A DNA stretch of 64,000 nucleotides, taken from Lysobacteraceae bacterium CU05-9 (GTDB lineage: Bacteria > Pseudomonadota > Gammaproteobacteria > Xanthomonadales > Xanthomonadaceae). How positions within the stretch are numbered: the first letter of the stretch is position 1; the number at the start of each line of letters is the position of its first letter. The notes under the pieces were generated by a model, which saw only the letters and a list, made by a program, of their open reading frames with translations, was not told where the DNA came from and ran no database searches. Made by a program: the position numbers and the translations under genes. The DNA lies in contig SWJS01000001.1 of the NCBI GenBank assembly GCA_007556525.1, positions 526,346 to 590,345 of the forward strand, written 5' to 3'. Positions 1 through 64,000 of the stretch are shown here, one piece after another.

Positions 1-950
1 GTTGTGAGTCGCGACATTTTCAGCAACGCATCGATTAACTCACCCATGCGCGTTGTTGCACCGGTGATGCGGTCGAGATAATCCAACTCCTGCGGTTCAA
101 GCTTGGCACTGGCAGTGTGCTTGAGAACCTGTCCAAAACCATCAATCGCACGCAATGGTCCACGCAAGTCATGCGACACACTGTATGCAAAGGATTCGAG
201 TTCCGCGTTCGCCGCTTTTAATGCTTTCGTGCGTTCTTCCACGCGCTGCTCAAGCAACCGATTGTCGTCAGCGAGGATGCGATGATGCCGAACGAGATCA
301 GTGAGATCTTCGAATTGCACCAATGAACTGAAAGTATCTTCGACTGTATCGGGTACTGGAATGTCGGCCATCCGCACGATGCGTGAACTCATGTCAGTCG
401 CACGAATGATCTGCCTGTACTGCCGATGTGTTTCGCCCTGGAAATCGAACGCTTCAACTTCGACAAGTTTCTCGACATCCAAATTACCGAGCAATGATTC
501 AAGATTCGCGCCAACCAACTCAATCGGTGCGCGTGCGAGCAAATGCGCGAATGCCGGATTGGCACTGAGAATCACGCCCTGATTGTCCGTCATGACTTGC
601 GGCACGGAAGAAAACTCCATCGCAGTCGAAAGACGTTGCTCTGAACGTTGCTGCACTTGAGCAACTTTGTCACCGAGCTCACACGCACGGGCTTCAAGCG
701 TCCGTGTCCAGCGGGTACCAATCGCAACGGCGAACAAACCGAAGATGCCGAATACGAAAATCGTGCCGCGGATTTTCTGCATTTCGTCATATGTCAGATG
801 GCTGTTCTGGGTCAGCAAAATCCAAGCCAACACCATCATCACCAATATCACGGCAACGATGCCCACGCGCATCGCCAACATGTAAAAGCGAATGCGCTTC
901 ATGATGGCTTCGTCGCCTACGGGGCGTGGAGTGGTTGTTTCCTGTGGCAT
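1..950 (-). CDS. PAS-domain sensor histidine kinase, truncated by the window edge
   Basis: The gene reads leftward from an ATG at 950 and runs off position 1 with no stop, so only the first 316 codons are visible. Two membrane segments lie near residues 24-45 and 65-85, followed by a short helical linker. A PAS-like region spans about residues 110-215, and a second coiled linker (about 230-255) leads to the dimerisation/phosphoacceptor box SYSVSHDLRGPLRAI-like, with the phosphorylatable His at residue 260 (codon 171-173). The kinase ATPase domain must lie outside the window. The box resembles phytochrome-type HisKA kinases. The signal and the partner regulator are unknown. The start is not backed by a strong ribosome binding site, so a start a few codons further in is possible. 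Confidence 0.85.
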   Translation of the reverse strand, partial: MPQETTTPRPVGDEAIMKRIRFYMLAMRVGIVAVILVMMVLAWILLTQNSHLTYDEMQKIRGTIFVFGIFGLFAVAIGTRWTRTLEARACELGDKVAQVQQRSEQRLSTAMEFSSVPQVMTDNQGVILSANPAFAHLLARAPIELVGANLESLLGNLDVEKLVEVEAFDFQGETHRQYRQIIRATDMSSRIVRMADIPVPDTVEDTFSSLVQFEDLTDLVRHHRILADDNRLLEQRVEERTKALKAANAELESFAYSVSHDLRGPLRAIDGFGQVLKHTASAKLEPQELDYLDRITGATTRMGELIDALLKMSRLT

Positions 951-1008
951 TCAAGAAGTCTAGCTAAATGGCAGGCAACAGCATAGCGGAGCAATTGTTT
1001 GCATCAGG

Positions 1009-1014
1009 TATACT
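1009..1014 (+). promoter_or_regulatory. Possible -10 element of the tmRNA promoter
   Basis: TATACT lies about 58 bases upstream of the mature tmRNA 5' end, which fits a short processed 5' leader. No good -35 hexamer sits at the normal distance, so this is weak support. Confidence 0.3.
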
Positions 1015-1071
1015 GAGCGGGACAAGATGAGAACCCTGTCGATTGGGGTTCATGTTGTTTCCGAAGAATAC

Positions 1072-1425
1072 GGGGGTGCACCTGGCTTCGACGGGGGTAG
1101 CGAAATCACTTGGCGCATGTCGTGGGGGTAACTTTCCACGTAAATCCAGTTACGAAAATCTAGTTGCCAACGACGACAACTACGCTCTCGCCGCTTAAGG
1201 CGTAGCCCTGAAACAACTTGTGCCCATGCTCGTTGCGTAAGGTTATTATCATGGGATCGCTTGGGTGGGCCACCTGTCCTCCCCTTGTTAACCCTTAACA
1301 GGTTGGTCCTTCGGTGCGCTGCGCACACTGTGCTACCGCGGGACGAGATTTAACAGTGAGCTAAGCATGTAGTGCCGGGGATGGAGTGCCTTCGGACGGC
1401 GGTTCGATTCCGCCCACCTCCACCA
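1072..1425 (+). ncRNA. ssrA: tmRNA (transfer-messenger RNA, ssrA)
   Basis: One-piece tmRNA of 354 nt that rescues stalled ribosomes and tags the nascent protein for proteolysis. The 5' end GGGGGTG pairs with CACCTCC at 1415-1421 to form the tRNA-like acceptor stem, followed by discriminator A and an encoded CCA at 1423-1425. The T-arm GGTTCGATTCC is present near 1401. The tag frame begins at GCC 1166 and encodes ANDDNYALAA, ending in TAA at 1196-1198. Its -ALAA end is the usual signal for ClpXP and related proteases. An intrinsic terminator follows directly. tmRNA genes often serve as integration sites, but no integrase or duplicated 3' end is seen here. Confidence 0.97.
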
Positions 1426-1431
1426 ATCGAG

Positions 1432-1464
1432 AACGCCTGACTTCCCGGAGTTGGGCGTTTTTTT
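1432..1464 (+). terminator. Intrinsic terminator of tmRNA
   Basis: AACGCC (1432-1437) pairs with GGCGTT (1454-1459), followed by a run of T residues to 1464. It lies 7 bases beyond the encoded CCA of tmRNA. Confidence 0.85.
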
Positions 1465-1474
1465 CACGTGGAAA

Positions 1475-1499
1475 TACCATTCACAGTGCTACCATTCAC
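1475..1499. repeat. 10-bp direct repeat upstream of gcd
   Basis: TACCATTCAC occurs at 1475-1484 and again at 1490-1499, a 15-bp period, in the short spacer between the tmRNA terminator and the glucose dehydrogenase gene. It could be a tandem activator site or chance. Confidence 0.3.
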
Positions 1500-1528
1500 G
1501 CTTCGATGTAGATGAGCTGTGTGGAACG

Positions 1529-3865
1529 ATGCGGAAGTTGACAGCGGTTTTGCTGGGGTCATTAGGGCTGGTGCTTGCGGGAGGCGGCGCGTATCTGGCG
1601 AGCTTGAGTGGGAGCTGGTACTTCCTGTTTGCGGGGCTGGGCTTTGTCGCGAGCGCGGTCGGAATCTGGAAGTGGCGGAATTGGGGGTTGCTGATTTTTG
1701 CGGTGACGTTTGCGGCGACTCTAATCTGGTCGGTGTGGGAAGTGAAGTTGCAGTGGTGGCCGCTGGCTTCGCGCATTGGCATCCCGAGTTTGTTTGCGTT
1801 GTGGTTGGTTTTGCCGGTGTTCCGCAGGGCCTGGAACAAGCAGAACGGTCGTGATATCCGCACGTTTCCTGAGCTACTCACTGTCCTGACTGGCGTTGCC
1901 CTGGTCATCAGTGCCGTCGCGTTGTTCCGCGGGGCGGATCCGATCAAGGGCGAGCTGCCAATGGTGCAGACGAAGGGTGCTGTCGATTTAGGACCTGCCG
2001 TAAAGGACGGCGAGTGGACGGCCTATGGTCGCAATGATTTCGGACAACGGTTTTCTCCTCTGACGCAGATCACGCCGCAGAACGTGAGCGGGCTGAAGGT
2101 TGCATGGCAGATTCAAACAGGTGATGTGAAGCAGCCAGGAGATACCGGCGAGTTTACGTATCAGGCGACACCGCTGAAAATCGGTGATCTGCTCTATCTA
2201 TGCACACCGCATAACCGCGTGATGGCACTGAATGCTGACACCGGAGCAACCGTGTGGGAATTCAATCCCGGAATCGGTCCGGACTCTCAACGTCAACATC
2301 AGACGTGCCGTGGCGTGTCGTATTTGCCGCCTGCTGATCCAGCGATCGGCAGTGTCTGTGATGCACGCATCTATCTGCCGACTGCGGATGCGAAGTTGTA
2401 TGCGTTAGACGCCAAAACCGGCGCGAAATGCCCCGACTTCGGAACTGACGGCAGCATCGATCTGACGCACAACATGCCGTTCAAGCAGCATGGGTTTTAT
2501 TACTCCACTTCCCCACCCTTGGTTGCCGCTGGCAAGGTCATTGTTGCGGGCGCCGTCAACGACAACTACAACATCAATTCACCATCCGGGGTGATTCGTG
2601 CGTATGATGCGCGCAGTGGCGAACTGATGTGGAATTTCGATTCGGGCAACCCGACCGAGACGAAGCCATTCGACGTCAACGATCCGACGCAAATGTACTC
2701 ACCGAGTTCACCGAACAGTTGGGCGGTCGCGAGTGCAGATGAGAAATTGGGGCTCGCATATTTCCCGATGGGTAACCGCACACCGGATCAAATCGGTCGT
2801 TATCGCAATGCAGCCGAGGAGAAGTACGCGACTTCCGTCGTCGCCCTCGATCTCACGACAGGCGAAGCGCGCTGGGTGCAACAGTTCGTGCATCACGACT
2901 TGTGGGACATGGACACTCCTGCGCAACCGAGCCTGATTGATTTGGACACACCGAATGGCCGTCAACCTGCACTCGTGGTGCCGACAAAGCAAGGTGACAT
3001 CTACGTGTTGAACCGCGCAACGGGTTCTCCGATCATGCCGATCCGCGAAATCCCGGCACCGTCTGGCGCGATTCCGGGCGAATGGTCCAGCAAAACCCAA
3101 CCCATTTCTTCACTGAATTTCCGCCCGGATCCGTTGCGGGAGTCGTCGATGTGGGGCGCGACTTTAATCGATCAGATGATGTGCCGCATTGCCTTCCGGA
3201 AACTGGATTATCAAGGTCAGTACACTCCGCCATCGTTGCGGGGGACGATCGTGTATCCGGGTAATTTTGGCGTGTTCAACTGGGGCTCGCTGGCCGTGGA
3301 TCCCGAACATCAAGTAGCGTTCATGATGCCGCTAAAGCTCGCCTTCGTGTCGCAGATGATTCCGAAGTCGAAGCTCGCCAAGGACGTGAAGTTGAATGCC
3401 GGCGAACAAGGTGTGAACTCGAATGAAGGTGCGGAATATGCGGTGGCGATGAAGCCGTTTTTGTCACCGTTGGGCGTGCCTTGCCAAGCGCCGCCATGGG
3501 GTACGGTTGCCGCAGTCGATTTACGTACGGGCAAAAAAGCCTACCAACTCGTCAACGGTACTACTCGCGATTTGTCTCCAATTCCAGTGCCGCTCGAGAT
3601 GGGTGTGCCGGGCATTGGCGGACCGATCATCACCAAGTCGGGCGTTGCATTTCTGTCCGCCGCGACGGACAACAACTTCCGCGCGTACGATCTGCGTAAT
3701 GGCAAGGTACTCTGGAATGTCCGAATTCCGGCCGGTGGCCAGGCTACACCCATGACGTATCTCAATTCCCAGGGCGAGCAGATGGTTGTACTCGTTGCTG
3801 GCGGTCATGGCTCCATCGGTTCGAAACTGGGCGACTACGTCATCGCGTACAAGCTCGCGAAGTAG
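1529..3865 (+). CDS. gcd: Membrane-bound PQQ-dependent glucose dehydrogenase family protein
   Basis: Quinoprotein dehydrogenase that oxidises glucose (or a related polyol) at the periplasmic face and passes electrons to ubiquinone. The 778-residue length is close to E. coli Gcd. Residues 1-140 hold about five membrane helices. The rest is a PQQ beta-propeller containing LWDMDTPAQPSL and VPTKQGDIYVLNR, the conserved regions that hold the active-site Asp and Lys of Gcd, and the C-terminal PAGGQATPMTY and GGHGSIGSKLGDY motifs. The ATG at 1529 is preferred because the upstream in-frame TTG at 1451 lies inside the tmRNA terminator. No PQQ biosynthesis gene is in the window, so the cofactor genes lie elsewhere or PQQ is taken up. 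The substrate is inferred; quinate/shikimate dehydrogenases share the architecture. Confidence 0.9.
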   Translation: MRKLTAVLLGSLGLVLAGGGAYLASLSGSWYFLFAGLGFVASAVGIWKWRNWGLLIFAVTFAATLIWSVWEVKLQWWPLASRIGIPSLFALWLVLPVFRRAWNKQNGRDIRTFPELLTVLTGVALVISAVALFRGADPIKGELPMVQTKGAVDLGPAVKDGEWTAYGRNDFGQRFSPLTQITPQNVSGLKVAWQIQTGDVKQPGDTGEFTYQATPLKIGDLLYLCTPHNRVMALNADTGATVWEFNPGIGPDSQRQHQTCRGVSYLPPADPAIGSVCDARIYLPTADAKLYALDAKTGAKCPDFGTDGSIDLTHNMPFKQHGFYYSTSPPLVAAGKVIVAGAVNDNYNINSPSGVIRAYDARSGELMWNFDSGNPTETKPFDVNDPTQMYSPSSPNSWAVASADEKLGLAYFPMGNRTPDQIGRYRNAAEEKYATSVVALDLTTGEARWVQQFVHHDLWDMDTPAQPSLIDLDTPNGRQPALVVPTKQGDIYVLNRATGSPIMPIREIPAPSGAIPGEWSSKTQPISSLNFRPDPLRESSMWGATLIDQMMCRIAFRKLDYQGQYTPPSLRGTIVYPGNFGVFNWGSLAVDPEHQVAFMMPLKLAFVSQMIPKSKLAKDVKLNAGEQGVNSNEGAEYAVAMKPFLSPLGVPCQAPPWGTVAAVDLRTGKKAYQLVNGTTRDLSPIPVPLEMGVPGIGGPIITKSGVAFLSAATDNNFRAYDLRNGKVLWNVRIPAGGQATPMTYLNSQGEQMVVLVAGGHGSIGSKLGDYVIAYKLAK

Positions 3866-3975
3866 ATCTGGCGCGGGAAATTCACTTCATGCTCACTTCC
3901 AAAGGACTAGCGTAAAGAGACATCAAGTCGCAGGGGTTCGCAAGCCAAAAGGCTTAACTCAATGAGGATTCCCAA

Positions 3976-4338
3976 ATGGACGCACTAAACATGCTCAAAA
4001 CTGCCGTGATCTTACTTGCGATTACTGCACTCGGCGGACTCGTGCTCGCGGGAATTCGCATCATCACCAAACAAAACCCACCCGCCTGGTTTGCGATGGT
4101 ACACGGTCTACTTGCCGGTGGTGCCATCACATTGTTGCTGTATCTATTTTGCTTCGGACAGCTCAGTGGCAACGCCCTACTCGGTCTCGGATTGTTGGTA
4201 CTCGCAGCGCTCGGCGGCGTATTCATGAATCTCGCGTATCAGTGGCAACGTCTCTTGATCCCGACAACGATCGTGTTCCTGCATGCGGCGTTGGCGGCGA
4301 TTGGTTTTGTGTTGTTGGCGTTGACTGCCTTCGGGTAA
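3976..4338 (+). CDS. Small four-helix membrane protein of unknown function
   Basis: The 120-residue product is almost entirely hydrophobic, with four predicted membrane helices at about residues 8-25, 40-62, 66-88 and 95-118. A GAGGA ribosome binding site precedes the ATG. No catalytic motif is recognisable. It lies between the glucose dehydrogenase gene and mntP on the same strand, with a 47-bp gap to mntP, so it may be read with mntP. I do not recognise the family and assign no function. Confidence 0.75.
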   Translation: MDALNMLKTAVILLAITALGGLVLAGIRIITKQNPPAWFAMVHGLLAGGAITLLLYLFCFGQLSGNALLGLGLLVLAALGGVFMNLAYQWQRLLIPTTIVFLHAALAAIGFVLLALTAFG

Positions 4339-4385
4339 ACCGCGCCATGTAAAATAGACGCAATTTCGCAATTGCTTCCATCAAA

Positions 4386-4946
4386 ATGACCTTATTCGCC
4401 ATCATTGCCTTGGCGCTTGCCATGGCTGCCGACGCCTTCGCAGTATCCGTATCTCACGGCGCCCGCATGAAGCAAATGCAATGGGGTCTCGCCTTCCGCA
4501 TCGCGATTGTGTTCGGTGTTTTCCAGGGATTGATGCCACTCATCGGCTGGTTCGTCGGACGCGCCGCCGCAGATTTTGCCAATCAATACGGCAAGTGGAT
4601 TGCATTTGCGATGCTCGCCGGTATCGCCGTCAAAATGCTCTGGGAAACCCGCGGCAATAACGACGACGAAGACATGCTCGGCGGTGACGATGGAATCGTC
4701 AGCAACTCCGAACTGCTCGTCGCCGGTGTCGCAACGTCCATCGACGCGCTGGCAGCTGGCGTAGGCCTCGCGTTCGTCAACGTCTCGATTTACTTTGCGG
4801 CAACGGTGATTGCGATTTTTACGTTTGTGTTGAGCGCGTTCGGCGTTTGGATCGGCCGTCAGATTGGCGCACTCGTCGGCAAGTGGGCGGAGATTATCGG
4901 CGCGTTGATCTTGCTCGCCCTTGCGGTCTCTTTCCTAATGCGCTGA
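4386..4946 (+). CDS. mntP: Manganese efflux pump MntP
   Basis: Inner-membrane Mn(II) exporter of the MntP/YebN family, protecting against manganese overload. The 186-residue length matches the family. Six membrane segments are visible as two related halves. Each half has the family's acidic membrane motif: ALAMAADAFAVSVSHGA near residue 10 and GVATSIDALAAGVGLAF near residue 115, where the Asp residues are thought to contact the ion. The loop between the halves (about residues 85-105) is rich in Asp and Glu. The 47-bp upstream gap is too short for the yybP-ykoY manganese riboswitch found before many mntP genes; a TAAAAT near 4352 could be a -10 element. Confidence 0.93.
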   Translation: MTLFAIIALALAMAADAFAVSVSHGARMKQMQWGLAFRIAIVFGVFQGLMPLIGWFVGRAAADFANQYGKWIAFAMLAGIAVKMLWETRGNNDDEDMLGGDDGIVSNSELLVAGVATSIDALAAGVGLAFVNVSIYFAATVIAIFTFVLSAFGVWIGRQIGALVGKWAEIIGALILLALAVSFLMR

Positions 4947-4956
4947 CGCGCGCAGC

Positions 4957-4992
4957 TACTGGCTAATAGCTAATAGCTGCGGCGTAGCCGCG
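4957..4992. repeat. Short tandem repeat plus hairpin between convergent genes
   Basis: TAATAGC is directly doubled at 4964-4977, followed by the hairpin GCGGC-GTA-GCCGC at 4979-4991. It fills the gap between the 3' ends of mntP and the catalase gene. The hairpin could help end transcription, but there is no long T-run. Confidence 0.45.
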
Positions 4993-4993
4993 T

Positions 4994-6526
4994 TTAAACC
5001 TCGATATCTTCCGCACCCGGCGAATTGGTCGGATGGTCGGAGGACGGCGCAGGCAAATCACCCGCAGCCAAACGCTTCAATGCATCCGCAATGCCGGCAC
5101 CGTATGCAGGATCCGCCTTCGAGCAATTGTCGATGTGACGTTGCTTGATGAAGTCCGGCGCATCACCTAACGCACGAGCGGTGTTGAAGAACAAGCGTTC
5201 TTTTTGGGCGTCGCTGAAGCTGCGGAACAACGCGCCTGGTTGCGTGAAGTAATCCGAATCATCTTCGCGGAAGTTCCAGAAGTCGGCATCGCCGCGGATC
5301 TTCAACGGAGGATCACGGTACTCAGGTTGCTCCTGCCACTGATCGTAGCTGTTCGGCTCATAAGCAGGCAGCGAACCGTAGTTACCGTCGACACGGCCTT
5401 GACCATCGCGGTGGTTCGAATGCACTGGGCAACGTGCCGCGTTCACCGGAATCTGATGATGATTCACGCCGAGACGATAGCGCTGTGCGTCGGAGTAGGC
5501 GAACAGACGGGCTTGGAGCATTTTGTCAGGGGAAGCACCGATACCTGGAACGAGATTGCTTGGTGCGAATGCCGATTGCTCGACGTCTGCGAAGAAGTTC
5601 TCAGGGTTGCGGTTCAACTCGAACTCACCGACTTCGATCAATGGATAGTCGGACTTCGGCCAGACCTTGGTCAGATCGAACGGATGGAAACGATACGTTT
5701 CGGCTTCCATTTCCGGCATGACTTGGACGTACATTTTCCACTTCGGGAAATCGCCGTTGTCGATCGAAGTCAACAGGTCGCGTTGATGACTTTCGCGGTC
5801 ACCGGCGACGACTGCAGCCGATTGTTCGTCCGTCAAATCTTCGATGCCCTGTTGCGACAGCATGTGGAACTTGATCCAGAAACGCTCACCCGCCGCGTTG
5901 ACGAAGCTATAGGTATGCGAGCCAAAACCATGCATATGACGGTACGTGCGCGGAATACCACGGTCACTCATCACCACAGTGACTTGCATCAATGCTTCCG
6001 GCAGCAACGACCAGAAATCCCAGTTGTTACGTGCGCTGCGAAGGTTCGTGCGAGGGTCACGCTTGACGGCCTTATTCAAGTCACCAAACTTACGTGGGTC
6101 GCGCAAAAAGAATACTGGCGTGTTATTCCCCACCAAATCCCAATTGCCCTCTTCCGTGTAGAACTTTAAAGCAAAACCACGGATATCACGCTCAGCATCG
6201 GCAGCACCGCGCTCACCGGCAACGGTGGTGAAGCGGGCGAACATGTCGGTTTTTTTGCCGACTTCAGAGAAAATTTTCGCCTTCGTATACTTCGTGATGT
6301 CATTCGTGACGGTGAACGTACCGAACGCGCCCGAGCCCTTCGCGTGCATGCGGCGCTCAGGAATGATTTCGCGGTTGAAGTTGGCGAGCTTCTCGAGCAG
6401 CCAGACGTCTTGCATCAACAGCGGGCCACGTGGGCCGGCGGTCATGGAGTTTTGGTTATCCGGAACCGGCGCACCAAACGCCGTGGTCATGTGAGTTACG
6501 GGGCGCTTCTTGGTATCGTCAGACAT
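4994..6526 (-). CDS. katA: Monofunctional haem catalase (small-subunit type)
   Basis: Cytoplasmic enzyme that dismutates hydrogen peroxide to water and oxygen. The 510-residue product has the distal His in [13 protein letters not shown] (His61) and the proximal haem-ligand Tyr in [14 protein letters not shown]. Length and C-terminus ([19 protein letters not shown]) place it with clade 3 catalases. The ATG at 6526 is chosen because GGGAG precedes it and the 11 residues further upstream are not family-like. A perfect inverted repeat (6595-6609) lies about 70 bp upstream and may be an operator. The gene symbol is by analogy: several catalase names are used in related genomes. Confidence 0.94.
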
Positions 6527-6594
6527 AATCGCAAACTCCCTGTTGGTTGGTGATATCAATAACCATAACCCACCCTATTGAAAGTGGCTAATGA

Positions 6595-6609
6595 ATTGAT
6601 TTCATCAAT
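6595..6609. promoter_or_regulatory. Inverted repeat upstream of the catalase gene
   Basis: ATTGAT-TTC-ATCAAT is a perfect 6-bp-arm inverted repeat in the 97-bp gap between the rhtA stop and the catalase start. The position suits an operator. It does not match the four-part OxyR pattern. Confidence 0.4.
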
Positions 6610-6623
6610 GCGATTGAGCCGAC

Positions 6624-7502
6624 CTATTGAGGAACGGTTGACGATTCAACTTTTGAAGTCAAAACGGTGCCTGCACTCGCCACCATCACCAATGCGATCG
6701 CGAGCAACTGCTGCCCATTGAGAATCTCACCCAACGCAATCCAGCCAACGAGCGCCGCAACCGCCGGTTCCATCGCCGCCACCGTACCAAACGTCTCTTT
6801 CGCAAGGCGCTTAATCGCAAAAAACTCCAACGTATATGGAATCGCGCTGGACACCACGCCCACGATCAGCCCGATCAACAACACGTGCGGCTCGAACATT
6901 TTCATGCCAGCTGACGCAATACCAATCGGTGCAATGATCAAGGTCGAGATCGTCAAGCCAATCGGTAGCATCAATCCCGACGGTAGGTGCTGCGCCCGTT
7001 TCCCAATCAGAATATACGAGCCCCAGCAAGCCGCCGCCCCCAACGCCCACAACATTCCGCCGGGATCCAGATGCGCGGCAGTATCCGAATTGAAGACCGG
7101 CAGTAATAACGCCAGCCCAATCACCGCGATCAAAATCCAAAGGAAGTCGACGCGACGACGGCTCGAAATGAAAGCCACGCCAAGCGGACCGAGCAACTCG
7201 ATGGCAACGGCAAGCCCAAACGGAATCGTGCGGATGCTCTGATAAAACATCCAGTTCATCAGACCGAGCACCACGCCGAACAACAAGATCAACGGCCAAT
7301 CGGACTTCGACGGGCGCGGCAGACGCCACGGACGCCAAACGAGCCACAGGACGAGAGCGCTGAACCCGACGCGTAACGCAGTCGTCGCTGACGGTCCGAT
7401 GAGCGGGAACAACTGTTTCGCGACGCTGGAGCCGATGCACAGACTCAGGATGGCCCCGAGCATGGCGAGAAACGGTAAAAGTTTGGTTTGAGCGGGCGAC
7501 AT
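6624..7502 (-). CDS. rhtA: RhtA-type amino acid exporter (EamA/DMT superfamily)
   Basis: Inner-membrane exporter of 292 residues with ten hydrophobic segments arranged as two EamA repeats. It follows E. coli RhtA (threonine/homoserine exporter) closely in several places: SVAKQLFPLIGPSATTALR near residue 27, ELLGPLGVAFISSRR near residue 102, and AIPYTLEFFAIKRL with FGTVAAMEPAVAAL near residues 225-250. Export of homoserine or threonine is inferred from this similarity and not shown. It is transcribed toward the catalase gene with a 97-bp gap that contains an inverted repeat. Confidence 0.85.
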   Translation of the reverse strand: MSPAQTKLLPFLAMLGAILSLCIGSSVAKQLFPLIGPSATTALRVGFSALVLWLVWRPWRLPRPSKSDWPLILLFGVVLGLMNWMFYQSIRTIPFGLAVAIELLGPLGVAFISSRRRVDFLWILIAVIGLALLLPVFNSDTAAHLDPGGMLWALGAAACWGSYILIGKRAQHLPSGLMLPIGLTISTLIIAPIGIASAGMKMFEPHVLLIGLIVGVVSSAIPYTLEFFAIKRLAKETFGTVAAMEPAVAALVGWIALGEILNGQQLLAIALVMVASAGTVLTSKVESSTVPQ

Positions 7503-7532
7503 AGGGGACTATTCTACTTTTTTGAGACGCAC

Positions 7533-7560
7533 AAAAAAGCGCCCCCACGAATGGAGGCGC
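7533..7560 (-). terminator. Intrinsic terminator downstream of the OmpA-family lipoprotein gene
   Basis: On the minus strand GCGCCTCCA pairs with TGGGGGCGC (one G-U pair) around a TTCG tetraloop, followed by six T residues. It lies 25 bases past the stop at 7585. Confidence 0.9.
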
Positions 7561-7584
7561 CTTCGATAATCCTAAACCGAGCGA

Positions 7585-8274
7585 TTAGCTGCGGACTGGG
7601 ATCAACGTGATTTCGACGCGGCGGTTAGCAGCCTTGCCTTCAGCCGTGGCGTTCGAAGCGATTGGGTATTGCTCACCCATGCCCTTGACGACCATGCGCT
7701 GACCGTTGACGCCCTTCGAGCTCAGGTAGCCGGCAACCGTGTTCGCACGACGCTCCGACAGAGCTTGGTTGTACGAATCGCTACCGTCGCTATCCGTAAA
7801 GCCTGCGACTTGGATAACCGTTTGGTTGTACTCGTTCAACGTACCGGCGACTTGGTCCAGAACGCTGTAGAACTGTGGCTTCAGGTCCGAACGGTCGAAG
7901 TCGAACGTCACGTTACCTGGCATGTTCAATGTAATGTTGTCACCTTGACGGACAACGCCAACGCCCGAACCCGCCAATTGGTCACGCAGTGCGCGTTCCT
8001 GGCGGTCCTGGTAGTTACCAATCGCACCGCCCGCCAAACCACCGGCACCGGCGCCGACCAAGGCGCGTTGACGACGCTCAACGGCATCATCACCCGTCAA
8101 AACACCGGCAACTGCGCCGACGACGCTACCGATGATTGCACCCTTCGTTGTTTTCGACATGCCCGCTTGACCATCCGGGCCACCTGGTTGACCGATACCG
8201 GTCGTTGCACAACCCGTTGCCAAACCGATGGTCAGGGCAGCGCCAATTGCAGACTTCAGAATCAGGGATTTCAT
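7585..8274 (-). CDS. OmpA-family outer-membrane lipoprotein with glycine-zipper region
   Basis: A 229-residue envelope protein. The N-terminus is a lipoprotein signal with lipobox LATGC near residue 20. Residues 40-95 form a Gly/Ala-rich glycine-zipper stretch (GAIIGSVVGAVAGVLTG and GAGAGGLAGGAIG). The C-terminal 120 residues are an OmpA-like peptidoglycan-binding domain with FDFDRSDLKP and the NQALSERRANTVAGYL and AANRRVEI signatures. It resembles the YiaD/YfiB type and probably links the outer membrane to the cell wall. The ATG at 8274 is chosen because AGGAAGGAAC precedes it and it starts a normal signal peptide; an ATG 13 codons upstream would spoil the signal. It is monocistronic, with its own terminator. 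Confidence 0.9.
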   Translation of the reverse strand: MKSLILKSAIGAALTIGLATGCATTGIGQPGGPDGQAGMSKTTKGAIIGSVVGAVAGVLTGDDAVERRQRALVGAGAGGLAGGAIGNYQDRQERALRDQLAGSGVGVVRQGDNITLNMPGNVTFDFDRSDLKPQFYSVLDQVAGTLNEYNQTVIQVAGFTDSDGSDSYNQALSERRANTVAGYLSSKGVNGQRMVVKGMGEQYPIASNATAEGKAANRRVEITLIPVRS

Positions 8275-8388
8275 ATTTTTGTTCCTTCCTCGTTGGTGGT
8301 TTGTATTTTTCACGCTTACGAGTGTATGCCCACGAAACTGAACAGAATGTCGACAAAATTTCTATCATTCACGAAAGTGAACGAGTTG

Positions 8389-9543
8389 TTAATCTTCCTG
8401 GAATCTCACGCGCCGGGTAATTGAGCAAGTCAGCTCATAGCCAATCGTTCCCGCAGCCGCACCAATCGTTTCCACCGGCAACTCAGGCCCCCACAGCGTC
8501 ACAACCGATCCCACGTCCGCACCTCCGATGCCGCGTAAATCAATCGTCATCAAATCCATCGACACGCGACCAATGATCTGCGTCATCTGCCCATTCACCA
8601 TCACCGGCGTTCCGGACTTCACCGCGCGAGGATAGCCATCGCCGTAGCCAATCGCCGCGACACCAACCGGCATCGTCTCAGGACATTCATACGCGCCACC
8701 GTAACCAACGCGCTCACCTTGTTTGATTTGATTCACCGCAATCAATCGCGTACTGAACGTCATCGCAGGGCGTAACCCAAAATCCGCCCCCGTCTTCCCT
8801 TCCACGACCGTCTGTCCATACAATGCACCACCGGCGCGCACCCATTCGCAATGCGAACTAGGCCAGGACAAAATCGCCGCAGAATTCGCCAACGACCGCT
8901 CCACTTGCAGACCTTGCACAGTGTTTTGGAAAACATCCATCTGCTGTTGCGTCACTGGACTATCGAGTTCGTCACTCGCCGCGAAATGATTCAACGCACG
9001 AATCTTGCCAACGATACCCTTGCCCTGCAATGCTTGCAGCCTTCCATAGATCACCGGCACATCGCCGGTATAGAAGCCCAACCGATGCATCCCACTATCG
9101 ACCTTCATCCAAACGTCGATCGGCCTTGCAACACTTTGCGCTTCTTCCAAAAACTCAATCTGCGACACGTGGTGAATCACGCTATCGGTCTGCAATTCGG
9201 CCAACCGCGCAACGTCAGACACTTCGTCCAAACCACTGAGCAACAAAATCGGCTGACTGATCCCCGCCGCGCGGATACGCTCCGCATCGCTCATCGCCGC
9301 CACGCCGAAAGCATCGGCACTTTCCAACGCACTCGCCACACGCTCCAACCCATGCCCATACGCATCGGCCTTCACCACCGCCATCACTTTGCTGTTCGGC
9401 GCTGTTTGTCGAACCTTCGTCAGGTTATGTCGGAGTGCGTCGGTGTGGATGGTTGCGGTAGTTGGGCGGGACACGGGCAGTTGAGGTATAGGTAGAGGTA
9501 GACGATATAGTGCTGCGACTTGATAGTTTACCGCACGAGCCAT
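8389..9543 (-). CDS. alr: Alanine racemase
   Basis: PLP enzyme that makes D-alanine for peptidoglycan. The PLP-binding Lys lies in VMAVVKADAYGHGLE and the catalytic Tyr in GERVGYGGAYECPE. The start is uncertain. The ATG at 9543 directly follows the upstream stop (TAAATG), which would allow coupled translation and gives 384 residues. The first 23 residues match no known racemase N-terminus, and residues 12-22 are encoded by the left inverted repeat at 9481-9503. A GTG at 9474 would give 361 residues beginning SRPTTATIHTDALRHN, close to the usual family length, but has no clear ribosome binding site. The gene follows dnaB as in related genomes, apart from the intervening small ORF. Confidence 0.95.
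   Translation of the reverse strand: MARAVNYQVAALYRLPLPIPQLPVSRPTTATIHTDALRHNLTKVRQTAPNSKVMAVVKADAYGHGLERVASALESADAFGVAAMSDAERIRAAGISQPILLLSGLDEVSDVARLAELQTDSVIHHVSQIEFLEEAQSVARPIDVWMKVDSGMHRLGFYTGDVPVIYGRLQALQGKGIVGKIRALNHFAASDELDSPVTQQQMDVFQNTVQGLQVERSLANSAAILSWPSSHCEWVRAGGALYGQTVVEGKTGADFGLRPAMTFSTRLIAVNQIKQGERVGYGGAYECPETMPVGVAAIGYGDGYPRAVKSGTPVMVNGQMTQIIGRVSMDLMTIDLRGIGGADVGSVVTLWGPELPVETIGAAAGTIGYELTCSITRRVRFQED
9481..9503. repeat. Left copy of an inverted repeat flanking a small ORF
   Basis: The 23-bp sequence contains AGGTAGAGGTAGAC at its right end and matches the reverse complement of 9844-9866 at 21 of 23 positions. It sits just 5' of the likely GTG start of alr. Confidence 0.6.
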
Positions 9544-9837
9544 TTACAGGAACGGCGGCACCACTAGCCAAAGCACGAACGCGAAACTCAACGCAACGAT
9601 CCGACTGCGGTAGGGAGTTTTCGCTTCGTTCGCAATGACACCGACCAACAAGAACAGAAAAAATGGCGCCAAAATCGCAAGAATGATTGCCGCAGCAGCA
9701 ACCGCGTCGGTCAAGCGATTATTGAGGATCGCCTGCAAGACGAGATAGACCACGTTCAATGCCGCGGCGAGGTTGTTGCCATCGCCCGATCCATCGCTCC
9801 CCCTCGCAGAAACCAGTGGAGTGCCAAGTCGCGACAC
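9544..9837 (-). CDS. Small membrane protein inserted between dnaB and alr
   Basis: The 97-residue frame starts at GTG 9837. It has a Gly/Ser-rich start and then three hydrophobic stretches: NLAAALNVVYLVLQAIL (about 22-38), AAAAIILAILAPFFLFLLVGV (about 47-67) and IVALSFAFVLWLVVPPF (about 80-96). The C-terminus ends one codon before the ATG of alr. The segment lies between two near-perfect 23-bp inverted repeats. I do not recognise the family. The start is weak, with no good ribosome binding site, so the true start may differ or expression may depend on dnaB readthrough. Confidence 0.5.
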   Translation of the reverse strand: MSRLGTPLVSARGSDGSGDGNNLAAALNVVYLVLQAILNNRLTDAVAAAAIILAILAPFFLFLLVGVIANEAKTPYRSRIVALSFAFVLWLVVPPFL

Positions 9838-9843
9838 TCATTA

Positions 9844-9866
9844 GTCTACCTCTACCTCTAACTCAA
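9844..9866. repeat. Right copy of an inverted repeat flanking a small ORF
   Basis: Reverse complement of 9481-9503 with two mismatches. It lies between the dnaB stop (9879) and the small membrane ORF. Confidence 0.6.
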
Positions 9867-9878
9867 ACCCCGAAGTGC

Positions 9879-11306
9879 TCATTCGTATTCGTTGTTGTAA
9901 ACGCCGAACGCATCATGCGCCAAATTATCAAACCGCGTGTACTCACCGAAGAACCGTAACTTCACTGCACCGGTTGGACCGGAACGCTGCTTGCCGATGA
10001 TGATTTCAGCAAGACCCTTCGAGTCACTCGCTTCCTTGTGATAGTACTCATCGCGGTAGATGAAAACGATCATGTCCGCATCCTGCTCGATTGCACCCGA
10101 CTCACGCAAATCGGACATTTGTGGACGCTTGTCCGTGCGCGATTCCAGCGAACGGTTCAGCTGCGACAATGCAATTACGGGAACGCCGAGTTCCTTCGCG
10201 AGACCCTTCAACGAACGCGAGATTTCGGAGATTTCGGTGGCGCGATTTTCGGAGTTACCTGGCACCGCCATCAACTGCAGATAGTCAACGACGATCAAAC
10301 CCAGTCCATGCTCACGCTTTAAGCGACGTGCCTTCGCGGCGAGCTTGGTTGGGCTCAAGCCAGGCTCATCATCGATGAAAATCCGACCGCAATCCGGATC
10401 ATTCAACTGCGTGACGGCCGCGGTGACGCGTGGCCAATCGCGATCTTCGAGTTCACCGGTACGCAAACGTTGCGCATTGATGCGACCCACACTGGAAATC
10501 AAACGCATCGCCAATTGCGACGAGGACATTTCCATCGAAAAAATCGCCACATTCACCCGATTCGTTTCGTTCAACGCAGCGAATTCCGCAATGTTCAACG
10601 CAAACGCCGTCTTCCCCATCGCAGGACGGGCGGCGAGGATGATTAGGTCGGTTTTCTGAAGGCCTGCAGTTAGCTTATCGAACTCCGAATAGCCCGTTGG
10701 AATGCCAGTGATGCCACCACCATTTTGCGAGCGTTCGCGCAACACCGTGAATGCCTCATGCAAGGCATCGCGCAAGGTCACAAAGTCCGCCTTACCTAAC
10801 GAGCGCGACTCGGCAATTTGCAGCACTTCGGCTTCGGCCTCCGACAAAATATCCTTACTGTCACGACCATCCGGCTGGAAGCCCTTGTTGATGATGCTCG
10901 TGCCGACGTCGATCATCTGACGCAAGATCGACTTGTCACGAACGATCGTCGCGTAATGCTTGATGTTCGCCGCACTGGGTGTCGTCGTCGCAAGCTCGAT
11001 GAGATACGCGCCGTTCGCGACCATCTCACCCTTACCTTGTGCCTTGATCCATTCGCCAACGGTAATGACGTCGGTCGGTTGTTGCTGATTGCTGAGCGCT
11101 TGAATCGCCTCGTAAATCAGCTGGTGATCACGACGGTAAAAGTCCGTCGCCAGCACTTCATTCGCAACTTCATCAAATGCCGTGGGTGCCAAAAGCAACC
11201 CGCCGAGCACTGCCTGTTCCGACTCGATCGACTGTGGTGGAATACGCAACGCAACGACACGCGAATCCGCATCCAGGTTCGAATCAAAACGTTTTTGCTC
11301 AGACAT
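9879..11306 (-). CDS. dnaB: Replicative DNA helicase DnaB
   Basis: Hexameric 5'-3' helicase of the replication fork. The 475-residue product has the N-terminal collar domain (about residues 20-120) with PQSIESEQAVLGGLLL, then the RecA-like motor domain with Walker A AARPAMGKTAFAL near residue 220, Walker B LIVVDYLQLM near residue 330, and the arginine-finger region near the C-terminus (IIGKQRSGPTGAVKLRF). It follows the rpsF-rpsR-rplI unit but is separated from it by a terminator, so it probably has its own promoter. A consensus DnaA box lies 76 bp upstream of the start. Confidence 0.97.
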   Translation of the reverse strand: MSEQKRFDSNLDADSRVVALRIPPQSIESEQAVLGGLLLAPTAFDEVANEVLATDFYRRDHQLIYEAIQALSNQQQPTDVITVGEWIKAQGKGEMVANGAYLIELATTTPSAANIKHYATIVRDKSILRQMIDVGTSIINKGFQPDGRDSKDILSEAEAEVLQIAESRSLGKADFVTLRDALHEAFTVLRERSQNGGGITGIPTGYSEFDKLTAGLQKTDLIILAARPAMGKTAFALNIAEFAALNETNRVNVAIFSMEMSSSQLAMRLISSVGRINAQRLRTGELEDRDWPRVTAAVTQLNDPDCGRIFIDDEPGLSPTKLAAKARRLKREHGLGLIVVDYLQLMAVPGNSENRATEISEISRSLKGLAKELGVPVIALSQLNRSLESRTDKRPQMSDLRESGAIEQDADMIVFIYRDEYYHKEASDSKGLAEIIIGKQRSGPTGAVKLRFFGEYTRFDNLAHDAFGVYNNEYE

Positions 11307-11381
11307 GCCGCTACTACTGCTACTTAAGAAATCACCTTATCCATCATAGGGAAAATTCTGACAAGGTGTTGCAGATAACCC

Positions 11382-11390
11382 TGTGGATAA
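11382..11390 (-). promoter_or_regulatory. Consensus DnaA box upstream of dnaB
   Basis: TTATCCACA on the minus strand matches the DnaA consensus TTATNCACA exactly. It lies between the rplI terminator and the dnaB start. An exact match in 64 kb is expected by chance about half the time, so the location is the main support. Confidence 0.5.
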
Positions 11391-11393
11391 GCA

Positions 11394-11425
11394 CAAAAAA
11401 ATACGGAGCCCCAAAGGACTCCGCA
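11394..11425 (-). terminator. Intrinsic terminator after rplI
   Basis: On the minus strand CGGAG pairs with CTCCG (11404-11408 with 11419-11423), extended inward by C-G pairs, and is followed by a run of T residues (11394-11401). It ends the rpsF-rpsR-rplI unit. Confidence 0.8.
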
Positions 11426-11451
11426 TTTCATTCAACACTGTTGGTTGAAGA

Positions 11452-11907
11452 TTAGATCGCTGCTTCAGGAGCAACCGTAACCTTGACCGTCGTTTCAGCG
11501 TCTGCACCCAGGTGAACCAGGATGTCGTATTCGCCGGTGTGACGGATTGGGCCTTCGCCCATGATCACTTCCGACTTCGCAACTTCGTAACCGTTCTTGG
11601 TCAGAGCTTCTGCGATGTCACGGTTCGTGATCGAACCATACAGCTTGCCTTCGGTCGCGGCGTTCGCGTAAACCGTGATGGCAACGTCTTCCATCTTCGC
11701 CAGACGCGATTGTGCTTCGTCAGCGATTTGCTTCGCCTTCGCTTCGTATTCGGCGCGCTTGGCTTCGAATTCTGCGAGGTTAGCAGCGGTTGCTGGCACA
11801 GCCTTGCCTTGTGGGACGAGGTAGTTACGGCCAAAACCTGGCTTCACATCAACGGTGTCGCCGAGGTTGCCGAGCTTGCCGATTTTTTGCAACAAAATCA
11901 GTTTCAT
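11452..11907 (-). CDS. rplI: 50S ribosomal protein L9
   Basis: Large-subunit ribosomal protein binding 23S rRNA. The 151 residues show the N-terminal rRNA-binding signature [20 protein letters not shown], a long connecting helix (about residues 45-75, rich in Ala, Glu and Lys) and the C-terminal domain. It is the third gene of the rpsF-rpsR-rplI unit, 18 bp after rpsR, and is followed by a terminator. Confidence 0.97.
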
Positions 11908-11925
11908 ATTATTGTCCTCGACCGA

Positions 11926-12156
11926 TTAAACGTTGTGGCTGTCGGTGTATGGCAGCAAAGCCAGGAAGCGAGCGCGCTTGACGGCGGTCGACAACTGACG
12001 CTGATACTTAGCCTTGGTGCCCGTGACGCGGCTAGGTACGATCTTGCCGGTTTCGGTGAGGTACTGACGCAAGGTGTTCAAATCCTTGTAGTCAATTTCC
12101 TTGATGCCTTCTGCAGTGAACTTGCAGAACTTACGGCGACGGAAAAACTTAGACAT
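11926..12156 (-). CDS. rpsR: 30S ribosomal protein S18
   Basis: Small-subunit protein that forms a heterodimer with S6. The 76 residues include [11 protein letters not shown] at the N-terminus and the RNA-binding segment [20 protein letters not shown]. It lies between rpsF (24-bp gap) and rplI. No primosomal priB gene is present between rpsF and rpsR, unlike the E. coli arrangement. Confidence 0.97.
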
Positions 12157-12180
12157 GTTTATATTCCTTCAATTCTGCAA

Positions 12181-12627
12181 TTAAGCGACGTCTTCTTCGG
12201 TCGAATCAACTTCGACTTCGGAATCTGCATCGGAGTCATCGCTGTCATCAGCGAATTCATCGTCACGGCGACGGCTGCGCTCAGGCTTGTCGCCCGAACC
12301 CTTCTCGTCCTTGAACTTCATGATCAGGGACTGTTCGGTGTCAGCTTCGTCACGCTTGATGATCAAGTGACGCAGGATGGCATCGTTAAAGCGGAAACCA
12401 TCAACCAGGTCGTTCAAAGCTTCTTGCGATGCTTCGATGTTCATCAGCACGTAATGTGCCTTGACGAGGTTGTTGATTGGGTAAGCCAGTTGGCGGCGAC
12501 CCCAGTCTTCAAGACGGTGGATCTTACCTTCGGTGCCCTCGATCATCGACTTATAACGTTCGATCATCGCCGGGACTTGTTCGCTCTGATCCGGGTGGAC
12601 CAGGAACACGACTTCATAATGACGCAT
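12181..12627 (-). CDS. rpsF: 30S ribosomal protein S6
   Basis: Small-subunit protein, partner of S18. The ferredoxin-like core occupies about residues 1-98 ([19 protein letters not shown] and [14 protein letters not shown] are typical). Residues 118-148 form a very acidic Asp/Glu tail ([19 protein letters not shown]), longer than in many species. In E. coli the end of S6 is lengthened by addition of glutamate after translation; here much of the acidity is encoded. It is the first gene of its operon, with a 5' leader of about 130 nt. Confidence 0.97.
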
Positions 12628-12771
12628 GGTGGATTCCTATATGGATAAACGGTCGCAGGACGGATTCCCGCGGCCCTGATTTAGCCCCCGTCGCTTCGCA
12701 GCAAATACATGCCAAAACGCGTGGAGCAAGGTCCAACTGACCCGCCTGGATCAGTTGAGCGCAATATTATG
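12628..12771 (-). promoter_or_regulatory. rpsF promoter and structured leader (possible S6:S18 autoregulatory leader)
   Basis: An extended -10 (TGTCATAAT on the minus strand, 12766-12774) would start RNA near 12759. The transcript would then begin with the hairpin CAACTGA (12751-12757) / TCAGTTG (12734-12740). Many bacterial rpsF leaders bind the S6:S18 dimer. The GC-rich segment nearer the gene contains CCG triplets as that motif requires, but I cannot confirm the fold. Confidence 0.35.
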
Positions 12772-12780
12772 ACACAAAAT

Positions 12781-13161
12781 TCAGAGCGTCGGCAATTCCC
12801 GGCTCAGCGTCGTCAACTCAGGCATATCCTGGGTGGTGAAACTTTCGCCACAGCCACATTCTTCCTTCGCCTGCGGGTTGCGGAACACGAATTGCTCGCC
12901 CAGACGATGCATCACGATGTCGATCTCGGTGCCGTCGACAATCGGCAAACTGACATCATCCACAAAAATACGGATCCCATCTTGCTGGAATTCGGTATCC
13001 CCTGCCTTCGTCTCATTGGTGATGTCAGCAAAGTGCTTCCAACCCGAGCAACCGGATTTGGTCACACCAAATCGCAGACCGATCGCATCCGGATCGCGTT
13101 CAAGGAATTTACGTGTGCGGGCAAAAGCTGCCGGCGTCAAACGAATCGTCATGCTCTCCAT
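12781..13161 (-). CDS. iscA: IscA/ErpA-type iron-sulfur cluster assembly protein
   Basis: A-type carrier that hands Fe-S clusters to apoproteins. The three conserved cysteines are present: one in GVTKSGCSGWKH near residue 38 and two in NPQAKEECGCGESF near residue 102. The ECGCGESF wording is closer to IscA than to ErpA. About 18 residues extend beyond the usual end of the family. Two ATG codons are possible: 13161, and 13152, which gives MTIRLTPAAF. No other isc or suf gene is nearby, so this is a solitary copy and its exact role is inferred. Confidence 0.88.
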   Translation of the reverse strand: MESMTIRLTPAAFARTRKFLERDPDAIGLRFGVTKSGCSGWKHFADITNETKAGDTEFQQDGIRIFVDDVSLPIVDGTEIDIVMHRLGEQFVFRNPQAKEECGCGESFTTQDMPELTTLSRELPTL

Positions 13162-13265
13162 TATACGTCCCGTGGCGTTTCTGCGTTGGTCATGGTGGGC
13201 AGTGAGGGGTGGGTTTTAGTAAACTGTTCACCTTGATTATCAGATTTGAATGCGAAGGATAAGGA

Positions 13266-14666
13266 ATGACAGTTCTCAGTGTCGCCCAGGCCCTTGCCGG
13301 TGATGTAGCGGCAGGCGGTGAAGTTACGGTCCGGGGTTGGGTGCGTACGCGCCGCGACTCGAAGAATGGATTGAGCTTCATTAATGTCAGCGACGGTTCC
13401 TGCTTCGCCCCAATCCAAGTCGTCGCCACCGGCGATCTCGCCAACTACGAATCCGAAGTGCGCAAGCTCTCCGCCGGTTGCGGCGTGATTGCCACCGGCA
13501 CCATCGTGCCATCGCAAGGCGCCGGTCAGGCGTTCGAAATTCAAGCTACCAACATTGAAGTGGTTGGCTGGGTTGAAGATCCCGAAACGTATCCGATTCA
13601 ACCGAAGGCGCACTCCGTCGAGTTCCTCCGTGAAGTCGCGCACTTGCGTCCGCGCACGAACTTGTTCGGTGCCGTGACGCGTATCCGTGACTGCCTGTCG
13701 AAGGCGGTGCACCGTTACTTCCACGAAAATGGTTACCTCTGGATCTCCACGCCGATCATCACGACGTCCGATGCGGAAGGTGCGGGTCAGATGTTCCGCG
13801 TCTCCACGTTGGAGATGGCGAACGCCCCTCGCCTGCCGGATGGGAAGATTGATTTCTCGAAGGATTTTTTTGGGAAGGAAACCTTCCTGACCGTGTCGGG
13901 TCAGTTGAACGTCGAAGCGTATGCGTTGTCGCTGAGCAAGGTCTATACGTTCGGTCCAACTTTCCGCGCAGAGAACTCGCACACCACGCGCCACTTGGCG
14001 GAGTTCTGGATGGTGGAGCCGGAGATTGCTTTTGCCGATTTGAATGACTTGGCGAACGTCTCCGAAGATTTCCTGAAGTATTTGTTTAAAGCCGTGCTCG
14101 ATGAGCGCGCCGATGACATGGCGTTCATCGCGGAGCGTGTCGAGAAGGATGCGGTTGCGCGTCTGGAGCGTTTCATCAACTCGCCGTTTGAGCGCATTGA
14201 GTACACGGATGCGATTGAAATTCTCCAGAAGTCCGGCCACAAATTCGACTTCCCGGTTGAATGGGGTCTGGACCTGCAAACCGAACACGAGCGTTGGCTC
14301 ACCGAACAGCACGTCGGCCGTCCAGTTGTCGTGTTGAATTATCCGGAGCACATCAAGGCGTTTTACATGCGCATGAATGATGATGGTAAGACGGTGGCGG
14401 CGATGGACGTTCTCGCACCGGGCATTGGTGAGATCATCGGCGGTTCGCAGCGTGAAGAGCGTTTGGACCGTTTGGATGAGCGGATGCTGCAGTTCGGGCT
14501 GGACCTGGATCATTACGGTTGGTACCGCGACTTCCGTCGTTATGGCACCGTGCCGCATGGTGGCTTTGGCCTGGGCTTTGAGCGATTGGTTGTTTACGTC
14601 TGTGGTTTGGCGAACATCCGTGATTCGATCCCCTATCCTCGTGCGCCGGGTTCGGCTGCGTTTTAA
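13266..14666 (+). CDS. asnS: Asparaginyl-tRNA synthetase
   Basis: Class IIb synthetase that charges tRNA-Asn. The 466 residues hold an N-terminal OB-fold anticodon-binding domain (about 1-110) and the class II catalytic core: motif 2 near [21 protein letters not shown] and motif 3 near [17 protein letters not shown] at the C-terminus. AAGGA precedes the ATG. The presence of AsnRS means tRNA-Asn is charged directly with free asparagine, which matters for the Asn-codon leader in front of asnB at 36.3 kb. Confidence 0.97.
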
Positions 14667-14687
14667 ATTTCTTAATTGGAGCCCTGA

Positions 14688-15011
14688 GTGGAATCCGTAT
14701 TTTCGACACACGATCTCATCATCACCATCGCATTGAGCTTCATTGCGTTGGCGATTTCCGGCGCGACGGCGCTTGCGATTTTTTGGCCGTTGAGCAAGGT
14801 GCATTTGCGCGACAAGCATCCTGGCTGGCGCGAAAATCATTTGCATGGTGCGAATGAATTCCTGTGGTTTTTCCGCGGCGGTTTCAAAGGCATCGGCGAT
14901 CGGGATTTGAATGCATTTGCGCGTCCGGTGCAGCTTGCGCTTTGGACGATTGCGTTTGGCTTGATGGGCGGCTGGGTTCTGTGGCTGTTGTCGGAGTATG
15001 TCTTCGTATGA
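14688..15011 (+). CDS. Small membrane protein of unknown function
   Basis: The 107-residue product starts at GTG 14688, with TTGGAG 6 bases upstream. Two membrane helices are visible, at about residues 10-33 and 82-104, separated by a basic, aromatic-rich loop (HLRDKHPGWRENHLHGANEFLWFFRGG). No known catalytic motif is present. Its last codons overlap the start of the next small gene (ATGA), so the two are probably translated together. Function unknown. Confidence 0.75.
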   Translation: MESVFSTHDLIITIALSFIALAISGATALAIFWPLSKVHLRDKHPGWRENHLHGANEFLWFFRGGFKGIGDRDLNAFARPVQLALWTIAFGLMGGWVLWLLSEYVFV

Positions 15012-15316
15012 GTGGTGAGTTCGATTGGTGGTTAACGTCGCTTGGTCGAACGGTGATCTGGGCGGGCGTTCGCGAATTGCCTGCGGGTACAGCGGAGATT
15101 GTTGATAGCGATGGCAACCTGATGGCGTACGATTCGCTGGACACGGCCCGTGCTGCGTTGATGGATGCGGATTACAGTGCCTTTAATGGCATGGATGATG
15201 ACGACGCTTTGGAGCGTGGTTTTCATCTCGAAGAACTTAAGGTGCCCGTTGGAACCGATGTCGAAACGCTGCATCCGCAACTGGTCCAAAAACTAGGATT
15301 ACGCCAACAATCATGA
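15008..15316 (+). CDS. Hypothetical acidic cytoplasmic protein
   Basis: The 102-residue frame starts at ATG 15008, overlapping the preceding stop by 4 bases. It has no membrane segment. It begins MSGEFDWWLTSLGRTVIW and has a strongly acidic middle (SAFNGMDDDDALERGF near residues 55-72). Compact, family not recognised. The 22-bp gap to the carbonic anhydrase gene suggests one operon. Confidence 0.7.
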   Translation: MSGEFDWWLTSLGRTVIWAGVRELPAGTAEIVDSDGNLMAYDSLDTARAALMDADYSAFNGMDDDDALERGFHLEELKVPVGTDVETLHPQLVQKLGLRQQS

Positions 15317-15338
15317 TCGACTCACGGAGCACTAACGA

Positions 15339-16010
15339 ATGAGGGATTTTCAGGAACTGCTCCAGCGCAACCGTGAATGGGCGGAGCGGATTGAACGTGA
15401 GGAACCCGGTTTTTTTCACGCGCTGTCGCAACAGCAATCACCGGAGTTTCTGTGGATCGGCTGTTCCGATTCACGCGTGCCCGCAAACCAAGTCGTCGAT
15501 TTGGCACCCGGTGAAGTCTTCGTTCACCGCAATGTCGCAAACGTCGTATCGCACTCTGATTTGAATTGCCTTTCGGTCGTGCAGTTTGCCGTCGACGTGT
15601 TGAAAGTGAAGCACATCATCGTCGTCGGGCATTACGGCTGCGGCGGTGTCGGCGCGGTCATCAATGGCACGCGTGTTGGACTTGCCGACAATTGGTTGCG
15701 CTACGTTGAGGACGTCCGCGATCAGCATGTGGCGTTATTGAACGAGAATGGACTGTCACCGCAACAGCGTCACGACACGCTGTGCGAATTGAACGCATTG
15801 GAACAAGCAGAAAACATCACCCGCTCGACGGTCGTGAAGGATGCTTGGGCGCGTGGACAACAAATCAGTGTGCACGCTTGGGTCTATTCACTCGCCAATG
15901 GCCGCGTGACGGATCTGCAGTTTGGTGTTGAAGGCAAGGAAGTCCGCGAAGAACGATATCAGCGTGCAATGCAAGGCATTCGCGATCGCGCAATGCACAT
16001 CGGCAAATAA
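15339..16010 (+). CDS. can: Beta-class carbonic anhydrase
   Basis: Cytoplasmic zinc enzyme interconverting CO2 and bicarbonate, needed for carboxylation reactions in air. The 223 residues match E. coli Can closely in size. The zinc ligands are the Cys of IGCSDSRVP (with the catalytic Asp-Arg pair) and the His and Cys of [13 protein letters not shown]. It sits between the small unknown genes and nbaC with gaps of about 20 bp, so it may be transcribed with the kynurenine genes. Confidence 0.96.
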
Positions 16011-16030
16011 ACTTACGTGGGAGAGCCATC

Positions 16031-16561
16031 ATGCGTCTGAATCCAATTGACCTGATGAAGTGGGTCGACGAAAACCGCGACTTGCTGAAGCCGCCTGTTG
16101 GAAATAAAATCATCTGGGCGGAAGACTTCATCGTGATGGTTGTCGGCGGCCCGAATGAGCGCACGGATTATCACTACGATCTCGGCGCGGAATTGTTCTA
16201 CATGCTCGAGGGCGAGATGATCCTTCGCGTGCAGGACAACGGTGAAGCGAAGGATATTCCAATCAAGGCCGGTGAAATGTATCTGCTCGCACCGGAAATT
16301 CCGCACTCACCGCAACGCATGCCGAACTCGATTGGTCTCGTTGTTGAGCGTCGGCGTTTGCCGCACGAAGATGACGGATTGCAATGGTATTGCCCGTCGT
16401 GCAATCACAAGGTTTTCGAGAAATATTTCCACCTCCACAACATCGAGCTGGATTTTCCGCCGGTGTTTGATGAGTTTTATTCATCTCTCGAAAATCGTAC
16501 CTGCAAGAATTGCGGCACCGTGCACCCACGTCCGCAGCATTACGAAATGCCGGATACCTGA
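16031..16561 (+). CDS. nbaC: 3-hydroxyanthranilate 3,4-dioxygenase
   Basis: Fe(II) dioxygenase that opens 3-hydroxyanthranilate to the precursor of quinolinate, in NAD synthesis from tryptophan. The 176-residue cupin has the iron ligands in [18 protein letters not shown] and [10 protein letters not shown]. The C-terminal rubredoxin-like metal site is present as WYCPSCNH and [12 protein letters not shown]. It is followed 12 bp later by kynU and then kmo, which provide its substrate, although the gene order is the reverse of the pathway order. Confidence 0.95.
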
Positions 16562-16573
16562 GGATTGGAATTG

Positions 16574-17854
16574 ATGTTGACTGATTTGTTTGACGAAAAT
16601 GCTGTCCGTGACTTGGATGCGAAATTCGCAGGTACTTGTCAGCGCGAGGCGTTCTACATTCCGCAACATGGTGATGAAGACCAAGCTTATTTCGTGGGTA
16701 ACTCCTTAGGCTTGCAGCCGCATGCCGCGCGGGCCGCCGTGGACGACGTCATGTTCAAGTGGCAAACGGAAGCGGTCGAAGGTCACTTCAATGGGCCGAC
16801 GCAGTGGTTGACGTATCACCGCCTTGTGCGAGATCAACTCGCTGCCTTGGTCGGCGCATTGCCGCATGAAGTTGTCGCGATGAATACATTGACGGTGAAC
16901 TTGCATTTGCTGATGGCGAGTTTTTATCAACCTGTTGAAGGCCGTGCTGCGATTCTCGTTGAGAAGGGTGCGTTCCCGACGGACACCTATGCCGTTCGTT
17001 CGCAGATTGAATTTCATGGCTTCGATGCTTCGCTCAACTTGATTGAAGTGGAACCTGATGAAAATGGCTGGTTCCCCACGGAACATATCGTCGCTGCGAT
17101 TCGTGAACACGGTTCGCAACTGGCGCTGGTGTTGTGGCCGGGAGTGCAGTATCGGACGGGGCAAGTTTTTGACATGGCTGCGATTGCAGCAGCTGCGCAT
17201 GAGGTCGGTGCGATGGTTGGATTTGACTGCGCGCATTCGGTAGGCAACGTGCCGATGAATTTGCATGACAGTGATGCGGATTTCGCAGTGTGGTGTCACT
17301 ACAAGTACGTGAACTCGGGACCTGGCGCCGTTGCGGGCGCGTTTGTGCATGATCGGCATGCATCGAATCCTTCGCTGCCGCGGTTGGCCGGCTGGTGGGG
17401 TAATCGCCAAGATGTGCGCTTCCTCATGGGGCCACAGTTTGAGCCGTCCAATGGCGCGGAAGGTTGGCAGTTGAGTAATCCACCGGTGCTGGCGTTGGCG
17501 CCATTGCGTGCATCGCTGGAATTGTTCTCTTCCGTTGGCATCGAAGCACTGCGTGATTATTCGCGCTCGATGACGGATTATTTGTTTACGTTGATCGACA
17601 CGCATTTCTCGGATCATTTGGAGTCTGTGACGCCGCGTGATTTCAAGGAACGTGGTTGCCAGGTGTCTGTGCGTATTTTGGCTGGCCGTGCGAAAGGCCG
17701 TGAGCTGTTTGAGTATCTGCAGTCGCGCGGTGTTCTTGGTGATTGGCGTGAGCCGGATGTGATCCGCATCTCCCCTGCTCCGTTGTATAACACGCATATG
17801 GACATTTTGAAGTTAGCGCGTGTGTTGCGTGAGTGGTGCGATGGACAAGGCTGA
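16574..17854 (+). CDS. kynU: Kynureninase
   Basis: PLP enzyme cleaving (3-hydroxy)kynurenine to (3-hydroxy)anthranilate and alanine. The 426 residues show GNSLGLQP near the N-terminus and the PLP-binding Lys in WCHYKYVNSGPGAVAG near residue 240. The ATG at 16574 is preferred over the TTG at 16565 because GAGGA sits 9 bases upstream of it. The 3' end overlaps kmo by 14 bp, implying coupled expression. Confidence 0.96.
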   Translation: MLTDLFDENAVRDLDAKFAGTCQREAFYIPQHGDEDQAYFVGNSLGLQPHAARAAVDDVMFKWQTEAVEGHFNGPTQWLTYHRLVRDQLAALVGALPHEVVAMNTLTVNLHLLMASFYQPVEGRAAILVEKGAFPTDTYAVRSQIEFHGFDASLNLIEVEPDENGWFPTEHIVAAIREHGSQLALVLWPGVQYRTGQVFDMAAIAAAAHEVGAMVGFDCAHSVGNVPMNLHDSDADFAVWCHYKYVNSGPGAVAGAFVHDRHASNPSLPRLAGWWGNRQDVRFLMGPQFEPSNGAEGWQLSNPPVLALAPLRASLELFSSVGIEALRDYSRSMTDYLFTLIDTHFSDHLESVTPRDFKERGCQVSVRILAGRAKGRELFEYLQSRGVLGDWREPDVIRISPAPLYNTHMDILKLARVLREWCDGQG

Positions 17855-19220
17855 TTTGACCGGTAATCGAGAAATCACGATCATCGGCGCGGGCCTCGCC
17901 GGTGCTTTGCTTGGCGCGTTGCTCGCCGAGAAAGGCTGGTCCGTGACGATTTACGAAAAGCGCCCCGATCCACGCGTTGCCGGTTTCGAAGGCGGCCGTT
18001 CGATCAATCTCGCGTTGGCGGAGCGTGGCTATCATGCGCTGCGTCTAGCAGGCGCCGACGACGAGGTGATCGACCAGTGCGTGATGATGCGTGGTCGCAT
18101 GATCCATAACCGCGATGGCGGACATCACTTCCTGCGCTATGGCAAAGACGATTCCGAAGTCATTTGGTCAGTGCATCGCGGTGATTTGAATTCGATTTTG
18201 CTGGACTTCGCCGAAAAGGCCGGCGTCAAAGTCTTCTTCAACGAAGAGCTGTTGCATGTCGATTTCGATGCACGTGTTGCAACGTTCCGCGTTGATGGCG
18301 CGGATCATGATGTGCCGTTCGTGTCACTGATTGGATCGGATGGTGCGGGGTCTGTTTTGCGTCGTTCGATGCAGGAATACCGCCCGGATGAGTTTCCGTC
18401 ACGCACCGATTTCCTGGGTCACGGCTATAAGGAACTCGAGATTCCGCCGTTTGATAATTCGGGTGATTTTTCGCTGGAGCCGAATGCCTTGCACATCTGG
18501 CCACGCGGTACGTACATGTGCATTGCATTACCAAATGACGAAAAGACCTTTACCGTCACGTTGTTTTTGCCAAATGAGGGCTCACCGAGTTTCGCCGAGA
18601 TCAAGACAGGTGCTGAGGCTCGTGCATTCTTCGATAAGGAATTTCAGTCTGCATCCATCCTGATTGATGACCTCGAATACGACTGGGAAAACAATCCTGT
18701 CGGCGTTCTCGGCACGTTGTATCTCGACAATTGGAATCTGGATGATCGCGCGGTACTGATCGGTGATGCGGCGCATGCAATGGTGCCGTTCCATGGTCAA
18801 GGCATGAATGCGGCATTCGAGGATTGTGTGGAGTTGGCGAAGCAGCTTGATTTGCATGCCGATCGCGCGGAAGCATTTAAGGCGTTTGAAGCGGCGCGTT
18901 TGCCGAACGCGCGTGCGATTCAGCAGATGGCGTTGGACAACTATCTCGAGATGCGCGATAAGGTGGATGATCCGGAGTTCCTTTTGCAACGGGACATCGA
19001 GATTGCATTGTCCGAGAAATATCCGGAACGTTTCCTGCCGCACTACACGATGGTGACGTTCCGCTTGATGCCGTATCTGGAAGCCTACGAGCGTACCCAG
19101 ATCCAAAATGGAATTCTCGCCAAGTTAGCATCCGGCATTACGTCGTTAGATGATGTGGATTGGGCGTTGACAGAGAAGCTGGTCCGCGAACAGTTGCCAT
19201 TGTTTGAAGATGCGGCTTGA
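17841..19220 (+). CDS. kmo: Kynurenine 3-monooxygenase
   Basis: FAD-dependent hydroxylase converting kynurenine to 3-hydroxykynurenine with NADPH. The 459 residues have the FAD-binding GAGLAGALLGALLAEKGW near residue 14, the GGRSINLALAERG signature, and GDAAHAMVPFHGQGMNAAF near residue 310. Bacterial forms lack the long membrane tail of mitochondrial KMO; here the C-terminus is only mildly hydrophobic. The start overlaps kynU and the stop overlaps sbcB (TGATG). Tryptophan dioxygenase and kynurenine formamidase, the first steps, are not in the window. Confidence 0.95.
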   Translation: MDKADLTGNREITIIGAGLAGALLGALLAEKGWSVTIYEKRPDPRVAGFEGGRSINLALAERGYHALRLAGADDEVIDQCVMMRGRMIHNRDGGHHFLRYGKDDSEVIWSVHRGDLNSILLDFAEKAGVKVFFNEELLHVDFDARVATFRVDGADHDVPFVSLIGSDGAGSVLRRSMQEYRPDEFPSRTDFLGHGYKELEIPPFDNSGDFSLEPNALHIWPRGTYMCIALPNDEKTFTVTLFLPNEGSPSFAEIKTGAEARAFFDKEFQSASILIDDLEYDWENNPVGVLGTLYLDNWNLDDRAVLIGDAAHAMVPFHGQGMNAAFEDCVELAKQLDLHADRAEAFKAFEAARLPNARAIQQMALDNYLEMRDKVDDPEFLLQRDIEIALSEKYPERFLPHYTMVTFRLMPYLEAYERTQIQNGILAKLASGITSLDDVDWALTEKLVREQLPLFEDAA

Positions 19221-20629
19221 TGGAATCATTCCTCTTCTACGATCTCGAAACATTTGGTATCGACTCATCGTTTAGCCGTGTCAGTCAATTTGCGGCGATT
19301 CGCACTGATATGGATCTCAATCCCATCGGCGATCCGATGGATTGGCTCATCAAACCTGCCAGTGATGTTCTGCCCTCACCCCAATCTTGCTTGATCACAC
19401 ACGTGAACCCTTGGGAGACTCTTGCGAAAGGATCACCCGAATTTGAAGTCGTCGCACGCATTCACGAGCAAATGAGCGAACCCGGCACATGCACCCTGGG
19501 ATACAACTCATACCGCTTCGACGATGCGTTCATGCGCAATGCGTTTTACCGCAATTTTTGGCCGATGTATCGTAGGGAATATGAAAACGGAAACTCACGC
19601 TGGGATCTCCTCAACGTGTTCCGTGCGGCCTATGTGCTCCGGCCGGACAGTTTGGTTTGGCCGTTGAATGACAAGGGCGTCGTCTCCTTCAAGCTTGAAG
19701 ATCTCGCGATCGCGAACGATGCGCGTGACGGCATGGCGCATGAGGCGCTGTCAGATGTTCGTGCGTTGGTTGGTTTGGCCCGGAAGTTGAAGGATTCGCA
19801 ACCTAAATTCTGGGAGTATGTTTTTTCGTTGCGTCAGAAATCGATGGCGCAGAGATTGCTCGACGCTCCAAACGGTCAGATCGTCCTGCATATCCAGAGC
19901 TTCTATGGTTTCGACCGACAGCTGTGCGCGCCACTGCTGCCATTGTTCCGTCATCCGCAACAAAGTAATGATGTCGTTGTTTTTGACCTCGGAGAAGATC
20001 CTCAGCAATTGCTCGACTGGAACTCGTTTGAGGAACGCGCTCCCGGCTTGGAAACTGTTCGTGTCAATGATGGACCGATGTTATTCCAATGGCAGCATAT
20101 CCGCGAAGATGAGCGTGAGCGATTGACCCTTGATTCGGCGATCATCGAACAGCGTGCAAAGTGGTTGCAAGACAATCAGCACCGCATTCCTTTCATGCGA
20201 ATGATGGACGCGATGTCACCGGCTTATAAACCGCCGGAAGATGTTGACGCGGCGATGTACGGAGGCTTCTTCAGTGCAACGGACGAACGCTGGATGTCCG
20301 CCGTTCGATCGACCGCCCCTGCGCAATTAAGTGCATTGGAAGATGTCGCCGGAATTAACTCGCGCTTGCCTGAGTTGCTGAAACGCTATCGTGCCCGAAA
20401 CTTCCCCGATACTTTGTCGTTCGAGGAAGTCCAGGCATGGAAGGAGTTTTGCACTGCGAAATTCAGCGCGCCTGAGAATGGCACAATCACCGACATGAAT
20501 TTTGCGGCATTCTCCGCGCAGCTTGCGGAATTGCGTGCGTTGGAAAATTTATCGGCGGAGCAACGTGAGTTGCTGGATGAAGTAGAACGGTTCGGTCAGT
20601 ATCAGGTGGACAACGCGTCAGTCGTTTGA
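19220..20629 (+). CDS. sbcB: Exodeoxyribonuclease I
   Basis: 3'-5' single-strand DNA exonuclease with roles in mismatch repair and recombination. The 469 residues contain the DEDD-family exonuclease motifs FYDLETFGID near residue 6, GYNSYRFDDAFMRN near residue 95 and the third motif MAHEALSDVRALVGLA near residue 180, followed by the SH3-like and helical domains of ExoI. The ATG at 19220 overlaps the kmo stop. The 3' end overlaps the opposing 5'-nucleotidase gene by 12 bp. Pairing with the kyn genes is probably positional only. Confidence 0.95.
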   Translation: MESFLFYDLETFGIDSSFSRVSQFAAIRTDMDLNPIGDPMDWLIKPASDVLPSPQSCLITHVNPWETLAKGSPEFEVVARIHEQMSEPGTCTLGYNSYRFDDAFMRNAFYRNFWPMYRREYENGNSRWDLLNVFRAAYVLRPDSLVWPLNDKGVVSFKLEDLAIANDARDGMAHEALSDVRALVGLARKLKDSQPKFWEYVFSLRQKSMAQRLLDAPNGQIVLHIQSFYGFDRQLCAPLLPLFRHPQQSNDVVVFDLGEDPQQLLDWNSFEERAPGLETVRVNDGPMLFQWQHIREDERERLTLDSAIIEQRAKWLQDNQHRIPFMRMMDAMSPAYKPPEDVDAAMYGGFFSATDERWMSAVRSTAPAQLSALEDVAGINSRLPELLKRYRARNFPDTLSFEEVQAWKEFCTAKFSAPENGTITDMNFAAFSAQLAELRALENLSAEQRELLDEVERFGQYQVDNASVV

Positions 20630-21523
20630 AACGCCGTGCGGCACGTGGCCGGCTGCGACATGATCGCGCGCCGAATCAATGTTATGCATTGAATCATCGA
20701 AGAAAATATCCGCTCCAAACGCTTCCAGGAACGGTCCCTTCGGTCGGCCGCCGAGGAACATCGCCTCATCCAAACGAATATCCCAATCGCGCAACGTTTT
20801 GATGACTCGTTCGTGCGCGGGCATTGAACGCGCAGTGACGAGCGCAGTACGGATTGGCGAAGTTTCTCCGGTCGGGAACGCACTTTGAAGCCGATGCAAA
20901 GCATCCAGGAAACCCCGGAACGGACCGCCACTTAATGGTAAGTCGCGGTTATCGATTTCAAACTGCGTAAAAGCCGCCAAACCTTCTTCCTGCGAGACAC
21001 GCTCGCTCTCATCGCCAAACAGCACCGCATCGCCGTCAAACGCGATTCTGAGCTGATCCGAGCGTTGCTGTGTCGGTTGCGCAGGAAGCAAGGTCGCCGC
21101 TGCAACACCGGCCTGCAAGGCATTGCGGACATCTTCGGAGTTCGCACTCAGGAACAAATCCGAACCAAATGGCTTGATGTATGGATACGGCGGAGCGCCA
21201 TTGCTGAAAGCCGCACGTTTGATGTTGAGCCCGTGATGCGAGATTGAGTTGAAAATCCGTAGGCCTGTTTCCGCAGAATTCCTCGAAATCAGAATGACTT
21301 CGACGTGCGGTGCTTCCGGCGGCGCACCGTCATTCAACGACAGCAATTTACGGACTAGCGGAAACGCGACACCCGGCTGCAGCAATTCGCTCTCCAGCTT
21401 GCGCTGGTGTTCGAGATACGCATCAATGCCCTCGCTCTCAAACAGCGCGTGGCTCTCCTCCAGATCAAACAGAGTCCGGGAAGAAATCGCAACAATCAGC
21501 GGATCGGCATCCTTATCGGGCAT
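20618..21523 (-). CDS. 5'-nucleotidase family protein (PF06189 type)
   Basis: The 301-residue cytosolic protein resembles the bacterial 5'-nucleotidase family related to eukaryotic NT5C1. Characteristic segments are the N-terminal VAISSRTLFDLEESHALF, LRIAFDGDAVLFGDESERV near residue 160 and the acidic FGADIFFDDSMHNIDSA near the C-terminus, the last two likely to bind metal and phosphate. The ATG at 21523 lies 3 bases after the nadK stop, so translation is probably coupled to nadK. Dephosphorylation of a nucleoside monophosphate is known for the family; the precise substrate is not evident. Confidence 0.85.
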   Translation of the reverse strand: MPDKDADPLIVAISSRTLFDLEESHALFESEGIDAYLEHQRKLESELLQPGVAFPLVRKLLSLNDGAPPEAPHVEVILISRNSAETGLRIFNSISHHGLNIKRAAFSNGAPPYPYIKPFGSDLFLSANSEDVRNALQAGVAAATLLPAQPTQQRSDQLRIAFDGDAVLFGDESERVSQEEGLAAFTQFEIDNRDLPLSGGPFRGFLDALHRLQSAFPTGETSPIRTALVTARSMPAHERVIKTLRDWDIRLDEAMFLGGRPKGPFLEAFGADIFFDDSMHNIDSARDHVAAGHVPHGVSND

Positions 21524-21526
21524 CAC

Positions 21527-22303
21527 TCAACCACTCGAAAATTGCTCAGCCAAAATCCGTTCTTCCAGATTATGGCCACGGTCAAACAGGATGCGGACGC
21601 CCTCTTCCGTCGATTCACGGATCGTCACTTCGAGAACGTTGCGCACTTCGTGTGAATCCGCGGTCGCACTCACTGGACGCTTATAAGGATCCAAAACACG
21701 GAACCGGACCTCGGTATCCGATCGCAAAACTGCACCTCGCCAACGACGCGGACGGAACGGCGCAATGGATGTCAACGCAACCACCTGCGACCCTAGCGGC
21801 AAAATCGGGCCGCCCGCACTGAAGTTATAAGCCGTTGATCCAGCAGGCGTCGAAACCATCACGCCATCGCAAATCAGCTCCTCCAGACGCTCCTTGCCAT
21901 TCAGATCGATTGCAACATGTGCTGCCTGACGCGTCTGCCTCAACAACGACACTTCGTTATAGGCCAACGTGACGACGGGATTGCCCGACTCGGTTTGCGC
22001 GGTCATTTGCAGTGGACGGAGCTTGGCAACTTCAGCATCGGCCAACCGCTCGAGTAAGCCGTCCGAGACATGGTGGTTCATCATGAATCCGATCGTGCCA
22101 AGTTTCATTCCGTAGAACGGCTTACCGAGATCTGCATATCGATGCAGCGTCTGCAGCATGAAGCCATCGCCACCCAATGCGACGATCAGATCCGCATCTT
22201 CCGGCGCAATTTGCCCGTGCTCACGGACAAACACCGAAAGCGCTTCCTGCGCTTCCGGTGTCGGGCTGGCGACAAACGCCAGTCTTGCTGTGCCGTTGAT
22301 CAT
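21527..22303 (-). CDS. nadK: NAD kinase
   Basis: Phosphorylates NAD to NADP. The 258-residue product, slightly shorter than the E. coli enzyme, carries the GGDG motif in [16 protein letters not shown] near residue 45. It also carries the conserved NEVSLLRQ and [22 protein letters not shown] segments and the downstream [14 protein letters not shown]. It starts 18 bp after the NAD-dependent glutamate dehydrogenase stop and runs into the 5'-nucleotidase gene. No strong ribosome binding site is visible, consistent with coupling to the upstream gene. Confidence 0.96.
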
Positions 22304-22321
22304 ACGATCAGTGTAGGCACA

Positions 22322-25300
22322 TTATCCCTGCGATGCCAACTGTGCCAGTCGGCGTGCGGCAACGGACAAGGTTGGGAAGTCGAGCGTCTTCTGGTTGCTC
22401 AACTCGGCCAGCATGTTCTGCGTGAAGCGCAAGTTTGCATCTTCACGGCCCAGCCATTCGTCCACCTTCTCAACAGCCGACTTCTTGCCGGACTTGCCGA
22501 GAATCTGCAGCGCCATCGCACGTTGTTGCGATCCAAGCTCGTCACGCAAGGCACCGATTGCCAGCGCTTGCCAGCGACCATCGACTTGCAGCGATTCGAT
22601 TTGACCGTACATCCATGGAATCTGCAGACCTGCACCCAGCTTGAAGTAACCCTTCGCCACTTCGGTGACATCTTGCTTCACCGTTGCCGCGATGTCAGCA
22701 ATGTCGAAACTGAAGACCATCAACGAAATGGATGCCAAATCATTGGCCAGACCTTCCGGCACACCTTGTGCCTTCCACTTCGCAGCGCGTTCGGCGATTT
22801 GCTTCTTGCGCGTTGCACTGACGACACTGCCAAGGCTCTTGCGGATTGCCGCGACTGGCTTGCCGTAGGTTTCCAGACCTTGCGCAACGGACATGACATC
22901 GCCCGAACGTTGCAAAATCCAACGGCTCAACGCACGCAGAACGGTCCAGATCTCGACCAACGCGTCGATCTGCACGCTTTCCGGAACCTTCGCATCCAAT
23001 GCATCGATTTGACGCCACAATGCACGCGCATCAAGCACGTCACGCGCAATCGTAAACGCCTTCGCGATTTCACCAGGCGTACGGCCCGTATCTTCCTGCA
23101 TGCGCAGAATGAACGTCGCACCCATGCGGTTGATCGTCGAGTTCGTCACCATCGTCGCGATGATTTCGCGCTTCAGGCGCAACGACTGCATGTCGTCCGA
23201 GTACTTCTTCTGCAATGGTGCCGGGAAGTAACGGATCAATTCCTGCGCGAGATAAGGATCTTCCGGAACATCGGAATCCAACAACTGCGGGAACAGCACC
23301 AACTTGCTGTACGCCAAAAGCACTGCCAACTCTGGACGCGTAAAGCCTTCGCCACGCAACTTGCGCTCTTCGATTTCCGTATCCGTCGGCAAGTCTTCGA
23401 TCTGACGGTCCAGCAAGCCTTGCGATTCCAGCGTCTGAATGAAGTGTTGCTTCGCACCCAGACGGGAAACCGTCATGCGCTCCATCAAACTCAGCGCTTG
23501 GTTTTGGCGATAGTTATCATTCAAAACCAAACCGGCCACTTCATCCGTCAACGCCGCGACCAACTTATTGCGCGCAGGAACGGTCAACGCTTTACGTTGC
23601 ACGACTGCGTTCAACAGGATCTTGATGTTGACTTCATGGTCGGAGGTATCAACGCCGGCTGAGTTATCGATGAAGTCCGTGTTGAGAATGACACCGGCTT
23701 GCGCCGCATCGATACGGCCCAATTGCGTGAAGCCCAAGTTTCCGCCTTCACCGACGACCTTACAACGCAGCTCACCACCATTGATGCGGATCGCATTATT
23801 CGCGCGGTCGCCGACTTGATCGTTCGTTTCGGTTGGACCCTTCACGTACGTACCAATGCCGCCGTTCCATACCAGATCAACGGGTGCCTTCAATGCGGCA
23901 TTGATCAGTGCATTCGGTGACATCTCTGCGACATCTGCATCTAGGCCGAGAGCTTCGCGCATCTCATGGGTAATCTTGACCGACTTCGCCGCACGCGAGA
24001 AAACACCGCCGCCCTTGCTGATCAACTTTTTGTCATAGTCATTCCAGCTCGAACGGGGCACGTTGAACAAACGTTGACGTTCCTTGTACGACGTCGCGGA
24101 ATCCGGATTCGGATCAATGAAGATGTCGCGGTGATCGAACGCCGCAACCAAACGGATGTGCTTCGACAGCAACATACCATTGCCAAAAACGTCACCCGAC
24201 ATGTCACCAATGCCAACCACAGTGAAATCCTGCGTCTGCGTGTCATGACCCAGCGAACGGAAATGGCGCTTCACCGACTCCCATGCACCGCGTGCCGTAA
24301 TGCCCATGCCCTTGTGGTCATAACCCACCGAACCACCGGACGCAAATGCATCACCCAGCCAGAAGCCATGAGCGATCGCAATGCCGTTCGCGGTATCGGA
24401 GAACGTCGCCGTTCCCTTGTCCGCTGCAACGACCAAATACGGATCATCGCCATCATGGCGGACCACGTTCTTCGGCGGAACGATCTTGTCGTTGACTAAG
24501 TTGTCCGTGATGTCCAGCAAGCCGTTGATGAAGCGTTTGTAACAAGCCACACCTTCAGCAAACCATGCATCACGGTCGACGGCAGGATTCGGCAATTGCT
24601 TGCAGACGAAACCACCTTTCGAACCGACTGGAACGATGACGGTGTTCTTCACCATTTGTGCCTTCACCAGACCGAGAACTTCCGTGCGGAAATCTTCGCG
24701 GCGATCAGACCAACGCAAACCGCCGCGCGCAACCGGTCCGAAACGCAAGTGAGTACCTTCTACGCGAGGACCATACACGAAAATTTCGCGGTACGGACGC
24801 GGCTTCGGCAGATCAGGAATCGCCGACGAGTCGAACTTGAACGCGAAGTAATCTGCAGGACCGCCGTCCGGACGAAGACCATCCTTGCGCTCCATGTAAT
24901 AGCTCGTACGAAGCGTTGCGTTCATGACGCTCATGAAGCTGCGCAATATGCGGTCATCATCCAACGATGTCACGCGATCAAGCAATGCGAGTAAGGCACT
25001 TTCCGCCGCTTCCATTTGCTTCTCGCGCTTGCCGCTGCGTGCAGCCAGGATCGGTGCAATCGCTTGATGGACAGACTCGTCGTCACCGGCCAAAGCAGTG
25101 ATTTGCGCCTTGAACGCTTCAGCACCTTCCTTGATCTCGTCCTTCGATTCCGAGCCGGTGCGCGGATCGAAGCGAGCTTCAAACAACTCAACCAGGACAC
25201 GGGCAAGCAATGGATAACGCGTCAGCGCCTGTTCCATGTACTGTTGCGAGAACGGAACACCGGTCTGCAAAAGGAACTTGCAGTAAGCACGCAGCATTGC

Positions 25301-27247
25301 CACTTGCTTCCAGTCCATGCCGGCACACAGGATCAGCTTGTTGAACGTATCGCTCTCAGCATCACCATTCCAAACCTTGACGAACGCTTCTTCAAACTTC
25401 GCGCGGCTGTCACTGATATCGCGGCGATCACTTGGCGCTTCAACCTTGAAATCCTGGATGTAAGCGGTACCTGCGGCCGTTTCAAGACGGTATGGATTTT
25501 CCGCCAAAACACGCAGCCCCATATTCTCCATCACCGGCAAGGCATCCGACAACGGAATGTCATGACCCAAGCGATAGAACTTGAGACGCAGCGAGTTATC
25601 GCTTTTCAGACGCGTCAACGACAGACGCAAATCATTTTCGTCGGCCAATGCAGCCAACTGATTGACGTCATTGGCGGCTTGCTTACCACCGAAACGTTCG
25701 ATGTAAGTCTGCGGCAACGCGCGACCGAACGCTTGGTTCAAATCCAATGCTGCGACTTCACCATGTTCCTTCACCAACTCATCGCGCAACACATCATTCC
25801 AGTTGCGCACGATTTCGACGATTTCGTTTTCGATCTTCGTCGTATCAACATCCTGCACATCACCGCTGCGTGGACGCACGATCAAATGCAATTGCGCCAT
25901 TGGCGACTCGCCCATGTACACCCACGAGTCGACGTGATCACCGTTGAGTTCCTTCTTCAGAAGGTCTTCAATGCGCAAACGCACTTCGGTGTTGAAACGA
26001 TCGCGCGGAATGTAGATCAATGCCGAGAAGAAACGGCCGTAGGTGTCCTTGCGCAAAAACAACTTGCTGCGTACGCGTTCCTGCAAACCGAGAATGCCGG
26101 TGCCCATTTCGAGCAACTGCTTCTCCGACAATTGGAACAGCTCATCACGCGGCAACGATTCAAGGATGTGACGCAACGCCTTGCCGCTGTGGCTGCTCGG
26201 GGCCAAGCCGGACTTGTCGACAACGTACTCATAACGCTGACGGACAATTGGGATATCCCACGGACGCGTCGTGTAAACGTTCGACGTATACAAACCAACG
26301 AAACGATGCTCCTTCACTGGCGTACCGTTTTTGTCGAACTCAAGAACGCCGATGTAATCCAAATAACCCGGACGGTGGACAGTTGAACGTGCGTTAGTCT
26401 TGGTCAAAATCAACGACTGCACACTACCTGACGCTGGCATCATGTGCGCGGCGAGCGACGACATCTTGCGTGGTTCGCCATCCGACTTGCGCATCAAACC
26501 AAGTCCCGTGCCACTCACTGGTTTGAGGACATCGGTTTTGCCCTTGATTTCGCGCTCATATTCGCGATAACCCATCAAGATGAAGTTATCGTCGGCAGCC
26601 CAGTTCAGATAATCTTCGGCTTCCTTCAAGCCCTTCGCGGAAATCGTCTTCGACGGCTCACGCTCGCCCACCGACTCTGCAACGTCAATCAGTTGTTCGC
26701 GCATCTTGCGCCAGTCCTGAACTACCAAGCGCACATCGGTCAACGTCTGCTCGAGTACCTTCTTGATCTCCTGCATTTCCGCTGGGGTTTGGCGATCGAT
26801 TTCCATGTGCATCACGGATTCACCGACACCACCTTCAACACCCGTCAACTTGCCGGATTTGTCGCGTTGGAAATTGATGATCGGATGGCCGAGAACGTGA
26901 ATGCCGATTCCCATTTTCGCGAGCGTCATGCTCACGGTATCCACGAGGAACGGCATGTCGTCATTGACGATTTGCAAAACGGTATGTTGCGATTCCCAAT
27001 GATTCGCCTTCGAATCCGTGTTGAACAAACGGATCAGTGGCTTGTTCGCCTTACGCGAACGGGAGAATTCCAGGAAGTCACTCGCAAGGTTCGCCCAGCC
27101 TTCCGCTGTATGCAAACCCACTTCATCATTCTCAAGCCGGCTGTAAAAAGCCTTCGCAAACGCCTGGGTCTCGGCCACCTTCGGCATGGGCACTGCCCCC
27201 TTGATTGCGTTGAGAATAGGTGTGAGAGAAACTTGAGTTGAACTCAT
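22322..27247 (-). CDS. gdhB: Large NAD-specific glutamate dehydrogenase
   Basis: Catabolic enzyme that deaminates glutamate to 2-oxoglutarate with NAD. At 1641 residues it belongs to the roughly 180-kDa (L-180) class known from Streptomyces and Pseudomonas. The long N-terminal half carries ACT-like regulatory segments. The catalytic part includes RGGLRWSDRREDFRTEVLG and VIVPVGSKGGFVCKQ near residue 880 and the dinucleotide-binding region beyond it. It starts 2 bp after the acyl-CoA dehydrogenase stop and is followed 18 bp later by nadK, forming a unit around NAD(P) use. Several long reading frames on the opposite strand are shadows. Confidence 0.95.
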   Translation of the reverse strand: MSSTQVSLTPILNAIKGAVPMPKVAETQAFAKAFYSRLENDEVGLHTAEGWANLASDFLEFSRSRKANKPLIRLFNTDSKANHWESQHTVLQIVNDDMPFLVDTVSMTLAKMGIGIHVLGHPIINFQRDKSGKLTGVEGGVGESVMHMEIDRQTPAEMQEIKKVLEQTLTDVRLVVQDWRKMREQLIDVAESVGEREPSKTISAKGLKEAEDYLNWAADDNFILMGYREYEREIKGKTDVLKPVSGTGLGLMRKSDGEPRKMSSLAAHMMPASGSVQSLILTKTNARSTVHRPGYLDYIGVLEFDKNGTPVKEHRFVGLYTSNVYTTRPWDIPIVRQRYEYVVDKSGLAPSSHSGKALRHILESLPRDELFQLSEKQLLEMGTGILGLQERVRSKLFLRKDTYGRFFSALIYIPRDRFNTEVRLRIEDLLKKELNGDHVDSWVYMGESPMAQLHLIVRPRSGDVQDVDTTKIENEIVEIVRNWNDVLRDELVKEHGEVAALDLNQAFGRALPQTYIERFGGKQAANDVNQLAALADENDLRLSLTRLKSDNSLRLKFYRLGHDIPLSDALPVMENMGLRVLAENPYRLETAAGTAYIQDFKVEAPSDRRDISDSRAKFEEAFVKVWNGDAESDTFNKLILCAGMDWKQVAMLRAYCKFLLQTGVPFSQQYMEQALTRYPLLARVLVELFEARFDPRTGSESKDEIKEGAEAFKAQITALAGDDESVHQAIAPILAARSGKREKQMEAAESALLALLDRVTSLDDDRILRSFMSVMNATLRTSYYMERKDGLRPDGGPADYFAFKFDSSAIPDLPKPRPYREIFVYGPRVEGTHLRFGPVARGGLRWSDRREDFRTEVLGLVKAQMVKNTVIVPVGSKGGFVCKQLPNPAVDRDAWFAEGVACYKRFINGLLDITDNLVNDKIVPPKNVVRHDGDDPYLVVAADKGTATFSDTANGIAIAHGFWLGDAFASGGSVGYDHKGMGITARGAWESVKRHFRSLGHDTQTQDFTVVGIGDMSGDVFGNGMLLSKHIRLVAAFDHRDIFIDPNPDSATSYKERQRLFNVPRSSWNDYDKKLISKGGGVFSRAAKSVKITHEMREALGLDADVAEMSPNALINAALKAPVDLVWNGGIGTYVKGPTETNDQVGDRANNAIRINGGELRCKVVGEGGNLGFTQLGRIDAAQAGVILNTDFIDNSAGVDTSDHEVNIKILLNAVVQRKALTVPARNKLVAALTDEVAGLVLNDNYRQNQALSLMERMTVSRLGAKQHFIQTLESQGLLDRQIEDLPTDTEIEERKLRGEGFTRPELAVLLAYSKLVLFPQLLDSDVPEDPYLAQELIRYFPAPLQKKYSDDMQSLRLKREIIATMVTNSTINRMGATFILRMQEDTGRTPGEIAKAFTIARDVLDARALWRQIDALDAKVPESVQIDALVEIWTVLRALSRWILQRSGDVMSVAQGLETYGKPVAAIRKSLGSVVSATRKKQIAERAAKWKAQGVPEGLANDLASISLMVFSFDIADIAATVKQDVTEVAKGYFKLGAGLQIPWMYGQIESLQVDGRWQALAIGALRDELGSQQRAMALQILGKSGKKSAVEKVDEWLGREDANLRFTQNMLAELSNQKTLDFPTLSVAARRLAQLASQG

Positions 27248-27249
27248 GA

Positions 27250-28410
27250 TTAGCGCAGTCCTGTTTCGTTGCGGGCAATGACGAGACGTTGGATTTCCGA
27301 CGTCCCTTCGTAAATTTCAGTGATCTTGGCGTCGCGGAAATAGCGCTCAACCGGCATTTCCTTCGAGTAACCCATACCACCGTGAATCTGTACGGCTTGA
27401 TGTGCGATCCACATCGCAGCCTCTGATGCGGTCAGCTTGGCGATCGCAGCTTCGTTCGAGAACTTCGCGCCGCCCTTATCAAACTGACCCTTCTGCCAAG
27501 CAGCGCGCATCGTCAGCAAATAAGCAGCATCAAGCTTGCACTTCATGTCCGCGATTTTCGCTTGCGTCATTTGAAACGTGCCGATCGGCGCACCGAACGC
27601 CTTGCGTTCTTTCACGTATTCGATTGTTGCTTCATAGGCAGCGCGTGCGATACCGATGGCTTGCGATGCGATACCGATGCGACCGGCGTCGAGAACGGAC
27701 ATGGCGATTTTGAAACCTTCGCCTTCCTTGCCCAAAACTTCATCAGCCTGCGCAACGTAATCGGTAAACTCGATTTCGCAAGTTGCGGATGCACGGATGC
27801 CGAGCTTCGGTTCGGTCTTGCCGCGATGGAAACCTTCCTTCGTCGTATCGATCATGAAAGCCGTGATGCCGCGTGCGCCGGCATTCGGATCGGTCATCGC
27901 GAACAGCACAATGTATTTAGCGACAGGGCCGGAAGTGATCCAGGACTTTTTGCCATTGATCACCCATGTACCATCATCTTGCTTGACGGCTTTACAGCGC
28001 ATCGCCGTTGCGTCACTGCCCGACTGTGGTTCAGTCAAAGCGAAAGCGCCGATCTCGCGGCCTTCCGCAATCGCGCGGACGTAAAGTTGCTTTTGATCTT
28101 CCGTGCCGTACTTCAGGATGCCGTTGCAAAACAGCGAGTTGTTGACGGAGACGATCGTCGAGTGTGCGGCGTCAGCTGCAGCGATTTCGATCATGGCCAA
28201 AACATATGCGATCGGGTCCATGCCCGCACCGCCGTATTCTTCAGGGACTTCGATGCCCATCAAACCATTTTCACCAAGGGTTCGGATGTTCTCGAGTGGA
28301 AACTCACCGGTTTGATCGTGATGTTCCGCGCTTGGCGCAATCTTGTCTTGCGCGATGCGTCGGGCGACATCCTGAATCATCAGCTGCTCTTCAGTCAATG
28401 AAAAATCCAC
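27250..28410 (-). CDS. Acyl-CoA dehydrogenase (short/medium-chain type)
   Basis: FAD enzyme for the first oxidation step of fatty or branched acyl-CoA breakdown. The 386-residue product has ALTEPQSGSDA near residue 125, WVINGKKSWITSGPVA near residue 148, and the C-terminal catalytic region ERYFRDAKITEIYEGTSEIQ, in which the Glu of YEGTSE is the usual base of short- and medium-chain enzymes. It diverges from the sahR-like gene across a 133-bp spacer and is read directly into the glutamate dehydrogenase gene. The acyl specificity cannot be told from sequence. Confidence 0.93.
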   Translation of the reverse strand: MDFSLTEEQLMIQDVARRIAQDKIAPSAEHHDQTGEFPLENIRTLGENGLMGIEVPEEYGGAGMDPIAYVLAMIEIAAADAAHSTIVSVNNSLFCNGILKYGTEDQKQLYVRAIAEGREIGAFALTEPQSGSDATAMRCKAVKQDDGTWVINGKKSWITSGPVAKYIVLFAMTDPNAGARGITAFMIDTTKEGFHRGKTEPKLGIRASATCEIEFTDYVAQADEVLGKEGEGFKIAMSVLDAGRIGIASQAIGIARAAYEATIEYVKERKAFGAPIGTFQMTQAKIADMKCKLDAAYLLTMRAAWQKGQFDKGGAKFSNEAAIAKLTASEAAMWIAHQAVQIHGGMGYSKEMPVERYFRDAKITEIYEGTSEIQRLVIARNETGLR

Positions 28411-28517
28411 TCGAAAGCTCTCCTAAAATTCGGTTGTAATCCCACCATTGTAACTTTTTGGGTGAACAAACCGAAGCCGTATGGTTTGACCGACGCACCG
28501 TTGTGGGGGACAATTAC

Positions 28518-28541
28518 ATCTCTTAATCATGATTGAGAGAT
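28518..28541. promoter_or_regulatory. Near-perfect 24-bp palindrome, candidate operator of the SahR-like regulator
   Basis: ATCTCT at 28518-28523 and AGAGAT at 28536-28541 flank the centre AATCATGATT, giving a palindrome with one mismatched base pair. It overlaps the ribosome binding site of the regulator gene, a typical position for autorepression. Confidence 0.55.
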
Positions 28542-28543
28542 AT

Positions 28544-29473
28544 ATGGATCTCGAAGACTGGTCAGTGCCCCTCAAAACGCTGGCCGAACCGACCCGCGTG
28601 CGCTTGCTGTCCTTGCTCGAATCGCAGGAACTGACCGTCGCCGAACTCTGCGCCATCACCGGCTTGCAGCAGTCACGGGTTTCCACACATTTGGCGAAAT
28701 TGAAGGACGCGCATTTGGTGCGCGATCGCCGTGCGGGTGTGTCTTCGTTTTATCGAATGGATACGGAAGCATTGACCGATGCGAACCGGTCCATCTGGGA
28801 GATGATCCGCAACGGAACGCGTGATCCTATCCTCGATCATGATCAATCGGCGCTGCAGGATTTGCTCAGTGCCCGTGCCAAAACTCACCAAGTCTCCGCC
28901 GTATCCGATGACCTCGAACGTCACTACACGCCGGGTCGGACTTGGGAAGCGTTGGCGCGTTCGGCGATGCAGTTGGTGACGCCGGGTGATGTTTTGGACA
29001 TTGCGTCCGGTGACGGTGCGTTTGCGGAATTGCTTGCTCCAGTGAGCCGTTCGTTTACGTGTTTGGACGCATCCGAGAAAGCCATTGATTCTTCGCGCGC
29101 CCGCTTGGCGCATCTGGACAATGTCGATCTGCAAGTCGGTGACATGCATTCGCTTCCGTTCAACGACCGCAGTTTCGATCTCGTCGTGATGATGCAAGCG
29201 TTGAACTATTCCGTCGATCCAGCGGTTGCATTGCGCGAAGCCTCGCGTGTCCTTCGCAAAAATGGCCGTCTCCTCGTCACGACTCTCGCCAAGCATCCGC
29301 ACAAGTCTGCGGCTCGCACGTTCGATCACGTCAATCTCGGATTTTCGACGGACGAACTTTCGTCGTTGTTGTCCGATGCGAAGTTGAAGGTCCATACCTG
29401 CCGCATCATCAACCGCGAACGTCGCCAACCACATTTCGAACTCATTGCCGCTACGGCATCCAAGGAACATTGA
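28544..29473 (+). CDS. sahR: ArsR-family regulator with SAM-methyltransferase-like sensor domain (SahR-type)
   Basis: The 309-residue product joins an ArsR winged-helix domain (residues 1-95; [17 protein letters not shown] and [16 protein letters not shown] recognition helix) to a class I methyltransferase-like domain with the SAM-loop [16 protein letters not shown] near residue 147. SahR regulators have this layout; they bind S-adenosylhomocysteine and repress methionine-cycle genes. Here metH1 and metH2 follow directly, with the metH1 ATG 6 bp beyond the stop. GAGAG precedes the ATG at 28544; an upstream ATG at 28529 lies inside the palindrome. A true methyltransferase role is not excluded. 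Confidence 0.8.
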
Positions 29474-29478
29474 TTCAC

Positions 29479-30579
29479 ATGAAAACACTTCCCTACAAGG
29501 ACCCTGTGCGTTATCAGGCACTGACTGATTTGCTTGCGTCGCGCATTGCAGTGCTCGACGGTGCGATGGGCACAATGATCCAAGGTCATGGCCTTGTTGA
29601 AGCCGATTACCGTGGCGAACGTTTCAAGGATGGCTACGACGCGTTGTTTAGCGTCGTGGACGGTCACGCCCATTCACCGGATTGCGGATGTGGCCATGAT
29701 CAACGCGGCAACAATGACATTTTGTCGTTGACACGTCCGGAGATCATCAAGGGCATTCACCGCGAGTACTTGCTTGCCGGTGCGGACATGGTCGAGACGA
29801 ATACGTTTAACTCGACGGCGTTGTCGCTTGCTGATTATGGCTTGTCGCATCTTGCATACGAGTTGAACAAAGCCGGCGCGGCGAACGCGCGTGAAGTCTG
29901 CGACGAAGTGGCGGCGCTAGATGGCAAGCCACGTTTCGTCGTTGGTGTTCTCGGTCCAACCTCCAAGACAGCTTCGTTGTCGCCTGACGTTAACTTGCCC
30001 GGCTTCCGTGCAACGTCGTTTGATGAATTGCGCGCTGCGTATTACGACTCCGCGTGCGGCTTGATTGATGGTGGCGCGGATGCGTTGATGATTGAGACGA
30101 TTTTTGACACGTTGAATGCGAAGGCTGCGGCGTTTGCGATTGAGCAAGTGTTCGATGCGCGTGGTTACCGCTTGCCGGTCATGATTTCGGGCACGATTAC
30201 CGACGCTTCAGGTCGCACATTGTCGGGTCAAACGACGGATGCATTCTGGTTCTCGCTGCGTCATGCCAAGCCGTTGAGCATCGGTTTGAACTGCGCGTTA
30301 GGTGCGAAGGAATTGCGTCAGTACATGGACATCCTTGCACAAGTCGCGCCGGATATTTACTTGTCGTGTCACCCGAATGCCGGTTTGCCGAATGCGTTTG
30401 GTGGTTATGACGAAACGCCGGAAGACATGGCGGCGATTTTGCGTGACTTCGCTGAAGCTGGATTGATCAACATTGTTGGTGGGTGCTGCGGCACGACGCC
30501 ACCGCATATTAAGGCGATTGCTGAGAACGTCACGGACGTTCCCGTCCGCAAACTTGCCATCGAAAAGGAGGCAGCGTAA
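29479..30579 (+). CDS. metH1: Methionine synthase, homocysteine-binding subunit (MetH N-terminal part)
   Basis: This 366-residue protein corresponds to the first (homocysteine S-methyltransferase) domain of cobalamin-dependent MetH. It has [14 protein letters not shown] at the N-terminus and zinc-ligand cysteines in [14 protein letters not shown] and in [13 protein letters not shown]. An unusual His/Cys-rich stretch ([12 protein letters not shown], residues 63-74) sits just before the conserved GNND, where standard MetH has a shorter segment. The rest of methionine synthase is encoded by the next gene, which overlaps this stop by one base (TAATG), so the two halves are made together. Confidence 0.93.
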
Positions 30580-33260
30580 TGAGTGGCTTTACGCGATTGA
30601 GCGGCCTGGAACCGCTGACCATTACACCCGAGCTGAACTTCATCAACGTCGGTGAGCGTACAAACGTCACGGGTTCGGCGCAGTTCAAAAAACTGATTCT
30701 CGAAAACCGCATGGACGAAGCAACGATCGTTGCGCGCCAACAAGTTGAGAACGGCGCACAGATCATCGACGTCAACATGGATGAAGGCATGTTGGATTCG
30801 CGTAAGGCGATGGTGGATTTCCTCAATCTCATCGCAGCGGAACCGGACATCGCACGCGTCCCGGTGATGGTCGACTCCTCGAAGTGGGAAGTCATTGAAG
30901 CTGGCCTGCAATGCCTGCAAGGCAAAGGCATCGTCAACTCCATTTCGTTGAAGGAAGGCGAAGAGCCGTTCCTTGAACAAGCGCGTTTGGTGCGTCGCTA
31001 TGGTGCAGCGGTCGTCGTCATGGCGTTCGATGAAGTCGGTCAAGCCGATACGTTCGAGCGCAAGGTCGAGATTTGTTCGCGCGCCTACAAATTGTTGACG
31101 GAAGAAGTTGGGTTTGATCCGGAAGACATTATTTTTGACCCGAACGTCTTCGCGATTGCGACGGGCATTGAAGAGCACAACAACTACGCCGTCGCGTTTA
31201 TCGAAGCGGCGCGTGAGTTGAAGAAGCGTTTCCCTCTGTCGCACATTTCAGGTGGCATCTCGAACGTGTCGTTCTCGTTCCGTGGCAATGAACCACTGCG
31301 TCAGGCGATCCACGTCGTGTTCCTGTATCACGCGATTCGCGCCGGTCTCGACATGGGTATCGTCAATGCGGGCGCCCTGCCCTTGTACGACGATCTGGAT
31401 CCAACGCTGCGTGAACTCGTTGAAGATGTCGTCTTGAACCGTCGCGATGATGCGACGGACCGATTGCTCGCAGCTGCCGAAAGTCTGAAAACACAGAAAG
31501 GCAAGAAGAAGAAAGAAGATCTCGCCTGGCGCAAAGAACCGGCTGCGAAGCGTCTTGCGCATTCGTTGGTGCACGGCATCGATGCATACATCGAAGAAGA
31601 TACTGAAGCCGCACGTTTGGAAGCAGCCAAGCCATTGCACGTGATTGAAGGTCCGTTGATGGACGGCATGAACATCGTGGGTGACTTGTTCGGGTCGGGC
31701 AAGATGTTTTTGCCACAGGTCGTGAAGTCCGCCCGCGTCATGAAGAAGGCGGTTGCATATCTGCTGCCTTACATCGAAGCCGAGAAGCTCAAGTCCGGCG
31801 ACGAAGCAAAGAACAACGGACGCATCGTTTTGGCGACGGTCAAGGGCGACGTTCATGACATCGGCAAAAACATCGTCGGCGTCGTTCTCGCCTGCAACAA
31901 CTTCGAGATCATCGATCTCGGCGTGATGGTTCCGGCACAGAAAATTCTCGACACCGCACGTGAAGTGAATGCGGACATGATCGGCTTGTCCGGCTTGATC
32001 ACGCCATCGCTCGAAGAAATGTCGCACGTCGCGAAGGAAATGAATCGTCAGGATTTCCATATTCCATTGCTGATCGGCGGCGCAACGACCTCGCGTGCTC
32101 ATACTGCCATCAAGATCGATCCGCACTACAAAGCACCAACGGTTTGGATCAAGGATGCTTCGCGTGCCGTCGGTGTCGTGCAAGCATTGATTCAACCGGA
32201 AACGCGTGTCGACTTCATGGCTGCTAACGATGCGGACTACGAAAAAATCCGCGAACGCCACCGCAACAAGGGTGATGCCAAGCGTTTGATCGGCATTGAG
32301 ACTGCACGTGAGCGCGGTTTCAAGACCGAGCGTTTGGACGCCATCGTGCAGCCTCGCGCCATGGGCATCACTGAAATCATCGATTTCCCATTGTCGGAAA
32401 TTGAAAACTACATTGACTGGGGTCCGTTCTTCAATTCATGGGAATTGGCAGGTCACTTCCCGCAAATTCTCTCGGATGAAATCGTTGGCGAACAAGCGAC
32501 GTCGCTGTACAACGATGCCCGTGTCATGTTGCGGAAGATCATCGACGAGAAATGGTTGCAAGCGAATGCAGTGATCGGTTTTTGGCCGGCGAAGCGGGAT
32601 GGCGATGACGTGTTGATTGATACCGAGAATGGTCAGGAACGTTTCGTCTTCTTGCGCCAGCAAGTGGATAAGCCGATTGAGCGTCCGACGTTCTGTCTCT
32701 CGGACTTTATCGCGGCGCCTGCTGCAGATGGTTCCGCACAGGATTACATTGGCGCGTTCGCATGTACCGCGGGCATCGGCATTGAACCGCATATCGAGAA
32801 GTTCCAAGCGGACTACGACGATTACAACGCGATTTTGTTGAAGTCACTGGCGGATCGAATGGCCGAAGCCTTCGCAGAATGCTTGCACGAGCGTGTGCGT
32901 AAGGATTACTGGGGCTACATGCCGGAAGAGGCGTTGCCGAATGAAGCGTTGATCAAGGAAGAATACCGTGGCATCCGTCCAGCTCCTGGCTATCCTGCGT
33001 GTCCGGATCACTCGGAGAAGCGCAAGATTTTTGACTTCATGCAAGTCACAGAACGTGCCGGCATTGAACTGACGGAAGGATTCGCGATGTATCCGACTGC
33101 AGCGGTCAGTGGCTACTACTTTGCACATCCGGACTCCACGTATTTCGTGGTGGGACGTCTGAGCAAGGAACAAGTCGCGGATTACGCCAAGCGCAAGGGC
33201 ATGACGCTGATCGAGGCGGAACGCACGCTGGCGTCCAACCTCGATTACGATCCGGAATAA
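30579..33260 (+). CDS. metH2: Methionine synthase, folate-, cobalamin- and activation-domain subunit
   Basis: The 893-residue partner of metH1 holds the remaining MetH modules. The methyltetrahydrofolate-binding barrel lies at about 20-290 ([18 protein letters not shown]). The helical cap is at about 320-420, and the B12 domain at about 420-560 has the cobalt-ligand motif [11 protein letters not shown]. The activation domain at about 580-893 has the SAM-binding segment [22 protein letters not shown] precedes the overlapping ATG. The stop is directly followed by the opposing fahA stop with no spacer. Confidence 0.96.
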
Positions 33261-34463
33261 TTAACCGGTAATGCGACCGATCACGGATCCGAAATCAATC
33301 ACGGACCCGTCCGGTCCCGGTGCCTTCGCAGTGATCTCGACGACGTCGCCGTCCATCAAGGATTTGCGCGTGCCGCCGTTCTCGAGCGTCACCGGCTCTG
33401 CGCCATTCCACGTCAATTCCATGAAAGAACCGCGCTGATCAACTTCAGCGCCGCTGATGGTACCCGATCCAAAAACATCACCCGCACGCAACGATGCGCC
33501 GTTAACGACCATATGCGTCGCCATCTGCGCGTAGCTGTAGTACATCACCTTGAACGGCGGGCTAGAAACGGATTCGTCATTCCAAAGGACTTCGAGAGAA
33601 ATATCGAGTGCTGACGGTTCGGTGTCCGAGTCATCCAGATACTTCGCGAGTGGCTCATCGCGAGGTGGCGTGGAAATGCGCGCAGCTTTCAGTGCATCCA
33701 ACGGCACAACCCACGGCGAAATCGATGTTGCGAAAGACTTACCCAGGAATGGACCCAGCGGCACGTATTCAAAAGCTTGAATGTCACGCGCGGACCAATC
33801 GTTGAGAATGAAGGCACCGAACACATGTTGATCCGCATCGGCAAGATCGATCGGACCGTTGACACCGTTGCCGCAAACGAAGCCCATCTCAGCTTCGATA
33901 TCCAGGAATCGACACGGACCGAATTCGACCTTACCGTCAACGCGACGCAAGCCATATGGACGCTTCACATCGGTGCCACTGACAATGAGCGTGCCCGCGC
34001 GTCCGTGATAACCGATCGGAAGTTGCTTCCATGATGCAGGGAGATCTGGATTTTGCGGACGGAAAATTTTGCCGACGTTCAACGCATGTTGTTCTGACGC
34101 GTAAAAATCCACGTAATCATTCGGCGTAAACGGCATGCGCAGGATGACTTTCTCGATTGGATAAGCATGCTTCGCGATGACTTCACCGTGCTTATCGCTC
34201 GTGACCCAATCCTTGATCGCCTTGCGAATGCTCGCCCACATTTGCGGGGAGCCGGCGAGAATGCGGTCGAGGTTACCCATCGCAAACCAGCCGACCATCG
34301 ACGCATCGAGTTCCTGCGCAATCGGCTCAAGATCCAAAACATGATCGCCCAACCGCACACCCAGCTTCGCATCGGCATCTCCGTCACCGATCATGAATGA
34401 GCAATACGGCAAGTTGTGATGGTCAAAACCCGGTTTCGCCAGTTGGCTGGATGCAGAAGTCAT
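33261..34463 (-). CDS. fahA: Fumarylacetoacetase
   Basis: Last enzyme of tyrosine breakdown, cleaving fumarylacetoacetate to fumarate and acetoacetate. The 400-residue product has the FAH N-terminal region (FDHHNLPYCSFMIG), MPFTPNDYVDFYASEQHALN with the catalytic His region near residue 120, and metal-binding acidic residues in RFLDIEAEMGFVCG and NDWSARDIQAFEYVPLGPF. No homogentisate dioxygenase or maleylacetoacetate isomerase gene is adjacent, although these often cluster. Confidence 0.95.
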   Translation of the reverse strand: MTSASSQLAKPGFDHHNLPYCSFMIGDGDADAKLGVRLGDHVLDLEPIAQELDASMVGWFAMGNLDRILAGSPQMWASIRKAIKDWVTSDKHGEVIAKHAYPIEKVILRMPFTPNDYVDFYASEQHALNVGKIFRPQNPDLPASWKQLPIGYHGRAGTLIVSGTDVKRPYGLRRVDGKVEFGPCRFLDIEAEMGFVCGNGVNGPIDLADADQHVFGAFILNDWSARDIQAFEYVPLGPFLGKSFATSISPWVVPLDALKAARISTPPRDEPLAKYLDDSDTEPSALDISLEVLWNDESVSSPPFKVMYYSYAQMATHMVVNGASLRAGDVFGSGTISGAEVDQRGSFMELTWNGAEPVTLENGGTRKSLMDGDVVEITAKAPGPDGSVIDFGSVIGRITG

Positions 34464-34532
34464 TTTGGTCCCGTCTAAGTGAGTGAACCCATTAAGTTTA
34501 AGCCAATGGGAAATTCCTTGCTGTCCGATCGT

Positions 34533-36227
34533 TTAGGCAACCGCATTTTCGTGAACGTCCTTGACCGCCCTGCCCGATGGATCCGCCATGTTAGCGAAGG
34601 CTTCGTCCCATTTCAGCGCCGCTTCCGTTGAACATGCGATGGATTTGCCGCCCGGTACTGTTTTCGCGGCGCCGTCCGTTGGAAATGCTTGTTCGAACAA
34701 TTCACGGTAAAAATACGCTTCTTTGGTTGTGGGCGTGTTGTGCGGGTAGCGTTGCTCGGCAGCCGCCATTTGCTCGTCGGTGATCATCAGATCCGCATGA
34801 TCCTTGAGTCCATCGATCCAGCCGTAGCCAACGCCGTCGCTGAACTGTTCTTTTTGGCGCCACAAAATGCTGTCCGGCAGAACGCCTTGGAACGCTTCCC
34901 TCAAGATGGATTTCTCGATGCGTTTGCGTCCTTCGGCATCGACGCCGGACATTTTCAGCTTTGCATCCATGCGCATTGCAACGTCGATGAATTCAACGTC
35001 CAAAAACGGCACGCGCGCTTCGACACCCCACGCCATCATCGATTTGTTCGCACGCAAGCAGTCAAACAGATGCAGGTTGTCGAGTTTGCGGATCAGCTCT
35101 TCGTGAAATTCACGTGCGCTCGGTGCCTTGTGGAAATAAAGATATCCGCCAAAAATTTCATCGCTCCCCTCACCCGACAGCACCATTTTTATTCCCATTG
35201 CTTTGATGCGACGTGCCAGCAGGAACATTGGTGTGGATGCGCGGATCGTCGTCACGTCATACGTTTCGATGTGCTTGATCACATCCGGCAAGACATCCAA
35301 CCCTTCTTCAAACGAGTAAGTAAATCCGTGATGCACCGTACCCAATGCATCCGCGGCAACTTGCGCAGCTTCGAGATCCGGCGATCCTTGCAGTCCGATG
35401 GCGAAGGAATGGAGACGTGGCCACCAGGCTTCTTTTTGGTCGTCGTCTTCAATGCGTTGACGTGCGAATTTCGCGGCGCATGCAGCGACAAGTGATGAGT
35501 CCAACCCGCCGGAAAGTAGCACGCCGTAAGGAACGTCGCTCATCAGTTGGCGATGTACTGCGCGTTCGAATGCTTCACGTAATTGTTGTGCTTCAACTTC
35601 CACGCCTTCGACGTGGTCGTACTCGCGCCATTCGCGTTCGTAGTAACGAGTGAGTTCGCCGGTGGTGGAGTCGTAGAAATGTCCAGGCGGAAATGGTGCA
35701 ACGTCATCGCAGACGCGAACGATCGCCTTCATTTCCGATGCGACCCAGATGCGTCCTTCCTTGTCATGCCCCCAATACAGTGGACAGATACCCATGTGGT
35801 CGCGGGCGATGAGGAAGGATTTTTGGTCACGGTCCCATTGCGCGAATGCGAACATGCCGTTGATTTGGCTCAGCCATTCTTTCGGTGATTGGCCATCGCG
35901 CGCGAGTGCGTTGATGACTTCGCAATCCGAACCGGTCTGGAAATCATAGGGTTTGCTGAGTGTGCGTTCGAGGTCGCGATGGTTGTAGATTTCGCCATTG
36001 ACTCCGAGAACGAGTTGTTGGTCCTGCGACAAAATCGGTTGCGAGCCACCCGCCGGATCGACAATCGCGAGGCGTTCGTGCACGAGGATTGCGTTCGGGT
36101 CTGCGACGACGCCGCTCCAGTCGGGACCGCGATGACGTTGTTGCGCGGACATGGAGAGAGCAAGCGGACGCAGCATACGGATATCTGCGTCGCTGCGTAA
36201 ATCAAAGGTGCCGAGGATGGCGCACAT
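34533..36227 (-). CDS. asnB: Glutamine-hydrolysing asparagine synthetase B
   Basis: Makes asparagine from aspartate, ATP and glutamine. The 564-residue product starts MCAILGTFD: removal of Met exposes Cys as the N-terminal glutaminase nucleophile, which fixes the start at 36227 (the ORF extends 13 codons further upstream). The glutaminase domain has RHRGPDWSG and NGEIYNH; the synthetase domain has the ATP pyrophosphatase loop LLSGGLDSSLVAA near residue 240 and VLSGEGSDEIFGGY. AAGGAACG precedes the ATG. A 167-nt upstream region has an Asn-rich leader ORF, competing hairpins and a terminator, so expression is probably controlled by attenuation. Confidence 0.96.
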   Translation of the reverse strand: MCAILGTFDLRSDADIRMLRPLALSMSAQQRHRGPDWSGVVADPNAILVHERLAIVDPAGGSQPILSQDQQLVLGVNGEIYNHRDLERTLSKPYDFQTGSDCEVINALARDGQSPKEWLSQINGMFAFAQWDRDQKSFLIARDHMGICPLYWGHDKEGRIWVASEMKAIVRVCDDVAPFPPGHFYDSTTGELTRYYEREWREYDHVEGVEVEAQQLREAFERAVHRQLMSDVPYGVLLSGGLDSSLVAACAAKFARQRIEDDDQKEAWWPRLHSFAIGLQGSPDLEAAQVAADALGTVHHGFTYSFEEGLDVLPDVIKHIETYDVTTIRASTPMFLLARRIKAMGIKMVLSGEGSDEIFGGYLYFHKAPSAREFHEELIRKLDNLHLFDCLRANKSMMAWGVEARVPFLDVEFIDVAMRMDAKLKMSGVDAEGRKRIEKSILREAFQGVLPDSILWRQKEQFSDGVGYGWIDGLKDHADLMITDEQMAAAEQRYPHNTPTTKEAYFYRELFEQAFPTDGAAKTVPGGKSIACSTEAALKWDEAFANMADPSGRAVKDVHENAVA

Positions 36228-36252
36228 GTTTTTCGTTCCTTGTTTAATGCAT

Positions 36253-36280
36253 AAAAAAACCCGCACTGGTTAAATGCGGG
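36253..36280 (-). terminator. Attenuator terminator in the asnB leader
   Basis: On the minus strand CCCGCA (36275-36280) pairs with TGCGGG (36260-36265) across a 9-nt loop and is followed by seven T residues (36253-36259). It lies after the leader ORF and 26 nt before the asnB start, so it would stop transcription before the gene. Its 5' arm can instead pair with GCGGGC (36342-36347) inside the leader ORF. Confidence 0.85.
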
Positions 36281-36310
36281 CTGGAGTTCTTGCGATGGTT
36301 GTTGAGGTTG

Positions 36311-36394
36311 TTACATTTCAGTTCGCAACATCAATCCATCGGCCCGCGGGAGGTCGATCGAATTATTATTGTTGCGATTGAAGTAAAAGCTCAT
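36311..36394 (-). CDS. Asn-rich leader peptide of asnB
   Basis: A 27-codon ORF (ATG 36392-36394, stop TAA 36311-36313) begins MSFYFNRNNNNSIDLP and ends LMLRTEM. Five of codons 6-11 are Asn (AAT/AAC). TCGCAAC inside those codons (36371-36377) can pair with GTTGCGA (36323-36329). That element can alternatively use TTGCGA (36323-36328) to pair with TCGCAA downstream (36290-36295). GCGGGC in codons 16-18 can pair with GCCCGC at the base of the terminator. This is the layout of amino acid operon attenuators: stalling at Asn codons frees the antiterminator. A caveat is that no good ribosome binding site is visible. Confidence 0.65.
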   Translation of the reverse strand: MSFYFNRNNNNSIDLPRADGLMLRTEM

Positions 36395-36419
36395 GGATTG
36401 AGGGTTGCATATCTTTTTG

Positions 36420-36428
36420 GTTATGGCA
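36420..36428 (-). promoter_or_regulatory. Possible extended -10 promoter of the asnB leader
   Basis: TGCCATAAC on the minus strand has the extended -10 form (TG, one base, CATAAC) and resembles the rpsF promoter element. It would start RNA near 36413, about 19 nt before the leader ORF. Confidence 0.3.
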
Positions 36429-36477
36429 AGCGTTTCTGATCTCGGGCGCTGCGCGCGTTAAGTGAGCTGCGGTTTGG

Positions 36478-36494
36478 TGGCGTCCCAGGGGATT
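36478..36494 (-). repeat. Remnant resembling the 3' end of tRNA-Glu
   Basis: The 17 bases from TGGCGTCCC to GGGGATT match the 3' end of the tRNA-Glu gene (36661-36679), including the CCA, except for two single-base deletions. This could be a lost tandem tRNA copy or an old attachment-site scar. Confidence 0.4.
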
Positions 36495-36497
36495 GGA

Positions 36498-36590
36498 TGA
36501 GGTGCATTCCATTGCACCTCACGCTTCGCGCAATCGCGAGCGATTGTCCCAACCGCACATCCATGTGCGGTTGTCGAACCCATGGGTTCG
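36498..36590. repeat. Cluster of four back-to-back palindromes (REP-like)
   Basis: In 93 bases there are four perfect stems. The first is 9 bp, TGAGGTGCA/TGCACCTCA (36498-36521). The second is CAATCG/CGATTG (36531-36546). The third is 10 bp, CAACCGCACA/TGTGCGGTTG (36550-36573). The last is a 16-bp palindrome, CGAACCCATGGGTTCG (36575-36590). No gene lies here. It may be a repetitive extragenic palindrome cluster or a structured RNA. Confidence 0.6.
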
Positions 36591-36622
36591 TAAATCCCTT
36601 CCTGGGCTGACGCTGCACATAC

Positions 36623-36650
36623 GAAAAAAAAGACCACCTTTCGGTGGTCT
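36623..36650 (-). terminator. Intrinsic terminator of the tRNA-Ala/tRNA-Glu unit
   Basis: AGACCACC (36643-36650 on the minus strand) pairs with GGTGGTCT (36631-36638) around a GAAA loop, followed by T residues. It lies 10 bases beyond the encoded CCA of tRNA-Glu and separates the tRNAs from the asnB leader. Confidence 0.9.
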
Positions 36651-36660
36651 TTTCGTATAG

Positions 36661-36736
36661 TGGCGTCCCCAGGGGGATTCGAACCCCCGTTACCGCCGTG
36701 AAAGGGCGATGTCCTAGGCCTCTAGACGATGGGGAC
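36661..36736 (-). tRNA. tRNA-Glu (anticodon TTC)
   Basis: A 76-nt tRNA with acceptor stem GTCCCCA/TGGGGAC, anticodon loop CTTTCAC (anticodon TTC), T-loop GTTCGAATC and an encoded CCA at 36661-36663. Confidence 0.97.
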
Positions 36737-36805
36737 GCAGAAAAACAAAGTGTGTAGCTTTGTCGGCCTAAAACAAAAAACGGTACAACAATTTCCAATC
36801 TTTCC

Positions 36806-36881
<76 letters not shown>

Positions 36882-36933
36882 GAAGGACTGGAAAGACAAC
36901 TATATTAGAACGAGAATTTGGGCTCGTCAAGCA

Positions 36934-37464
36934 TTATTTGAAAATTTTTTGACGATCTTCGTCACTCGCCCAATGCGCCGTTTGGCCGTGCCCCTGCGAC
37001 GCCAGAAATTCCAGCCATTTACTCAGGAAAATATTCATCTGCAAGCGATGCGCATAGAGCATTTCTGACGGGGGCGTCATGCCAATCACATCCTGCCATC
37101 CCCTGCCCGCGTAACAATGCGTGACTTCAACTTGCTGCGTGTCGTGATAAACGCGGATGTTTGCAGAAGGATCCAACTGACCGGAATCAGGATCGCGCAA
37201 GTCATACGACAAAACCAACTCCGTCGTATACGCATGCTGCTCAATCACTTCAACGCGAACGTCGAGACCGAATTCCGGCATCGACCAATGCACACCCACA
37301 GGAAGATGGCGGACATCAAACCAGTGAGTGAGTTTTTGAAAATTCTCCTGATAAAGCGCCATCAAATACGAAAGACGGCTCATGCGCGGCAAACGGAAAC
37401 GACGGCCCGATGCGTGTCCGAGCACGAGGTTGGTTTCCCGATCGATGATCCACTTTTCGCTCAC
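36934..37464 (-). CDS. DUF1249 (YqiB-like) protein of unknown function
   Basis: The 176-residue soluble protein resembles the DUF1249/YqiB family, with typical segments MSRLSYLMALYQENFQKL, LSYDLRDPDSG and an ending around LSKWLEFLASQGHG. No catalytic motif is known for the family. Its start directly follows the ppsR stop (37465), so the two are probably co-transcribed. Function unknown. Confidence 0.8.
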   Translation of the reverse strand: MSEKWIIDRETNLVLGHASGRRFRLPRMSRLSYLMALYQENFQKLTHWFDVRHLPVGVHWSMPEFGLDVRVEVIEQHAYTTELVLSYDLRDPDSGQLDPSANIRVYHDTQQVEVTHCYAGRGWQDVIGMTPPSEMLYAHRLQMNIFLSKWLEFLASQGHGQTAHWASDEDRQKIFK

Positions 37465-38286
37465 TTAAAACATTTCCCGGTTGATATTCAATGTCGACAA
37501 AACCTTCGACGCCAACTCTTCAATCGACTTATGCGTTGTAGACAGCGTTGGAATTCTCTCCGCACGGAACATCGCTTCTGCAGCGGCGACTTCCGAGCGG
37601 CACGTCTTGATGTCAGCGTAGCGCGAATCCGGACGGCGTTCCTGACGGATCTGTGAAAGTCTCACGGGATCAATCGTCAACGCGAACAGCTTATCGCGAT
37701 ACTTACGCAAGCGATCCGGGATGCGGTCATGCTCAAGATCTTCTTCCGTCAAAGGATAATTGGCGGCGCGAATGCCGTAATGCAAGGCCAGGTAAACACA
37801 CGTCGGTGTCTTGCCGGCGCGGGAAACCGCAACGAGAATGACATCCGCATCGTCGTAATTGATTTGCTGCCCATCGTCATAGGTCAACGCAAAGTTCATC
37901 GCATTGATGCGCTGATGATACTTGTCAAAATCCACAATCGAGTGCGCGGCACCCACTCTCCGCTCACGTGGCTGCTGCAACTCATCTTCCAGCGGTTTCA
38001 TGAAAGGTTCGATGATATCGAGCATCAATGCACCTGATGACGCCAGGATTTCGCCGATGGCAGGATCCATGCAGGTATTCACGACAATCGGGCGCGTTTC
38101 GTGCTCCGCGCCGACTTTCTTGATTTCTTCGACCACTTCCCTCGCCCGTTGCTCCGAATCCACAAACGGAATGCGTTCAGAAACGAATTTGGTGTTCGGA
38201 AATTGTGTGAGAAGCGTATGCCCCAGCGTCTCCGTCGTGATGCCAGTTCCATCCGATACGTAAAAAACAGCGCGTGTTTGAGTCAT
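37465..38286 (-). CDS. ppsR: PEP synthase regulatory protein (bifunctional kinase/pyrophosphorylase)
   Basis: DUF299-family enzyme that inactivates phosphoenolpyruvate synthase by ADP-dependent phosphorylation and reactivates it by phosphate-dependent removal. The 273-residue product has [19 protein letters not shown] at the N-terminus and the P-loop [10 protein letters not shown] near residue 155. The ATG at 38286 is chosen since the family begins there; about 30 additional upstream codons lie in the promoter spacer. It is divergent from ppsA, its target, with 139 bp between them. Confidence 0.95.
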
Positions 38287-38374
38287 TTGTCCAACTTTTG
38301 GCGAATTGTGAGAGAAAAACCGGTGATTTCGGGTTGAATGAAAAGGTCCCAAAAGCGACAATATCACCAGCCAG

Positions 38375-38388
38375 CGCATACGTATGCG
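38375..38388. promoter_or_regulatory. Perfect palindrome between ppsR and ppsA
   Basis: CGCATACGTATGCG is a 14-bp perfect palindrome in the middle of the divergent promoter region. It could be a binding site of a shared regulator. It does not match the Cra/FruR consensus. Confidence 0.4.
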
Positions 38389-38425
38389 TTTCGTCCATCT
38401 TAGAAACTAGTTTTGGAGTTGTCGA

Positions 38426-40804
38426 TTGAACCGGAATATCCTTTGGCTGCACGCCCTACGCCTTGAAGATCTTGCAAGCGTGGGGGGCAAAAATTCGTCC
38501 CTCGGCGAAATGATCGGCAACCTCTCCGGCCTCGGCGTCTCTGTTCCAGGTGGATTCGCAACCACCTCAGACGCGTTCAAGGACTTCATCGCTTTTAACG
38601 ATCTGCACAACCGCATTTACGACAAACTCGCCAAACTCGACGTGGAAGATGTCGAAGCGTTGACCGCTGCAGGCACCGAAATCCGTCAGTGGGTCATCGA
38701 CGCACCATTGCAACCGGAGTTGGATGCAGACATCCGTGCCGCATACGAGCAGTTGTGCAATGAGAATGGTGGCGGTGACGTCGCCGTCGCAGTCCGCTCA
38801 TCCGCAACGGCAGAAGACTTGCCGGACGCATCATTCGCCGGTCAACAGGAAACGTTCCTCAACGTCACCGGTGCCGATGATGTTGTGCGCAAGGTGAAGG
38901 AAGTTTTCGCATCTTTGTATAACGATCGCGCGATTGCATACCGCGTCCATCACGGCTTCAAGCACGAAGACGTGTTCCTGAGTGCAGGCGTCCAGTTGAT
39001 GGTGCGCTCGAACGTCGGCGCATCCGGCGTGCTGTTTACGCTCGACACCGAATCGGGTTTCCGCGATGTCGTGTTCATCACGTCGTCGTTCGGCCTCGGC
39101 GAAATGGTCGTGCAAGGCGCAGTGAACCCGGATGAATTCTATGTCTATAAGCCAACGTTGAACGAAGGCAAGAAGGCAATCTTGCGCCGCTCGATCGGTG
39201 CCAAGCAATATCGCATGGTCTACTCCGATGTTCCGGGCGAGCGCGTTCGTATTGAAGACACGCCGGAGGAGTTGCGCAATCAATTCTCCATCAGCGATGA
39301 AGACGTGCAGGAATTGGCACGTCAAGCATTGACGATCGAAAAGCATTACGGCCGCCCAATGGATATCGAATGGGCGAAGGATGGCGTGAGCGGTAAATTG
39401 TTCATCGTCCAAGCGCGTCCTGAGACGGTGAAGTCACGCGCGAAGGCGACGCAGATTGAACGTTTTAGCTTGACCGAACGTGGTCCAGTTGTTGCGGAAG
39501 GTCGCGCGATTGGCCAACGCATCGGTACGGGCGTTGCGCGTGTTGTGCGTTCGCTGGCGGACATGTCGCGCGTGCAACCGGGTGACGTGTTGGTTGCGGA
39601 CATGACCGATCCGGATTGGGAACCGGTGATGAAGCGTTCCGCCGCGATCGTGACGAACCGCGGCGGTCGTACCTGCCATGCCGCAATCATCGCGCGTGAA
39701 TTAGGTGTCCCTGCTGTCGTTGGTACGGGCAATGCGCTCGATACGATCGTTGACGGTCAACCAGTGACCGTGTCGTGTTCCGAAGGCGATACCGGTTTCA
39801 TCTACGATGGTGTGCTTCCATTTGAGCGCCATGTCGCTGATCTTGAATCGATGCCGGAAGCACCGATGAAAATCATGATGAACGTTGCGAATCCGGAACG
39901 CGCTTTTGACTTCGCGATGCTGCCGAATGCAGGCATCGGTTTGGCGCGCCTGGAAATGATCATCGCTTCGCACATTGGTGTGCACCCGAAGGCATTGTTG
40001 CAGTTTGACAAGCAACCGGAAGACGTCAAGGAACGTATCCGTGAGCGTATGGCGGGTTACTCGTCGCCGGTTGATTTTTATGTGGACCGTTTGGCCGAAG
40101 GCATTGCAACGATTACCGCATCCGTGTCACCACAACCGGTGATCGTGCGCATGTCGGACTTCAAGTCGAATGAGTATGCAAACTTGATCGGCGGCTCTGC
40201 GTATGAGCCTCATGAAGAGAATCCAATGATCGGCTTCCGTGGCGCATCGCGTTATGTGGATCCATCGTTCGCGGATTGCTTCGCGCTGGAATGCGATGCC
40301 GTCAAGAAAGTCCGTAACGAAATGGGCTTGAAGAATCTGTGGGTCATGATTCCATTCGTGCGTACATTGGACGAAGGCCGTAAGGTCATCGAAGTGCTTG
40401 AACAGAATGGTTTGCTCAAGGGCGAAGACGGCCTCAAGGTCATCATGATGTGCGAAGTTCCGTCGAATGCGTTGCTGGCGGATGAGTTCCTGGAAATTTT
40501 TGACGGATTCTCCATCGGTTCGAATGATTTGACGCAGCTGACGTTGGGTCTCGACCGCGACTCCGGCATCGTCGCGCAACTGTTCGACGAACGTGACCCT
40601 GCAGTGAAGAAGATGCTGTCGATGGCAATCCAAGCGGCGAAGGCCAAGGGTAAGTACGTTGGCATCTGCGGCCAAGGTCCCTCGGATCACCCGGATCTCG
40701 CTTTGTGGTTGATGCAGGAAGGCATTGAGTCCGTGTCGTTGAATCCGGATACCGTCGTCGATACGTGGCTTCAGTTGGCTAAGGCTAAGGCAGCTGCTGC
40801 ATAA
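38426..40804 (+). CDS. ppsA: Phosphoenolpyruvate synthase
   Basis: Converts pyruvate and ATP to PEP, AMP and phosphate in gluconeogenesis. The 792-residue product has the ATP-grasp domain at the N-terminus ([15 protein letters not shown]), the phospho-His in [14 protein letters not shown] near residue 417, and the PEP-binding barrel with catalytic Cys in [14 protein letters not shown] near the C-terminus. The start is TTG at 38426: GGAG lies 7 bases upstream and the family begins at NxNILWLHxLRLxDL. The regulatory-protein gene ppsR diverges from it. Confidence 0.96.
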
Positions 40805-40811
40805 TGGTTTG

Positions 40812-41726
40812 ATGCCAAACATCAATACACCAATTGAAAAAATTGAGGGCGTCGCATGGCGCCCTCTTCTTGAGCAGTATTCACTGACGCTTGCGGCCGC
40901 CGTTCTGATCGGCATCGGCGGATATTGGTTTGCAAAGTGGATCTCGCGAGGCGTTGAGCGTGCGCTGGAACGCGCGCATGTCGAGCCTTTGTCGCGCTTA
41001 TTCCTGAAGAACCTGATGTATGCGGTCTTGTTGGTCGTCACCGCAACCGCTGTACTCCAGACTCTCGGCGTGCCGGCCACATCCATCATGGCGATGCTGG
41101 GTGCAGCGGGACTGGGCATCGGTCTTGCATTGAAGGATTCACTGTCAAACATCGCGTCTGGCGTCATGCTCGTCGTGCAACGACCGTTTCACGTTGGTGA
41201 CATCGTGCAGATTGCAGGTCAGGAAGGCCGCGTTACTCAAGTACGTATTTTCGTGACTTATCTGCGCACTTTGGATAACCGCTCAATCGCCATTCCAAAT
41301 TCGTTGATCACATCGCAACCCATCATCAACAACAGTAATCAAACCAATCGCCGTGTTGAAGTCAAAGTCGGCATCGGCTTGTCAGATGACGCCGGGAAGG
41401 CCCGTACGAAACTGCTTGAAATTGCGAAAAGCGTGAATGGTGTCCTTACAACACCTGCGCCGGACGTGATCGTGTCAAACATCAACAACTCGAACATTGA
41501 GTTAGCTGTGCGTGTTTGGTGCGCGACCGTTGACAACACGGAGGTCAAGTCCGACTTGATTATGGCGCTTCAGCAAGGAATGCAGCGAAACGACATGACG
41601 TTGTTCCCTCAACGGGAGCTCAAAGTGACGCACTGTGGAGCAGACGGACAAGTCCTCGATGGCATCGTGCAATCCGAAGCCACCGACATGACGTCAGATG
41701 CAACGACTACTCCACCGCCGAAGTAA
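40812..41726 (+). CDS. mscS: Small-conductance mechanosensitive channel MscS
   Basis: Pressure-relief channel for hypo-osmotic shock in the inner membrane. The 304 residues have three membrane helices; the pore helix TM3 shows the Gly/Ala pattern [21 protein letters not shown] near residues 95-115. The beta domain ([18 protein letters not shown]) and the alpha/beta C-terminal vestibule follow. The ATG at 40812 is preferred over the adjacent TTG at 40809. It follows ppsA by 7 bp; the 3' end overlaps the opposing orn gene by 20 bp. Confidence 0.94.
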
Positions 41727-42267
41727 ACGCGCCCAGGAACTGTCGATAGTGCCTTAATTCATCGATGGAATCTTCAATATCCGACAGTGCGGTATGTGCG
41801 CTTCGCTTGTTAAATCCCTGCAGCATCTGCGGTGCCCAGCGACGCGCCAATTCCTTGATGCTGCTGACGTCAATCTGGCGATAGTGAAAATACTTCTCCA
41901 ACTCCGGCATCAACGGCGCCAGGAAGCGGCGGTCCTGGCAAATGGAGTTTCCGCACATTGGCGACGCGCCCGGCGCCACATGCCGCTTAAGGAACTCGAT
42001 GGTGCCCTGCTCCGCTTCACGCATCGAAACACCGGCATTCAAGCTGCGATCCCACAAACCTGATTTGGAATGCTGGTTGCGATTCCAGTCATCCATCGCG
42101 TTCAACGTTTCCAGCGAGTGATGAATTGCAAAAACCGGACCTTGCGCCACCAAATTCAACTGACTGTCGGTCACCAACGTCGCAATCTCAAGAATGGAAT
42201 CGGTGGCCGGATTCAGACCGGTCATTTCGAGGTCGATCCAGATCAGGTTATCGGTGTTTGCGCTCAT
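41707..42267 (-). CDS. orn: Oligoribonuclease
   Basis: 3'-5' exoribonuclease that degrades 2-5-nt RNAs and linear cyclic-di-GMP products. The 186-residue DEDDh enzyme has Exo[19 protein letters not shown], Exo[20 protein letters not shown] and Exo[22 protein letters not shown] with the catalytic His. The start at 42267 ([17 protein letters not shown]) is the family start. Convergent with mscS and divergent from the next gene. Confidence 0.97.
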
Positions 42268-42325
42268 CGATTTTCGTTGCAGGTGGAGTAACCATTAGTC
42301 TAACGGTGTTTGCTAAAGTGTTGCG

Positions 42326-42820
42326 ATGAACTTGCTGCTCGATACATCGCTGATGCCGTTCCTCAAACTGGACCCGAGCAGTGTGCTCGGTGCAATGCTG
42401 GCACCGGCCTTGTTGATTACGGGCACGGCAGGCTTGCTCACGTCTGCGAATGCCCGTCTGATCCGTGTGGTGGACCGCCTACGCGCCTTGTTGAAGGAAT
42501 ACGATCACGCGCGCGAAGACAAGACCTACAAGGGCGAATTGATTGCCTTGCACCGCAAGCGCTCACGCATGATTTTGCAGGCGATTGCATTCCTTTATTT
42601 GTCGCTGGCGTTCTACGTTGGCGCGAGTTTGTCCCTGGCATTCAACGTTTTGGGGCATGAGAAGCTGAGCATCGTGCCGATCATCTTCAGCATCCTTGGC
42701 GTGTCAATGATGCTGTTAGGTTGCCTGATGATGTGGCGTGAGGTCAGGCTTGCGATTGGCAGTTTCGAGAACGAAATCGATCACGAGATCAAGACCACTT
42801 CGCGCAAGGCTCAAGACTGA
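42326..42820 (+). CDS. DUF2721 family membrane protein
   Basis: The 164-residue product resembles DUF2721: membrane helix, then TSANARLIRVVDRLRALLKEY, a basic loop, then two more helices (about residues 90-112 and 116-138) and a charged tail. Function is unknown for the family. It diverges from orn across 58 bp, and its 3' end overlaps the opposing tadA gene by 10 bp. Confidence 0.8.
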   Translation: MNLLLDTSLMPFLKLDPSSVLGAMLAPALLITGTAGLLTSANARLIRVVDRLRALLKEYDHAREDKTYKGELIALHRKRSRMILQAIAFLYLSLAFYVGASLSLAFNVLGHEKLSIVPIIFSILGVSMMLLGCLMMWREVRLAIGSFENEIDHEIKTTSRKAQD

Positions 42821-43296
42821 TCGCGCTTTTCCAATCTTCTTGACCGGAAGAAGTCCTTCAGCATTACGCTGCATTCCTCAGCCAAAACACCCCCCGTCTG
42901 CGCAACCGCGTGGTTATGACGAGGGTCACCGAACACATCAAAGACACTGCCTGCCGCGCCAGTCTTGGGATCATAGGCACCGAAGACGACACGCTTGACG
43001 CGAGCATGCACCATTGCCATCGCGCACATCGTGCAGGGCTCCAACGTAATGTAGACGGTGCAGTCAAGTAGCCTGTGGTTGCCCATTGTACGTCCGGCTT
43101 CGCGCATCGCGACCATCTCCGCATGTGCGCTGGGATCGTGGTCGAGAATGTTGCGGTTGAATCCCCTTCCGACGATCGCGCCTTCGCTGTTCACAACCAA
43201 TGCACCCACAGGAATCTCCGCGTGCTGATCGCGCGCTAGCGCCGCAAGGGACATCGCTTCGCGCATGAAATCAGCGTCGGATCGTTGGAGTGTCAT
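42811..43296 (-). CDS. tadA: tRNA-specific adenosine deaminase
   Basis: Converts A34 to inosine in tRNA-Arg(ACG), an essential zinc enzyme. The 161 residues have the HAEM motif (SAHAEMVAMREA near residue 58) with the catalytic Glu, and the zinc-binding PCTMCAMAMVHARV near residue 88. The family C-terminus with CSVMLKDFFRSRR is complete. Confidence 0.95.
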   Translation of the reverse strand: MTLQRSDADFMREAMSLAALARDQHAEIPVGALVVNSEGAIVGRGFNRNILDHDPSAHAEMVAMREAGRTMGNHRLLDCTVYITLEPCTMCAMAMVHARVKRVVFGAYDPKTGAAGSVFDVFGDPRHNHAVAQTGGVLAEECSVMLKDFFRSRRLEKRDQS

Positions 43297-43320
43297 TGTG
43301 GTTCATGATACCTTTTTTGC

Positions 43321-44685
43321 ATGAATCTACCTCACGTCAGCTTTTGGGCCGCGTTTCATTTACTCGCCGTTGCAGTCGGCTTGCTGCTCTATGTGAAGCG
43401 TTCGAGGACTGTGGGTCGGTATCGTACACCCGGGTCGGCGTTTGCGTGGGTTCTGGCGCTAATCGTGTTGCCGTACGTGGCGCTGCCGATGTTTTATGTC
43501 TTCGCCAGACGTAAACAGGATCACATCACCGCACTGCCATGGCGGTCGCCGCAGACCAATGTCGCACAAGGCTCCGACCAACTTCCCAGGGCAATTGGAC
43601 TGCCACCAATTCGACTCGCGCCGACACCGCAAATTTATTCAGTTGGCTCGCAAGCACTGGACGCATTAGTGCACTTGATTAAAAGCGCAACGAAGACGAT
43701 TCAATTCGAAACATTTATCTTTGCGGATGACGATAGTGGCACACGTGTTGTTGATGCATTGGTGCAAGCGCAGAATCGCGGGATCAAGGTGCAGATCCTT
43801 GTCGATGAGCTAGGAAATCACCCAAGCATGCGCAAGATCACTCAGCGCATGCGCGACAATCACCTGGATTTGAAACCATTTGGAAAGGTACGTGGTTTGC
43901 GCTCACTTGCGACCGGAAATCTTCGCAATCACCGTAAGCAAGTCATCGTCGATGGAGAAACACTGTGGTGTGGCGGACGCAACATTGCGAATGAATATTT
44001 TGACTCGGTTGCAGACAACGGCTGGACGGATCTGACCTTTACCATTCAGGGCGAACTCGTGGATGATGCGGCGACCGTTTTCCAAGGTGACTGGGACGGA
44101 ACGAACGCCTCGTCCGCGCCATTTCAAACATCGAACAGTTCAGAACAGGCATCGCACGCGGTGAGGCTCGTACCATCGGGCCCTGATTTCAAGTTCGACA
44201 CGCAATATGAGCTCTTGCTTGAGATGATCGGCAAGGCCGAGCGACGCGTGTGGATCGCCACGCCTTACTATGTACCTGACGATACGTTACAAAACGCAGT
44301 CACCCGCGCCCGCCTCCGCGGTGCCGATGTGCAACTTCTCACGCCTGCTAAATCCAATCATGGGTTAGCCGATTTCGCACGCAAACGCTCGCTGCGTGAT
44401 TTGCATGCAAACCAAGTCGTCATTCACTTGCTGCCATTCATGTCACACGCGAAGCTCGTCATCATCGACGATGTCGCCATTTGTGGTTCGCATAATTTCG
44501 ACACGCGCAGTCTTTTTCTCAATTATGAAATGTCCGTGCAGTTCCTGGATAACAGAGATGTTGACGTCTTCGCACGTTGGTACGTCGATCAAGTCAAAGT
44601 CACGACACTCGCTGACCCGCAGCCTCCGACACTGCCGATGGATCTCGCGGAAGGACTTGTTCGATCATTGGCGTATCAACTGTGA
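43321..44685 (+). CDS. cls: Cardiolipin synthase (phospholipase D family)
   Basis: Membrane enzyme that makes cardiolipin from two phosphatidylglycerols. The 454-residue product has two N-terminal membrane helices (about 7-23 and 38-60) and two PLD motifs: NHRKQVIVDGETLWCGGRN near residue 200 and SHAKLVIIDDVAICGSHNF near residue 378, both of HxKxxxxD form. Which of the ClsA/ClsC types it is cannot be fixed here. The stop overlaps the next start (GTGA). Confidence 0.92.
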   Translation: MNLPHVSFWAAFHLLAVAVGLLLYVKRSRTVGRYRTPGSAFAWVLALIVLPYVALPMFYVFARRKQDHITALPWRSPQTNVAQGSDQLPRAIGLPPIRLAPTPQIYSVGSQALDALVHLIKSATKTIQFETFIFADDDSGTRVVDALVQAQNRGIKVQILVDELGNHPSMRKITQRMRDNHLDLKPFGKVRGLRSLATGNLRNHRKQVIVDGETLWCGGRNIANEYFDSVADNGWTDLTFTIQGELVDDAATVFQGDWDGTNASSAPFQTSNSSEQASHAVRLVPSGPDFKFDTQYELLLEMIGKAERRVWIATPYYVPDDTLQNAVTRARLRGADVQLLTPAKSNHGLADFARKRSLRDLHANQVVIHLLPFMSHAKLVIIDDVAICGSHNFDTRSLFLNYEMSVQFLDNRDVDVFARWYVDQVKVTTLADPQPPTLPMDLAEGLVRSLAYQL

Positions 44686-45404
44686 AAGCTCTGGTGCTAT
44701 CGCTTTTGATCGCGTCAACTGCGAATGCGCAGTCGCTTGTCATCACCGATTCTCCGCCACGGCCAGCTCCTGTGGAGATGTCAAAGAACGACTACCAACA
44801 GCAAAAACGCACCACCGACGCCCTACTTCTGCTGCAATCCAATCGCATCGAGGCGCGCAAGATTCTCGCGGAAATCATCGATCATTACGAACGCCAATTT
44901 CCAACCGATGTGCCACATCGCCGGATGAGCGGGCAAACCGACGGCGAAATCGAACAGTACCGCAAGATTCTCAAGACCTACAATCCGATCATCATTCCAT
45001 CGCCGTACATCAAGGCAATCGGATTGATGGCCTCGAGTTACCTCGACGAAGGTGACCTCGCGAACGCCGAAACATTCATCACCAAGGCGATCATGACAGC
45101 GCCGTACAAGTCGCTGTACCACACGATCAAGGGCAATCTGGAATTACGGAAAACCTATCCCGCCGTTGCATCGGACAGTTTCATTCTCGCCATCCACTAC
45201 GCCGGCATGCGCGCAAATGATGACAACAAGGCACTAGTCACCAGTATCGACAAAGCCATGGGCTACGAAGGACTTGCCGAATCCGTCTTGCTACAGGGCA
45301 ACCGCGAACGCGCAATCGAACTTTTGAAAAAATCCATCGCCGCCTACCCTCAAGGCCGCACCGCCCCGGCTCGCCTCAAAGAACTCGAAGCGCTAACGCC
45401 ATGA
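44682..45404 (+). CDS. Secreted or periplasmic TPR-like protein
   Basis: The 240-residue product begins at a GTG overlapping the cls stop and has a clear signal peptide (MKALVLSLLIASTANAQ, cleavage after AQ). The mature part is alpha-helical with tetratricopeptide-like repeats, for example YLDEGDLANAETFITKAI near residue 125 and VLLQGNRERAIELLKKSI near residue 206. It probably acts as a protein-binding scaffold in the periplasm. I do not recognise a named family, and the link to cardiolipin synthase is only positional. Confidence 0.8.
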   Translation: MKALVLSLLIASTANAQSLVITDSPPRPAPVEMSKNDYQQQKRTTDALLLLQSNRIEARKILAEIIDHYERQFPTDVPHRRMSGQTDGEIEQYRKILKTYNPIIIPSPYIKAIGLMASSYLDEGDLANAETFITKAIMTAPYKSLYHTIKGNLELRKTYPAVASDSFILAIHYAGMRANDDNKALVTSIDKAMGYEGLAESVLLQGNRERAIELLKKSIAAYPQGRTAPARLKELEALTP

Positions 45405-45486
45405 AATGGGAGATGGGAAATGAGAAATGGGATGGTGGCACCGGGATGCCGACAGCTTTTACCCCTTACCTAACGCCGCAGGCGTC
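45404..45486. repeat. Purine-rich short tandem repeat and hairpin between convergent genes
   Basis: An AAATGGGA-type unit recurs about four times at 45404-45435, and the hairpin ACGCC-GCA-GGCGT follows at 45473-45485. It fills the spacer between the TPR gene and guaA, which converge. It recalls the element at 4957-4992. Confidence 0.45.
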
Positions 45487-45488
45487 GG

Positions 45489-47060
45489 TCATTCCCACTC
45501 AATTGTCGCCGGCGGCTTTCCACTGATGTCGTAGACCACCCGCGAAACGTTGCGCAACTCGTTGATGATTCGATTCGACACGGTGCCGAGCAAATCGTAA
45601 GGCAAGTGCGCCCAATGTGCCGTCATGAAGTCGATCGTTTCAACCGCACGCAATGCGATGACCCACTCGTAAGCACGCGCATCACCGACAACACCCACCG
45701 ATTTCACGGGCAGGAAAACGGCGAAGGCTTGGGACGTTTTGTCATACCAACCGGACTGGCGCAATTCATCGATAAAAATCTGATCAGCCATCTGCAGGAT
45801 ACGCGCATATTCCGGCTTCACTTCACCGAGGATGCGGACGCCCAAACCCGGACCCGGGAACGGATGACGGTAGACCATTTCGCGTGGCAAACCGAGTTCG
45901 ACGCCGAGACGGCGCACCTCATCCTTAAACAACTCGCGCAGAGGCTCTACGAGGCCCATTTTCATGTTTTCTGGCAGACCACCGACGTTATGGTGGGACT
46001 TGATCACATGCGCCTTGCCCGTCGCGCTACCGGCAGATTCAATCACGTCCGGATAGATCGTGCCTTGCGCCAACCACTTCGCGTTCGAGAGCTTCGCCGA
46101 TTCCTCGTCAAAAATCTCCACGAACAAGTTACCAATGATTTTCCGCTTGGCTTCTGGATCCGTCACGCCTTCAAGCGCGGCGAAGTAACGATCAGCCGCA
46201 TTGACGCGAATCACTTTGACGCCGAGATTCTTCGCGAACATGTCCATGACCTGATCGCCTTCGCGCCAACGAAGCAGACCGGTGTCCACAAACACGCACG
46301 TCAGTTGATCGCCGATTGCCTTGTGCAACAGCGCAGCGACGACGGATGAATCGACGCCACCGGACAAGCCAAGAATGACTTCATCCGAACCGACCTGTGC
46401 GCGTACACGTTCGATCTGATCTTCGATGATTTGGGCAGCGGTCCAGTTCGTCTCGCAGCCACAGATATCGACCACGAAACGGCGCAAAAGATTTTCGCCT
46501 TGCTTCGTGTGCGTGACTTCCGGATGGAACTGCACGCCGTACCAACCACGCGCGTCATCTGCAAATGCAGCGACGGGAATGCGATCGGTTTTCGCGGTGA
46601 CTGAGAAACCAGGAGGTGCGACGGAGACATGATCACCATGGCTCATCCACACATCCAACTTTGGCGGCGAGCCCGGATGATCTTTCAAGCCTGAAAACAA
46701 GCGGTCTTCGGCGATCAAGGAGACTTGCGCATGACCAAACTCGCGTTGATCCGCAGCTTCCGTTTCGCCACCCAGTTGCTTCGCCATCGTCTGCATGCCG
46801 TAGCAAATGCCGAGGATGGGCAAACCCGAATCAAACACTTGCGCCGGCGCTTCAGGTGCACCTTCCAACGTCGTCGACTCAGGACCACCGGAGAGAATGA
46901 TGCCCTTCGCGCCGAAAGCGGCGATGTCTTCGGGATTATGGTCCCAAGCCCAAATCTCACAGTAAACACCGATCTCGCGGATGCGCCGTGCGATCAGCTG
47001 CGTGTATTGCGCGCCAAAATCCAGGATCAGGATTTTGTCACTGTGAATGTCGATGGACAT
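45489..47060 (-). CDS. guaA: GMP synthase (glutamine-hydrolysing)
   Basis: Converts XMP to GMP with ATP and glutamine. The 523 residues have the class I glutaminase domain with nucleophile Cys in [12 protein letters not shown] near residue 84, the ATP pyrophosphatase loop [17 protein letters not shown] near residue 235, and the C-terminal dimerisation domain ending [14 protein letters not shown] precedes the ATG at 47060. It follows guaB by 19 bp, giving a guaBA operon. Confidence 0.97.
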
Positions 47061-47079
47061 CAAAAACTCCCCGAGTTAA

Positions 47080-48537
47080 TCAACGCGTACGGTAATTTGG
47101 TGGTTCTTTCGTAATTTGAACGTCGTGCACGTGGCTTTCGGTCGCGCCGGCATTCGTGACGGTGACGAACTGCGGTTTCGTGCGCATCTCTTCGATCGTT
47201 TCACAGCCGACATAACCCATCGTCGCGCGCAAACCACCGACCAACTGATGCACAATGCCGCCGACCGGACCGCGGTAAGGAACGCGACCTTCGATGCCTT
47301 CCGGCACAAGCTTGTCTGCGTCCGATGCGTCCTGGAAGTAACGGTCCTTCGAACCTTGTTCCATCGCACCGATCGAACCCATGCCGCGATAGCTCTTGTA
47401 CGAGCGGCCTTGGAACAACTCAACTTCGCCGGGTGCTTCTTCGGTACCTGCAAACAAGCCGCCAATCATGACGGTCGATGCGCCAGCTGCAATGGCCTTG
47501 CCGATGTCACCGGAATAACGGATACCACCGTCAGCGATCAATGGAATCTGATCCTTCAAAGCGGAGGCGACCATGTCGATCGCCGTGATCTGTGGCACGC
47601 CAACACCTGCGACAATTCGTGTCGTACAAATCGATCCTGGACCCACGCCGACCTTCACTGCGTCTGCGCCGTGATCCATCAATGCCAATGCTGCATCACC
47701 CGTAACGATGTTGCCGCCGATGACTTGCAGCTCAGGGAAATTCTTCTTCACCCACTTCACGCGATCCAGCACGGCTTGCGAATGACCGTGCGCGGTATCA
47801 ACGACGATGACATCAACGCCGGCTTCATGCAGAGCGGCGATGCGTTCTTCGGTATCACCACCCACGCCAACTGCGGCGCCAACCAGCAGCGACTCATGTT
47901 CGTCGTATGCAGCGTTCGGGTTGTCGCGTTTCTTTTGGATATCCTTGACCGTGATCAAGCCGCGCAATTCGAAGCCATCGTTGACGACGAGAATCTTCTC
48001 GATGCGATTCTTATGCAGCAAGTCGAGAACTTCTTCATCCGATGCACCTTCGCGAACAGTGATCAGGCGATCCTTCTTCGTCATGATGTGGCGGACGGGG
48101 TCGTCGAGCTTTTTCTCAAAACGCATATCACGGCTTGTGACAATTCCGAGCAGCTGACCGTCTTCAACGACAGGAACGCCGGAGATGTTGCGTGCGCGAG
48201 TCAATGCGAGAACGTCGGCAATCGATGTCTCAGGTGTCACCGTGAAAGGTTCCTTGATCACACCGGCTTCGAACTTCTTCACACGTGCAATTTGCGCAGC
48301 CTGCTCGGTTGCGGTCATGTTCTTGTGAATGATCGAAATGCCACCCAATTGCGCGATGGCAACTGCGAGCTGTGCTTCCGAAACGGTATCCATTGCCGCC
48401 GAAACAATCGGCAGACGCAAACGGAGGTCGCGGGTTAAACGCGTCGAAAGTTGGACGTCCTTAGGCAGGACATTCGAGTGCGCGGGGACGAGAGAGACAT
48501 CGTCATATGTGAGTGCTTCAGCCTGGATACGCAGCAT
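47080..48537 (-). CDS. guaB: IMP dehydrogenase
   Basis: Oxidises IMP to XMP with NAD, the committed step to guanine nucleotides. The 485 residues form a TIM barrel interrupted by two CBS domains at about 95-210. The catalytic Cys lies in [20 protein letters not shown] near residue 303, and the flap with KRYRGMGS-like [12 protein letters not shown] follows. It is the first gene of guaBA and is separated from folD upstream by 27 bp. Confidence 0.97.
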
Positions 48538-48564
48538 GTCAAATACCAGTGAATTTGAAGCGGT

Positions 48565-49440
48565 TTATTCTACCATATCCAGGGCTTGGGCAGCTTCCAA
48601 GGTGTTTTGCATCAGGGTTGCCACCGTCATCGGACCTACTCCACCCGGAACCGGCGTAATCCACGACGCCCGACGCGCAGCTGCCGCAAAGCCAACATCG
48701 CCCACCAAGCGACCATCATCGAGGCGATTAATGCCAACGTCGATGACGACAGCACCTTCGCGGACCCATTCACCGGGAATCAAACCAGGCTTGCCCGCCG
48801 CCACGACCAGAATCTCCGCGTTACGAACTGCGGCTTCCAGAGCGTCAGGCTTCGTGAACTTATGGCACGAAGTCACCGTACAGCCTGCAATTAGCAGTTC
48901 CAGCGCCATCGGTCGACCAACATGGTTGGACACACCGATGATCGTTGCGTTCGCGCCACGCACCGGTTTATCGGTGTAAGCGAGCAAGGTCGTAATGCCG
49001 CGCGGTGTGCAAGGGCGCAAGCCAAACTGCCGCAGCGCAAGATGCCCCACATTCTCCGGGTGAAAACCATCCACATCCTTACGTGGATCAATGCGATGGA
49101 TGAGTTCTGATGCGTCGCGATTGCCGGGCAACGGCAACTGCAACAAAATGCCATGCACCTCAGGATCCGCATTGAGCCGGTCGATTAATTCCAACAATTC
49201 TTCATTGGATGTCGACGCCGGCAAATCGTAATCGATTGCACGAATGCCGACGATCTTGGCGGCGCGGCGTTTGTTGCGGACGTAAACTGTGGAAGCAGGA
49301 TCGGCGCCAACGAGAATGACTGCCAAGCCTGGCGCGGATTTGCCGGATGCGATCCGTGCATCGACTGCCACCTTCAAAGAATCCAAGAGATCGTCGGCGA
49401 TACGCTTGCCGTCAATGATTTTGGCTTTGTGGTCCGTCAT
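48565..49440 (-). CDS. folD: Methylenetetrahydrofolate dehydrogenase/cyclohydrolase
   Basis: Bifunctional one-carbon enzyme interconverting methylene-, methenyl- and formyl-tetrahydrofolate. The 291 residues show the catalytic Tyr-Lys region [18 protein letters not shown] near residue 50, [34 protein letters not shown], and the NADP-site [14 protein letters not shown]. It lies upstream of guaBA on the same strand; formyl folate feeds purine synthesis. Confidence 0.96.
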
Positions 49441-49471
49441 GCATCACTCATGAAGAAGTTAGGTGTGCCTA

Positions 49472-50545
49472 TTATCGCTTAGAACGCTCGCCGCATTGTG
49501 GGCACTGTGGGTCTTTTCGCAAACGCAACTTGCGGAAATTCATGCGTAATGCGTCAACTTGCAACAGTTGTCCGACCAATGGCTCACCGATTCCGAGAAT
49601 CCACTTCACAGCTTCGGTCGCTTGAATCATGCCAACCAACCCTGGCAAAACACCCAACACTCCCGCTTCCGAACAATTCGGCGCGAACGATGCGTCGGGT
49701 GCCTCAGGGAACAAGCAGCGATAACACGGCAAGTCCGCATCGGGATCACGCAAGTCAAACACACTCACGTGCCCGTCAAACTGTTGAAGCGCTGCATACA
49801 CCCATGGCTTGTGCAAGCGATGACATGCATCGTTGATCAAGTGTCTCGCGGCGAAATTATCGGCACCATCAATCACCAAATCCGCATCACCGATAAAGGC
49901 ATCGACATTTTCGCCCGTCAATTTGTCGTTGATCGCTTCGACTTCAATATCCGGATTCAACGCCAAAAGCGTTTGCCGCGCCGACTCCACTTTCAACTCG
50001 CCAACGCGCGCATCCGTGTGCAGAATTTGCCGCTGCAAGTTCGTACGGTCGATCGTGTCGTGATCAATGATCTTCAACCGTCCTATACCGGCTGCCGCCA
50101 AGTAATAGGCAATCGGTGAACCGAGTCCGCCGGCGCCCAGCATCGCAATCGTCGCACCTTGCAACTTGCGCTGACCTTCAACACCAACTTCTGACAACGA
50201 CAGATGACGTGCATAACGTTCGAAGAAGGTATCTTCAACCGTCCAAGGGAGGCCTGCAGACTTCCAGGCTTCACTGCCGCCAACGACATACGAAACGTCC
50301 TTAAATCCAGCATTTTCCGCGATATCGGCGGCGCGTTTGGAGCGAGGGTCTTTTTGGCAAATGAAAATCAACGCAGATTCATTCGGCTCACCCAACGATG
50401 ATGGATCTACTGCAATTTCATCAATCGACAGATTCGTTGAACCTTCCGCATAGCCGGACCGGCGTTCTTCGATGGATCGCACATCAATTAACCGAGCACC
50501 ACTTCCTTGAAGTTGCAGGGCTTGTTCAGGGGTAAAGGATTTCAT
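49472..50545 (-). CDS. moeB: MoeB/ThiF-type adenylyltransferase with N-terminal rhodanese domain
   Basis: E1-like enzyme that adenylates the C-terminal glycine of a ubiquitin-like sulfur carrier (MoaD or ThiS). Residues 1-100 are a rhodanese-like domain (RLIDVRSIEERRSGYAEG, with Cys in IFICQKDPRSKRAA). Residues 108-357 are the MoeB domain: ATP-binding LGAGGLGSPIAYYLA, adenylating DRTNLQRQILHTD, and zinc cysteines in PCYRCLF and CPQCG. The domain order is opposite to eukaryotic MOCS3. It overlaps mobA by 4 bp, supporting a molybdenum cofactor role. Confidence 0.9.
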   Translation of the reverse strand: MKSFTPEQALQLQGSGARLIDVRSIEERRSGYAEGSTNLSIDEIAVDPSSLGEPNESALIFICQKDPRSKRAADIAENAGFKDVSYVVGGSEAWKSAGLPWTVEDTFFERYARHLSLSEVGVEGQRKLQGATIAMLGAGGLGSPIAYYLAAAGIGRLKIIDHDTIDRTNLQRQILHTDARVGELKVESARQTLLALNPDIEVEAINDKLTGENVDAFIGDADLVIDGADNFAARHLINDACHRLHKPWVYAALQQFDGHVSVFDLRDPDADLPCYRCLFPEAPDASFAPNCSEAGVLGVLPGLVGMIQATEAVKWILGIGEPLVGQLLQVDALRMNFRKLRLRKDPQCPQCGERSKR

Positions 50546-51129
50546 TGTGGTTTCATTGCATTGAATGCATCCAGATCGCGCTCAGTGTTTAGATTACCGC
50601 AGTGAAATTCAGGGTGATGGACTTCAGTCAAATGATCCTGCTGCAATTTCCAGATCGCACGCTCATCATTCAAGACTGCATCGGACAGCTGCTCACGCAA
50701 GGCGCTCACCCTCCACAACGCAATGAGATGCTGTGGACCATCCTGATCAACAAGACGGATGACATTGATGCCAGGCTCAATCAAGGCACACATGTCATGC
50801 AACAAATTGTCCGGTAGCGAAACGGTATCAACGGGCATCGAGAACAACCATTCCGTTTGCGCGCACTTCGCCGCCGCAGAGAGTCCTGCAATCGGACCAC
50901 TCATGGCCTCCCAAGTCGAATCATCCGGTAATGCTTTCGCGATGCCAACAGCTTCGCCGGTGCGATTACACACAAGAATTTCCGCGACCTCACCATCCCA
51001 CGCACGAATCCAGCGCTCGAGTTGCGTGACGTTATTGCGTACGATTTTCGACTTATCGACACCACCCAAGCGCGAGCCTAGACCGCCCGCAAGGATCGCC
51101 AGCGAAAGGTTATCCGCGACGTTTGACAT
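50542..51129 (-). CDS. mobA: Molybdenum cofactor guanylyltransferase
   Basis: Attaches GMP to molybdopterin to form the bis-MGD cofactor. The 195 residues show the nucleotidyltransferase signature [18 protein letters not shown] at the N-terminus and [29 protein letters not shown], although some usual positions in the family differ. The ATG at 51129 overlaps the end of der by 20 bp; upstream in-frame codons would overlap der further. The stop overlaps the moeB start. Confidence 0.87.
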
Positions 51130-52510
51130 GCCTGATGAGACGGCGTTTCTTGGCAATTTGACGTTCGTTCAAAACGTTCTTCTTGCCTTCGAAAGGATTG
51201 GCGCCATCTTTGTAAATGAACTTGACCGGTGTGCCAACCAGTTGGAAGCGCTTGCGGAAGAAATTCTCGAGGTAACGCTTATAGCTTTCCTGCAGCGTCT
51301 TCAATCGCGATCCGTGAATCACGAATGTCGGCGGATTCACACCGCTTGGATGGCAGAAGCGCAACTTCGGCACGTGACCGCGAACAACTGCCGGTGGATT
51401 GGTTTCCACTGCAATTTCCAGTGCTTTCGTGGCTTCGGATGTCGAAATTTCAATCGTTGCGGATTGATGCGCACGGTTAATCGCGCGGAACAGATCACCC
51501 ATGCCGGTGCCGTGCATCGCACTAATGCGAACCGTCTCAGCCCAAGGCACGAACGCTAACTTGCGGATCAACAGATTCTCGGTCTGTTGACGCTGATAGT
51601 CCGTTTGACCATCCCACTTGTTGACAGCAACAACGAGCGCACGGCCTGCATCCAGTGCATAACCAAGCACGCTCGCGTCTTGATCCGTCACGCCTTCGTT
51701 GGCATCGAGCATGACCACTGCAACCTGCGATGCTTCAATCGCTGCCAATGTCTTGAAGATCGAAAACTTCTCAACGGCCTCTTCAACGCGTGACTTGCGA
51801 CGGATACCCGCGGTATCAATCAGCCGATATGGTTTGCCGTCGCGCTCCATGTCAATGGCAACGGAGTCGCGTGTTGTGCCCGGAACATCGGAGGCGATCA
51901 TGCGCTCCTCACCGAGCAAGCGATTCACCAATGTCGATTTACCGACGTTCGGACGGCCAATGAATGCAACACGGACGCGGTCCGGATCATCATCGAGCGC
52001 TGCAACTTCACCTTGCTCAGGCAAACGCGCTTCAATTTCGTCGATCAGATCGTCAATGCCCTGACGGTGCGCAGATGAAGTTGCGACGACATCCCTAAAG
52101 CCAAAATGCGCAAATTCGGTTTCGATTTTTTGGCTGGAAACACCATCAATCTTGTTGATGACCAACAACGTCGGACGCGAGGCTTTCCGCAGCCATTGCA
52201 GAATTTCCTCGTCCAAGGCATTCGCGCCATCGCGGGCGTCGACAATGAAGCAAACAAGATCCGCTTCTTCAGCGGCAGCACGGGCCTGCTTCGTCGTCTC
52301 TCCGGCAAGACCTTCGAATTCCTCGGCGATGCCGCCAGTGTCGACAACGGCGAAGTGACGCTGCCCTTCCGGACGGCAAACACCGTAGTGTCGATCACGG
52401 GTCACGCCCGGTTGATCGTGCACCAATGCATCACGCGTGCGCGTCAACGCATTGAAGAGCGTCGACTTACCGACGTTCGGACGACCAACAAGGGCAACCA
52501 GGGGTAACAT
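51110..52510 (-). CDS. der: Ribosome-assembly GTPase Der
   Basis: Essential GTPase with two G domains in tandem, needed for 50S subunit maturation. The 466 residues contain [16 protein letters not shown] at residue 7 and [16 protein letters not shown] near residue 185, with DTGGI, DTAGI, NKIDG and NKWDG boxes, and the C-terminal KH-like domain ([26 protein letters not shown]) with basic tail. It follows bamB on the same strand, as in many gammaproteobacteria. Confidence 0.97.
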
Positions 52511-52536
52511 GCAAAATCCGTGTAAAACGCCTGAAA

Positions 52537-53718
52537 TTAAGGCGAAATCGAGAAGGCGCTGATGCGTCCCTTCACGTCCTGAACAACCAGAGTGCCATTC
52601 GACACGACTGGATTCGACTTGATCGCATCCTTACCGACACGTGCGCGAGCGGCGAATGCGCCATCGTCAAGTTTCAGCCAGTGAATGTAACCGTCAAAGT
52701 CTGCAACCGCAACGTAATCACCATGAATCACCGGAGAATAGATCTTACGGTTCTTCAGCGATTCATTCTTCCAAAGGGCGGAACCCGTGTTCTTATCAAG
52801 TCCCCAAACGATGCCCTGACGGTCCGCAACGACCACTGCGTTCGATGAGACTGCCGCACGTCCGATACCACCGTGCTCCGAAGTCCACAGTTCACGGCCC
52901 GATGGACCGTCCATCGCAATCGTCGAATTCTTGAAGCTCGTCGCATACAATGTGCTGCCGTCAAGAACCGGTGAGCCGTCAACGTCGGCAAGCCTTTCAA
53001 GATCGGAACGACCCGACATTTCACCGACTGGATGGTCAAAAACAATCTGGCCGTTACCGAGCACCAGCGCCGACATCGAGCCGTCATCGTTTCCGACGAA
53101 TGCAACACCTGGACCCAACGTCGCACTGTCATTACCGCGAACGGTCAACGGCGGCATATCCTTCGCGACGAACCAACGCACTTCACCCGTATGCACGTCG
53201 AATGCCGTCGTCTTGCCATCATTACCACGGATTAAAGCCAATCCTTGACCGACAGTCGGAGTTGCGATGACTTCGTTCGAAATCTTGCTCTGCCACTTGA
53301 GTGCACCGGTTGCCGCATCCAAGGCAATGACTTCGCCGTCCAATCCGCCGACGACGACAACGCCGTCACCAACGCCGGGGCCACCGCTCAGACGTGCCTT
53401 GCTTGGAAAGGTCCAAGCCGTACGTCCAGTCGCCAGATCCAGAGCACGGACACCACCCGTAAATGCTGACGCATAAACGTGATTGTCAGCAATGGACGGA
53501 CCTTGCAGCGCACCGGCGTTACCTTCACCCTTACCGACCGAGGCACTCCACAAACGTGCTGCAGTCGCCGTCGGCTGAATTGCCGTCAATGCAACCGGAG
53601 CGTTCGCGTCCTGCTCACCCTTCCCACCAAAAAGGCGTTTCGTCGACTGGCAGCCCGAAAGAACGACTGTAGAAGCCAATACTGCCGAAAGAATAATTAC
53701 GGAAGAGCGTTTCATCAT
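52537..53718 (-). CDS. bamB: Outer-membrane assembly lipoprotein BamB
   Basis: Eight-bladed beta-propeller lipoprotein of the BAM complex that inserts outer-membrane proteins. The 393 residues begin with a lipoprotein signal ending LSGC near residue 22. PQQ-like propeller repeats follow ([37 protein letters not shown]). Two adjacent ATG codons could be used. It overlaps the yfgM stop by 4 bp and precedes der. Confidence 0.95.
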
Positions 53719-54350
53719 TGGGTCTTCACCTCAGGTTTGGCTGCAGGCGTGCCGCCCGCCTCCGTCAATTTCAGTTCTACAATCGGACGCTGCGCCGACG
53801 CGGCATCAAGCTTCGCCAATGCTTGCTGATAGGTCTTCTGCGCGGTGTCCACTTGCTTGTCTGCGAAATACGCGTCACCCAACACTTCAAGTGCCTCAGG
53901 TGTCGACTTACTCTTCAGCAATGCAATCGCGTCTTTGGGCTTGCCATTGTCAATTTCCAGGCGCCCCAGGCGCACTGCGGCCAATTCATTGATCTCCGGA
54001 TCCTTCGAAGTGATCGACTTCAAAGTTGCAATCGCACCGGCCACGTTCTCCGAGCTGGCTTGCGCCTTTGCCAGATGCAGCTTCGCGAGATTGCGGTATG
54101 CCAACGTATCAATCGCAGCGATCTTCGCATCCGCAGTCTTAGGATCTGCGTCAATTGCGGTCAGCGCTTGGCTGTAGTTGTTCGCGTCAGTCTTGCTCTT
54201 ATCAACTTGGTGCCCTTGGTACCAGCTCCATGCTGCCAATCCACCGAGACCAACCGCCAAACCGAGCGCGATGGCAGGACCATTCTTGCGCAACCAGTTC
54301 TGGACGAGACGGCCTTGTTCGTGCTCGTCTAACAACTCATCAATTGCCAT
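53715..54350 (-). CDS. yfgM: YfgM-like inner-membrane TPR protein
   Basis: The 211-residue protein is anchored by one membrane helix (NGPAIALGLAVGLGGLAAWSWY, about residues 23-42) and has a periplasmic TPR-like domain (PF09976 type), matching E. coli YfgM, a partner of the Sec translocon and the PpiD chaperone. It starts the yfgM-bamB-der unit. A strong terminator sits 30 bp upstream of its start, so it should have its own promoter in that short gap or depend on readthrough from rodZ. Confidence 0.9.
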   Translation of the reverse strand: MAIDELLDEHEQGRLVQNWLRKNGPAIALGLAVGLGGLAAWSWYQGHQVDKSKTDANNYSQALTAIDADPKTADAKIAAIDTLAYRNLAKLHLAKAQASSENVAGAIATLKSITSKDPEINELAAVRLGRLEIDNGKPKDAIALLKSKSTPEALEVLGDAYFADKQVDTAQKTYQQALAKLDAASAQRPIVELKLTEAGGTPAAKPEVKTQ

Positions 54351-54379
54351 AAATTCAATATTTCACTTTATCTACGTCG

Positions 54380-54409
54380 AAAAAAAGACCCGCGACCATT
54401 CGCGGGTCT
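54380..54409 (-). terminator. Intrinsic terminator between rodZ and yfgM
   Basis: On the minus strand AGACCCGCGA pairs with TCGCGGGTCT, a perfect 10-bp stem with a 4-nt loop, followed by seven T residues. It lies just after the rodZ stop. Confidence 0.92.
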
Positions 54410-54420
54410 GCGCGTTTCAA

Positions 54421-55374
54421 TCAGTTCGCGCTCGCCGGAGCGACAGGGCGACCATCGCTTCCAATTGTAAGGTTCGCAACCGAGCCTTTGGTGAATCCTG
54501 TGATATCCGCTGGTTGACCATTCACAGTCATCGAAACTTGTTCCGCCGCACCGATTCGAGCTTTCGAAAGCTGACCAACTGCAAACTGCTTCGTAGTTCC
54601 AGCAGGAACGAGACCTTGTTCAATAACGGTACCGTCGGCAGCAACAAACTTCGCCCAGCTCTCGCTGCGGAAATTAAATACAATTGCATTCCCCTGACCG
54701 CCGGTCATCGATGCTGCCATCGGTTGACGTCCGGCGTTTGGATCTGCGATCACGGACGAAGTCATACCCGCAAAAGCCGGATCCAGCATCGCTGCAGGCG
54801 CCGTCGTTGCGACTGCCGTATCTGGCGAAACAACAGGAGCATTCGCATCAACCAATGCGCCTGAAGTCGCATCGACCATTGGCGTTTGTGCCGGCGCCAT
54901 TTCCTGCGAAATCCGTTCTGCTTCCGCCGTTGCAACCGGACCATCCAGTGGACGCGGTTGCTGCGTCGAATCACGGAACCAGTTCAGCGAAGTCACGATT
55001 GGTACTGCAATGACTGCCGTGACCAGCAAATACAGAGCGTATTGACCTGACGATGCAAAAAACCGCGAACTAGGCGAAACCGTCTCGCGCACTTCCAGCA
55101 CCGGAGCCGGAGCATCCAGCGCCATCAGCTGTTGAATTTCAGGAACGATATCGACACCAAGCACTCGCGCATAACTGCGCAGCTGACCGCGAACATAAAC
55201 TGGCGTCGTGAAGATATCACCTTCACCGGCCTCCAATGCCTTGACGACCTTGGCAGTCAGTTTCGTCTTATCCATAACGTCTTGGATAGACATCCCTGCC
55301 TGTTCGCGCGCCATCTGGAGCTTCTGTCCAGCGCGTTGATAAATCTCCGTTGCGGTTTCCATTTCAGTCGTCAT
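54421..55374 (-). CDS. rodZ: RodZ-like cytoskeletal protein
   Basis: Links the MreB cytoskeleton to the cell-wall elongation machinery. The 317 residues have an N-terminal helix-turn-helix domain (LQMAREQAGMSIQDVMDKT, about 10-90), one membrane helix (YALYLLVTAVIAVPIVTSL near residue 113), a Thr/Ala/Pro-rich periplasmic linker and the C-terminal DUF4115 beta domain (FNFRSESWAKFVAADGTVI). It follows rlmN; pilF/pilW, often found between them, is absent. Confidence 0.92.
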   Translation of the reverse strand: MTTEMETATEIYQRAGQKLQMAREQAGMSIQDVMDKTKLTAKVVKALEAGEGDIFTTPVYVRGQLRSYARVLGVDIVPEIQQLMALDAPAPVLEVRETVSPSSRFFASSGQYALYLLVTAVIAVPIVTSLNWFRDSTQQPRPLDGPVATAEAERISQEMAPAQTPMVDATSGALVDANAPVVSPDTAVATTAPAAMLDPAFAGMTSSVIADPNAGRQPMAASMTGGQGNAIVFNFRSESWAKFVAADGTVIEQGLVPAGTTKQFAVGQLSKARIGAAEQVSMTVNGQPADITGFTKGSVANLTIGSDGRPVAPASAN

Positions 55375-55407
55375 GTCAGTAGTTGGACCAGTTGTGTTTC
55401 GTGATGT

Positions 55408-56577
55408 TTACGCGGCGGGTGGAACGTTGTTGTCTTGCAATGTCTTGCGGAATTCGGCATTCCGTCTCGTGCGATCCATCACCTGTCCCTTGAGCTGTCC
55501 ACAAGCCGCATCGATGTCATCACCGCGCGTGCGGCGAACCATTGTCAATACCTTGTTCTGCATCAACAGGGTCTGGAAGTGACGGATATCTTCTTCTTCC
55601 GATCGTTCAAAACGCGTTCCGGGGAATGGATTGAACGGAATCAAATTCACTTTCGCGGCGTCCTTCATCTGCACCGCGTTATCGAACTGACGCATCAACT
55701 TCGCAAGCTGACGTGCATGTTCGGGTTGATCATTCACACCCTTCATCAAGGTGTATTCGAACGTAACGCTCGTGCCCTTCTTGCGCTTGGCATAGCGCAC
55801 GCACGAAGCCATCAGTTCCTGGATCGGATACTTGCGGTTCAATGGAACCAGTTCCGTACGCAGCTCATCATTCGGCGCGTGCAACGAAACAGCGAGCGAT
55901 ACGTCGGCGACTTCACTGAGTTGATCAATCATCGGCACCATGCCGGCAGTTGATAACGTGACCCGCTTGTTCGCCAATCCATAACCGAGATCGTCGCGCA
56001 TGATGCTCATCGCACGCACAACGTTCTCAAAATTCATCAGTGGCTCACCCATGCCCATCATTACAACGTTCGTCAAGCGACGTTGCTGATGCGGAACATT
56101 GCCGAGCGCACGTGCCGCAACCCATACTTGACCGATGATCTCGGCCGTCGTCAGGTTACGGTTAAAACCTTGCGTTGCCGTCGAACAGAACTGGCAGTTC
56201 AGCGCGCAACCCACCTGCGAAGAAACGCACAAGGTACCCCGCGATTTCTCGGGGATGTACACGGTTTCAATCGCATTCTCCGGATCCATGCCGAGCAGCC
56301 ACTTCTGTGTGCCGTCCGCAGATTCCTTATCAAAAATCACCTGCGGCACATGCACTTTCGCGCGCTCTTCAAGTTTCGCGCGAAGTGCCTTGCCCAGATC
56401 CGTCATGTCAGCGAACTCGGTGACATAACGGTGGTGAATCCACTTCATGATCTGATGGGCGCGGAATTTCTTCTCGCCCAATTCGTTCTCAAAGAAATCT
56501 TCCAGGCCCGCCCGATCAAGGTCAAACAAGTTGACTCTCGTGTCTGGCATTGTTGGATCTGGAAGCACCTGGATCAT
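55408..56577 (-). CDS. rlmN: 23S rRNA/tRNA adenine-2-methyltransferase RlmN
   Basis: Radical SAM enzyme that methylates C2 of A2503 in 23S rRNA and A37 in tRNAs. The 389 residues have the cluster motif CALNCQFC near residue 128 and the conserved [16 protein letters not shown]. They also have [11 protein letters not shown]-like [14 protein letters not shown] and a conserved second Cys near the C-terminus ([10 protein letters not shown]). Two starts are possible, ATG at 56577 or at 56550 ([15 protein letters not shown]), neither with a clear ribosome binding site. Confidence 0.95.
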
Positions 56578-56602
56578 GCGTGTCTGGATTCGCTATATCG
56601 AA

Positions 56603-57028
56603 TTAGCGGTTGTAAACGGCAGTTGCCGGGAAGAAGTAAGCGATCTCGATCGCTGCATTCTCCAGGCTGTCCGAACCGTGCACCGCGTTTGCGTCGATGC
56701 TGTCAGCGAAGTCTGCGCGGATCGTGCCGGCTTCAGCTTCCTTCGGATTCGTAGCCCCCATCAATTCACGGTTCTTCAGCATGGCGTTCTCGCCTTGCAG
56801 AACTTGGACCATCACTGGGCCCGAGATCATGAATTCAACCAGTGCGTTGAAGAAAGGACGTTCACGGTGAACTGCATAGAAACCTTCCGCTTCCGAACGC
56901 GACAGATGAACCATCTTCGCTGCGGCGATCTTCAGACCGGCCTTCTCGAAACGTGAATAGATTTCACCGATGACATTCTTCGCGACGGCATCTGGCTTGA
57001 TGATGGACAGGGTGCGCTCAAGCGCCAT
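56603..57028 (-). CDS. ndk: Nucleoside diphosphate kinase
   Basis: Transfers phosphate from ATP to other nucleoside diphosphates. The 141 residues are full length, with [15 protein letters not shown] at the N-terminus and the phospho-His in [21 protein letters not shown] near residue 117. It is the first gene of the ndk-rlmN-rodZ unit; a TAAACT near 57075 (minus) could be its -10 element. Confidence 0.97.
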
Positions 57029-57165
57029 AAAACACTCCGATTACTGGATTGAGGGTAATTCCGACAAGTTTAGCAAAAATGATCCGTAAATCACAGATTC
57101 GTAACCTTTTTTTCAGTCCGCGACTGACGGCAAAGCGAGCCCAATTCTGATTGACGCACTGCAAC

Positions 57166-57212
57166 TTGACGGGGTCGTATGGTGCGTCCTATGATTCAAA
57201 CACACGTTTGAA
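57166..57212 (+). promoter_or_regulatory. Promoter with overlapping PsrA/FadR-type operator
   Basis: TTGACG (57166-57171) and TATGAT (57190-57195) are 18 bp apart. The perfect inverted repeat TTCAAAC-ACAC-GTTTGAA covers 57195-57212, starting in the -10 element. This matches the known PsrA site form (CAAAC, short spacer, GTTTG). It should allow the downstream TetR protein to repress its own operon. Confidence 0.75.
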
Positions 57213-57229
57213 ATAGGTGTTGCAGCGAC

Positions 57230-57844
57230 ATGCCCACGGCGCAATTTTCAACTAAGGACCGGATCCTCGGAGCGGCTGAGGAGCTTTTTGCGCAATTTGG
57301 ATTTGCGACGACGTCGTTGCGGCAGATCACGAGTCATGCCGACGTCAACATCGCGGCAGTGAATTATCACTTCGGCAGCAAGGATAACTTGGTGCAGGAG
57401 TTGTTCCGCAGGCGCATGGATCAAATGACGAAAGAACGCGAAAAGTCTTTGAAACAAGCACTTTCCAGCGACTCCCCGACTCTCGAATCGATCCTGGCGG
57501 CGTTCATCGTGCCGGCGTTGATGATGGGCAAGCGTCAGCAAGGTGGGCACTTCATTCGTGTTTTGGCGCGTGCTTACGCGGAACAGAATACCAAGCTCCG
57601 CAAATTCCTCTCCGACAACTACGGTGGCTCGCAGCGCGAGTTTGCGAAGGCGATTGCGCAGGTTTTGCCGGAGTTGAGCAAGGAACAACTGTATTTCCGT
57701 CTGGACTTCGTTTCGGGTGCGCTGACCTACACCCTATCGGAGTTCGGGATGATTAAGCGCCCGCACGGCGTGAGCGAGGCTCAGCACCTCGATCAACTGG
57801 CGAAATCGCTGGTTGAATTCAGTGCAGCAGGTTTTCAAAACTAA
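57230..57844 (+). CDS. psrA: TetR-family regulator, PsrA-like
   Basis: The 204-residue regulator has an N-terminal TetR helix-turn-helix (KDRILGAAEELFAQFGFATTSLRQIT and NIAAVNYHFGSKDNLV) and a C-terminal ligand domain ending LAKSLVEFSAAGF. The next two genes are beta-oxidation genes, and the promoter contains a PsrA-type operator. PsrA of Pseudomonas senses long-chain fatty acids or their CoA esters and represses itself and fad genes, so the same role is inferred here. Direct evidence for the ligand is not available from sequence. Confidence 0.82.
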   Translation: MPTAQFSTKDRILGAAEELFAQFGFATTSLRQITSHADVNIAAVNYHFGSKDNLVQELFRRRMDQMTKEREKSLKQALSSDSPTLESILAAFIVPALMMGKRQQGGHFIRVLARAYAEQNTKLRKFLSDNYGGSQREFAKAIAQVLPELSKEQLYFRLDFVSGALTYTLSEFGMIKRPHGVSEAQHLDQLAKSLVEFSAAGFQN

Positions 57845-57868
57845 CTATCTATCAAGGACTTAGAAGAT

Positions 57869-60244
57869 ATGTCTAATGTAGTACATGTAAAGCGCGTCGC
57901 GGTTCTCGGCGCCGGCGTGATGGGTGCGCAGATTGCGGCGCACCTGGTCAATGCGGGCGTGGACACGATTTTGTTCGACCTGCCTGCGAAGGAAGGTCCG
58001 AAGAATGGCGTCGTCACGAAGGCAATTGCGAACCTCGGCAAGTTGAGCCCTGCTCCACTGTCGATCAAGGGTGCGGAGTCGAAGATCGTCCCGGCGAACT
58101 ACGAAGACAACTTGGAGCTGTTGAAGTCGTGCGACTTGATCATCGAAGCGATCGCCGAACGCATGGACTGGAAGCAAGACCTCTATAAGAAGATTGCGCC
58201 GTTCGTGAATGAGCACGCGATTTTGGCTTCTAACACGTCTGGCCTTGGCATTAATGCATTGGCGGAAGTATTGCCGGAAGAAATGCGTCACCGTTTCTGT
58301 GGCGTGCACTTCTTTAACCCACCGCGTTACATGCATCTTGCGGAATTGATTCCAGCGAAGACGACGAATCCTGAAATTCTCAATGCATTGGAATCGTTTC
58401 TGGTCACGACAATGGGTAAAGGCGTTGTCATTGCGAAGGATACGCCGAACTTCATTGGCAACCGCATTGGTGTTTTTGCGATGCTCGCCGCGATGCATCA
58501 CACCGAAAAATTCAATCTCGGCTTCGACACCGTCGATGGCTTGACCGGTCCACTGATTGGCCGTCCGAAGTCCGCAACGTTCCGCACCGCAGACGTCGTC
58601 GGTTTGGACACGCTGGCACACGTCATCAAGACGATGGCTGACACGTTGCCGAATGATCCATGGCATCAATACTTCGCGGCACCGGCTTGGGTTGGCGCGT
58701 TGGTTGAAAAGGGTGCACTCGGCCAAAAGACCGGCGCAGGTTTGTATACCAGGAAAGGCAAGGACATTTTGGTTCTTGATCTTGCTGCGAAGGATTACCG
58801 TCCTTCCGACAATGCGATTGATCCGGAAGTCCTGACGATTTTGAAGGAACGCGATCCGGTGAAGAAGTTCGCCGCGTTGCGCGCATCCACGAATCCACAA
58901 GCGCAATTCCTGTGGTCGGTCTTCCGCGATACGTTCCATTACAGCGCGTATCACTTGGCAGATATCGCCAACACCGCACGCGACGTTGATCTTGCGTTGC
59001 GCTGGGGTTACGGCTGGAGCATGGGTCCATTTGAAACGTGGCAAGCTGCCGATTGGAAGACGGTTGCCGATTGGATTGCTGATGACATCGTTGCCGGCAA
59101 GTCGATGTCGAACGCCCCACTCCCCAACTGGGTTGTGGATGGTCGCAAGGGTGTGCATTCGTCGCACGGTAGTTTTAACCCAACGACCGGTCACGATGAC
59201 GCACGATCGAACAATCCTGTTTACAAGCGTCAACGCTTCCCGGATCCATTGTTGGGCGAAGCGTTCGCGCAAGGCACAACGATCTGGGAAAATGATGGCG
59301 TCCGTCTATGGAAGGACGATGGCGATGACATCGGCGTTATCTCGTTCAAAACGAAAATGCACACGGTCAACGACGCAGTTCTCGACGGTATCCAGGAAGC
59401 CATCAAGGTAGCAGAAGGTCAATTGCGTGGTTTGGTGATCTGGCAGCCAAAGGAACCATTCTCTGCAGGTGCGGATCTCGCGGGTGCTTTGGGTCTGTTG
59501 AAGGAAGGCAAATTCGATCAGTTCGAAGAAATGGTCGCAAACTTCCAACGCACGTCGCAAGCAATCAAGTACTCACAAATTCCCGTTGTTGCTGCTGTTC
59601 GCGGTTTGGCACTCGGTGGCGGTTGCGAATTCCAGATGCATGCAGCGCAAACGGTGTTCGCACTGGAATCGTATGTCGGTCTCGTTGAAGCCGGTGTTGG
59701 TTTGTTGCCGGCCGGTGGTGGCCTGAAGGAATTCGCAGTGCGTGCATCCGAGAAGGCAGGCCCTACGGGCGATGTTTTTGCGGAGTTGAAGACGGCGTTT
59801 GAAAGCGTTGCGATGGGCAAGGTTTCGACGTCGGCGCACGAAGCGAAGCAACTGCAACTCGCACGTCTGAATGACACCGTGGTGTTGAACGCATTTGAAT
59901 TGCTGTACGTTGCGAAGGCGCAAGCGTTGGCGTTGGCAGAAGCGGGATACCGTGCGCCGATGCCGGCACGTGCGATTCGCGTCGCGGGTGATGTCGGAAT
60001 CGCGACGTTCAAGATGATGCTCGTCAACATGAAGGAAGGCTACTTCATCTCCGAACATGACTACGACATCGCATCGAAGATCGCGACGGTCATTTGCGGT
60101 GGCGAAGTCGATCGCAATTCGCTGGTCGATGAAGAGTGGCTGTTGACGCTGGAACGCAAGTATTTTGTGGAACTGGCAAAGACCCAGAAGACTCAGGACC
60201 GCATCGCGTACATGCTCGCGAACGGCAAGCCACTGCGCAACTAA
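57869..60244 (+). CDS. fadN: 3-hydroxyacyl-CoA dehydrogenase/enoyl-CoA hydratase, FadN-type
   Basis: Bifunctional beta-oxidation protein of 791 residues. The NAD-binding dehydrogenase comes first (VAVLGAGVMGAQIAAHLVNAG near residue 9, and HFFNPPRYMHLAELIP near residue 147). The crotonase/hydratase part is C-terminal (VVAAVRGLALGGGCEFQMHA near residue 575). This order is the reverse of E. coli FadB and matches Bacillus FadN. It is 24 bp downstream of the PsrA-like gene and 18 bp ahead of a thiolase gene, forming a small fad operon. Confidence 0.93.
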   Translation: MSNVVHVKRVAVLGAGVMGAQIAAHLVNAGVDTILFDLPAKEGPKNGVVTKAIANLGKLSPAPLSIKGAESKIVPANYEDNLELLKSCDLIIEAIAERMDWKQDLYKKIAPFVNEHAILASNTSGLGINALAEVLPEEMRHRFCGVHFFNPPRYMHLAELIPAKTTNPEILNALESFLVTTMGKGVVIAKDTPNFIGNRIGVFAMLAAMHHTEKFNLGFDTVDGLTGPLIGRPKSATFRTADVVGLDTLAHVIKTMADTLPNDPWHQYFAAPAWVGALVEKGALGQKTGAGLYTRKGKDILVLDLAAKDYRPSDNAIDPEVLTILKERDPVKKFAALRASTNPQAQFLWSVFRDTFHYSAYHLADIANTARDVDLALRWGYGWSMGPFETWQAADWKTVADWIADDIVAGKSMSNAPLPNWVVDGRKGVHSSHGSFNPTTGHDDARSNNPVYKRQRFPDPLLGEAFAQGTTIWENDGVRLWKDDGDDIGVISFKTKMHTVNDAVLDGIQEAIKVAEGQLRGLVIWQPKEPFSAGADLAGALGLLKEGKFDQFEEMVANFQRTSQAIKYSQIPVVAAVRGLALGGGCEFQMHAAQTVFALESYVGLVEAGVGLLPAGGGLKEFAVRASEKAGPTGDVFAELKTAFESVAMGKVSTSAHEAKQLQLARLNDTVVLNAFELLYVAKAQALALAEAGYRAPMPARAIRVAGDVGIATFKMMLVNMKEGYFISEHDYDIASKIATVICGGEVDRNSLVDEEWLLTLERKYFVELAKTQKTQDRIAYMLANGKPLRN

Positions 60245-60262
60245 TTGAAGGAATCACGAATC

Positions 60263-61471
60263 ATGAGTAACAACATTCAAGACGCTTACATTGTTGCCGC
60301 AACGCGTACGCCGGTTGGCAAGGCACCACGCGGCATGTTCCGCAACACCCGCCCTGACGAAATGCTGGCGCATGTTTTGCGTAACGTCGTCGATCAGGCA
60401 CCTGGGATTGATGTCTCGCGCATCGATGACGTCATCATCGGTTGTGCGATGCCGGAGGCCGAGCAAGGCATGAACGTTGCACGTATCGGTTCCCTGCTCG
60501 CAGGTTTGCCGAACAATCTCGCGGCACAAACGATCAACCGTTTCTGCTCGTCGGGCGTGCAATCGGTTGCATTGGCTGCAGATCAAATCCGTTTGGGCAA
60601 TGCGGACTTGATGCTTGCGGGCGGTACTGAATCGATGTCGATGGTGCCGATGATGGGCAACAAGATTGCGTTGAGTCCGGAAGTTTTTGCCAAGGATGAA
60701 AACGTTGCGATCGCTTACGGCATGGGTATCACCGCCGAAAAGGTTGCTGAAGAATGGAAGATCTCGCGCGCTGACCAAGATGCGTTTGCGGCGGCTTCGC
60801 ACGACAAGGCATTGGCTGCGATTGCCAACGGTGCCTTCAAAAACGAAATCTCGCCATACGAAATCATCACGCGTGTTCCAAACACGTCGACCGGTGAAGT
60901 CGTTGAACGCAAGATCATCGTCGACACCGACGAAGGTCCACGTCCAGGCACAACCGCAGAATCACTGGCAGGTTTGAAGCCAGTCTTCCGTAACGGTCAG
61001 TTCGGCGGTTCGGTGACTGCAGGTAACTCCTCGCAGATGTCCGACGGTGCTGGTGCAGTGTTGCTTGCATCGGAACAAGCATTGAAGGATTACAACCTGA
61101 CGCCGATGGGCCGCTTCGTTTCGTTCTCCGTCGCCGGTGTGCGTCCTGAAGTGATGGGCATCGGTCCAATCGCCGCGATTCCGAAGGCTTTGAAGCAAGC
61201 GGGTTTGACGCAAGATCAACTCGACTGGATCGAATTGAACGAAGCGTTTGCGGCGCAAGCTTTGGCAGTCATCCGTGATCTCGACCTCGATACATCCAAG
61301 GTCAATCCGAACGGAGGCGCAATCGCATTGGGCCACCCACTCGGGGCGACTGGTGCGATCCGTGTGGCGACGTTGATGCATGGCATGAAGGCACGCAACC
61401 AGAAGTACGGCATGGTCACCATGTGCATCGGCACGGGCATGGGTGCGGCGGGCATTTTTGAAGTGTTCTAA
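60263..61471 (+). CDS. fadA: Acetyl-CoA C-acyltransferase (3-ketoacyl-CoA thiolase)
   Basis: Last step of beta-oxidation. The 402 residues have the acyl-accepting Cys in NRFCSSGVQSVALAA near residue 93, the GHPLGATGA motif with its His near residue 358, and the second catalytic Cys in MCIGTGMGAAG near residue 390. The ATG at 60263 follows AAGGAA; upstream in-frame codons are unlikely. A terminator ends the operon 22 bp after the stop. Confidence 0.95.
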   Translation: MSNNIQDAYIVAATRTPVGKAPRGMFRNTRPDEMLAHVLRNVVDQAPGIDVSRIDDVIIGCAMPEAEQGMNVARIGSLLAGLPNNLAAQTINRFCSSGVQSVALAADQIRLGNADLMLAGGTESMSMVPMMGNKIALSPEVFAKDENVAIAYGMGITAEKVAEEWKISRADQDAFAAASHDKALAAIANGAFKNEISPYEIITRVPNTSTGEVVERKIIVDTDEGPRPGTTAESLAGLKPVFRNGQFGGSVTAGNSSQMSDGAGAVLLASEQALKDYNLTPMGRFVSFSVAGVRPEVMGIGPIAAIPKALKQAGLTQDQLDWIELNEAFAAQALAVIRDLDLDTSKVNPNGGAIALGHPLGATGAIRVATLMHGMKARNQKYGMVTMCIGTGMGAAGIFEVF

Positions 61472-61493
61472 CGGGTGCTTTGCAGGAATACGG

Positions 61494-61519
61494 AACGCGA
61501 CCTTCGGGTCGCGTTTTTT
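61494..61519 (+). terminator. Intrinsic terminator of the psrA-fadN-fadA operon
   Basis: AACGCGACC (61494-61502) pairs with GGTCGCGTT (61507-61515) around a TTCG tetraloop, followed by T residues to 61519. Confidence 0.93.
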
Positions 61520-61569
61520 GTGGCGCGTTTCATGAACTGAGACGGATTCCCTTTTACATTCCTCGCGCG

Positions 61570-61617
61570 ACCCAATATATTGGGGTTTCACTTCGCCATG
61601 GACACAAGATGTAGATG
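61570..61617 (+). promoter_or_regulatory. Tandem NrdR-like boxes upstream of nrdA
   Basis: ACCCAATATATTGGGG (61570-61585) has a perfect 14-bp palindromic core and fits the NrdR box pattern. A weaker copy, ACACAAGATGTAGATG, begins exactly 32 bp later (61602), the usual three-turn spacing of paired NrdR boxes. The second copy overlaps the nrdA start. Confidence 0.65.
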
Positions 61618-63915
61618 AACGATCTCGCCAGCCCCGACCTCGCCGTCACCACACAAATTCATGTCCGAAAGCGCGACGGACGCACCGAAAGCTTGGACCT
61701 TGAGAAAATCCACCGTGTTCTCGAATGGGCGTCTGAGGGCCTTAGCGGAGTGTCAATCTCCGAGGTGGAGCTGAAGTCACAGCTGCAGTTTTTTGAGGGA
61801 ATCCAAACCAAGGATATCCACGAGACGTTGATCAAGACGGCGGCCGACCTGATTTCCGAGCATGCGCCGGATTATCAGTTCATGGCGGCGCGATTGGCGA
61901 TCATCCAACTGCGCAAGGTCGCGTACGGCGATTACACGCCCCCTCACCTATTTGATCATGTCACCGCGCAAACCCAAGCGGGCCGTTACGACAAGCACAT
62001 CCTCGAAGATTACACACGTGACGAATTCGATGTGATCAACGGATGGCTGGACCATTCGCGCGATTACAACTTCGCGTATGCCGCAGTGAAGCAATTGGAG
62101 GGCAAGTATCTCGTCCAAAATCGCGTCACCAAACAAGTCTACGAATCGCCGCAGATGTTGTACGTTTTGATCGGCATGTGCTTGTTTGCGAAGTATCCGA
62201 AGGAGACACGCCTTGAGTACGTGCGCCAGTTTTATGATGCCGTTTCGACGTTCAAGCTCTCGTTGCCAACGCCAATCATGGCCGGCGTTCGCACACCATC
62301 GCGGCAGTTCTCTTCGTGCGTGTTGATCGAGTGTGATGACAGCCTGGATTCAATCAACGCAACGACTGCTGCCATCATCAAGTATGTTTCCATGCGCGCA
62401 GGCATCGGCGTGAATGCCGGTCGGATTCGTGCAATCGGCTCAGAGGTCCGTGGCGGTGAAGCGCAGCACACGGGTTGCATTCCGTTCTTCAAGTTGTTTC
62501 AGGCTGCAGTGAAATCGTGCTCCCAGGGTGGCGTGCGCGGTGGAGCGGCAACTCTGTTCTATCCGCTATGGCATCTCGAAGTTGAATCGCTGCTCGTCCT
62601 GAAAAATAACCGCGGCGTTGAAGAAAATCGCGTGCGCCATCTCGACTACGGCATTCAGTTGAATCGTTTGATGTACCGCCGTCTGCTTGATGGCGGAGTG
62701 ATTACATTATTCTCACCGCATCAGGTTCCCGGTTTATACGAGGCTTTCTTCGCGGATCAGGACGAGTTCGAAAAGCTATACCTGCAATACGAAAACGATC
62801 CATCCATCACCAAGCGACAAGTCCCTGCTGCCGATCTATTCTCGTTGATGATGCAGGAGCGTGCGGGCACGGGCCGCATCTACGTGCAAAATGTCGATCA
62901 CTGCAATACCCACAGCCCGTTCGATCCACGTGTCGCGCCAGTGCGACAATCGAACCTGTGTCTCGAAATTGCGCTTCCAACAAAGCCCTTGGATGACATC
63001 CATCAAACCGACAGTGAGATTGCGTTGTGTACGCTGTCAGCATTCAACCTTGGCGCGATTAAGGACTTGAAGGAACTTGAAGCACTTGCAGATCTGAGCG
63101 TACGTGCGTTGGATTCGCTATTGGATTACCAGGATTATCCAGTGGCTGCCGCGCACAACGCAACCATGCAGCGTCGTACCTTGGGCGTTGGCGTGATCAA
63201 CTACGCATACTACCTTGCCCGCAACGGCGTCCGCTATTCCGATGGTTCTGCCAACGCACTGACCCATCGCACCTTCGAAGCGATCCAGTATTACTTGCTC
63301 AAGGCATCGAACAACTTGGCGAAGGAACAGGGTGCCTGCCCTGCTTTCAATGAAACGACTTACGCGCAAGGTTTGCTGCCGATTGATACGTACAAAAAAG
63401 ATCTCGACGCACTCTGCACCGAACCTCTCCATTTGGATTGGGAATCATTGCGGAAAGACATCGTTGACCACGGTCTTCGAAACTCGACACTGACGGCATT
63501 GATGCCATCAGAGACCTCCAGCCAAATCTCCAATGCAACGAACGGCATTGAGCCACCGCGTGCACGCGTTAGCGTCAAGCAATCCAAGGACGGCGTGCTG
63601 AAACAGGTCGTGCCTGAGCCGGAGAAGCTGCGTTACGCATACGAGTTGCTATGGGACATTCCATCCAACGATGGGTACTTGCAGCTGGTTGGCATCATGC
63701 AGAAGTTCGTCGACCAGTCGATTTCAGCGAATACCAACTACGACCCGCGCCGCTTCGAAGGTGGACGTGTGCCGATGCGTGTGTTGCTGAAGGATCTTTT
63801 GACGGCTTACAAATACGGTGTCAAAACGCTGTACTACCACAACACCCGCGACGGCGCGGATGATTCGCAGAATGACGCGATGGACGATTGTGCTGGCGGC
63901 GCCTGCAAGATTTAA
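61615..63915 (+). CDS. nrdA: Ribonucleoside-diphosphate reductase class Ia, alpha subunit
   Basis: Large subunit that reduces ribonucleoside diphosphates to deoxy forms. The 766 residues begin with an ATP-cone allosteric domain (HVRKRDGRTESLDLEKIHRV). Catalytic Cys regions include FSSCVLIECDDSL near residue 230 and NLCLEIALPTKPL near residue 445. The C-terminus DDCAGGACKI has the redox-shuttle Cys pair that receives electrons from thioredoxin or glutaredoxin. NrdR-like boxes lie upstream and nrdB follows 9 bp after the stop. Confidence 0.96.
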   Translation: MNDLASPDLAVTTQIHVRKRDGRTESLDLEKIHRVLEWASEGLSGVSISEVELKSQLQFFEGIQTKDIHETLIKTAADLISEHAPDYQFMAARLAIIQLRKVAYGDYTPPHLFDHVTAQTQAGRYDKHILEDYTRDEFDVINGWLDHSRDYNFAYAAVKQLEGKYLVQNRVTKQVYESPQMLYVLIGMCLFAKYPKETRLEYVRQFYDAVSTFKLSLPTPIMAGVRTPSRQFSSCVLIECDDSLDSINATTAAIIKYVSMRAGIGVNAGRIRAIGSEVRGGEAQHTGCIPFFKLFQAAVKSCSQGGVRGGAATLFYPLWHLEVESLLVLKNNRGVEENRVRHLDYGIQLNRLMYRRLLDGGVITLFSPHQVPGLYEAFFADQDEFEKLYLQYENDPSITKRQVPAADLFSLMMQERAGTGRIYVQNVDHCNTHSPFDPRVAPVRQSNLCLEIALPTKPLDDIHQTDSEIALCTLSAFNLGAIKDLKELEALADLSVRALDSLLDYQDYPVAAAHNATMQRRTLGVGVINYAYYLARNGVRYSDGSANALTHRTFEAIQYYLLKASNNLAKEQGACPAFNETTYAQGLLPIDTYKKDLDALCTEPLHLDWESLRKDIVDHGLRNSTLTALMPSETSSQISNATNGIEPPRARVSVKQSKDGVLKQVVPEPEKLRYAYELLWDIPSNDGYLQLVGIMQKFVDQSISANTNYDPRRFEGGRVPMRVLLKDLLTAYKYGVKTLYYHNTRDGADDSQNDAMDDCAGGACKI

Positions 63916-63924
63916 GGGATTGAG

Positions 63925-64000
63925 ATGAAGTTCAGCACGTTTTACCAGAAAGACAATGATCAATTGCTTGAGCCAATGTTCCTTGGGCAGCCTGTCAACA
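63925..64000 (+). CDS. nrdB: Ribonucleoside-diphosphate reductase class Ia, beta subunit (start only)
   Basis: The first 25 codons (MKFSTFYQKDNDQLLEPMF, then LGQPVN) match the N-terminus of the NrdB di-iron/tyrosyl-radical subunit. The gene runs past the right edge of the window. It follows nrdA on the same strand, with GATTGAG ahead of its ATG. Confidence 0.93.
   Translation, partial: MKFSTFYQKDNDQLLEPMFLGQPVN

Follow-up and report, generated by a model that had tools for sequence, protein, structure and literature searches.

Our results indicate that a ribosome-mediated transcription attenuator sensing charged tRNA-Asn very probably controls asnB, the asparagine synthetase gene of Lysobacteraceae bacterium CU05-9. 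In the window, by which we mean the whole 64,000-nt stretch of DNA that was analysed (contig SWJS01000001.1, positions 526,346-590,345; assembly GCA_007556525.1), the gene is preceded by clustered Asn codons, by a terminator, and by a candidate antiterminator that has the terminator's 5' arm in common with it. Judging by matched changes among relatives, the leader probably switches asnB on when asparagine is low. The features concerned are as follows.

34533..36227, (-) strand: asnB, the putative regulated gene, encoding a glutamine-hydrolysing asparagine synthetase of 564 aa (start ATG at 36227).
36311..36394, (-) strand: probably leaderless leader-peptide ORF of 27 codons, of which codons 6 and 8-11 specify Asn (from the sequence and the leaders of relatives).
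36253..36282, (-) strand: intrinsic terminator, a stem-loop at 36282-36258 (10 pairs) and then a T7 run to 36253 (terminator prediction).
36342..36347, (-) strand: segment 2, GCGGGC, the putative 5' strand of the antiterminator, in codons 16-18 (pairs with segment 3, with compensatory changes).
36276..36281, (-) strand: segment 3, GCCCGC, common to the putative antiterminator and the terminator 5' arm (from the sequence and pairing in relatives).
36336..36341, (-) strand: CGATGG, predicted to form the 5' side of an inner antiterminator helix with CCATCG at 36298-36293 (folding).

The initial annotation of this DNA had described a 27-codon ORF with Asn at codons 6 and 8-11 ahead of asnB, and this was borne out by the sequence and by the match of the downstream protein to the NCBIfam model for asparagine synthase B (859 bits vs a cut-off of 499). 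The peptide encoded by 36394-36311 on the (-) strand is MSFYFNRNNNNSIDLPRADGLMLRTEM (27 aa). The clear intrinsic terminator with T7 that had been placed between the ORF and asnB is present at 36282-36258 on the (-) strand, and so are all of the segments from which the switch had been built, namely GCGGGC (36347-36342), GCCCGC (36281-36276), TCGCAAC (36377-36371), GTTGCGA (36329-36323), and TCGCAA (36295-36290). The leader RNA folds better than its own shuffles (z -3.25), and the putative protector hairpin 1:2, TCGCAAC:GTTGCGA, is present in the window's minimum-energy fold. The window contains the Asn pattern AAYNNNAAYAAYAAYAAY a single time, and 0/100 shuffles contain it. By themselves, runs of four Asn codons show no genome-wide enrichment: counted in any frame across the 2.35-Mb genome, AAYAAYAAYAAY matches 6 times (two of these overlap) and the control pattern read backward likewise 6 times, and AAYAAYAAY is not enriched in the window either (2 seen vs 2.97 expected). 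Among the 4 other genome sites with four Asn codons, judged by reading frame only, none is a second clear leader. Because the Asn run alone is not enriched, the case for an attenuator leans on conservation.

The comparison of upstream regions among relatives that the initial annotation had suggested was therefore central, and it found the Asn cluster conserved and the GCGGGC:GCCCGC pairing kept with compensatory changes, the opposite of the outcome that had been named there as refuting. An asnB match was present in 279 of 297 same-family genomes and absent from 18. From the better-matching asnB genes, drawn from the same family plus named species, came 123 distinct upstream regions (130 loci minus 7 identical over the last 250 bases), close relatives remaining among them. 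Three loci that are not Lysobacterales (L040, L059, L065) were dropped before the counts; the Asn ORF is absent from them, though the AsnB of L059, a 'Holophagales' MAG, is 73% identical. In 120/123 regions, an Asn cluster lies in a short ORF with a terminator-like hairpin downstream of it; one of these is a weak case lacking the promoter spacing described below (L100). The three misses comprise L110, which has no leader, and L111 and L121, where leader and terminator-like hairpin are visible farther upstream, so that counting these two brings the total to 122/123. Three or more Asn within nine codons are seen in 120/123 regions vs 20/615 dinucleotide shuffles and 0/123 reverse strands. The choice of ORF included a bonus for TTG at 33-37 nt; the Asn score alone selects the same ORF in 123/123. 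L110, L111, and L121 stand outside the start-anchored column counts, and these and L100 outside the folding, covariation, codon, and geometry sets (n=119).

The genera with a leader include Xanthomonas, Stenotrophomonas, Pseudoxanthomonas, Lysobacter, Luteimonas, Thermomonas, Arenimonas, Dyella, Rhodanobacter, and Fulvimonas, and typical leader peptides are MSFQRANNNRNNASPPRVGD, ...NNNNRNNASLPRAGD, ...NRNNLRANNRARPMRVCD, and ...NNNNRANNNANRWRARA. Asn accounts for 18.3% of codons in the leaders vs 1.6% in asnB. Across 22 leaders of the same type, AAC/AAT exchange is the sole variation at three of the Asn positions, two are fixed, and a sixth is Asn in 16/22, which is a coding signature. Over the 119 loci, AAT makes up 338/742 of leader Asn codons vs 104/745 in asnB, and it is possible that AAT was chosen in the leaders as a slower regulatory codon. 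In L197 and L198, the sequences upstream of L111 and L121 (all of one genus), extra sequence separates the attenuator's terminator from asnB, and the leader starts ~460 and ~540 nt before the gene. Sampling was extended by 20 further genomes, hand-picked for divergent or unsampled genera and in some cases repeating earlier loci. The leader is present in 12/20, all of which encode an AsnB sharing 66% identity or more with that of the window; one of the 12, L217, lacks the promoter spacing. The other 8/20, whose AsnB is 62-64% identical, have none. Since these divergent members are without it, the attenuator is confined to part of the family. Among members that lack the element (L110, L218-L220, L224), several have a TGACAGAATCGG- or TGATAGCATCGG-like promoter-like sequence near asnB.

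For the initial annotation, the weak point of the leader was that it has no ribosome binding site. The absence itself stands, in that no Shine-Dalgarno sequence is visible in the window, but it has a likely explanation in promoter-like elements that lie at a fixed distance from the leader start:

36424..36429, (-) strand: -35-like element TTGCCA, 35 nt upstream of the leader ATG (from the sequence and relatives).
36401..36406, (-) strand: position homologous to the -10 element, AACCCT, a poor match that keeps A at -11 and T at -7 (start-anchored column counts).

TTGC is found 35-37 nt before the leader start in 113/123 regions vs 3/358 other starts in the same regions. Where the spacing is 35 nt (n=52), A stands at -11 in 46/52 and T at -7 in 50/52, and the bases between vary more; where it is 36 nt (n=55), the corresponding counts are 36/55 and 35/55. 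The -10-like element ends ~6 nt upstream of the leader start. These kept A and T columns look like a -10 element and not like a Shine-Dalgarno sequence, the common form CAGGAT being readable as either. A scan of the window for the sigma-70 consensus found no promoter before the leader. An alternative -10 in the window, TATGCA at 36411-36406, would likewise keep the 5' UTR down to a few nt. The fixed spacing of the promoter-like elements thus suggests that the transcript starts at or next to the leader ATG, and that the leader ORF is probably leaderless.

The strongest evidence for an antiterminator is a compensatory change in the pairing of segments 2 and 3. In most relatives, the leader's last codons repeat part of the terminator 3' arm and so can pair with the 5' arm. 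Leaders ending in P[RQ][AV] make up 49/119, and within them the RNA partner follows the amino acid: the R leaders (PRA/PRV, GCGGG) face CCCGC in segment 3 in 38/38 cases, and the Q leaders (PQA, GCAGG) face CCTGC in 11/11, with further Q/CCTGC cases found later in L111, L121, and L212. Over all 119, the varying pair is G-C in 107, A-T in 11, and other in 1 (Fisher p 1e-15, leaving out the one other), counts that are to be read with many of the 123 regions being close relatives. The terminator 3' arm, mostly unchanged overall, retains its G in 10/11 Q cases; hence the change tracks the 2:3 pairing, and the terminator is left with a G-U pair. Own partners score 10.60 in pairing, vs 9.50 for 300 partner swaps (sd 0.09, largest 9.81). 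On a tree of 85 AsnB proteins, R/Q changes 5 times in the leader and C/T 6 times in segment 3; on well-supported branches, no more than 2 R/Q pairs count as independent, and these two, which point the same way, are too few for a sign test. Other versions of the 2:3 pairing are ATGCGGGT:ACCCGCAT in Xanthomonas and relatives and GGCGGGCC:GGCCCGCC in Rhodanobacter. The GCGGGC:GCCCGC pairing, which the initial annotation had put forward as the alternative to the terminator, is supported by these compensatory changes, and the covarying 2:3 helix is, on this comparative evidence, the antiterminator of a ribosome-mediated attenuator.

These patterns also bear on the reading in which an ordinary terminator, such as one ending the transcription of upstream tRNA genes, follows an Asn-rich ORF that arose by chance in an A+T-richer leader. 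Short ORFs are common, genes for tRNA-Glu and tRNA-Ala lie upstream on the same strand, and both the consensus promoter scan and the genome-wide count of four-Asn runs were negative, as that reading would have it. However, the tRNA genes have their own terminator at 36654-36627, and relatives share the Asn cluster as well as the promoter spacing and the 2:3 covariation. Chance and a tRNA-gene terminator, together extremely unlikely, were rejected on this conservation and on that separate terminator.

Under the attenuator reading, the transcript would begin at the leader ATG or a few bases from it, and a ribosome would load on the leaderless message and translate the Asn codons as the polymerase proceeds. 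When charged tRNA-Asn is short, the ribosome would stall at these codons, and segment 2 (GCGGGC), left free, would pair with segment 3 (GCCCGC) while segment 4 is still to be synthesized; no terminator would then form and asnB would be transcribed. When Asn-tRNA is plentiful, the ribosome would pass segment 2 towards the stop codon, segments 3 and 4 would pair, and transcription would stop before asnB. Sequence comparison supplied the Asn cluster kept in frame, the constant distance from promoter to start, the terminator, and the 2:3 helix with its covariation; from these we infer that a leaderless message is translated, that the ribosome stalls on it, and that read-through into asnB responds to asparagine. 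The initial proposal of an attenuator at asnB is thereby upheld as far as the conserved Asn cluster, the terminator, and the covarying helix go, with translation and the asparagine response as the predicted parts.

The geometry of the leaders is consistent with this sequence of events. Counted from the first nucleotide of the final Asn codon, segment 2 begins 17 nt downstream in the window; the corresponding distance, taken from the last codon of the Asn cluster, is at least 12 nt in 115/119 loci. The end of segment 2 lies at most 18 nt from the stop codon in 105/119. The leader in the window is without the stop codon that usually lies directly 3' of segment 2 (in relatives, ...LPRAGD and then the stop) and runs on for nine codons past segment 2's last codon (36341-36311). 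Its stop codon is 28 nt from segment 2, vs a median of 7 nt, and for this reason segment 2 would stay uncovered by a ribosome at the window's stop. Securing good termination under plentiful asparagine is a task that the TCGCAAC:GTTGCGA hairpin of the minimum-energy fold could take over in the window.

Folding gives a more mixed picture. Before segment 4 is present, the best-paired base of segment 3 in the window is bound upstream with a probability of 1.0 when the ribosome is stalled on the last Asn codon, vs 0.35 once it has reached the stop codon; the value for free RNA is 0.58. Among relatives (n=119), this stage of folding separates the stalled, free, and finished states poorly, a base of segment 3 being paired upstream with P >0.5 in 119/119 stalled, 94% of free, and 72% of at-stop RNAs, and upstream pairing of segment 3 exceeds that of all 20 shuffles in just 36/119. 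Full-length equilibrium folding goes back to the terminator in every ribosome state; with a stalled ribosome, the median P(3:4) is 0.96 (n=119), and the window's is 0.90. Because the complete RNA prefers the terminator at equilibrium, the model needs co-transcriptional kinetics. A race of ribosome against polymerase is supposed for leader-peptide attenuators in the passages of PMC1183508. Between segments 2 and 3, single-sequence folding yields a z of -3.06 in the window and a mean z of -1.47 in relatives, with 80/119 below -1 and none above +1. The inner helix predicted there in the window, CGATGG:CCATCG, competes with the TTGCGA:TCGCAA pairing of the initial annotation. RNAalifold, applied to 45 leaders ending in P[RQ][AV][GD][DR], recovered only the 6-pair outer helix and no inner one.

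The distant stop codon is one reason to consider that the attenuator is real in relatives and degenerate here, leaving a leaky constitutive terminator or a weak response. Its 28 nt past segment 2 vs the median of 7 nt would fit such decay, as would the weak -10 (AACCCT) and the long branch (0.47) on which the window's AsnB sits; but the Asn run, the 2:3 complementarity, and the terminator are all intact in the window, and the inner stretch folds better than shuffles, with the z of -3.06 given above. We consider decay unlikely. A second possibility is a translational switch, in which stalling exposes the asnB ribosome binding site or translation of the leader aids re-initiation, and leader genes have been proposed to act via re-initiation in the passages of PMC4833913. 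Yet a terminator with a T run stands between leader and asnB, and its 5' arm covaries with segment 2, which makes this switch highly improbable; exposure of the asnB start is not general, given that the leader lies ~460 and ~540 nt upstream in two genomes. Control by translation only was rejected on the intervening terminator and its covarying 5' arm.

Leader-peptide attenuators are textbook material for several amino acids. Like those of trp, his, thr, leu, ilv, and phe, the asnB element combines a leader ORF carrying codons for the product, alternative hairpins, and a terminator; unlike them, its amino acid is asparagine, no Rfam leader family (e.g., Trp_leader, Thr_leader) matches above threshold, and the leader has no ribosome binding site, its start probably being the transcript 5' end. 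Asparagine genes of Firmicutes are controlled by T-boxes, with which the asnB leader has in common the input, the charging of tRNA-Asn, and the kind of target. Unlike the asnB leader, a T-box works without a leader peptide, by direct binding of the tRNA, and none was found here. A T-box or metabolite riboswitch in place of a leader peptide would have the Firmicutes precedent in its favour, but neither needs a coding Asn cluster, and at gathering score no Rfam family was found at the locus, at 12 relatives' loci, or at the Flavobacteriaceae loci L105 and L108 discussed below. We give such an element a virtually negligible probability, and it was rejected for want of a match at gathering score. 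A permissive threshold gave seven sub-threshold matches, the highest in bits being Trp_leader (19.1 vs 41).

The general attenuator model, as set out in the passages of PMC1183508, comprises a leader ORF, codons for the product amino acid, alternative hairpins, and a terminator before the first gene. A closer parallel is trpL of Sinorhizobium meliloti (rnTrpL/peTrpL), whose leader RNA starts with the ATG of the leader ORF and is leaderless according to the passages of PMC7298713. A leaderless attenuator leader is thus reported for trpL and predicted for asnB, with Asn instead of Trp and in another bacterial class. By analogy with S. meliloti trpL, the terminated leader RNA or the peptide could have further roles in trans. 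The initial annotation knew of no attenuator described for asparagine synthetase, and we too found no leader-peptide attenuator for asparagine in the searched open literature. Specifically, none appears in the passages of PMC2965389, PMC1183508, PMC8632094, PMC9723704, and PMC9026213, nor in the Xanthomonas small-RNA passages of PMC3771888, PMC7694677, and PMC3039613. In the text available of PMC2965389, a survey of premature terminators, 'asparagine' occurs 0 times, and one word begins with 'asn', with no whole-word match. An earlier prediction of an asparagine attenuator may exist in subscription papers or supplements. The asnB element would be one more example of the leader-peptide attenuator, a kind already known.

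Outside Lysobacterales, asnB upstream regions gave a different picture. Among 34 control regions (Vibrio, Shewanella, and others; L105 and L108 set apart, L094 left out), an ORF in which nine codons hold three or more Asn was found in 3, of which 0 have the promoter spacing. L094 has two Asn-containing GTG ORFs. Upstream of a Photobacterium asnB (L091), an Asn-rich ORF (MRDFNNQRKSRSNININHHNDNLLAT) occurs without the Lysobacterales promoter spacing, and is perhaps due to chance in A+T-rich DNA. Two Flavobacteriaceae asnB genes, L105 and L108 (proteins 84% identical), are preceded by ORFs with runs of 5 and 6 Asn. These ORFs (...NNNNNGTP and ...NNNNNNTMP) end 83-85 nt upstream of asnB (match start 3001) and are followed by a terminator, with AAACTTG past the stop codon able to pair with the terminator's 5' arm. 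In the passages of PMC9723704, strong clues are reported for leader-peptide attenuation before amino-acid operons of Flavobacterium psychrophilum, a report that the Asn-run leaders of the two Flavobacteriaceae asnB genes resemble; the main text of PMC9723704 has 0 occurrences of asparagine or asn. By eye, the Flavobacteriaceae leaders are unlike those of Lysobacterales, which for these two loci only points to a possibly independent origin. We tentatively raise the idea, which we hold to be somewhat less probable than its contrary, that Asn-sensing attenuation of asnB has been overlooked and arose at least twice, in Lysobacterales, where the leader would be leaderless with ribosome and polymerase starting at the same base, and separately in Flavobacteriaceae.

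Asparagine physiology offers a rationale for such a signal. One further gene is involved:

13284..14663, (+) strand: asnS, asparaginyl-tRNA synthetase, which would charge the tRNA read by the leader (TIGR00457, 641.8 bits; found at G000:C1:539629-541008 and converted to window coordinates).

asnS and asnB thus lie in the same window. The genome has one asnB; asnA was not found in it, nor was a full gatA, the GatA-like protein scoring 243 bits vs a cut-off of 481. Across 60 family genomes, gatB was found in 0/60 and asnS above cut-off in 58/60. With asnS present and asnA and gatB absent, Asn-tRNA should come from free asparagine, so that its level would be a sensible signal for asnB. Attenuation of asnB may be favoured where AsnB and AsnRS are the sole route to Asn-tRNA.

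For the family, conservation of the attenuator across Xanthomonas, Stenotrophomonas, Lysobacter, Dyella, Rhodanobacter, and relatives would make the regulation of asparagine synthesis predictable in a large group. The R-to-Q change in the peptide that matches the RNA pairing is a clear case of RNA structure constraining a peptide. Finally, a fixed distance between promoter and ATG in place of a ribosome binding site, if true, would be a good natural case of leaderless initiation coupled to attenuation.
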